Source of the DNA: a virus
Length of the DNA stretch: 31,640 nt
Strand: one strand, 5' to 3'
IMG/VR virus record: IMGVR_UViG_3300033064_001215
Coordinates: 1 to 31,640 of that record
Position 1 is the stretch's first letter, and every line of letters starts with the position of its first letter. The position numbers and the translations under genes were made by a program. Of this stretch, positions 1-31,640 are shown piece by piece. The notes below the pieces were generated by a model that worked only from the letters and a program-made list of their open reading frames with translations, did no database searches and was not told where the DNA came from.

Positions 1-2
1 GA

Positions 3-254
3 GCAACTGGATCAACTGGTTCTCAGGGAGCAACTGGATCAACTGGATCAACTGGACCACAAGGACCTACTGGATCACCTGGTTCAACTGGTTCTCAGGG
101 AGCAACTGGATCAACTGGTTCAACTGGACCACAAGGACCTACCGGTGCAACAGGTGCAACAGGTGCAACAGGTGCAACTGGGCCACAAGGAACTGCTGGT
201 GCAACAGGTGCAACTGGATCAACTGGACCACAAGGATCTACGGGAGCAACAGGT
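3..254 (+). repeat. Tandem Gly-X-Y-coding repeat
   Basis: Imperfect 9-base units such as GGTGCAACA and GGATCAACT, interspersed with CCACAAGGA blocks, encode the collagen-like stalk. Such arrays commonly change length by recombination. The repeat also creates a spurious open frame on the opposite strand. Confidence 0.9.
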
Positions 255-1094
255 TCTTCTGCTAGTGTAACTAGTGCATCTGTAGTTTCTGCACTAGGAT
301 ATACTCCTGTACAACAAGGTACTGGAATTGGACAGTTGGCTAATGTTGTTAAACTAGGATGGTCAGGATCAAGAGTAAAAGTAACCATTGATGCCAGTGA
401 TATGGGCAATATAGTGTTTGATGGCAATTTATCAAGTGCAAGTGTTGCATTTGCAAGTAATGCCGGTAATGCTAACAGTATAACAAATGCAGTAGGTGGC
501 GGTTATACTTGGACTGGATTACAAGCATTTCAAATAAATAAAGGTAGTAATTCGTACTTGGGAAATAATACGACTTACAACTTTATGGGTTATTCTACCG
601 ATTCAGGCGCTGCTGCTTTTTCATTCCATCGCGGTGGCTACTATGCAACTAACATGGGACTAGATCCAGATAATGTAATACGTATTGGTGGATGGAGTGC
701 CGCTGCTAATTTATTCCAAATGGATATGAGCGGTAATTTAACCATGGCAGGCAATGTTACTGCTTATTCCGATGAAAGATTAAAAACAAACTGGCGTGCA
801 TTGCCTGTTAATTTCTTAGAAAATCTTTCTAAAGTCCAGTGTGGTATATTTGATCGTATTGACTCCGGCGAAACGCAAATAGGATTGTCAGCACAGAATG
901 TACAAACACTATTACCGGAAGCAGTTACTACTAACGCAGACGGTTTATTATCATTAAACTACGGTGCATTATCTGGTGTTACGATAGTTGAATTGTGTAA
1001 AGAAGCCATTACTTCTCGCATTATAATAGCTCAACATACTGAATTAATAAACTTATTAATTAATCGAATTACCAAATTGGAAGAACTACAGTGA
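3..1094 (+). CDS. Collagen-like tail fibre with C-terminal S74 chaperone domain (5' partial)
   Basis: The reading frame is open from the window edge, so the gene starts upstream; 363 codons are visible. The first ~84 residues are Gly-X-Y triplets ([10 protein letters not shown]-type), which form collagen-like trimeric stalks in phage fibres. A beta-rich middle follows. The last ~109 residues (from base 768) begin with SDERLKTN and contain [14 protein letters not shown] and LSLNYGAL, typical of the peptidase S74/endosialidase intramolecular chaperone. That domain trimerises the fibre, then cuts itself off at the serine of the SD motif. The role is host recognition at the virion surface. The stop overlaps the next gene's GTG (GTGA), indicating translational coupling. 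The TTG at 336 is only an internal codon. Family assignment is firm; receptor and exact fibre type are unknown. Confidence 0.9.
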
Positions 1095-1630
1095 GTATAA
1101 ATAGCCAGCTAGCATCATTACTATCATCAAATGGAGTATTAACTTTATCCAACGCATTAAATAGCAGTTCGCCTATTACCGGTGCATTAGTTGTTTCGGG
1201 CGGAGTAGGCATCTCTGGAAACCTATATGTTGGCGGTCAAATTATATCTAACAAAGGGGTAATTTCTAATAATATATTAACCTATGACACTTTTACAGTA
1301 ACCACAACTGATGCAACTATAATTGGTAACTTTCCAATAAGCCAATATAGGTCTGCAAAGTTTCATATTCAAATTAGTGACACTACTCCAAGTTTTCAAG
1401 TAAGTGAGATTTTACTATTAGCTATAGCCAAAGCAACAACTTCAAACACCGGAACCCCTTCGGATACTGGGGCCACATCAATTGCAGAATATGCAATTTT
1501 AACTTCTGATGCACTGTTAGGTGACTATTCTTCTGATGTACATCTTGACGGTATTGTTCGATTGTATTTTATTCCAAATACTGCAACTAATAAGACAGTT
1601 AAAGTGTCAGTACAATTAATGGCAATCTAA
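1091..1630 (+). CDS. Fibre-like virion protein
   Basis: A 179-aa protein starting at GTG, overlapping the fibre stop by four bases, so probably translated by coupling. Residues ~31-50 contain [19 protein letters not shown], a glycine/valine-rich beta motif frequent in fibre and adhesin-like structural proteins of marine T4-like phages. The rest is Ser/Thr-rich and apparently all beta, without a catalytic motif. It probably forms a fibre tip, an accessory adhesin or a trimer exposed on the fibre encoded just upstream. It ends convergently with the NUDIX gene (4-base overlap of stops). Structural role is inferred from motif and position; no exact family is recognised. Confidence 0.65.
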
Positions 1631-2067
1631 AGTAGCTCTAGTAATAGTTCTATTTTAGTTTTAATTGTTTGGTCATTTAAGCAACTTCTTACACCTCTAT
1701 GTAATGGTTTAGGCCATTGCATAAAGTTGCACCATGCATATCCTGCATGTTCGTGATTTAATACAGGTATAAACTCATTGTCCACAATTAATACGTATGT
1801 GTTGTATTGAAAGTTTTCATCGCTGGACATGAACAATTCTAAAGGGACTATTTTTTTAATAGTTGGTGTAGCACCTACTTCTTCTTGTATTTCTCGAGTA
1901 AGTATATCAAATGGTGTTTGATCTTCTGGTTCTTTTCTTCCTCCTGCAAGCCCCCATGTTCCTGCAGTTTTTCCCTGTGTTCTTAATAAAAATAAAAATC
2001 GGCCAGTATTTCTAGCAAGAAAAATACCGCCGCTGCATATCACTTGATTTAGAGAATTAATCGCCAT
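1627..2067 (-). CDS. NUDIX hydrolase
   Basis: A 146-aa protein of normal length for a single NUDIX domain, which hydrolyses nucleoside diphosphates linked to another moiety. The box lies at about residues 41-65: WGLAGGRKEPED followed by TREIQEEVGA. The catalytic REIQEE is intact. The box appears one residue longer than the usual GX5EX7REUXEEXGU, and the central E is replaced by D or displaced, so substrate range may differ. The ATG lies inside the last codons of gp15 (19-base overlap), making it the last gene of a minus-strand gp14-gp15-NUDIX unit. T4 has an unrelated-position NUDIX enzyme (NudE). Substrate cannot be told from sequence. Confidence 0.85.
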   Translation of the reverse strand: MAINSLNQVICSGGIFLARNTGRFLFLLRTQGKTAGTWGLAGGRKEPEDQTPFDILTREIQEEVGATPTIKKIVPLELFMSSDENFQYNTYVLIVDNEFIPVLNHEHAGYAWCNFMQWPKPLHRGVRSCLNDQTIKTKIELLLELL

Positions 2068-3440
2068 ACATCCTTTGCATATATACCTTCAAAACTTTTA
2101 CTCCACGCACTGCTAGCCCATTTATATTGGATCCCAGTGTACGTATTAGTTATGTAAGTCACAGCATTTGTACTGTTAGAATTGAATATAACTATCCACT
2201 CTGCTCCGTTCCACTCAATTATATCATTTTCATTTGCTTGAAAATCAGTACTATTTGCATTTTTCCATGCTACTGGGCCGCTGAAATCTGGCATGCTATA
2301 GTGTGGGTTGACATTAATAGATCCTAATATTAAATATCGAGTGCCATTAACAGGAAATTTAGGATTAAATGTTTCTGGATTAATAACTGCGTTTACACTA
2401 CCTCTGCCGTTAATAATAGTGTTACTAGGTATGGTGTCAGTATCAAAGTTTAATACCATTTTAGTTTCATCCATTGGATCTAAACTAATATAAGCTACAA
2501 TTTCATTACCGTCTGGCTTAGTCAATCGTAATTGACTAATTCCTGCAGTAAATTTACCAGGATACAAATCTAATAATTCACGCCATGAATTTACATTTTC
2601 AGGTAAACTGGTATCTATGCTGTTACCAGTACCTTCATTTTTGATTAATACTGCATTATTATTTAATACTAGTAACTCAAAATCACCCGGAGTAACAATC
2701 ACTGTAGTATCGGGTGTACCAAACATATCAACTGCACCGGTAGTTGAAAAATCATTTAAAATTGCACCTTGAGACACTGCAAAAACATTGGTGATAATTT
2801 TTGTAATGATTCCCAATTTTTTTAACTTGGCAGGTGGAGTTATCCAAATGGGTGCTTTAAATGTAAGTGTGGTAATTTCTATATCTTGTTCTAGTCCTTG
2901 GGGCACTGAACGACTATTCCATACTTGACTATCAAGGGTCAGCACACTTAAACTAGTCCAATCTAAGTAATTATCAGTAGTTTGCAATTCTAAACTAGGA
3001 TTAAATAGTACTACCAATTGTTCCCAAAGCTGTAATTTTTGATCAGTATTGGTAGTCCATATATCTGCATTAAATGTAATTTCGTAAGGAGTAGGCATAA
3101 TACGTTCAACCGTATAATTTGCACCTTGCTCTGTTAGATACGCATTGCCGTCTTTATCAAATGCACGTTCCCTAATATTTACTTTACTTATGAAAGTAGG
3201 ATCTTGCATCCTAAGCCGGTCATATTGTAAATCTTTAATATACCCTGCAATAAATGGTGCACTTGGTACAGTATTTTCTGAATTCTTTTTGAGAATATGA
3301 CCTACTTGCCGACTCATGTCACCGTATCTAACAGGTACTTTAACAATTTGTCCTTTGGCATCTTTATAACCAAAGTTACTGAGTATTGCCATGAATTGAG
3401 TCAAGTAACGTCGCACTTGACCGTCATAAAAATGATCGAT
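2049..3440 (-). CDS. 15: Tail sheath stabiliser / tail terminator, gp15-like (probable AUC start)
   Basis: T4 gp15 forms the hexameric ring that ends the tail, holds the sheath and joins the neck. Near the N-terminus HFYDGQVRRYLTQFMAILSN lines up with T4 gp15 around its FRRY segment; PVRYGDMSRQVGHIL and PTPYEITFNADIWT follow. The protein is ~463 aa versus 272 in T4, with a C-terminal extension (from ~residue 250) containing NDIIEWNGAEWIVIF, like modules in the sheath. The first ATG/GTG in frame (GTG at 3416) would cut the conserved HFYDGQ segment. AAGGAG (3448-3453) followed by 7 bases leads to ATC at 3440, giving a start (M)DHFYDGQ; ATA at 3443 is the alternative. An in-frame stop lies at 3456-3458. 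Function is confident; start codon is inferred. Confidence 0.85.
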   Translation of the reverse strand: MDHFYDGQVRRYLTQFMAILSNFGYKDAKGQIVKVPVRYGDMSRQVGHILKKNSENTVPSAPFIAGYIKDLQYDRLRMQDPTFISKVNIRERAFDKDGNAYLTEQGANYTVERIMPTPYEITFNADIWTTNTDQKLQLWEQLVVLFNPSLELQTTDNYLDWTSLSVLTLDSQVWNSRSVPQGLEQDIEITTLTFKAPIWITPPAKLKKLGIITKIITNVFAVSQGAILNDFSTTGAVDMFGTPDTTVIVTPGDFELLVLNNNAVLIKNEGTGNSIDTSLPENVNSWRELLDLYPGKFTAGISQLRLTKPDGNEIVAYISLDPMDETKMVLNFDTDTIPSNTIINGRGSVNAVINPETFNPKFPVNGTRYLILGSINVNPHYSMPDFSGPVAWKNANSTDFQANENDIIEWNGAEWIVIFNSNSTNAVTYITNTYTGIQYKWASSAWSKSFEGIYAKDVWRLIL

Positions 3441-3447
3441 TATAGTT

Positions 3448-3453
3448 CTCCTT
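3448..3453 (-). promoter_or_regulatory. Ribosome-binding site AAGGAG of gp15, placing start at ATC 3440
   Basis: AAGGAG overlaps the gp14 stop codon and sits 7 bases before ATC. No ATG, GTG or TTG lies at a usable distance in the gp15 frame. The same AAGGAG-AACT context precedes gp14. Confidence 0.7.
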
Positions 3454-4654
3454 AATTATCCGCTTTAGGTTTTAACACCTTGCTCAATGCTTGTTTTTCT
3501 ACAATTACTTCGCCTGCAATGGTAGCAGTAGTAGTATTATTAATGAATCCAGTTTTTTGTGTTTGACGAATTTGTTTATTGGCATTAGGACCTACTAAAT
3601 CACTAGCACCTCGGTTGTTCATGGTCATGCGTACATTATCTTCATACTTAACCCAATTTCTTCCATCGTATCTAAACAGCCGATTGGGCATGTAATCTGT
3701 TCTAAGATGGAACTGTCCTCTTATTGGACTACCAGGAAACACAATACCAAAATTATACGGCGCGCCATTAGGCGGAATTCCGTCTCCGGTTAAGTACCCT
3801 AGATACATGGTGCCACGGGGGCTATTTAATACTGCACTGGCATCGAGTATTGCTTGCTCAGTGCTTGCATCTGCATCAATATCGGATGCATTAGCTACAT
3901 CAATTAATCCATTTGCCAAAGTAGGAATAACAAAATAACTTTTGGTATTATACCCACTCATCGGAGCATCACTTTCTGCCTGATCCATGATCTGTTGATT
4001 AATATCAATATTTTTCTGATACGTAGATAACAAGTCTCTCAGTGTACTATTGTCTCCGGCGCCTGCATCGCTGTCAAAAATTTCTTTGAATTCCTGACTA
4101 TCCACTAATGGAATGCATTTTGCTTTTAATAAATGCGGAAACCATGTTTGACTATAACCATTTGCAGGACGACTTACGTCTTGTACAACATAAAATCTTT
4201 TTAGTGCAACCACTGAATCATCCAGTGCATATTCATCTTTCTGGTGTGGAAGCTCAATAACATCGCCGGACATTATTTTACGCCCTAGTGAATCGTATGA
4301 ATTTTTTAAATGAAACGTGATCATCACGGTATCATTCTGTAAAAATAAACCAAACTGACTTAGATTAAAATCAATATCTTGAAGTTGGTAAATTCCACGG
4401 ATAACATATACATCTTCTGCATAATGTCTATCTCTATTTTCCATAAACAGTACGTCTTGGATACCTAGCTCTGATATAGCATTAGAATTTACCGGAGTGG
4501 TAGGAGTACTTTCACCTGTTAGAGGATCAACTGGGCCTAGATATTTGTGAATAAACACATCTGTGCCGCCTACTTGAAATTGCTCGCTTATAACACGGTC
4601 TAAGAATTTAAAGTCATTGCCTTTTTCAGGACGATATAGTGACAGCCTTGGAAT
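3452..4654 (-). CDS. 14: Neck protein gp14-like (probable AUU start)
   Basis: gp14 works with gp13 to build the neck that seals the filled head and accepts the tail. SQFGLFLQNDTVMITFHL, GDVIELPH and RFYVVQDVSR resemble the T4 gp14 core. Length is ~400 aa against 256 in T4; the extra C-terminal part holds NRLFRYDGRNWVKYED, a module also seen in the sheath and gp15. The only conventional start (GTG 4558) lies inside continuous coding sequence: upstream in frame reads PRLSLYRPEKGNDFKFLDR and SEQFQVGGTD. An in-frame stop at 4667-4669 bounds it. AAGGAG at 4662-4667, then 7 bases, then ATT at 4654 is the best start. gp15 follows after an 11-base gap. The promoter is the perfect TATAAATA at 4679-4686. 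Confidence 0.85.
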   Translation of the reverse strand: MPRLSLYRPEKGNDFKFLDRVISEQFQVGGTDVFIHKYLGPVDPLTGESTPTTPVNSNAISELGIQDVLFMENRDRHYAEDVYVIRGIYQLQDIDFNLSQFGLFLQNDTVMITFHLKNSYDSLGRKIMSGDVIELPHQKDEYALDDSVVALKRFYVVQDVSRPANGYSQTWFPHLLKAKCIPLVDSQEFKEIFDSDAGAGDNSTLRDLLSTYQKNIDINQQIMDQAESDAPMSGYNTKSYFVIPTLANGLIDVANASDIDADASTEQAILDASAVLNSPRGTMYLGYLTGDGIPPNGAPYNFGIVFPGSPIRGQFHLRTDYMPNRLFRYDGRNWVKYEDNVRMTMNNRGASDLVGPNANKQIRQTQKTGFINNTTTATIAGEVIVEKQALSKVLKPKADN

Positions 4655-4661
4655 TTTAGTT

Positions 4662-4667
4662 CTCCTT
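4662..4667 (-). promoter_or_regulatory. Ribosome-binding site AAGGAG of gp14, placing start at ATT 4654
   Basis: AAGGAG is followed by AACTAAA and ATT. It lies about 6 bases inside the predicted late transcript, whose start is near 4673. No conventional start codon occurs in frame until 4558. Confidence 0.7.
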
Positions 4668-4678
4668 CATTAATACTG

Positions 4679-4686
4679 TATTTATA
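4679..4686 (-). promoter_or_regulatory. T4-type late promoter TATAAATA (gp14-gp15-NUDIX)
   Basis: A perfect match to the T4 late consensus TATAAATA on the minus strand. The predicted start is near 4673, giving a leader of about 19 bases with AAGGAG before gp14. Confidence 0.8.
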
Positions 4687-4709
4687 GTAGAACACCTTTC
4701 GCATAAACA

Positions 4710-4717
4710 GATAAATA
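4710..4717 (+). promoter_or_regulatory. Late promoter GATAAATA, 5 bases before gp13 ATG
   Basis: GATAAATA, then ATTGC, then ATG at 4723. If the element occupies -13 to -6 as in T4, transcription starts on the A of ATG. No Shine-Dalgarno sequence is present. Confidence 0.75.
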
Positions 4718-4722
4718 ATTGC

Positions 4723-5481
4723 ATGACTGAAATCGAAAATGAACGCCTTAAAGTAGTAGAATATATACAAGCCATGCTCGGCGGAGGAATGGTGGATTTA
4801 GAATTAGATCCTATTCACTACACTACAGCTATTGATCGTGCATTAAACAAATTTCGACAACGTAGTTCAAACGCTGTAGAAGAAAGTTTTGCATTTTTAA
4901 TGTTACAAGTAGACCAAAATGATTATGTTCTTCCAAAAGATGTTATTTCAGTACGACAGCTATTTCGTCGCAGTATTGGTAGTAGAACAGGTGGAGGCGA
5001 TGGTGGATCATTATTTGAACCGTTCAATCTTGCATACTCAAATACCTATTTGCTAACATCAACTAGTATGGGCGGATTAGCTACTTATTATGCATTTGCA
5101 AGTTATCAAAAACAAGTAGGTAAAATGTTTGGATCAGAAATTAATTTTACATTCAACCCAACTTCTAAACTACTCACTATCATGCAACGTCCACGTGGCG
5201 AGGAAGAAGTATTGGTATGGCAGCATAATTATCGTCCAGATTTTAACTTGCTACAAGATCCATTTGCAGGCCAATGGCTCAAAGATTATTCACTAGCAGC
5301 ATGTAAAATAATGATGGGAGAAGCAAGAGAAAAGTTTGGAACCATTGCTAGTGCGCAAGGAGGTACTACACTCAATGGTACTGCTCTTAAAGCTGAAGGT
5401 AAAGCAGATATGGAACTGCTTGAGCTAGATCTGATTAACTACAAAGATGGTTCAGTACCGTCATCTTTTATCATAGGATAA
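4723..5481 (+). CDS. 13: Neck / head completion protein gp13-like
   Basis: A 252-aa homologue of T4 gp13 (309 aa), which binds the portal vertex with gp14 after DNA packaging and prepares it for tail joining. Recognisable features are the N-terminal helix ERLKVVEYIQAMLGGGMVDLEL, DYVLPKDVISVRQLFRR, the late WQHNYRP segment, the helical GQWLKDYSLAACKIMMGEAR, and the terminal PSSFIIG. It is divergent from gp14/gp15 across a 68-base gap holding two late promoters facing away from each other. The ATG has no ribosome-binding site and lies 5 bases after GATAAATA, so a leaderless transcript is expected. It is followed by a hairpin overlapping the dNMP kinase promoter. Confidence 0.85.
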   Translation: MTEIENERLKVVEYIQAMLGGGMVDLELDPIHYTTAIDRALNKFRQRSSNAVEESFAFLMLQVDQNDYVLPKDVISVRQLFRRSIGSRTGGGDGGSLFEPFNLAYSNTYLLTSTSMGGLATYYAFASYQKQVGKMFGSEINFTFNPTSKLLTIMQRPRGEEEVLVWQHNYRPDFNLLQDPFAGQWLKDYSLAACKIMMGEAREKFGTIASAQGGTTLNGTALKAEGKADMELLELDLINYKDGSVPSSFIIG

Positions 5482-5488
5482 TTAACAA

Positions 5489-5516
5489 AAAAAGATAATA
5501 AGTCTTGCATCTTTTT
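5489..5516 (+). terminator. Terminator-like hairpin after gp13
   Basis: AAAAAGAT (5489-5496) and ATCTTTTT (5509-5516) pair over a 12-base loop. A- and T-runs flank it, so it could work in either direction. The next promoter's -35 (5505-5510) begins inside the loop. Confidence 0.5.
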
Positions 5517-5533
5517 AAAAACCCTGTTATTAT
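5505..5533 (+). promoter_or_regulatory. Sigma-70-type early promoter for dNMP kinase
   Basis: TTGCAT (5505-5510), a 17-base spacer, and TATTAT (5528-5533). The leader is ~43 bases and includes a TATAAATT element at 5554 that might act as a late promoter. Confidence 0.65.
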
Positions 5534-5582
5534 ATAGTAAGACAATAATCTTCTATAAATTTTACAGGGCAGTACGTTAATA

Positions 5583-6218
5583 ATGAAAAATAATAAAACA
5601 AAAGTTGTAGCATTTTGCGGATTTATCGGATCAGGAAAAGATACTGCTGCCGATTACTTAGAAAGCCAATTTGGTTATCATCGAGAATCATTTGCCAGCA
5701 CACTTAAAGATGCAGTTGCTGCAGTGTTTGGGTGGGATAGATCTATGCTAGAGGGACGAACATCCGATGACCGAGTCTGTCGAGAACAGGTTGATACTTG
5801 GTGGGCCGCTCGATTATCAATTCCACATCTTACACCACGATGGGTACTGCAGCAATGGGGTACAGAAGTATGTCGTGCAGGATTTCATGATGATATTTGG
5901 ATTGCTAGTCTTGAAAATAAAATGCGTAAAACAGACAATAATATTGTTATAAGTGATGTCAGGTTCCCTAACGAAATTGCTGCGATACATAATGTTGGTG
6001 GAATCGTTGTCAGAGTTACTCGAGGACCAGAACCTGTATGGTATAAAGATGCAGTATTAGCAAATAACGGTAGCTTGTCCCATTATTTAAAAATGTGTAA
6101 TTCTGGTATTCATGAAAGTGAGTGGGCATGGATTACATCAGATATTGATTCGGAAATAGATAACAATTCTTCTATAGCTGACTTATTTGATAAAGTATCC
6201 GGATTAATTAATATATAA
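5583..6218 (+). CDS. 1: Deoxynucleoside monophosphate kinase (T4 gene 1-like)
   Basis: A 211-aa P-loop enzyme predicted to phosphorylate dNMPs to dNDPs for phage DNA synthesis (T4 gp1 is 241 aa). The Walker A motif GFIGSGKD is at residues 13-20. FASTLKDAVAAVFGW follows, and DVRFPNEI in the second half is typical of phage dNMP kinases. It sits among structural genes but has its own early promoter, as expected for a nucleotide-metabolism gene expressed before the surrounding late genes. The start ATG at 5583 is the first in frame; the ribosome-binding site is weak. Confidence in the family is high; nucleotide specificity is not readable. Confidence 0.9.
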   Translation: MKNNKTKVVAFCGFIGSGKDTAADYLESQFGYHRESFASTLKDAVAAVFGWDRSMLEGRTSDDRVCREQVDTWWAARLSIPHLTPRWVLQQWGTEVCRAGFHDDIWIASLENKMRKTDNNIVISDVRFPNEIAAIHNVGGIVVRVTRGPEPVWYKDAVLANNGSLSHYLKMCNSGIHESEWAWITSDIDSEIDNNSSIADLFDKVSGLINI

Positions 6219-6282
6219 AAAATTATTTCTGTAACTTGTGGATTCCGGATATGTATCTATCGTAGCTAAATTTAAAACAGTA

Positions 6283-6290
6283 GCTAAATA
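6283..6290 (+). promoter_or_regulatory. Late promoter GCTAAATA (tail sheath)
   Basis: GCTAAATA sits about 30 bases before the sheath ATG. A near-copy (GTAGCTAAAT) occurs 18 bases upstream at 6262-6271, so the decamer is duplicated. The leader holds AAGGAG at about 6309-6314. Confidence 0.65.
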
Positions 6291-6320
6291 CATCAAAGCA
6301 ATCCATTAAGGAGAAATACA

Positions 6321-9300
6321 ATGGCATTAGGATCACCAGGCGTACAAGTACAAGTTATTGACGAGAGTTTTTATCTCGCAGCCGCTCCAGGTACTGTCCC
6401 ACTAATTTTTGTAGCTACTGCACAGAACAAGAGCAATGCTTCAAAAACGGGTACAGCACAAGGAACTCTTGCAGCAAATGCAGGAAAAGTTTATGTTATT
6501 ACCAGCCAGCGAGATCTTACTGATACGTTTGGTACACCGTTATTTTACACAGACAACAATAGCAACCCAATTCACGGCGGAGAATTAAATGAATACGGCC
6601 TTCAAGCTGCATACAGCTTATTAGGTGCTACTTCACGTGCATATATTGTTCGTGCAGATATTAATTTGGGTCAGTTGCAACCTACTAGCAGTGCACCTGC
6701 AGGTAACCCAGTTTCAGGCACTTATTGGTTAGATACTCGTAGTTCATTGTTTGGTATTAGTGAGTGGGATTCTACTACTAAGAAATTCACCGCAGTTACT
6801 CCGTTAATTATAGACGATACCAATAAAGTAACTTCTACTATGTCAGGCGTGCCAGTTGATGCATTTGGTAAGCAAGGAGACTATGCAGTAGTAGTTACTA
6901 ATGAAAATACAAATGCCATTTATTATAAAACTACCTTATCAACTGCTGCATGGGTTTTAGTTAGTTCTGCTACACTAGGCGACGGATTATTAGTTACGGT
7001 TAGTCCGTACAACATGTATCCTACATATACGGTTGACACTCCCACTGGTAGCGTATGGATTAAAACATCTACTCAGGGATTTGGTGCAAATTGGGTAGTG
7101 AAATATTATAACGGTGCCGCTAAATCATGGGCAACTATTTCTGCTCCAATTTATCAGAGCACACAAAAAGCCATTCAAGTGATGGATGCAACTGGAGGAT
7201 CAAAAATTCCTGTTGGTACATTATTTGTAGAAGCAGCATCTAACGGATTACCATCTGAAAATGCAGTTGCAAATTTTAAAATATGGCGTCGCAGTTCAAC
7301 TGGGGCAACTACTATTGTTAGTGCAGCATCCAATACAATGTCATCAACAGACAGTACATTTGCAATTAGTGAAACCCTTACTACACGACTTGCTCAAGGC
7401 CCAAGCGGTCCGTTCTATCCTTCATTGCCGCTGGGATTGATTAGTCAAGTAATTACAGTTACAGTTCCTGGATCCACTACAGAAAGCATTGCATCATTAA
7501 TTCCTGCAGCACTCAACACTGCCGGTTTGGTAAATGTATCAGCAACTTACGACAGTGTTAGCAAGCAAGTTTCGTTTAGTCATGCATTAGGCGGCGACTT
7601 CAGTCTTGTAGATGTTACTGGTATTGCATTAGCTACTATTGGATTAGATCCGGCGAGTACTGCTAATTTATACGCAGCACAACCTGATTCACAATTTGCA
7701 TTCTTAGCATCAAATTGGAAGCCACTTCGATACGAAGCGATTGCAACTGCACCTGTTACTATTGCAGAAGATGGCCAACTATGGTACAATTCAGTGCTTG
7801 ATGCAGATATTATGGTGCACGATGGCCAAAAATGGGTAGGATATCTATCGCCTACTAGCCCATACTATAACGATAACACTTCTTTAAAAACCGATCCGCA
7901 AGGACCAATAATTTCTGCTCTTGAGCCAACTGCCCAAAGTGATAGTACTCCTTTAGTTGATGGCGATATTTGGTTGTCAACTTCTAGTGTAGAAGCATAT
8001 GGACGTAGTGTATACGTGTATGATGGTAATTTGTTAAAGTGGATATTACAGGATGTTTCGGATCAAACAAGTCCAGACGGATGGTTGTTTGCCGATGCAC
8101 GATGGGGAACCGAAGGTTATCAAATACAACCTGCATCGATTACCAGTTTGCTAGTTTCTGACTATGTTGATCCAGATACCCCAGATCCAGAATTATACCC
8201 ACGTGGTATAAAACTATGGAACTTACGTCGTAGCGGATTTAACGTTAAGAAATATATAGTAGGACATATTAATACTCAAGCCAATAACGGATTAAATATT
8301 CGTTATGAAAATGATAACATGGCAGGATATGTATCAGATCGATGGGTAACTGTTAGTCCAAACTATGAAAATGGTGCAGGAACTTTTGGACGCATGGCTC
8401 AACGTGGTGTAGTTGTTAAAGAACTTAAAGCGCTTATTGATGTTAATCAATCTACTCGCGATACTGATACAGTAGTATTCAATTTAATTGCTACTCCTGG
8501 TTATCCAGAGGCTATTCAGAACATGATTGCATTCAATACAGATCGTGGTCAAACAGCATTTGTCGTGGGTGATACTCCGTTCAGATTACAACCAACAGGA
8601 ACTGCATTATCCGCATGGGGCAATAATACTGGATTAGCATTTGATAATGGTGATGTTGGTGGAGTGAGCTATGACGAGTATATGGCTATGTTCTATCCAA
8701 GCGGCTATACAACAGATAATACCGGCAACAATATTGTTGTTCCTCCAAGTCATATGATGTTGCGTACCATTGTGAACAGCGATGCGAAAAGCTATCAATG
8801 GTTTGCTCCAGCAGGAACACGCCGTGGCGGTGTTGATAATGCCACTTCAGTTGGTTATATTGATTCGTTAACAAGCGAATTTAAAACGGTTGCATTGTAC
8901 GAAGGTCTTCGTAATGTATTGCATGATGTTAAAATTAATCCAATTGCAACATTGCCAGGAGTGGGTATTGTAAACTTTGGACAATATACCCGTGCAAGAA
9001 ATACCAGTTCGCTAGATCGTATTAACGTTGCACGTTTGGTATGTTATTTGAGAAGACAATTAAGTATCCTGGCTAAACCATATTTGTTTGAACCAAACGA
9101 TGCTCAAACACGTCGCGAAATTAAAGCGGCTGCAGAAAGTTTAATGTTGGAACTAGTTGGTCAGCGTGCATTATATGACTTCATTGTTGTTTGTGATGAA
9201 TCAAATAATACACCATCAAGAATTGACCGTTCAGAATTATATATGGATATTGCGATTGAGCCAGTTAAAGCAGTTGAATTTATTTACATTCCGTTACGTT

Positions 9301-9335
9301 TAAAAAATACAGGCGATATTAGAGCAGGATTATAA
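6321..9335 (+). CDS. 18: Tail sheath protein gp18-like, strongly expanded
   Basis: The contractile sheath subunit. The N-terminus (SPGVQVQVIDESFYLAA) and the conserved C-terminal half (RMAQRGVVVKELKALIDVNQ, then GVGIVNFGQYTRAR, then EPVKAVEFIYIPLRL) are typical T4-like sheath. At 1004 aa it is far longer than T4 gp18 (659). The extra sequence lies between about residues 115 and 600. It carries about five related beta modules, for example GTYWLDT (133), GSVWIKTS (243) with YYNGAAKSWATI, DGQLWYN (484) with HDGQKWVGY, and DGDIWLS (547) with YVYDGNLLKWILQ. These probably decorate the outer sheath surface. AAGGAG precedes the ATG, and a strong terminator follows. Function is secure; the role of the modules is inferred. 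Confidence 0.95.
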   Translation: MALGSPGVQVQVIDESFYLAAAPGTVPLIFVATAQNKSNASKTGTAQGTLAANAGKVYVITSQRDLTDTFGTPLFYTDNNSNPIHGGELNEYGLQAAYSLLGATSRAYIVRADINLGQLQPTSSAPAGNPVSGTYWLDTRSSLFGISEWDSTTKKFTAVTPLIIDDTNKVTSTMSGVPVDAFGKQGDYAVVVTNENTNAIYYKTTLSTAAWVLVSSATLGDGLLVTVSPYNMYPTYTVDTPTGSVWIKTSTQGFGANWVVKYYNGAAKSWATISAPIYQSTQKAIQVMDATGGSKIPVGTLFVEAASNGLPSENAVANFKIWRRSSTGATTIVSAASNTMSSTDSTFAISETLTTRLAQGPSGPFYPSLPLGLISQVITVTVPGSTTESIASLIPAALNTAGLVNVSATYDSVSKQVSFSHALGGDFSLVDVTGIALATIGLDPASTANLYAAQPDSQFAFLASNWKPLRYEAIATAPVTIAEDGQLWYNSVLDADIMVHDGQKWVGYLSPTSPYYNDNTSLKTDPQGPIISALEPTAQSDSTPLVDGDIWLSTSSVEAYGRSVYVYDGNLLKWILQDVSDQTSPDGWLFADARWGTEGYQIQPASITSLLVSDYVDPDTPDPELYPRGIKLWNLRRSGFNVKKYIVGHINTQANNGLNIRYENDNMAGYVSDRWVTVSPNYENGAGTFGRMAQRGVVVKELKALIDVNQSTRDTDTVVFNLIATPGYPEAIQNMIAFNTDRGQTAFVVGDTPFRLQPTGTALSAWGNNTGLAFDNGDVGGVSYDEYMAMFYPSGYTTDNTGNNIVVPPSHMMLRTIVNSDAKSYQWFAPAGTRRGGVDNATSVGYIDSLTSEFKTVALYEGLRNVLHDVKINPIATLPGVGIVNFGQYTRARNTSSLDRINVARLVCYLRRQLSILAKPYLFEPNDAQTRREIKAAAESLMLELVGQRALYDFIVVCDESNNTPSRIDRSELYMDIAIEPVKAVEFIYIPLRLKNTGDIRAGL

Positions 9336-9355
9336 TATAATAAACATGATGTAAT

Positions 9356-9382
9356 AAAAACCTCTTAATAAGAGGTTTTTTT
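9356..9382 (+). terminator. Rho-independent terminator after sheath
   Basis: An 11-base perfect stem (9356-9366 with 9370-9380), 3-base loop, then a T-run. Confidence 0.9.
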
Positions 9383-9425
9383 ACGGCAGTAATTTAATCC
9401 CTGCTTATATAATATTCAAACAAAT

Positions 9426-9433
9426 GCTAAATA
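9426..9433 (+). promoter_or_regulatory. Late promoter GCTAAATA (tail tube)
   Basis: Same octamer as in front of the sheath gene. The predicted start near 9439 leaves a ~19-base leader containing AAGGAG (9445-9450). Confidence 0.7.
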
Positions 9434-9457
9434 CTACAAAGATTAAGGAGCATCAAC

Positions 9458-10099
9458 ATGCCAATTTCAAGTTTAAACAGATTTACAGTTCCGTTACCAG
9501 GAAACGGACAAAGCCCTAGCACACAAGGTTTGCTAATGCCAAAACTAAAGTACCGATTCCGTGTTACTTTAGATAATTTTGGAGTTGCAGGTGGTGCACC
9601 ATCTACTGAATTAACAAAACAAGTTATGAATGTAACTCGTCCCTCAGTTACATTTGAAACAATTACGCTGGCTGTTTACAACAGTACTGTCAAACTAGCA
9701 GGCAAACACAGTTTTGCAGATGCAACTTTAACCCTGCGCGACGATGTAACTGGCGCAGTAAGCAAACTAGTCGGGCAACAATTACAAAAGCAATTTGACT
9801 TTTTTGAGCAAGCATCAGCAGCATCTGGTATTGATTATAAATTTACCATGCGTGTTGAAATTCTTGACGGCGGCAACGGCGCCAATGCACCAACTACTTT
9901 AGATGTATTTGAATTTCTTGGATGCTTTGTAAAAGGTGCAGTATATCAAGGCGGTGATTATACTTCCAATGATCCAATGGATATTGCATTAACTATTACA
10001 TATGATAATGCACTACAATATAATACAGTAGGCGGCGTACCTTCTGGTGTAGGCGAGGCAGTGGGTCGTACAGTACGTAGTCTTGCACTAGGCGGCTAA
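9458..10099 (+). CDS. 19: Tail tube protein gp19-like
   Basis: A 213-aa inner tail tube subunit (T4 gp19 is 163 aa) that polymerises into the channel for DNA ejection inside the sheath. Typical elements are the N-terminal MPISSLNRFTVPLP, the central PSVTFETITLAVYNSTVKLAGKH beta region, FDFFEQASA, and VFEFLGCFVKGAVYQGGDYTSNDPMDIAL near the end. It directly follows the sheath gene, the classical 18-19 order, but is a separate transcription unit with its own late promoter, strong ribosome-binding site and terminator, as suits a very abundant virion protein. Confidence 0.93.
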   Translation: MPISSLNRFTVPLPGNGQSPSTQGLLMPKLKYRFRVTLDNFGVAGGAPSTELTKQVMNVTRPSVTFETITLAVYNSTVKLAGKHSFADATLTLRDDVTGAVSKLVGQQLQKQFDFFEQASAASGIDYKFTMRVEILDGGNGANAPTTLDVFEFLGCFVKGAVYQGGDYTSNDPMDIALTITYDNALQYNTVGGVPSGVGEAVGRTVRSLALGG

Positions 10100-10114
10100 T
10101 ATTTTATCTATTAT

Positions 10115-10143
10115 AAAAACCTGGCTTAAACCCCAGGTTTTTT
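10115..10143 (+). terminator. Rho-independent terminator after tube
   Basis: AAAAACCTGG pairs with CCAGGTTTTT around an 8-base loop, followed by a T-run. The next late promoter begins 6 bases later. Confidence 0.9.
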
Positions 10144-10148
10144 ATTTG

Positions 10149-10156
10149 ACTAAATA
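10149..10156 (+). promoter_or_regulatory. Late promoter ACTAAATA, 5 bases before ATG 10162
   Basis: ACTAAATA, TTGTC, ATG. No Shine-Dalgarno sequence; predicted transcription start on the A of ATG. Confidence 0.75.
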
Positions 10157-10161
10157 TTGTC

Positions 10162-11295
10162 ATGAGTAATGCTTTCACAAATTTTTTAGGCGGAGTAGCA
10201 TCTGGTGTGTTTGGCGAACAGGCTAATCTTCGCGACTACCAGCATGCCAATCGCTTGTATGTACGGGACACATATGCACGGGCACCTAAAAACGGATTTT
10301 TATACTTTGTATCATTCAATGTCAACAAAAGCAATATAAAAAGTCCTGAATGGAATGATCAAATAGGTATTACTGCAGCAATGCTAGTAAAGAGAATTGA
10401 TTTACCAAAATTTCAAGTGAGTACAGAAACTCTTAACCAATATAATAGAAAAACAGTAGTGCAGACAACATTAAAATATCAACCAATTTCATTAGATCTG
10501 CATGATGATAATAGTGATATTACTACTACACTTTGGAAGACATATCTACAATATTATTTTGAAGACAGTAAATACGGTAACTCAAAGATGCCTAGTGACG
10601 GTAACCCTAAGCAATTTGGAGATACCAAGTACGGCATCGAAGATTTTAATTACGGATTTAAAACAACTAAGAAGACTCCATTCTTCAGCAGTATTGATAT
10701 CTATGTATTGCATCAACATAAATTTACACAGTATACACTAGTTAACCCCATTATTACAGAATGGAGTCACGATACTCTTGATCAGTCCGATGGTGCTAAA
10801 ATTCTTGCAAATAGAATGAGTGTAGCATATGAGACTGTGTTATATAATCGCGGCGATATTAAAAAAAATAGCCCAATTGGATTTTCAGCAGTGTATTACG
10901 ACACCACGCCCAGCCCACTAAGTATAGGCGGCAATGGTAATAATTCAATTTTAGGTGCAGGCGGTATTATAAGCGGAGCCGGAAGCGTGTTTGGATCATT
11001 GGCTCAGGGTAATCTTTTAGGTGCATTAATACAAGGAAACACTTTACTTAAAAATGTAAAAACTGTAACTAGTGCAGGATTAAAGCAGGAAGGTTATAGT
11101 ATTTTAACAGGAGTGTTGGGTAATGTACAAGCAACTGGAAATCAAACTACCGGTATAGGTGCTGCTGCAGCCGCTGGATTGCCTCCATCTGGTGTATTAG
11201 GAAATGTTGCTGTGAATTTATTTGGTAATAAAAATTCCAGTGTAAATGGAATAACTACTGCCACTCCGGTAACTACTACAGGTAAAAAATCATGA
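10162..11295 (+). CDS. Tail-tube-family / baseplate protein (gp54- or gp48-like candidate)
   Basis: A 377-aa protein. Residues ~45-260 look like the T4 gp19/gp54 tube fold family: FLYFVSFNVN, MLVKRIDLPKFQVSTETLNQ, RKTVVQTTLKYQPISLDLHD, and TLVNPIITEWSHDTLDQSDG. The C-terminal ~110 residues are glycine/alanine-rich low complexity (SILGAGGIISGAGSVFG). In T4, gp48 and gp54 cap the baseplate hub and start tube growth; position after the tube gene and likely late, leaderless expression fit such a role. It overlaps the next gene by four bases (ATGA). Membership in the tube superfamily is moderately supported; which T4 counterpart it is remains uncertain. Confidence 0.55.
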   Translation: MSNAFTNFLGGVASGVFGEQANLRDYQHANRLYVRDTYARAPKNGFLYFVSFNVNKSNIKSPEWNDQIGITAAMLVKRIDLPKFQVSTETLNQYNRKTVVQTTLKYQPISLDLHDDNSDITTTLWKTYLQYYFEDSKYGNSKMPSDGNPKQFGDTKYGIEDFNYGFKTTKKTPFFSSIDIYVLHQHKFTQYTLVNPIITEWSHDTLDQSDGAKILANRMSVAYETVLYNRGDIKKNSPIGFSAVYYDTTPSPLSIGGNGNNSILGAGGIISGAGSVFGSLAQGNLLGALIQGNTLLKNVKTVTSAGLKQEGYSILTGVLGNVQATGNQTTGIGAAAAAGLPPSGVLGNVAVNLFGNKNSSVNGITTATPVTTTGKKS

Positions 11296-11666
11296 ACAAA
11301 ACTCTTTACACTAATATTCCTTCACCAAAACTACCTAGTGGATCCAGTATACAAACGTTTGATGCATATTATAATCAGCCATTGGAATTAAGTGCCGATG
11401 TATTGGCTGCAATGACCGGATTCTTTACTAGCAGAGGGTTTGAAGCTACTGCTGCAGAATCGATTACTGTTCTTATTATGAAACAAGCAAAGAAAGACGG
11501 CTATAATCCTATGGAGATTCTAGATACCTTGAAAGGTTTAGTGGATGTTGAAATTTCTGCACTCGTTGCAGAAATAGTAAATTACAATAGATTTAAAACC
11601 AGTGCGCTTGGATATGCTATGAAATTTGAACCAAATACTGAAGTACTTAGAAATATAATTGCATGA
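11292..11666 (+). CDS. Conserved small structural-region protein
   Basis: A 124-aa, apparently helical protein. It contains DVLAAMTGFFTSRGF, ESITVLIMKQAKKDGYNP, LDTLKGLVDVEISALVAEI and NYNRFKTSALGYA. I recall similar proteins in T4-like phages of aquatic bacteria but know no assigned function. It is coupled by ATGA overlaps both to the tube-family gene upstream and to gp4 downstream, so it is a late gene made together with virion assembly proteins. A role in baseplate or neck assembly is only inferred from context. No catalytic or membrane motif is visible. Confidence 0.75.
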   Translation: MNKTLYTNIPSPKLPSGSSIQTFDAYYNQPLELSADVLAAMTGFFTSRGFEATAAESITVLIMKQAKKDGYNPMEILDTLKGLVDVEISALVAEIVNYNRFKTSALGYAMKFEPNTEVLRNIIA

Positions 11667-12106
11667 GTTTAAAGTTTAGTCAAGGGTTTTTTACTCCAAG
11701 TAATCCAGAAAAATATCTAGGAACTAAATTGCCGCGATATCGAAGTTCATGGGAATTGGTATTCATGCAGTTTTTAGATAATAATCCTGGGATACAGCAG
11801 TGGTCAAGTGAAAGCGTGCAGATTCCTTATAGAGATCCGTTAACAAACAAACAAACTATATATGTTCCTGATTTTTTAATTTCTTATATAGACAAAAATC
11901 AAAAGAAACATGTGGAACTAATTGAAATTAAACCTGCAAATCAAACACTTCGAGAAAAAGTAGGAAAGAATCCTTATAATCAGGCGCAGTTTGTAAAGAA
12001 TATGGCTAAGTGGGCTGCAGCATCTTCGTGGTGTCAACAGCAAGGCATCAAATTTAGAATCTTAAACGAACACGACATCTTTGCCAACACCAAAAAGAAA
12101 AAATAA
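11663..12106 (+). CDS. 4: Head completion nuclease gp4-like
   Basis: A 147-aa homologue of T4 gp4 (150 aa), needed to finish filled heads before tail attachment. The fold is a restriction-endonuclease/TnsA-like nuclease. PRYRSSWELVFMQFLD places a conserved Glu at 31, VPDFLI gives Asp70, and the ELIEIKP strand gives the E-x-K pair (Glu88, Lys90). YNQAQFVKNMAKW is the conserved later helix. It overlaps the upstream gene (ATGA). The next gene's late promoter overlaps its stop codon. Family is confident; the DNA substrate is unknown. Confidence 0.88.
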   Translation: MSLKFSQGFFTPSNPEKYLGTKLPRYRSSWELVFMQFLDNNPGIQQWSSESVQIPYRDPLTNKQTIYVPDFLISYIDKNQKKHVELIEIKPANQTLREKVGKNPYNQAQFVKNMAKWAAASSWCQQQGIKFRILNEHDIFANTKKKK

Positions 12107-12109
12107 ATA
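12102..12109 (+). promoter_or_regulatory. Late promoter AATAAATA, 5 bases before terminase small subunit
   Basis: AATAAATA overlaps the gp4 stop; then TTATT and ATG at 12115. No ribosome-binding site. Confidence 0.7.
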
Positions 12110-12114
12110 TTATT

Positions 12115-12597
12115 ATGACACGCAAATTAGAAGACTTATTGGGCCTTGCGCCAGTTGTTAAACCTTTAATATTACCTACTCCAACGGATATGGAACCAAT
12201 AGTTACTATTTCGTTAGCTGACAAATTAGAAGAGTTTGACAAGATTTCATCAGCATTGCCCAGAGTAAAAGGACTAGGCGATATAAGTGATCAAGAATTT
12301 GATGACCTTGCTGCTAAAGCAGAACAAGCGTATGATGATTTAATGGATCTTGGAATGAATGTTGAACCAAGGTACGGTGCCCGCATGTTCGAATGTGCCA
12401 CCAATATGCTTAATGCTGCAATTACTGCCAAAAGTGCAAAAATTGACAAAAAATTAAAAATGGTTGATTTGCAACTTAAAAAACTAGCAATTGACAAAAA
12501 ACACGGGACTGGCAACGATGATACTGTAGAAGGTCAGGGATACATTGTAACTGATAGAAACAGTATTCTAGAAAAGTTAAAGAATTTAAATAAATAA
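12115..12597 (+). CDS. 16: Terminase small subunit gp16-like
   Basis: A 160-aa protein of the same size as T4 gp16 (164 aa), the ring-forming regulator that recognises DNA and stimulates the large terminase. GARMFECATNMLNAAITAKSAKIDKKLKMVDLQLKKL forms the long central coiled-coil-like hairpin that in T4 reads HMEVFATLMGQM and TTTNREILKLHKDM. The C-terminal tail VTDRNSILEKLKNL may contact the large subunit. It lies two genes upstream of the large subunit; in T4 genes 16 and 17 are adjacent, so an insertion of two virion-type genes separates them here. Expected leaderless late transcript. Confidence 0.8.
   Translation: MTRKLEDLLGLAPVVKPLILPTPTDMEPIVTISLADKLEEFDKISSALPRVKGLGDISDQEFDDLAAKAEQAYDDLMDLGMNVEPRYGARMFECATNMLNAAITAKSAKIDKKLKMVDLQLKKLAIDKKHGTGNDDTVEGQGYIVTDRNSILEKLKNLNK
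12589..12596 (+). promoter_or_regulatory. Possible late promoter AATAAATA before 12604 gene
   Basis: AATAAATA ends 7 bases before ATG 12604, overlapping the gp16 stop. Predicted leader is only about 2 bases. Confidence 0.5.
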
Positions 12598-12603
12598 TAT
12601 ACT

Positions 12604-13194
12604 ATGACAAAGACATTCAAACATTATCTATCAGAAAGTACTAAACGTTATGATTTTCGTGTAAAGATTGCCGGTAAGTTTACAACCGAGCAAGAAGCTG
12701 CATTAAAAACATTGCTAGATAAGTACGCGATATCTGAATTTAAAAAATCAGCTACTACTCCTATACAAGAACTTCCTTTGGATTTTCCGCAAGTTAAAAA
12801 TTGCGAAGTAAATATCTATGAGGTATGTTTAGATTATCCCACTACTCAACAGGAACTAACTGAATACTTGGCAACTGCGCTAGGCGTCGGAAAACAACAC
12901 TTAGTTGTTCGGCGTCCGGGGGAACCTAGCGAGGAATATCAGCAGCCTGTTGAAAAGCACGAAGGTGCATTATTAAATGATAGTCAGTATAAAGAAGCAG
13001 GCAATCCAAAATTTGACGATTTTTATGGCGACAAATATAACACTGGGTTTGTTAAAGAATTAAACGATATTTTAAAATTACAGCGCAAAGAGCGAGGCGA
13101 AATTATACCTTGCGATGGCAAGGCTACCTTCAACACTGAAAGCCCACAGAATACTTCAAGTATTTTACAACAAGCACCGGACCCAAGGAAATAA
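12604..13194 (+). CDS. Probable head-interior / prohead-associated protein
   Basis: A 196-aa protein of no recognised family. The N-terminus reads TFKHYLSESTKRY; the LSE-S step fits the (L/I)-x-E cleavage preference of the T4 prohead protease, and short amphipathic peptides of this kind often precede processed head-interior proteins in T4-like phages. The middle (DFRVKIAGKFTTEQEAALKTLLDKY, VNIYEVCLDYPTTQQELTEYLA) looks like a small alpha/beta domain. Then come FDDFYGDKYNTGFVKELNDIL and a polar tail. It is placed between the terminase subunits and two bases before the next gene. Head localisation is inference. Confidence 0.7.
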   Translation: MTKTFKHYLSESTKRYDFRVKIAGKFTTEQEAALKTLLDKYAISEFKKSATTPIQELPLDFPQVKNCEVNIYEVCLDYPTTQQELTEYLATALGVGKQHLVVRRPGEPSEEYQQPVEKHEGALLNDSQYKEAGNPKFDDFYGDKYNTGFVKELNDILKLQRKERGEIIPCDGKATFNTESPQNTSSILQQAPDPRK

Positions 13195-13196
13195 TT

Positions 13197-14588
13197 ATGA
13201 ACATGATTGATGTAATGAAACGTCTAGCAGAACTAGATGCAACAAACCCAAATGTACAAACTGAGGCATACGGTGTAGGCAATCGTGCTCGTCAAAACAC
13301 TAATAATAAAACATATAACGATTATATGTCCGATATTAAGTACGATGATGGCCAAGCTAAAATGCGCGGCGTACAACGTGCCGGCCACCGTGATGCTGTA
13401 GGCGAGGAAGACCCTACAGCACATGTACATATTAACGGCAAGCCATGGAAACAATTTCCATCGCGTGATGAAGCCAAGCGTGTTGCTGCTAACGTACAAA
13501 ATAAATACCCTGACAAAAAAGTTGAAGTATTTGGCGGGGAGATATCAATGAGTGAAGCAGAACATTCACGCACTTGCCCAACTTGCGACGGCAACGGCGA
13601 AGATATTTTACACAGCAATAAGCCGTGCCCCCAATGTGACGGTAAAGGTTCTATTCCAATGTCTAAGGAACAGGATGTATCCGAAGGTAAAGTTAAAGAA
13701 CTGGCAGATGATTTAAAAAATCTATCTGCTGAGGAGTTTGAAAAAGCACATAGCATGACAAAAGCGGAAGCACGCAAGGGATTATCAGAAAGTATTGCAG
13801 ACATGCGTCGTTTAGCAGGAATGACGCCGCTAGCAGAATGCGGAATGAATCCTATGGATTCGATGGGCGTAATGAACACAATGCCTGCTATGCCTGCTTC
13901 CATTTCAATCACTGCAGCAAATGGTCCGGAACTAAGTGGTATGCTTAAAGACATTATGTCATTAGCAGGTCTTAATAAAGTAGAAGCAGTACATTTAAAT
14001 CCAGCGCCGCCCGCACTAATGCCGCCAATGCATGATGCAGGTGCAGCTAGTCCTGACGGTATGTCAATGCGTAGCGTAATGGACAGGCTAAATCCAGACA
14101 TGGGCGACGATATGGAAGACGAGGGAGTAATGGGCGGATTAGCAGGCGCTGCAGCAGGTGCAGTACTCGGCGGTCCAATGGGCGCTGCAGCAGGATACGG
14201 CGTAGGCAGCAAAATGGGCGACGATTTATCAGATGATGACACTGAAGAGGATTATGATAATACTCCTGCCGATCCTCGTAAGAAGCCGGCATTTGATGCT
14301 AATCAGCATGCAAATCAAGCTAACCAACCAGGGCAAGGTGATAGAATGGACGGTACGATGCCCCGTGCACATCCTTACATGAAAAAGACCATGGAACAAA
14401 TTGAACAATCATTGTTCGACGATTATCAATCGTTTATTAATGAGGATGAATTTTCAGCAGAAAAACCAGCTACTAAATTTTCTGCTGCTGATAAAAAGAA
14501 ATCAGATTCGCTAAAAAAGTCCTCCGGTAAATCCAACGCTGATGCACTAAAGAAAACTTCAGATGCGTTTGCTAAGAAAAAAGCATAA
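13197..14588 (+). CDS. Large head-region protein with DnaJ-like zinc motif and glycine-zipper segment
   Basis: A 463-aa multi-module protein, AAGGAA before the ATG. Modules in order: N-terminal helix MNMIDVMKRLAELD; a small domain around HVHINGKPWKQFP (~85) and KKVEVFGG; two CxxCxGxG zinc-binding motifs at about 126-151 (CPTCDGNG and CPQCDGKG), as in the DnaJ cysteine-rich domain but with only two copies; LSESIADMRRLAGMTPLAE (~197-215) with two possible (L/I)xE prohead-protease sites; a Met/Pro-rich linker; a Gly/Ala segment at ~311-334 (GGLAGAAAGAVLGG, GAAAGYGVG); an acidic stretch; and a Lys-rich tail. The basic tail recalls T4 internal head proteins. No enzyme motif. Function unknown; head-internal or scaffold role inferred. 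Confidence 0.8.
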   Translation: MNMIDVMKRLAELDATNPNVQTEAYGVGNRARQNTNNKTYNDYMSDIKYDDGQAKMRGVQRAGHRDAVGEEDPTAHVHINGKPWKQFPSRDEAKRVAANVQNKYPDKKVEVFGGEISMSEAEHSRTCPTCDGNGEDILHSNKPCPQCDGKGSIPMSKEQDVSEGKVKELADDLKNLSAEEFEKAHSMTKAEARKGLSESIADMRRLAGMTPLAECGMNPMDSMGVMNTMPAMPASISITAANGPELSGMLKDIMSLAGLNKVEAVHLNPAPPALMPPMHDAGAASPDGMSMRSVMDRLNPDMGDDMEDEGVMGGLAGAAAGAVLGGPMGAAAGYGVGSKMGDDLSDDDTEEDYDNTPADPRKKPAFDANQHANQANQPGQGDRMDGTMPRAHPYMKKTMEQIEQSLFDDYQSFINEDEFSAEKPATKFSAADKKKSDSLKKSSGKSNADALKKTSDAFAKKKA

Positions 14589-14604
14589 TAATAATGTACT
14601 AAGT

Positions 14605-14632
14605 AAATAGCTCCTCCAGGGGCTATTTTTTT
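14605..14632 (+). terminator. Rho-independent terminator before large terminase
   Basis: Ten-base stem (14605-14614 with 14619-14628, one G-U pair), loop TCCA, then a T-run. Confidence 0.9.
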
Positions 14633-14633
14633 C

Positions 14634-14641
14634 ACTAAATA
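14634..14641 (+). promoter_or_regulatory. Late promoter ACTAAATA, 5 bases before terminase large subunit
   Basis: ACTAAATA, AAAGC, ATG at 14647. It follows directly on the terminator; no Shine-Dalgarno sequence. Confidence 0.75.
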
Positions 14642-14646
14642 AAAGC

Positions 14647-16239
14647 ATGGCAACTAAACCTAAAAATCTTGAAGGCACGTTAATTAAAAAAGCTCACGCT
14701 ACCCAGCGGTGGACAGAGCAAGATGTTGAAAACTTATTAAAGTGTCAGGATCCTGTATACGGGCCTGCATACTTCTTAGAAAATTTCTTCTATATTCAAC
14801 ATCCTACTAAAGGACGCATACAATACAAAGCATTCGACTATCAAAAATTGTTATTAGATAGTTATCATAATCATCGATTCAGTGTAAACATGTTGGGGCG
14901 GCAGCTGGGTAAAACTACTACTGCAGTGGGTTATTTGTTATGGTACGCAATGTTTGTCGATGATAGTACTATTTTGATTGCAGCACACAAATACTCTGGC
15001 GCACAAGAAATTATGCAACGTCTTCGATATGCATACGAAATGTGCCCTGACAACATTCGAGCAGGTGTTACTAGTTACAATAAACAAAGTATTGAATTTG
15101 AAAATGGTAGTCGTATTGTTGCACAAACTACTACTGAAACTACAGGTCGTGGTATGTCAGTATCTTTACTATATTCAGATGAGTTTGCATATGTAGAACC
15201 CAATATCGCCACAGAATTCTGGACATCAATCAGTCCTACACTAGCAACTGGTGGTAAAGCAATCATCACTTCAACGCCAAATAGCGATGAAGATCAATTT
15301 GCTCAAATTTGGAATGAAGCTAACAAGCAATTTGATGAATTTGGTAATGAAACTGAATTGGGAAGAAATGGTTTTTATCCGTTCATGGCTATATGGAGTG
15401 AGCACCCTGATCGTGATGAAGTGTGGGCTAATACTGAACGTAGTCGAGTGGGTCAAGAACGATTTGAGCGAGAGCATGAATGTAAATTCTTAATTTTTGA
15501 TGAAACACTTATCAACAGTATTAGCCTCGGCGACATGACGGGGATTGACCCTATTATGAAAATGGGGCAAGCAAGATGGTACAAAAAAATTAATCCGCAA
15601 TCGACTTATATTTTTAGTTTAGATCCCAGCTTGGGTACGGGAAGTGATTATGCTGCTATTCAGATTATTGAATTACCAAGTTTTGTTCAAGTAGGAGAAT
15701 GGCATCATAATATGACTCCCGTTCAAGCACAGGCTCGTATCCTACGCGACTTAGTAAAATATGTGGATGATCAATGTCAAGCAGCAGGCGTTACCAGCAG
15801 CATTTATTACAGTGTGGAAAATAATACAGTGGGCGAAGCTGCATTGGTGTCAATTAGCGAGTTAGGAGAAGAAACATTTCCGGGATTGTTCCTATCAGAG
15901 CCAATTAAAAAAGGACATTCGCGCAGATTTAGAAAAGGATTTAACACAACACATGTTTCAAAAATATCTATTTGTGCAAAATTAAAACAGTTAATTGAAA
16001 CCAAACAGATTACTCTTAACAGCAAGACTTTAATTAGCGAATTGAAAACTTATATTGCTCGAGGTACAACTTTTGCAGCAAAGACAGGGCAGCATGATGA
16101 CTTGGTAGCTAGCTTGCTACTAGCAATCAGAATGATTGTATTACTGCAGGATTGGGATCCTGCAATTTACGATAAAATGCGCGAAGCAACTGCAGATGAT
16201 TGGGATATGCCTTTGCCAATCTATATCAGTAGCTTTTGA
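14647..16239 (+). CDS. 17: Terminase large subunit (packaging ATPase/nuclease) gp17-like
   Basis: A 530-aa DNA packaging motor (T4 gp17 is 610 aa). The ATPase domain has Walker A GRQLGKT at 84-90 (T4: SRQLGKT), Walker B with catalytic Asp-Glu in LLYSDEFA at ~175-181, and the coupling motif IITSTPN (~206). The RNase-H-like nuclease domain starts at FSLDPSLGTGSDY (~325) with its catalytic Asp, continues with YYSVENN (~385), and ends with GQHDDLVASLLLAI containing the last acidic pair. The motor packages concatemeric DNA into proheads and cuts it. It has its own terminator-insulated late promoter with leaderless spacing; its stop overlaps the next late promoter. Confidence 0.97.
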   Translation: MATKPKNLEGTLIKKAHATQRWTEQDVENLLKCQDPVYGPAYFLENFFYIQHPTKGRIQYKAFDYQKLLLDSYHNHRFSVNMLGRQLGKTTTAVGYLLWYAMFVDDSTILIAAHKYSGAQEIMQRLRYAYEMCPDNIRAGVTSYNKQSIEFENGSRIVAQTTTETTGRGMSVSLLYSDEFAYVEPNIATEFWTSISPTLATGGKAIITSTPNSDEDQFAQIWNEANKQFDEFGNETELGRNGFYPFMAIWSEHPDRDEVWANTERSRVGQERFEREHECKFLIFDETLINSISLGDMTGIDPIMKMGQARWYKKINPQSTYIFSLDPSLGTGSDYAAIQIIELPSFVQVGEWHHNMTPVQAQARILRDLVKYVDDQCQAAGVTSSIYYSVENNTVGEAALVSISELGEETFPGLFLSEPIKKGHSRRFRKGFNTTHVSKISICAKLKQLIETKQITLNSKTLISELKTYIARGTTFAAKTGQHDDLVASLLLAIRMIVLLQDWDPAIYDKMREATADDWDMPLPIYISSF

Positions 16240-16245
16240 TAAATA
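16238..16245 (+). promoter_or_regulatory. Late promoter GATAAATA, 5 bases before ATG 16251
   Basis: GATAAATA overlaps the terminase stop codon, then TTATT and ATG. No ribosome-binding site; predicted start on the A of ATG. Confidence 0.75.
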
Positions 16246-16250
16246 TTATT

Positions 16251-18395
16251 ATGAAACCTATACAAATGATTTCCCAAGACCTGTTTGATAAGATTCGCAG
16301 CCGTTTCGATAATTTAGAAATGGGCGACGAAACAGGCGCAGTTACGATTGATCCTCAGGCAGCAATGTTTTTTGATTTTGACTTTATTCAAGAAGGTTCT
16401 AATCTCGGACGTGTCAGTATCAGCTTAAATGATTTAGGCAGTCTAAAAGTATATTATAGCCAAGGTATTACAGAAAATCAAGACGATCCGGCTAAACAAT
16501 TATGGTACAGTTTCCTAAAAGAAATGCGGATGTTTGCCATGCGCAGACTACTACGATTTGATACCCGTGACATTGCAAAGACTAATCTTGATAAAAACGA
16601 TTTCCAACACCTTGCTACTGCCCAGCGACCTAAAGAAGAAGAAAGCAATACTATGAACGAATCAAAATGGAATCAAAAAAGTACAAAGAAAACCAGTCGG
16701 GCTGCACGCGGTGCAACTGAAGTAATTGTACGACACAATAAAGCAGTTGATGTAGAGTCAGTTGGTTCCCGAAGCCGCGAGAATAATATAAAAGCTATTT
16801 TTATCCAAAATAGAGATGGTGAGAGATTTAAATATCCATTTATTCATCCAGCTGGTGCATTTGCTATGGCACAACACGTTGATCACGGAGGGGCACCTTA
16901 TGATGCTCCAGGAAAAGCTATTGTTAAGATGAGCGAACAAATTGCTCAATTGCAAGAATTTCACCGTCAAATTAAACCTGCATCAATGCATGCCGATGCA
17001 ATGGGAATCAGTGTACGAGCACAGGATCGATTATCAGAGCTAAAAGCCCAAATAGAATCGTTAGGTAAACGAGCACATTATCAAACTTGGATGGCAGAAT
17101 TTGCTGAAAATCCCGATGCAGATGCAGTAATGGAACTCGATGCAGTAACTATGGAAGACTATAAACAGAAGTTTACTCAAACAAATTTTAAAGAAGAGTT
17201 AGCAAGTTTCTTTCCGTTAATTCATAGTATTATGCAAGAAACTAATGAACTGGATTTGGAAGAATTTGTCAGTGAAGAGCCTGATACAGTCATTGAAAAT
17301 AATTCTATTGCAATTAAGACGGAGTCACAACAGTTTGAAGAATGGGCTGATTCAGTTGAACAAAATAAGCTGACTTCGGATCAAGTTGATGCAATGAAAA
17401 CAGCATTAAGTGATTTAGAAACTTCTAACCAGTCGTTGGATCTTGGCCCAGCTGGGCAAACTGCATGGAACTTTTTTAATGAGTTTGGTATTAACGATAC
17501 TAGTCTTGAAGATAAATTTAGAGATATGGCTAATATTGATGCTAGTACAGACCCACTAGAAGTATTTCAAGCATGGGCCCAGCAAGATTATCCAGAACTG
17601 TTAGTAGCATTAGGTATGAGCGGAACGGGGCAGCCACAAGAAAATCCTAGTCCATCGAGCCCTGTAGACTCTGAACAACCCCCTGAAGAAGAAATGTCGG
17701 AAGATGATATGACGCAGCAGGTTACTGGAATGGAATCACACGATCCGCAAGAAATGATTAAAGAAATAGCAGGTATTGTCAAAAGTTTTTATAATCGAGA
17801 TAACCCAACAGTAGGCCCATTCCGAGGGGAAGAGGGTATTTCTTTGGATATAGGCAAGCAGATTAGTGAAAAATACGGCGATGATGCAGGTGAACTATCG
17901 CGTCAAATCGCAGAAAAATTTATGCAAAAACTAACAAGCGAGTGGGAGCTACGACATAACATCACAGTTAATGGAAAACCAGCTCATTCAGTTGACGATG
18001 GCGGCCTTGCTAGATTAAAAGAGCTAGTAGGTAATATCAAAGCCAAAGTTGAAAACAAAGATGTTGAACCAAATCTTAAATCTTATATGATGCGTGATCC
18101 AAGTATGGAAGAAAACAGTCCGTGGGATAGTATAGGTAAACGTGCAAGTACTATGGGCGGACATTCACCGGGGCAATTATCAGCTGATCAAAAAGCTGTT
18201 GCTGATAAATTAACTAAACAAAAGTTATCAATTAATACTAATGGCGGAACAAATACAGTTCCGATGGTGCGTAACCGTGACGGCAAACTAGTACCTGATC
18301 CATTTGCAGCAAATGCTGCAGCTCGCAAAGCAGGTATTTCAGAAAATTCCGATGATGCACTACTACGCAAAATTCGTAAGCTAACACGAAAATAA
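16251..18395 (+). CDS. Large conserved virion-region protein
   Basis: A 714-aa protein. ATG at 16251 is preferred over the in-frame TTG at 16236, which lies upstream of the predicted transcript start. The N-terminal ~130 residues (FDFDFIQEGSNLGRVSISL, SLKVYYSQGITE, WYSFLKEMRMFAMRRLLRFDTRDI) form a domain I recall from many aquatic T4-like phages beside the terminase, function unassigned. A Lys/Arg-rich linker follows, then an alpha/beta domain (KAIFIQNRDGERFKYPF, HPAGAFAMAQHV), long helical segments, a Pro/Glu-rich acidic spacer (~460-490), and a C-terminal helical part ending in RKIRKLTRK. No enzymatic motif. A structural or head-assembly role is inferred from late expression and position. 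Confidence 0.8.
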   Translation: MKPIQMISQDLFDKIRSRFDNLEMGDETGAVTIDPQAAMFFDFDFIQEGSNLGRVSISLNDLGSLKVYYSQGITENQDDPAKQLWYSFLKEMRMFAMRRLLRFDTRDIAKTNLDKNDFQHLATAQRPKEEESNTMNESKWNQKSTKKTSRAARGATEVIVRHNKAVDVESVGSRSRENNIKAIFIQNRDGERFKYPFIHPAGAFAMAQHVDHGGAPYDAPGKAIVKMSEQIAQLQEFHRQIKPASMHADAMGISVRAQDRLSELKAQIESLGKRAHYQTWMAEFAENPDADAVMELDAVTMEDYKQKFTQTNFKEELASFFPLIHSIMQETNELDLEEFVSEEPDTVIENNSIAIKTESQQFEEWADSVEQNKLTSDQVDAMKTALSDLETSNQSLDLGPAGQTAWNFFNEFGINDTSLEDKFRDMANIDASTDPLEVFQAWAQQDYPELLVALGMSGTGQPQENPSPSSPVDSEQPPEEEMSEDDMTQQVTGMESHDPQEMIKEIAGIVKSFYNRDNPTVGPFRGEEGISLDIGKQISEKYGDDAGELSRQIAEKFMQKLTSEWELRHNITVNGKPAHSVDDGGLARLKELVGNIKAKVENKDVEPNLKSYMMRDPSMEENSPWDSIGKRASTMGGHSPGQLSADQKAVADKLTKQKLSINTNGGTNTVPMVRNRDGKLVPDPFAANAAARKAGISENSDDALLRKIRKLTRK

Positions 18396-18398
18396 AAT

Positions 18399-18430
18399 AG
18401 AGTATGGCCAAGTTAACTTGGCCATACTCT
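18399..18430. terminator. 32-base perfect palindrome, possible terminator or binding site
   Basis: Sixteen bases on each side of TT|AA are perfectly complementary. As RNA it would form a 14-base stem with loop TTAA. There is no T-run afterwards, so it is not a classical rho-independent terminator. It may be an RNase III or processing site, or a dimeric-protein operator. Confidence 0.6.
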
Positions 18431-18495
18431 CTAACGTAGTAACTAATACAATATTTTATCAACAAGTAACTGATAAAAATAATTTAATAAATGAC

Positions 18496-18524
18496 TTGCT
18501 TTTTCAGATAAGTTACGTTATAAT
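18496..18524 (+). promoter_or_regulatory. Sigma-70-type early promoter for gp32-uvsX operon
   Basis: TTGCTT (18496-18501), 17-base spacer, TATAAT (18519-18524). It reads into gp32 with a leader of ~75 bases. Confidence 0.75.
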
Positions 18525-18533
18525 AGTATATGT

Positions 18534-18541
18534 ACTAAATA
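18534..18541 (+). promoter_or_regulatory. Late promoter ACTAAATA upstream of gp32
   Basis: ACTAAATA lies ten bases after the early -10, giving tandem early/late starts for gp32, which is needed throughout infection. Confidence 0.55.
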
Positions 18542-18549
18542 CATGCACT

Positions 18550-18578
18550 CAGCACTGTTAGGAATGGTCCTAACGCTG
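18550..18578 (+). promoter_or_regulatory. Leader hairpin in gp32 mRNA
   Basis: GTTAGGA (18557-18563) pairs with TCCTAAC (18568-18574) around ATGG. The stem continues with CAGC/GCTG across a 3-base bulge. Unstructured AU-rich leader and AAGG (18595-18598) follow. In T4, gp32 represses its own translation by binding cooperatively from a leader pseudoknot; this hairpin may play the same part (inference). Confidence 0.5.
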
Positions 18579-18607
18579 TTTATAAAACTAACTTAAGGCA
18601 TATTATC

Positions 18608-19624
18608 ATGGCTACTCTAGCAGAAATCCGAGCAAAACTTCAAGCAACATCACAACCTAACGCTGGCCAAGCAGGCGGCGACAATGCAATTTACCCACAC
18701 TGGAATATTCAAGAAGGACAAACTGTTTCTATTCGTTTGCTGCCTGACTCTGATCCAAATAATACATTTTTCTGGATTGAACGCGCAATGATTAAACTAC
18801 CGTTTGCAGGTATCAAAGGTGAAACAAATTCCAAACCCGTCACTGTGCAAGTTCCTTGTATGGAAATGTGGGGTGAAACTTGTCCAGTACTAACAGAAGT
18901 GCGTCCATGGTTCAAAGATAAAAGTCTTGAGGATATGGGCCGTCGTTACTGGAAAAAGAAATCGTATCTATTCCAAGGTTTCGTTATTGACAATAAACTA
19001 GCTGATGACAAGACTCCAGATAATCCAGTACGCCGGTTCATTATGGGTAGTCAGATCTTTAACATCATCAAGAATGCACTTATGGATAATGAAATTGAAG
19101 AACTACCTACAGATTATGTACGTGGTCTAGATTTTAAAATTGCAAAGACTGGTAAAGGCGGATACGCTGATTATTCAACTAGCACATGGTCCCGTCGTGA
19201 ACGTGCACTGGGTGCTGAAGAAAATGCAGCAATTACACAACATGGTCTGTTTGACCTAAAAGGATTCTTGCCTAAAAAGCCAGGACCAGTTGAACTACAA
19301 ATTATTAAAGAAATGTTCGAAGCATCTGTTGATGGTGAAGCATATGATGCAGAACGTTGGGGTCAGTACTTTAAACCGCCTGGTATGAATTCAAAAGCGC
19401 CAGCAAGCGGATCAACTCCAGCACAATCAGCGCCTGCTACACGTCCTGCACCTACACCACGTCCTGCACCTGTTGCTGAAGCAGCTGATGCACCTGATGC
19501 AGACCTTCCATGGAATAAACCAGAAGAAAAAGTTGCTGAAGTTAGTTCTCCCTCTGCAGGTAGTGAGGCAGGTAGTCGTGCTGCTGATATCCTTGCAATG
19601 ATCCGCACACGTCAAGCGAAATAA
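18608..19624 (+). CDS. 32: Single-stranded DNA-binding protein gp32-like
   Basis: A 338-aa homologue of T4 gp32 (301 aa), which coats ssDNA during replication, recombination and repair and coordinates UvsX/UvsY and the replisome. The N-terminal LAEIRAKLQA resembles the cooperativity (LAST-like) segment. The OB-fold core includes IYPHWNIQEGQTVSIRLLPD, FFWIERAMIKLPFAG and WKKKSYLFQGFVI. Only two cysteines (84 and 92, in QVPCMEMWGETCPV) lie near the T4 zinc site, so that site is incomplete or different. A Pro/Ala linker (~260-300) leads to DADLPWNKPEEK, probably the partner-binding tail. uvsX follows after 8 bases. Confidence 0.92.
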   Translation: MATLAEIRAKLQATSQPNAGQAGGDNAIYPHWNIQEGQTVSIRLLPDSDPNNTFFWIERAMIKLPFAGIKGETNSKPVTVQVPCMEMWGETCPVLTEVRPWFKDKSLEDMGRRYWKKKSYLFQGFVIDNKLADDKTPDNPVRRFIMGSQIFNIIKNALMDNEIEELPTDYVRGLDFKIAKTGKGGYADYSTSTWSRRERALGAEENAAITQHGLFDLKGFLPKKPGPVELQIIKEMFEASVDGEAYDAERWGQYFKPPGMNSKAPASGSTPAQSAPATRPAPTPRPAPVAEAADAPDADLPWNKPEEKVAEVSSPSAGSEAGSRAADILAMIRTRQAK

Positions 19625-19632
19625 GGACAACT

Positions 19633-20709
19633 ATGACAAAAAGTTTTGATATTTCAAAGTTCCGTAAAGGCCTTACAAAAAGTATTGATGGTCTAGGTAT
19701 TGGATTTAATGATCCAACTGACTGGATTTCTACAGGTAATTATGCACTGAACTACCTAATCTCAGGGGACTTCTTTAAAGGAGTTCCCCTTGGCAAAGTA
19801 ACTGTATTTGCAGGTGAGAGTGGTGCAGGTAAGAGTTATATCTGTTCTGGTAACATTATTAAGAACGCACAAGAGCAGGGAGTGTTTGTTATTCTAGTAG
19901 ATAGTGAAAATGCACTTGACAAAGCATGGCTTGAAGCACTTGGTGTTGATACCAGTGCAGGAGCATTGCTTAAACTTAATATGGCTATGATTGATGATGT
20001 TGCTCGTACTATCAGCGATTTCATGAAAATGCTTAAAGAGATGCCGCTTGAAGACCGGCCAAAGGTATTGTTTGTAGTAGACTCGCTGGGCATGTTGCTT
20101 ACTCCTACTGACGTAAATCAGTTCGAAGCCGGTGAAATGAAAGGCGATATGGGTCGTAAGCCCAAAGCACTAACTAGTTTAGTTCGTAACTGCGTAAATA
20201 TGTTTGGTTCGTATAATGTAGGGTTGGTATGCACTAATCACACTTATGCAAGTCAAGACATGTTCGATCCAGATGATAAAATTTCCGGCGGTCAGGGATT
20301 TGTATATGCATCAAGTATTGTTGTAGCTATGAAAAAACTCAAACTAAAAATGGATGAGAATGGCAACAAAGTAACTGACGTATTGGGTATTCGTGCAGCA
20401 TGCAAAATTATGAAAACACGATATGCAAAACCTTTTGAAACAGTGCAGATTCAAATTCCGTATTCAACTGGAATGGCACCCACCTCGGGGTTGGTGGATA
20501 TGTTTGAAAAGATGGGCGTACTAGTTGGCGTTGGTAACAAACTAGCATACACTAACAAGGCAACCGGTGAAGTTATTTCTGAATTCCGAAAAAATTGGAC
20601 TGAAGAAAAACTAATGAGTGTTATGATGGATTGGGACGTTGAAGTGGCTAGTGCAATGTCTACTGGTGATACTATTGATGAATCAGTTGAAGATGTGGAG
20701 GAAGCATAA
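19633..20709 (+). CDS. uvsX: Recombinase UvsX (RecA family)
   Basis: A 358-aa strand-exchange protein (T4 UvsX is 391 aa). It forms filaments on gp32-covered ssDNA, loaded by UvsY, and drives recombination-dependent replication. Walker A GESGAGKS at 61-68; Walker B in KVLFVVDSLGML (~144-155) with Asp150; loop region FEAGEMKGDMGRKPKAL; NVGLVCTNHTY; and the glycine-rich KISGGQGFVYASS. AAGGACAA precedes the ATG eight bases after gp32. The stop overlaps the next gene as TAATG. Confidence 0.95.
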   Translation: MTKSFDISKFRKGLTKSIDGLGIGFNDPTDWISTGNYALNYLISGDFFKGVPLGKVTVFAGESGAGKSYICSGNIIKNAQEQGVFVILVDSENALDKAWLEALGVDTSAGALLKLNMAMIDDVARTISDFMKMLKEMPLEDRPKVLFVVDSLGMLLTPTDVNQFEAGEMKGDMGRKPKALTSLVRNCVNMFGSYNVGLVCTNHTYASQDMFDPDDKISGGQGFVYASSIVVAMKKLKLKMDENGNKVTDVLGIRAACKIMKTRYAKPFETVQIQIPYSTGMAPTSGLVDMFEKMGVLVGVGNKLAYTNKATGEVISEFRKNWTEEKLMSVMMDWDVEVASAMSTGDTIDESVEDVEEA

Positions 20710-20951
20710 TGGATGATACTTTAATTGTTGAAACATGGGATGTCTTTAGAGAATACATTCCAGACAAACATAAGGAAACAGCGGCAAATCATTTTATTGA
20801 TTTTCTATTAGGTAAGGATGTAGCTGTATCTGTACTTGAAGGGTTCATGGGATACGATCCGTTCTTGGATCAAGCAATTGAACTTGTAATAAATGAATCT
20901 GAAGATAATGATGATGACTACGAAGAAGATGATTCGGAAGAAGACTATTAA
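20709..20951 (+). CDS. Small acidic protein coupled to uvsX
   Basis: An 80-aa protein starting in the uvsX stop (TAATG). Residues 1-60 are a helical domain (ETWDVFREYIPDKHKETAANHFIDFLLG, YDPFLDQAIELVI). The last ~17 residues are almost all Asp/Glu (DNDDDYEEDDSEEDY). I recall similar short proteins beside uvsX in aquatic T4-like phages, without known function. The acidic tail could mimic DNA or bind a basic partner such as a recombination protein; this is inference. Confidence 0.8.
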   Translation: MDDTLIVETWDVFREYIPDKHKETAANHFIDFLLGKDVAVSVLEGFMGYDPFLDQAIELVINESEDNDDDYEEDDSEEDY

Positions 20952-20968
20952 TCTTTAAACAGAGTATA

Positions 20969-20993
20969 ACATGATGCTATTAGCATCATGTTT
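20969..20993 (+). terminator. Hairpin between the uvsX operon and uvsY
   Basis: AACATGATGC pairs with GCATCATGTT around TATTA, a perfect 10-base stem followed by only a few T residues. It is a weak terminator or processing site. A TATAAT at 21005-21010 with a poor -35 could serve uvsY. Confidence 0.55.
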
Positions 20994-21040
20994 AGCAGCA
21001 GATATATAATTATTGATCAGTTGAAAAAATAAGGAAAATC

Positions 21041-21496
21041 ATGTCTTGGTATGCAAAAGTTAGTAAAGACATCACACACCTCCCAAATTGTTTAGATTAT
21101 TTCTATAAAGAAATAGATGACGCCAGAAAAGAAGTACGTATTTTTGGTAACGTAGAAAAGCAAAGTGCATCGTTACCTGGTATTGTTGAACAGCGATTTA
21201 ATCAGCTACAGGAAATTGAAGCTGTATTAGAATATCTAAATATTGAATTACGGCGTATTCGTTCAAAGGCTTTTAGAAAATATCTAGAGACTTATCAACG
21301 AGCACTTAGTAGCAGGGATTGTGAAAAGTATGTTGACGGAGAAGCAGATGTAATTGATATGGAAAAAATTATCAATGAGTTTGCTATGCTGCGCAATCAA
21401 TGGTTGGGAATTGTTAAAAGTTTGGACATCAAAGGATATCAGATGAATAATATTATAAAACTTAGATGTGCGGGAATGGAAGATGTATCAATTTAA
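21041..21496 (+). CDS. uvsY: Recombination mediator UvsY
   Basis: A 151-aa, helix-rich protein comparable to T4 UvsY (137 aa), the hexameric mediator that helps UvsX displace gp32 from ssDNA. The helical core EIEAVLEYLNIELRRIRSKAFRKYLE, the EADVIDMEKIINEF segment and the NQWLGIVKSLDIKGYQMNNIIKL helix match the family pattern seen in T4-like phages. AAGGAAAATC precedes the ATG. It is flanked by hairpins, so it may be a single-gene unit between uvsX and uvsW blocks. Assignment rests on pattern and context. Confidence 0.8.
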   Translation: MSWYAKVSKDITHLPNCLDYFYKEIDDARKEVRIFGNVEKQSASLPGIVEQRFNQLQEIEAVLEYLNIELRRIRSKAFRKYLETYQRALSSRDCEKYVDGEADVIDMEKIINEFAMLRNQWLGIVKSLDIKGYQMNNIIKLRCAGMEDVSI

Positions 21497-21536
21497 AAGT
21501 TACAACCTGTAAGATTAGAATATATTTTTTATAATT

Positions 21537-21568
21537 AAAGCAGTAAGAACTTGCGTTCTTACTGCTTT
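21537..21568 (+). terminator. Rho-independent terminator after uvsY, loop contains next -35
   Basis: A 14-base perfect stem (21537-21550 with 21555-21568) with loop TTGC and a short T-run. The downstream promoter's TTGCGT starts at the first loop base. Confidence 0.85.
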
Positions 21569-21579
21569 TCTGCTATAAT
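21551..21579 (+). promoter_or_regulatory. Sigma-70-type early promoter, start at or near ATG 21585
   Basis: TTGCGT (21551-21556), 17-base spacer, TATAAT (21574-21579). ATG is 5 bases after the -10, so the transcript is expected to be leaderless or nearly so. Confidence 0.7.
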
Positions 21580-21584
21580 AGCAT

Positions 21585-22724
21585 ATGAACATAGAAGACT
21601 TAACAATCATACTAGCAACGTCTACCGTAAATTATAATTCATGGGATGGAAAACTAATCTATAGTCTAGCAGACCAATTTTCTAAAAATATCGGCTTTAC
21701 TGAGAAACAAAATACTCAATGTATACGTATCCTGCGACGTTATGTATTAGAATTATCTAAATTTATTGGAACAGATATTGTTCAATATATCAACTCGCCT
21801 GTTTATAAATTACCATTTAGAACTATTGCAATTGATAAGAAAATATCAATTGACACTATAAACGATGTTCGACTTATAAAAGTGGAGTTTCCGTATAATG
21901 ATTCCTACGTTTCTAGTTTTAGATCTAATCGATATCATAATGATCCAAAATGGAATCCTGACAACAAGTCATGGTTATTTGATCTAAATGAAAAAAATAT
22001 TCATTTTCTAATGAAGTTTTCTAATGATGAGCAATTTCAAGTCGATGACGAATTTTGTATGTTTGCAGAGCAAGTGACTTCTATATTGCAAAACATGGAG
22101 GATCATGCTCCTATGCTGATATTGGAAAATGGTGTTCCTAAGTTTAAAAACATTGCCGATTCTATGCCCGCGTTAACTACTACTGGCATTTTAGAATCTG
22201 TATTTTTTGCAAGAAAATATGGGATAACAATATGGGACACTTCTATTTCAAATTATATTAGTTCTACTTCGGTAAGTGAAATTACAAGTAATTTTTTAAA
22301 CTCAAATACCGATAAGCATACTAAAATTAATTGTTCGACTAATGATATCAGTTGCCTAACTGATATCGTAATCCATATGACACCTTGCCTAATAGTTATT
22401 CCAGGCGGTGATGAGTTATCAAAATTAATACATGTGACTAAATTTTTAATAGATTCTGGAATCAAGACGTGTGATATGTCTGTTATGTTCAGACTACCAA
22501 GTAAGACAGGCAAGGAATTTAACGAATACGTTAAAGAAAAACAACTAAACAATCCAATGACAAAAAATACAAAGATAGTATTTGTTAGTGGTAACATACC
22601 TAAACCAGTGTTCCAATCAGAAGTACAATTTAATTGTGTGATTGATCTGGGATTTGGCGGCGTCAGGTACTCATTAAAAGATTACGTCGCTAGTCATCAA
22701 AATTTAATATATTACGTAAACTAA
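21585..22724 (+). CDS. Unknown replication-region protein with HARP-like motif, before uvsW
   Basis: A 379-aa protein. Around residues 96-140 it reads RLIKVEFPYNDSYVSSFRSN then KWNPDNKSWLFDL. This pattern (F-x-Y, then W-x-P-x-x-K-x-W) is that of HARP-type domains found on SMARCAL1 and some phage helicases, where they bind branched or ss/ds junction DNA. Helices precede it; the C-terminal ~150 residues (PCLIVIPGGDELSKLIHVTKF, KIVFVSGNIPKPV, FNCVIDLGFGGVRYSL) look like an alpha/beta domain recalling the second half of a helicase, but no Walker A motif is present. Twelve bases before uvsW, so probably a fork- or recombination-partner of UvsW (inference). Confidence 0.75.
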   Translation: MNIEDLTIILATSTVNYNSWDGKLIYSLADQFSKNIGFTEKQNTQCIRILRRYVLELSKFIGTDIVQYINSPVYKLPFRTIAIDKKISIDTINDVRLIKVEFPYNDSYVSSFRSNRYHNDPKWNPDNKSWLFDLNEKNIHFLMKFSNDEQFQVDDEFCMFAEQVTSILQNMEDHAPMLILENGVPKFKNIADSMPALTTTGILESVFFARKYGITIWDTSISNYISSTSVSEITSNFLNSNTDKHTKINCSTNDISCLTDIVIHMTPCLIVIPGGDELSKLIHVTKFLIDSGIKTCDMSVMFRLPSKTGKEFNEYVKEKQLNNPMTKNTKIVFVSGNIPKPVFQSEVQFNCVIDLGFGGVRYSLKDYVASHQNLIYYVN

Positions 22725-22735
22725 AGGATTTAATT

Positions 22736-24193
22736 TTGGCCACTTGTAAATTAGTAATACTCGATGAAGTATGCATAAAATTTGAAAATCTTGATCTTGA
22801 TACGCGAAAAGCATTGGTCAAGAAATTTAAATATGAGGATCCTACTGCTCGTTTTAGACCTTCATTCAAATTGGGTCGATGGGATGGTGCAGTCAGCTTC
22901 TTTGGGATTGGCGGCACATCATACATGTATCTTGCATCGGAGATTCTTGAATATCTTGAAAGTAAAAATTACTACATCGAAATCGAAGATCGCCGCACTA
23001 GCCCAACACTAGCATTTAACAGCATAACTGAAGAATACTGGGGAGATACTAGTTGGCCAATGAGCCATATTGCAGCAGGTCAACCTATTCGACTACGCGA
23101 TTATCAAGTGGACATTATTAATAAATTTTTACTAAATCCACAATGCTTGCAAGCAATTTCTACCGGTGCAGGTAAGACCATTATATCTGCAACACTTGCA
23201 AAAATATGTGAAAAGTATGGCAGAACTATTATTATTGTTCCTAGTAAAAGCCTAGTAGAACAGACTGAAGCTGATTATGTTAATTGCGGGTTAGATGTGG
23301 GAGTATATTTTGGAGACAGAAAAGAATTAGGGCGTACCCATACTATTTGCACATGGCAAAGTCTAAGCATACTTGATAAGAAAACTAAAGATAATACTGC
23401 AGTATTAACACTTGCTGAATTCTTGCATGGTATTAATACTGTAATGGTTGATGAATGTCATTCTGCAAAAGCCAGCGTATTAAAAACTTTATTAACTCAT
23501 AATCTAGCTAATGCACCAATTCGTTGGGGACTAACTGGTACTATTCCTAAAGATGAAATTGATCAATTGAACCTTAAAGTATCATTGGGTGAATTGATTA
23601 ATGAAGTAAAAGCAGCAGACTTGCAAGCGCAAGGAGTATTGAGCAGCTGCCATGTTGCCATTATGCAAACTGCAGAGTGGAAAGAATTTGGGTCGTATGC
23701 AGAAGAGCTAAAATATTTGGTAACAGATGTTAATAGATTAAAATATATTTCAGATATGATAGCAGATATTTCTACTACAGGAAATACTCTAGTATTAGTA
23801 AATCGTATTGATACTGGTAAATTAATTATTGAAAATATTCCAGAAGCGGTATTTATTTCGGGTGAAGTAAAAACAAAGGATCGTAAAGAAGAATATGATG
23901 ATATTAAAACATCAACTAACAAAATTGTAATTGCAACATACGGTGTTGCTGCAGTAGGATTAGATATTCCTCGATTATTCAATGTAGTGTTAATTGAACC
24001 GGGTAAAAGTTTTGTTCGCGTTATTCAAAGTATTGGCCGCGGACTACGCAAAGCTGGTGATAAAGATCACGTAGAGATTTATGATATTACAGCAACTACC
24101 AAATATGCAAAGAAGCATTTAACCGAACGAAAACGCTTTTATAAAGAAGCAAACTATGCATTTACCGTTAACAAAGTAACGCGGCCTAGTTAA
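22736..24193 (+). CDS. uvsW: Helicase UvsW
   Basis: A 485-aa superfamily-2 helicase (T4 UvsW 587 aa) that unwinds R-loops and branched DNA and helps switch from origin- to recombination-dependent replication. The N-terminal DNA-binding domain includes LVKKFKYEDPTARFRP and FKLGRWDGAVSFF. Q-motif region RLRDYQ (~120), Walker A STGAGKT at 142-148, DECH box at 239-242, GLTGTI motif III, and QSIGRGLRK motif VI. The start is TTG at 22736, seven bases after AAAGGA; an in-frame ATT lies just before it, and no ATG fits the conserved N-terminus. Shorter than T4 at the C-terminus. Confidence 0.95.
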   Translation: MATCKLVILDEVCIKFENLDLDTRKALVKKFKYEDPTARFRPSFKLGRWDGAVSFFGIGGTSYMYLASEILEYLESKNYYIEIEDRRTSPTLAFNSITEEYWGDTSWPMSHIAAGQPIRLRDYQVDIINKFLLNPQCLQAISTGAGKTIISATLAKICEKYGRTIIIVPSKSLVEQTEADYVNCGLDVGVYFGDRKELGRTHTICTWQSLSILDKKTKDNTAVLTLAEFLHGINTVMVDECHSAKASVLKTLLTHNLANAPIRWGLTGTIPKDEIDQLNLKVSLGELINEVKAADLQAQGVLSSCHVAIMQTAEWKEFGSYAEELKYLVTDVNRLKYISDMIADISTTGNTLVLVNRIDTGKLIIENIPEAVFISGEVKTKDRKEEYDDIKTSTNKIVIATYGVAAVGLDIPRLFNVVLIEPGKSFVRVIQSIGRGLRKAGDKDHVEIYDITATTKYAKKHLTERKRFYKEANYAFTVNKVTRPS

Positions 24194-24202
24194 AGTATTG
24201 AT

Positions 24203-24233
24203 ACAATTGCTATTGACTAATACTAGCAATTGT
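24203..24233 (+). terminator. Inverted repeat after uvsW, loop contains next -35
   Basis: ACAATTGCTA (24203-24212) pairs with TAGCAATTGT (24224-24233) around an 11-base loop that begins with the -35 TTGACT. Not followed by a long T-run, so it may be a terminator or an operator. Confidence 0.55.
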
Positions 24234-24241
24234 AGTATAAT
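24213..24241 (+). promoter_or_regulatory. Sigma-70-type early promoter for the gp62 operon
   Basis: TTGACT (24213-24218), 17-base spacer, TATAAT (24236-24241). The transcript should start near 24248, downstream of the TTG codon at 24198. Confidence 0.8.
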
Positions 24242-24272
24242 ATTGTATATAACTTACCCAACGGAGAACATT

Positions 24273-24776
24273 ATTCAAATCCTAACATTAGAAAACAAAA
24301 CATTTTTCCTTAACGAACTGCCGGAAGAGATTGATGATGGACTTCGATTCTCTGTATTAGACAACAGCGATAGCAGTAATCCTGATTACTTTTTTATTCC
24401 GCTAATTTTCCTAGAAAGTTTTACTGCTCCTGCAGTTGTACTAAAAATAGGAGAGTATGAACTAGCAATGCCGCTAGACTGGTGTACGATTGTAGGGGAT
24501 CCGTCTGGACCGGAGATGGAAGTATTACCCCTTACTAGTTTAAATGATCGTGGATTTAAGACATTTTGTTTTAACCCTATTAGCAGCTTCAGACCATCGT
24601 TTTTGGATATTGATATCATTGATGTATATCAAGATGTTAAATGGTATTTTCCTAAGATGCGCCCTGGACAACTATTATGTACTCCTTTGCATGAAGGCGA
24701 TAAACCTACTTGTGCATATTTTGTTAAAGAAGTCAGTAGACAGTGCGAACTGGTTGATTATACTCGAGCATGGTAG
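24273..24776 (+). CDS. Conserved early protein of unknown function (possible AUU start)
   Basis: A ~167-aa protein. Core motifs are FFLNELPEEIDDGLRFSVLDN, MPLDWCTIVGDP, EVLPLTSLNDRGFKTFCFNP, SSFRPSFLDIDIIDVYQDVKWYFPK and CAYFVKEVSRQCELVDY. I recall such proteins in T4-like phages of aquatic bacteria, function unassigned. The frame is open from TTG 24198, but that codon lies before the promoter and has no ribosome-binding site. GGAG (24263-24266) is six bases before ATT at 24273, and no ATG/GTG/TTG lies between the predicted transcript start and the conserved domain. The stop overlaps the next ATG. Mixed beta fold likely; no catalytic motif. Confidence 0.75.
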   Translation: MQILTLENKTFFLNELPEEIDDGLRFSVLDNSDSSNPDYFFIPLIFLESFTAPAVVLKIGEYELAMPLDWCTIVGDPSGPEMEVLPLTSLNDRGFKTFCFNPISSFRPSFLDIDIIDVYQDVKWYFPKMRPGQLLCTPLHEGDKPTCAYFVKEVSRQCELVDYTRAW

Positions 24777-24937
24777 AACCAGAAACTGATCGCCAAATAA
24801 TACCTCTTCACGAGCAGTTGAGGGAAAGTCAACTGTGGGATGATATTAAAAGAGCAGCAAAAAAAAATCCTGCATTGCAATTAGCATTAGATCGTGTTAA
24901 ACTATTATATTATCTTAGTAATCCTATTCGAAAGTAA
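24770..24937 (+). CDS. 55-aa conserved-looking small protein
   Basis: The ATG lies inside the last codons of the upstream gene (ATGGTAG overlap). Translation starts MVEPETDRQIIPLHEQ and continues with ESQLWDDIKRAAKKNPALQLA, DRVKLLYYLS and a basic end. It is mostly helical and charged. Placement inside a tightly coupled operon, 3 bases before gp62, supports it as a real gene. Function unknown. Confidence 0.7.
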   Translation: MVEPETDRQIIPLHEQLRESQLWDDIKRAAKKNPALQLALDRVKLLYYLSNPIRK

Positions 24938-24940
24938 ATT

Positions 24941-25405
24941 ATGGCCGCAGAAAAATTAGACATCAAACGAGAATTAGCCGCTGTTGATCTTAAAAATTAT
25001 TCATTCTATGATAAGCTAACTGATGGCGAAAAGAAAGCATTTAGCCCATATATTTTAATGCGTTATGTAAGCAATGTACAGGGAGATCAGGATATCCAAG
25101 AATGGTTTGTGGAAATGACCAATGAATATGTTAATAAAGATCATTGGTTATTGAGTAAATTACATAAGCCGTTGTTATGGAAATTGTTCGCAGCAACTGG
25201 AGTTGGCATGAGTGCATACCACCCATATATGGCATCTGGCAAAAAACAAAAAGTTGTTAAAATTGAAAAGCTAATAGCTGAATTAAATCCTACAATGAAA
25301 ATTTCTGAAGTCAAAATGTTATCAAAAATGATGGACAAATCAGAAATTGATGCACTATTTGATAGCTTGGGGTTCGATAAAAAACAACGGAAAGATTATA
25401 TTTGA
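24941..25405 (+). CDS. 62: Sliding-clamp loader small subunit gp62-like
   Basis: A 154-aa protein. FYDKLTDGEKKAFSPYILMRYVSNV near the N-terminus, then helical segments and a C-terminal KISEVKMLSKMMDKSEIDALFDSLGFDKKQRKDY, resemble the shortened gp62 proteins of aquatic T4-like phages (T4 gp62 is 187 aa). gp62 acts with gp44 to load the gp45 clamp on primer ends for DNA polymerase. Gene 44 is not in this window. The ATG is 3 bases after the 55-aa gene and the stop overlaps the following ATG (TGATG). Assignment is by pattern and context. Confidence 0.65.
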   Translation: MAAEKLDIKRELAAVDLKNYSFYDKLTDGEKKAFSPYILMRYVSNVQGDQDIQEWFVEMTNEYVNKDHWLLSKLHKPLLWKLFAATGVGMSAYHPYMASGKKQKVVKIEKLIAELNPTMKISEVKMLSKMMDKSEIDALFDSLGFDKKQRKDYI

Positions 25406-26100
25406 TGATCCAATTGATTGATCAACCATTTAAATGTGTTCATTGCAATAAGAGCTTTATGAGGGAACGCACATTGATTAGTCATATGTGCGAAGGCCGT
25501 CGCCGATCCATGCAAAAGAACGAAAAACGAGTGCAAGCTGGGCTAATGGCATATAACCGATTTTTTCAATTAACTCAGAATGCAAAGAAGCCTAAAACGT
25601 ATGATGAATTCTGCAACACATCATATTATAATGCATTTGTAAAGTTTGGTAGTTTTATTAACAATGTTAAACCACTATATCCAGAAAAGTTTGTTGACTA
25701 TGTGATCAAAAGCGGGGTGAAACTGGATCATTGGTGTAGAGACGAATTATATGAAACGTATTTGTATGACATGATTAAAGTTGAGCCAGTTGATAGTGCA
25801 GTTGAACGTTCTCTAAAAACTTTTATTGAATGGGGAGATAAACATTCCATTCCATTCAAGGATTATTTTGACTTGATTAATCTTAATCAAGCAGTGCAAG
25901 ATATTCTAAATGGAAAAATATCGCCATGGATAATTTTGAATAGTGCATCAGGGCAGGCAATGTTGAATAAAATGAATGACGAGCAACTGAACATGATTGC
26001 GCCTGCATTAGAGATTCAGTTTTGGATTCGTAAATTTAAAACTGTACCTGCAGATGTTGCATTAGTAAAAGAGATTTGTAAAGAGATTGGAATAAAATGA
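25405..26100 (+). CDS. Zinc-finger protein of unknown function
   Basis: A 231-aa protein, with ATG at 25405 chosen because it overlaps the gp62 stop (TGATG); the TTG three bases earlier is the only alternative nearby. Residues ~9-31 form a compact finger: FKCVHCNKSFMRERTLISHM followed by a cysteine (C-x2-C-x12-H-x-C, C2HC type), then an Arg-rich patch GRRRSMQKNEKR that would suit nucleic-acid binding. The rest is helical (YDEFCNTSYYNAFVKFGSFI, IEWGDKHSIPFKDYFDLI) without catalytic motif. In T4 the position after gp62 is held by the translational repressor RegA; no similarity to RegA is seen. Overlaps the next gene (ATGA). Confidence 0.75.
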   Translation: MIQLIDQPFKCVHCNKSFMRERTLISHMCEGRRRSMQKNEKRVQAGLMAYNRFFQLTQNAKKPKTYDEFCNTSYYNAFVKFGSFINNVKPLYPEKFVDYVIKSGVKLDHWCRDELYETYLYDMIKVEPVDSAVERSLKTFIEWGDKHSIPFKDYFDLINLNQAVQDILNGKISPWIILNSASGQAMLNKMNDEQLNMIAPALEIQFWIRKFKTVPADVALVKEICKEIGIK

Positions 26101-26480
26101 GCGAGGCTACTAATAAATTCTGTAAACGACATGCTATTAATATAATAAACACCAACAAGCGTGCATATAAACCGCAGCCGTTTGATGTTGTATATTTTAA
26201 TAATCCCACTGATTATAATATGATTAGAGAGTGTCCTGTAGTAATCGAAACTGTCAAAGTATTTACTGTGGAAATTCTTGAAACTAGTCTAGAACGATTA
26301 GCTAAATTTGAGGAAGAAGTTTTTAACAGAGCTGACAGCATTTCTCATTATAATCTATTCGAAGTAATGATGGCTCAGAAACATGAGGAAGCTGTTTTGC
26401 GTGATACAAATATTGCAGTCAAAAAAGCATATGAGCACTATAGTCTTATGTTAAGCATAGCAAAGGCCGGAGCACTATAA
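26097..26480 (+). CDS. Unknown operon protein
   Basis: A 127-aa protein overlapping neighbours on both sides (ATGA and TAATG). The N-terminal part is basic and contains RAYKPQPFDVVYFNN; the remainder is helical with LETSLERLAKFEEEVFNRADS and ALRD-like charged helices possibly forming a coiled coil. No family is recognised. Tight coupling to the gp62 and mini-DnaE genes suggests early expression and a replication-related role, which is inference. Confidence 0.7.
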   Translation: MSEATNKFCKRHAINIINTNKRAYKPQPFDVVYFNNPTDYNMIRECPVVIETVKVFTVEILETSLERLAKFEEEVFNRADSISHYNLFEVMMAQKHEEAVLRDTNIAVKKAYEHYSLMLSIAKAGAL

Positions 26481-27067
26481 TGGATGTAGACATTGATTTC
26501 CTTGACAGAAACGATATATTATCTTTAATTAATCATATACCTGCAGCTATAAGAACTACTACTAGTTCAAAGAAACATAATACAGGAGTATATTGTCATT
26601 CAATTCCGCGTGATCCTTTATCGGGAACCGCAAGTATTGATTACAAAACAGCAGAGCAGCGCGGATATTTTAAAATTGATTTCTTGAATGTTAGTGCATA
26701 TCAAGGAGTACGAAATGAAGAGCATATTAATAATTTACTAGCAATTGAACCGCCGTGGGAATTATTAGCAGAAAAAGATGTAACTGATAATTTAATTCAC
26801 ATAAATGGGTATCATGTACTACTATCATTGACTAAGCCGTCTAGTATTAGCGAGTTAGCAATGGTGTTGGCATTGATTCGTCCGGGTAAAAAACATCTAC
26901 TAGAACAATGTGTGTCCTCGGGGTTTAACAGTATTAAACATTTAATTTGGGAAAAGCCGCTTGATGACAGCTATTACTTCAAAAAAGCTCATGCTGTAGG
27001 TTATAGTCATTTAATAATAATGCAATTAAATCTCTTTATAGAAAAGTTATCAACTACTACTATCTAA
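26480..27067 (+). CDS. Miniature DnaE-like (family C polymerase palm) protein
   Basis: A 195-aa protein that lines up in order with the palm and nearby parts of bacterial DNA polymerase III alpha. MDVDIDF at residues 1-7 matches PDFDVDF, whose Asp401 and Asp403 are catalytic in E. coli DnaE. KHNTGVY (32-38) matches KHAGGVV. YFKIDFLNV (63-71) matches VKFDFLGL with catalytic Asp555 (here Asp67). SELAMVLALIRPGKK matches the DMIALVALFRPG segment, and FKKAHAVGYSHLI (167-179) matches FNKSHSAAYALV. PHP, fingers tip and tau-binding regions are absent. All three catalytic Asp are kept. Activity is uncertain; it may regulate or assist replication. ATG overlaps the upstream stop. Confidence 0.75.
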   Translation: MDVDIDFLDRNDILSLINHIPAAIRTTTSSKKHNTGVYCHSIPRDPLSGTASIDYKTAEQRGYFKIDFLNVSAYQGVRNEEHINNLLAIEPPWELLAEKDVTDNLIHINGYHVLLSLTKPSSISELAMVLALIRPGKKHLLEQCVSSGFNSIKHLIWEKPLDDSYYFKKAHAVGYSHLIIMQLNLFIEKLSTTTI

Positions 27068-27438
27068 TTCTTTGGTATCCTGACTAGTTGAATAGACTTT
27101 CTTTTAATTCGTTTCTCTGCAATTTCACTAAGATTAACAGCATGTCCAAATACAACTTCGATATCTTTACTGTTAAATGTTTTAATTGCATATCTAAACA
27201 TTATCATTTCTTGTTTTAGAAAAATATTAATAGGTATTTTTCTATTACTTTCCCACCACCAAATCTCTCCCAGTTTTAAAAATTTAAGTTTTTCTTCGTT
27301 GGATTTTATAACAGCAATGTCGTATATGCTTGCTACCGAATCATCTAGATTAAGTATGATCCCAACATATTCTATATCATTAGAGCGGATACACGCTATA
27401 AAAGGATGATTAGTTTGGAAGTCAGTTATGTTATGCAT
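27064..27438 (-). CDS. Conserved late protein of unknown function
   Basis: A 124-aa protein on the minus strand. ATG 27438 is preferred to the in-frame TTG 27474, because the TATAAATA promoter at 27477-27484 predicts a transcript starting near 27471. Motifs: NHPFIACIRSNDIEYVGIIL, LKLGEIWWWESNRKIPINIFL, FRYAIKTFNSKDIEVVFG and a basic C-terminus KRIKRKSIQLVRIP. The beta-rich N-terminal half and WWWES motif look like a compact conserved domain; I recall similar proteins in aquatic T4-like phages without known role. It meets the mini-DnaE gene tail to tail with a 4-base overlap. Confidence 0.7.
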   Translation of the reverse strand: MHNITDFQTNHPFIACIRSNDIEYVGIILNLDDSVASIYDIAVIKSNEEKLKFLKLGEIWWWESNRKIPINIFLKQEMIMFRYAIKTFNSKDIEVVFGHAVNLSEIAEKRIKRKSIQLVRIPKN

Positions 27439-27445
27439 TATTTTC

Positions 27446-27453
27446 AATAAATA
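27446..27453 (+). promoter_or_regulatory. Late promoter AATAAATA, 5 bases before ATG 27459
   Basis: AATAAATA, GTAAT, ATG. It lies inside the leader of the opposite-strand gene. No Shine-Dalgarno sequence. Confidence 0.7.
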
Positions 27454-27458
27454 GTAAT

Positions 27459-28295
27459 ATGCTAAATTTACCAATCTATTTATACGAAAACAAACTCACT
27501 GTAATACTAGATTTGGATGCCACTATCCGGGGAGTCAACCAAGTGATGTACCAACGAGATTTAAAGATACAAAAGGGTGTTAAAAACCAAATTCAAATTC
27601 AATTTAAGAATAGTGATCAGAAAAGAATACCTATTGCTATTACGCAAGTATTTGTGTTTAGTATGTTCGATGCACTTAATCAAAGATTGCTAATTGAAAA
27701 ACAATTAGAAATTATAGATGACGGCACTGTATTGACTAAAGGGTTGGCATTACTAACCTTAACTGAAAGTGATACTATTGATCTAGAAAAATCTAGTTAT
27801 CAATATAGTGTACGAGCTCGTGATGCAGATGGTACATATACCTCGGCGTATACCAATACTTATTATGGTGTAGCTGGGACAATGCAACTACTGGACGATG
27901 TGTATCCTGTATTGAAACCCAGTCAAGAGATAATCTCTCTTGAAAAAACCTTCAATGCCGCAGCATATCATTATGAATTTAAAAGCGGAAATATTTATTC
28001 CCATCCCGAATTTAACAGTAACTCTGCACTTCACACCATGGCAGTTTATATGACCAACTATCGGGGAACTGTGTATATTCAAGGTACGTTAAATAATACA
28101 CCGGCTAGTTTTGGTCGCTATGTTACTATTGCTGTAAGAGAATATAAAAAATTTACAGGCGTAGATTATTTTAATTTCAACGGCGTCTTTTCATTTGTCC
28201 GACTGATGCATGTGCCTTCAAAAGGCCCAACAGATACCGACAATACTAATTTGTCATATACAGGTACTGTGGATAAAGCATTATATCGCTCCTAG
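27459..28295 (+). CDS. Putative virion (baseplate/fibre-like) protein
   Basis: A 278-aa, predicted all-beta protein. The N-terminal ~130 residues (QRDLKIQKGVKNQIQIQFKN, ITQVFVFSMFDALNQ, LTLTESDTIDLEKSSYQYSV) resemble Ig-like attachment domains of BppU-type baseplate proteins; the second half contains AYHYEFKSGNIYSHPEF and TVYIQGTLNNTPASFGRYV, suggesting a receptor-facing or oligomerisation domain. The late promoter with leaderless spacing supports a virion role, although it is embedded in the replication region between mini-DnaE and primase. No exact family is recognised. Confidence 0.65.
   Translation: MLNLPIYLYENKLTVILDLDATIRGVNQVMYQRDLKIQKGVKNQIQIQFKNSDQKRIPIAITQVFVFSMFDALNQRLLIEKQLEIIDDGTVLTKGLALLTLTESDTIDLEKSSYQYSVRARDADGTYTSAYTNTYYGVAGTMQLLDDVYPVLKPSQEIISLEKTFNAAAYHYEFKSGNIYSHPEFNSNSALHTMAVYMTNYRGTVYIQGTLNNTPASFGRYVTIAVREYKKFTGVDYFNFNGVFSFVRLMHVPSKGPTDTDNTNLSYTGTVDKALYRS
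27477..27484 (-). promoter_or_regulatory. Late promoter TATAAATA for the minus-strand gene at 27064-27438
   Basis: A perfect TATAAATA on the minus strand, inside the first codons of the plus-strand gene. Predicted start ~27471, leader about 33 bases. Confidence 0.7.
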
Positions 28296-28309
28296 ATTGT
28301 AATATCATA

Positions 28310-28338
28310 TTGACATTCACTGATTAGTCTGTTATAAT
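28310..28338 (+). promoter_or_regulatory. Consensus sigma-70 promoter for primase-helicase
   Basis: TTGACA (28310-28315), 17-base spacer, TATAAT (28333-28338): a full match to the bacterial consensus in both hexamers and spacing. Expected to be strong from the first minutes of infection. Confidence 0.9.
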
Positions 28339-28382
28339 AGTACGTAAGCGTAAAGATAATATTAACTGGAAAGTGATGAGCC

Positions 28383-29396
28383 TTGACAAACCAAATAACT
28401 GATTCCATATTACTTTGTTGGAAAGCAGGAAGGAAAACAAAGCAGACTCCGTCTGGATGGATTTCTGGCAATGCACCGTGCTGCATACATAATGGCGAAA
28501 AAGAAGATAACAGAGGCCGTGGTGGTATATTACTTGCTAATGATGGATTTTTGTGGCACTGTTTTAATTGCAATTTTAAAGCAGGATGGCAACCAGGCAA
28601 GCTACTTAGTAAAAATACCAAAGACCTATATGCATGGCTAGGTATGTCTGCCGATGACATTCGAAAGCTGGGGCTGATAGCATTAAAACTAAAAGACAAC
28701 CAGCCGGTTACTAAACAAGAACTAAACTTTGAGTTAACTGAAACTGAACTACCCGCAGATACCCTATCAATTGACGAATGGATAAATGCAGGATGTCAGG
28801 ATGTGGAATTTATCGAAGTCATTGACTATATTATCGGCAATGAACCTGATAAAAGAGGAATGACATTGGATATGTATAATTGGCATTGGAGTGCAGCAGC
28901 TGGGTACAAGGATCGAGTAATTATACCGTTTTATCATAATAAAAAAATAGTTGGTTATACTGGCAGAAAAATTCGTTCAGGAAAACCAAAATACTTAACT
29001 GATGCACAACCTAGTTATGTCTTTAATATAGATGCACAATTATTAAGTCGATCTTATGTAATTGTAGTAGAAGGACAGTTTGATGCAATAGCTATTGAAG
29101 GAGTAGCAGTAATGGGTAATACGCCCAATGCTGCACAGATTGCCCGAATAAATGCTTTAGGTAAAGAAATAATTGTAGTACCAGACAGGGATAAAGCTGG
29201 ATTAAATTTAATAGATATTGCATTAGCAAACAAGTGGTCAGTGAGTAGTCCACTATGGGATGAAAATATCAAAGACGTTGCAGACGCAGTTAAACAATAT
29301 GGAAAATTATATACACTGTTTTCCATATTGTTTTATAAAGAGTCAAATGATTTAAAAATACAAATATTAAGGAAAAAATTAGCAAATAATGAATAA
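28383..29396 (+). CDS. 61: DNA primase gp61-like
   Basis: A 337-aa primase (T4 gp61 is 342 aa) that makes RNA primers for lagging-strand synthesis as part of the gp41-gp61 primosome. The N-terminal zinc-binding domain has CCIHNG (33-38) and WHCFNCNFKAGW with Cys60 and Cys63. The Toprim domain shows VIVVEGQFDAIAIEG with Glu230 and VVPDRDKAG with Asp268/Asp270. GYTGRKIRSGKPKYL is the conserved basic strand before it. Start is TTG at 28383: an in-frame TGA lies just upstream, and GGAAAG ends about ten bases before it. The end overlaps gp41 by 8 bases. Confidence 0.93.
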   Translation: MTNQITDSILLCWKAGRKTKQTPSGWISGNAPCCIHNGEKEDNRGRGGILLANDGFLWHCFNCNFKAGWQPGKLLSKNTKDLYAWLGMSADDIRKLGLIALKLKDNQPVTKQELNFELTETELPADTLSIDEWINAGCQDVEFIEVIDYIIGNEPDKRGMTLDMYNWHWSAAAGYKDRVIIPFYHNKKIVGYTGRKIRSGKPKYLTDAQPSYVFNIDAQLLSRSYVIVVEGQFDAIAIEGVAVMGNTPNAAQIARINALGKEIIVVPDRDKAGLNLIDIALANKWSVSSPLWDENIKDVADAVKQYGKLYTLFSILFYKESNDLKIQILRKKLANNE

Positions 29397-30834
29397 ACCT
29401 AATTATAATTATGATATGCAAAAGTTGTATCTTGATATGTTTTTGTCGGATGCAGAAACATTTATACGCTGCCAGAATATTTTTGATTCAGAAAACTTTG
29501 ATCAGAGGCTGCAGAATAGTGCAGCATTTATCAGTAAGTATGTAGACGAATATAAAGTTGTACCTGAAGCAGCAATTGTAAACATTAGTTGTGGCCTTGA
29601 TTTTAATCCTGTGCCATTGCCACGTGAAAATTACGATTGGTTAATGGATGAGTTTGAACAATTTTCTCGACACAAAGGTCTTGAACGAGCAATTTTAAAA
29701 AGTGCAGACTTACTGGAATCAGGCGATTACGGTCCTGTAGAAAATATGATTAAGCAAGCCGTGCAAATATCATTGAATAAAGATATGGGTATTGATTATT
29801 TTGATGACCCGCGTGCACGTTTGGCAAAATTAAAAGATGGTAACGGACAAATTAGCACAGGTTGGCCCAACGTGGATAAGAAATTATATGGGGGGTTCAA
29901 TCGTGGAGAGTTGAATATCTTTTGTGCAGGCTCCGGCGGCGGCAAGTCATTGTTCCTTGCTAATATGGGAGTAAACTGGGCACTAGCAGGACTCAATGTT
30001 ATTTACTTTACGTTTGAACTAAGCGAAGGCTTAGTGGCAATGCGTATTGATAGTATGATGACTGGCATCAGTACTCGTGATATTTTTAGAAATATCGACG
30101 ATGTTGAACTAAAAGTTAATATGCTTAAAAAGAAGGCCGGAAGCCTTCAAATCAAGTATATGCCCAGCGGAAAAAATTGTAACGATATTAGAGCCTATTT
30201 AAAAGAATATCAGGTCAAAACAGGCCAGAAAGCAGACGTTTTGTTAATAGATTACCTAGATTTAATGATGCCTTTGAGTGTTAAGGTAAGTCCCAGCGAT
30301 TTGTTTGTAAAGGACAAATATGTATCAGAAGAGATTCGTAACTTGGCAATGGAAACACAATGCGTCACTGTTACAGCAAGCCAGTTAAATCGTAGTGCAG
30401 TTGAGGAAATTGAATTTGACCATAGCCATATTTCCGGAGGCCTTAGTAAGATCATGACAGCAGACAATGTTATTGGTATCCTTACCAGTCGAGCAATGAA
30501 AGAACGGGGACGTTATCAAATTCAATTTATGAAAACTCGATCCAGCTCAGGAGTAGGACAAAAAGTTGATTTGGAGTTTGATGTTGATACACTCCGCATC
30601 AGCGATTTGGATGAAGAGGAAGAAGGTAATATTCATCAATCACGCGGGTCAGGTAATGCAACGTCCCCTTTGATGGCTGGATTGAAAAGAACAAGTAATG
30701 TAACAGTGTCTGAAGATCAGGAAAGTGATCCTACCAGAGGTTTAACTATTTCCAAAGCCAAATCTAAAACAGCAGCTCCTATGATTCGAAACATGTTGAA
30801 TTCTCTAAATTCACTTAATCCAGAAAAGGATTAA
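29389..30834 (+). CDS. 41: Replicative DNA helicase gp41-like (DnaB family)
   Basis: A 481-aa hexameric 5'-3' helicase (T4 gp41 is 475 aa) that opens the fork and recruits primase. The N-terminal helical domain spans ~1-150. The RecA-like core includes GELNIFCAGSGGGKSLFLAN with Walker A at 180-187, NVIYFTFELSE (catalytic Glu region), ADVLLIDYLDLM Walker B, VTVTASQLNRSA, and HISGGLSKIMTADNVIGI. The Arg-finger-like KTRSSSGVGQ motif is near the end of the core. A polar C-terminal tail follows. Translation is coupled with primase by overlap, and a strong terminator follows. Confidence 0.95.
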   Translation: MNKPNYNYDMQKLYLDMFLSDAETFIRCQNIFDSENFDQRLQNSAAFISKYVDEYKVVPEAAIVNISCGLDFNPVPLPRENYDWLMDEFEQFSRHKGLERAILKSADLLESGDYGPVENMIKQAVQISLNKDMGIDYFDDPRARLAKLKDGNGQISTGWPNVDKKLYGGFNRGELNIFCAGSGGGKSLFLANMGVNWALAGLNVIYFTFELSEGLVAMRIDSMMTGISTRDIFRNIDDVELKVNMLKKKAGSLQIKYMPSGKNCNDIRAYLKEYQVKTGQKADVLLIDYLDLMMPLSVKVSPSDLFVKDKYVSEEIRNLAMETQCVTVTASQLNRSAVEEIEFDHSHISGGLSKIMTADNVIGILTSRAMKERGRYQIQFMKTRSSSGVGQKVDLEFDVDTLRISDLDEEEEGNIHQSRGSGNATSPLMAGLKRTSNVTVSEDQESDPTRGLTISKAKSKTAAPMIRNMLNSLNSLNPEKD

Positions 30835-30839
30835 ATCTG

Positions 30840-30869
30840 GTTACTAACATTTTGTTAGTAACTTTTTAT
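30840..30869 (+). terminator. Rho-independent terminator after gp41
   Basis: GTTACTAACA pairs with TGTTAGTAAC around a 3-base loop, followed by TTTTTATT. Confidence 0.88.
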
Positions 30870-30893
30870 TGTCGTACCTACTTAATATATTAT

Positions 30894-31640
30894 ATGAAAA
30901 TTAATCCAACAAATAAATTTGCAATCAATTCCGTCATTGCGGCAATCACTGTGGCATGCGGCGCAGCTAGTGTGTACATTGGTGTAACTGTAGCATCTGA
31001 TGATTCGCTACCGGTAGTAACTACTCCGATATCTGCAAGGGTAGCCGAATCTACTGCATGGTCAACTAGCCCAATTCTAGCCAATACATTGGTTATTAAA
31101 CCATTGGATACTGTTGAAAAATCCATGAATTCAGATGTGTTAGCACAAGTAACAAGTATGGCTGATTCAGCTATTCCAACTAATTCAGTTGGCACAACTG
31201 AACATGATCCATTTAACCGAATCCAACTAACGAATGCGACTTTTGGTGCTGCTGCAATTACACAGCTAGGTGTTAACTTGGACCCAGTTGCTAAATGGTA
31301 TGGATATTCTTCTGCTGAATTTAAACAACAGCTATTATCTGATACCAGCATGAAAATTGATGCAAAAGGCCGGGTAGTATACGTTGACGAGCAAGTAGTG
31401 ACCATTAACCAAGCAACTGAAAAAGTGACTGCATCTGTTCCGACTAGTGGAACAGATACTCCTTTCTCATATGATCAAACATTTGTATTGCATAGTAAAC
31501 CAGATTCGCCTCGGGCACTGTATATAAATTTTACAGGGCAGGGTACTCGTCCTCCGTTTGATTTAGATAATTCGCCTTCCACTTTTAACAATGCCGAACG
31601 TTTAATTATCCAACAAGTGTGGATGCGAGTAGCTGAAGTA
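30894..31640 (+). CDS. Probable exported metallopeptidase-like protein (3' partial)
   Basis: Open for 249 codons to the window edge. Lys2 and Lys8 are followed by a hydrophobic small-residue segment (residues ~10-34, FAINSVIAAITVACGAASVY), which suggests a signal peptide or N-terminal anchor. A Ser/Thr/Val-rich prodomain-like region follows. The last ~45 visible residues (ALYINFTGQGTRPPFDLD, then STFNNAERLIIQQVWMRVAE) resemble the start of secreted zinc-peptidase domains, where LYLDFDGH is followed by FSAAEQ and IWQRVAEDYAPF. The HExxH site would lie beyond the window. No T4 counterpart is known to me. The terminator before it makes it a separate unit; a TATATT lies directly before the ATG. 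Confidence 0.6.
   Translation, partial: MKINPTNKFAINSVIAAITVACGAASVYIGVTVASDDSLPVVTTPISARVAESTAWSTSPILANTLVIKPLDTVEKSMNSDVLAQVTSMADSAIPTNSVGTTEHDPFNRIQLTNATFGAAAITQLGVNLDPVAKWYGYSSAEFKQQLLSDTSMKIDAKGRVVYVDEQVVTINQATEKVTASVPTSGTDTPFSYDQTFVLHSKPDSPRALYINFTGQGTRPPFDLDNSPSTFNNAERLIIQQVWMRVAEV

Follow-up and report, generated by a model that had tools for sequence, protein, structure and literature searches.

A conserved frame carrying changeable small modules in a probable head protein encoded next to the large terminase gene of a putative jumbo phage

The gene at positions 13197 to 14588 (+ strand) of the 31.6-kb stretch of viral DNA analysed here (the window) probably codes for a T4-type protein of the prohead core or head interior, in which a conserved frame carries shuffled mini-domains that would be packaged as cargo. 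Comparison of the sequences of this protein and its relatives shows that a thin conserved frame carries small modules which vary between phages, and that many of these modules recur in other proteins, chiefly in homologues of the head protein encoded downstream of the large terminase subunit (TerL). The reading frame starts with ATG and encodes 463 aa. As a preliminary description of this DNA had noted, the protein has two CxxCxGxG motifs, CPTCDGNG at aa 127-134 (13575-13598) and CPQCDGKG at aa 144-151 (13626-13649), a Gly/Ala segment and a Lys-rich tail. Four of its five cysteines fall within the two motifs. In 200,000 shuffles of the protein at least one CxxCxGxG arose in 65 and two arose in none, so the pair is not given by composition alone. 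In the Gly/Ala run (aa 309-342) 20 of 34 residues are G or A, with eight overlapping GxxxG, and the last 46 residues of the protein hold 13 K against 6 D/E. The interpretation that the preliminary description built on these features is partly supported: a scaffold or core protein of the head region fits our results, while a single working architecture made up of the three features is not supported.

The window carries T4-type genes for tail sheath, tail tubes, a gp4-type head-closure protein and TerL, and also for a single-strand binding protein, UvsX, UvsY, a helicase and a primase. Its TerL (14647..16239, +, Terminase_6N match) is closest to that of the PA5oct group of jumbo phages (55%), followed by those of Phosso and Atu_ph07, and some contigs of the window's relatives exceed 320 kb. 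We infer that the window comes from a jumbo phage. The gene had been described as lying between the terminase genes, and for the downstream gene, clearly TerL, this is correct. The candidate small subunit at 12115-12597, however, matches a TerS family only at E=0.036 (and a family of unknown function at 2e-15), and the gene at 12604..13194 (+), whose product is internal-protein-like with the T4-type capsid-targeting N-terminus MTKTFKHYLSE, intervenes. Downstream of TerL lies a further head protein gene (16236..18395, +). The TTG start of the latter is probably too early, as the consensus of eight homologues begins MKAIQIISQDLFDK, pointing to the ATG at 16251. Between the 13197 gene and TerL (14605-14634) a hairpin of ten pairs with a U run after it (-12 kcal/mol, z -2.0) may be a terminator or attenuator. 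The 1004-aa tail sheath protein at 6321-9335 (phrog_10581, E=2.5e-214) has its Pfam sheath C-terminal domain at the extreme end. A 195-aa ORF at 26480-27067 matches the short DNA polymerase family phrog_11778 (E=1.1e-61), so the polymerase may be divided among several genes.

A conserved frame with variable modules

Sequence searches return almost no relatives of the 13197 protein. By tblastn against 50,697 phage records nothing was found with this protein or with its relative L021, a sequence search of viral_contigs found only L002 and L003, and there is no match in PADLOC. Relatives were therefore gathered by position, in one scan starting from TerL and another from the 12115 gene. From each scan the best 80 matches were taken, plus a few other loci, and the family counts given here describe near relatives and not all. 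Among these loci 140 sources have a homologue of the 12604 gene (the window being counted once), and in 134 of them an ORF was obtained, taken as the one between the 12604 homologue and TerL; 122 of these ORFs are unique. An iterated profile unites 120 of the 122, including that of the window. Some contigs were present in both scans; in the 120, identical proteins are counted once and near-identical ones are kept. Members cut at contig ends are also among the 120, and length and tail counts use the 105 complete members. One relative, L010, is without flanking homologues and so was left out of the family counts. The corresponding ORFs of PA5oct and Phosso were not detected by the family profile; in Phosso the first ORF tested was the longest in the interval, and the ORF adjoining TerL was also undetected. 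In Atu_ph07 a 113-aa ORF directly upstream of TerL (L007:11572-11913) is a weak match to the profile (E=0.09) and may be a distant member.

The position of the gene is well kept: the family ORF ends at most 120 nt from TerL in 98 of the 117 loci holding both flanks. Its length is not. The coefficient of variation of protein length is 0.42 in the family, versus 0.04 for gp4-like proteins, 0.06 for the 12115 type, 0.07 for the 12604 type, 0.08 for TerL and 0.18 for the downstream head protein, these neighbour sets being redundant. A protein encoded directly upstream of TerL, and mostly keeping that place, could be a packaging cofactor of the terminase. We regard this as improbable, given that the family shares modules with a second head gene, the PA5oct homologue of which is annotated as a virion protein. 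Moreover, in Phosso and Atu_ph07 the corresponding interval also contains a long fibre-like gene, so that it is not reserved for components of the terminase.

The frame begins with an N-terminal helix ending in xxE, in the forms 'M.MIDVxKRLAELD' or 'MNFxxLxxKIxxIDE'. In the 13197 protein this helix ends in LAE (aa 1-12, 13197..13232, +) and is a candidate capsid-targeting propeptide; E12 is invariant, and a helix is predicted at 3-15. An 'xECG' site follows, and then the 'LSGMLKDIMSLAG' helix, the stretch at this point taking the form 'SIxMTAxSGxELxxMLxDIMxLAG' or else 'VNMNxSMNGSGAGGIRDLMxIL'. In the window protein this central part comprises the LAE-CG site and 'SISITAANGPELSGMLKDIMSLAGL' (aa 199-262, 13791..13982, +), including the 'LKDIMSLAG' helix, and E214, A240 and E245 are invariant in 43 chosen sequences. 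The C-terminal part of the frame is 'YDNxPxDP...GDRMDG' (here 'YDNTPADP…GDRMDG') or an equivalent, followed by a C-terminal helix. From the alignment and the predicted structure we place it in the window protein at aa 349-420 (14241..14456, +), with 'YDNTPADP...NQPGQGDRMDG' and the helix 'TMEQIEQSLFDDYQSFINE'. The alignment (A3), whose 43 rows were chosen by hand from the 'RLAELD' type with L010 added, has eight invariant columns, two of which are the Glu residues of LAE12 and LAE214. With this alignment AlphaFold2 predicts frame helices at 3-15, 243-256 and 399-419 at a mean pLDDT of 60.2, with 195 of 463 residues below 50, and the acidic middle of the frame is predicted to be disordered. In the relative L002, recovered by sequence search, the parts that align are aa 1-23 and 212-415, and the motif pair, the Gly run and the Lys tail are all missing.

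The features singled out in the preliminary description lie, by comparison of the sequences, in the variable part of the protein. The CxxCxGxG pair occurs in one of the 120 family members, the window protein itself; Cys-rich modules of any kind, belonging to several unlike types, are found in 12 (the window protein and 11 others). A strict Gly zipper is present in four of the 120, and of the 105 complete members 15 end in a Lys-rich stretch. The positional relatives thus keep the frame, mostly without these features, and the combined architecture that was to be sought in relatives is not a conserved protein type.

The Cys4 module (aa 121-163, 13557..13685, +), placed between MSE120 and VSE163, contains half of the DnaJ motif set, two CxxCxGxG motifs where DnaJ has four. 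A co-chaperone of the DnaJ type acting in head assembly would account for these motifs and for the match of the protein to the Pfam DnaJ central domain (DnaJ_CXXCXGXG, E=1.7e-4), although at 22.2 bits this match lies below the curated cut-off of 32.7. The match to Anti-TRAP is of similar quality (E=4e-4, 20.8 bits, cut-off 32). The same balance is seen for the module, which matches 1exk, the Cys-rich domain of DnaJ, at E=0.0016 and 3lcz, Anti-TRAP, at E=0.0022, about equally weakly. The Pfam matches, taken up to E=1, include no J domain. With half of the motif set, matches below the Pfam cut-off and the pair in no other of the 120 members, we reject kinship with DnaJ and consider a co-chaperone role very improbable. 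Anti-TRAP (RtpA) and the DnaJ Cys-rich domain are alike in having two CxxCxGxG-type motifs around a short loop; unlike them, the piece found here is a stretch of about 30 residues within an unrelated protein. Judged from sequence, the most fitting view is of a small putative zinc hairpin that may be swapped, at a place where other members carry other pieces.

The Gly-zipper-like module (aa 309-342, 14121..14222, +) enters into the suggestion that the protein might be ejected and membrane-active, its glycine zipper helping DNA or protein to cross a membrane. The eight overlapping GxxxG motifs agree with this, as do weak matches to Pfam Gly-zipper families in this protein (E=0.34), in L010 and in L151. 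Yet no helix is predicted over the Gly run, where pLDDT is below 50, and the relatives which bear the frame are mostly without a strict zipper, L002 being without all three features. Membrane passage aided by a zipper is not supported by these results, and we consider such a role highly doubtful.

Modules shared with other genes

Modules of the family are found in other genes as well. Thirty-four of the 120 family proteins share a stretch with ORFs outside the family at E<1e-5, and 96 of 100 such matches, in 33 of the 120, are to homologues of the 16236 protein. Examples are 'EEGIEDRLKDLDPKNPVN...', 'EEYVACIVxFNRSG...' and 'AYNPNSVDAEHRR...'. Cys-rich pieces are shared too: 'VSCSSCGDKFK...CSDHKGHK' is common to L112, L092 and the downstream protein of L161, and 'TCSACHKDPCxCDDE' to the family protein of L161 and the downstream protein of L108. 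In L031 a 78-residue module is present in both genes of the same contig with 77% identity. Several modules keep 60-80% identity across different backbones.

The window protein is absent from the 34 sharing proteins at E<1e-5 and is linked to the pool of modules by three of its five variable pieces, NGKPW, VKEL and Gly, in module-only searches. The first of these, the NGKPW module (aa 71-120, 13407..13556, +), lies between VGE70 and MSE120 and has relatives in several different backbones. AlphaFold2 predicts a beta-beta-alpha-beta mini-domain, confident in its core (block pLDDT 91-93 over segment residues 11-40); a Foldseek search of the PDB with the model gave no match at E<=0.001. Relatives are found in L010, at the C-terminus of L018 and in a 151-aa protein of L179, and the module also occurs inside a cytidyltransferase-like protein in L180, L181 and L182. 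The latter protein corresponds to L180:4001-4228 and L182:2534-5086, and in L182 the copy is accompanied by a Cys-rich stretch (LCPVCMKQECQCDD). A copy in L093 is weak (24%) and was assigned by eye. Used as a tblastn query, the NGKPW module with the Cys stretch gave 30 weak matches, the best at E of about 0.01, and in viral_contigs it found L010 alone. A profile of the module run over 11 contigs matched only the contig holding the L018 copy, which is itself in the profile.

The VKEL helical module (aa 164-198, 13686..13790, +), between VSE163 and LSE198, has related stretches at the C-termini of L011 and L153 and in L088_2918_5086. By module-only blastp the Gly module has relatives in six positional orthologues (L102, L137, L144, L147, L151 and L161), in L010 and in other proteins, including L032_8583_10925 and L151_8336_10804 encoded downstream of TerL; as these are matches of Gly-rich sequence, the weak ones may reflect composition. 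The same type of search found no relatives of the Cys4 module or of the Lys-rich tail (aa 421-463, 14457..14585, +) among the collected ORFs; Lys-rich ends as such are present in 14 other complete members.

Exchange of fragments between phage proteins, or mosaicism, is known (PMC10684548). The account in that source names tail, lysis and replication proteins, and the words 'internal' and 'ejection' are absent from its main text. In the open-licence literature searched we found no account of modules common to the two head genes that flank the terminase.

A proposed role in the prohead core

The setting of the gene points to the prohead. T4 IPII and IPIII (L176) begin with MKTYQEFIAE, which parallels the MTKTFKHYLSE of the 12604 protein, and the pattern K-[TSN]-[FYML]-x2-[YFHMIL]-[LIVMFY]-x-E occurs near the N-terminus in 90 of 125 unique 12604 homologues. 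This suggests, from sequence likeness, that the 12604 product may be a packaged head protein in its own right. In IPIII, targeting depends mainly on residues 4 and 7 and processing on residues 8 and 10, and the site of the prohead protease gp21 is given as L/I-x-E (PMC9026906). In the 13197 family [LIVM].E is present in the first 24 aa of 112 of the 120 members, versus 327 of 1197 comparable windows elsewhere, and the strict [LI].E in 104 of the 120. A gp21-type prohead protease (S77, PF03420) was found in all six related genomes or contigs tested; the window, itself a fragment, has no S77 match. In PA5oct the homologues by sequence of the 12604 and 16236 proteins (EST35_0202 and EST35_0206) are annotated as detected by ESI-MS/MS, the latter as structural. 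The PA5oct ORF between the 12604 homologue and TerL, EST35_0203, is likewise annotated as structural and ESI-MS/MS-detected, and is a counterpart by position only. This Wroclawvirus protein resembles the window protein in its place and similar length, in the motifs 'ILRLAGV' and 'ISKLAGI' and in a short Cys-rich stretch, and differs from the family in being undetected by its profile. Position, the T4-type capsid-targeting neighbour, the prohead protease of the relatives and the annotation of the PA5oct counterpart all fit the idea of a scaffold or core protein of the head region put forward in the preliminary description.

The closest known parallel may be the T4 internal proteins IPI, IPII and IPIII. 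They have in common with the 13197 family a short N-terminal segment ending in hydrophobic-x-Glu, a variable remainder, a neighbourhood of head genes and a prohead protease in related genomes. They are, however, separate proteins, while the 13197 family has several small modules on one frame and shares them with a second head gene. The N-terminus of the family (MNMIDVMKRLAE) is also without the K-T-Y/F pattern of the T4 internal proteins, and the likeness is one of features, with no homology claimed. According to PMC9026906, a short tag can load diverse proteins into the T4 head, one of these, IPI, inhibits a restriction enzyme of the host after its injection, and varied packaged proteins in relatives of T4 are already known. 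A further parallel, drawn by analogy and not from sequence, would be with the T4 core proteins gp22, gp67 and gp68, which share the proposed prohead-core role and several candidate protease sites.

We propose that the frame serves to anchor the protein in the prohead core, where a gp21-type protease would cut after Glu at the N-terminus and at some of the places where modules join. In the window protein the modules are the beta-beta-alpha-beta mini-domain, the putative Cys4 zinc hairpin, the short helical module, the Gly-rich stretch and the Lys tail; they would then remain inside the head as cargo packaged alongside the DNA. They may have been traded by recombination because, as we propose, the host or DNA targets on which they act vary. 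The zinc hairpin would in that case be one swappable piece rather than a remnant of DnaJ. If the frame does load a changeable string of mini-domains, this would explain how phages of this kind can renew a packaged kit without new genes. It would also yield a list of small peptides that are candidate effectors or candidates for association with DNA, and an anonymous gene adjoining the terminase would become open to experiment.

A transient scaffold or assembly factor is a less probable, though not negligible, explanation of the same protein. Here the frame would organise the prohead core, the pieces would be degraded and leave, and the modules would be tolerated spacers. The acidic linkers and the 195 of 463 residues with pLDDT below 50 are consistent with this, and a precedent is described in PMC5694885, where cleavage of T4 gp22, gp67 and gp68 gives short fragments, which then leave. 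Identity of 60-80% between modules in different backbones would nevertheless be unexpected of free spacers, and the positional counterpart in PA5oct is annotated as ESI-MS/MS-detected.

The reading as a frame with packaged cargo can be taken further. In a stronger and more speculative form, to which we give only a modest chance, the two head genes flanking the terminase are recombination frames for a shared library of cassettes of about 35-90 residues. As the head matures, the prohead protease would cut these frames, freeing mini-proteins for packing beside the DNA and delivery to the host, and the cargo list would be re-dealt between phages. From the window protein the mini-proteins set free would be the beta-beta-alpha-beta domain, the zinc hairpin and a short helical peptide. 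In L179 (842-6832) several of a series of consecutive ORFs have short N-termini that end in x-x-E and contain pieces, such as 'KPDFLDMDKDGNKKEPMKKAVADK', that are also found in the 13197 family; this series may be an array of packaged mosaic proteins.

Glutamate sites at module joints

Eight [LIVM].E-type sites are present in the window protein, four of which fit the strict L/I-x-E. Six of them (LAE12, VGE70, MSE120, VSE163, LSE198 and LAE214) fall between modules as drawn, the other two being VKE168 and INE416; the module edges were drawn by hand, partly at the Glu sites themselves, and the coincidence in this protein is no test. Over the family, [LIVM].E followed by S, G, A or D occurs near 27 of 94 left module edges, versus 7.2 at positions shifted by 14-35 residues, and with a harder redundancy filter at 21 of 82 versus 6.8. 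Versions of the pattern with Asp or Lys are unenriched at left edges (2 vs 2.2 and 5 vs 4.1, respectively). At left joints the preference is thus for Glu with a small residue or Asp after it.

Such a preference would be produced both by a Glu-specific protease and by acidic linkers. Plain E[SGAD] is itself enriched at left joints (44/82 vs 24.2), as is the Glu class with other residues two positions before (19 vs 7.8), and [LIVM]..E is raised too at left edges (20/94 vs 11.6). Acidic linkers could explain part of the signal, and we treat protease sites at the joints as a lead, not as proof. The strict [LI].E is not clearly enriched at left joints (13/82 vs 8.5 in the shifted control, sd 2.2), and L/I-x-E was dropped as a joint signal. 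Right-hand joints show no enrichment (25/119 vs 36.4 at random). In whole proteins compared with shuffles both [LIVM].K (746 vs 512) and [LIVM].E (771 vs 634) are in excess.
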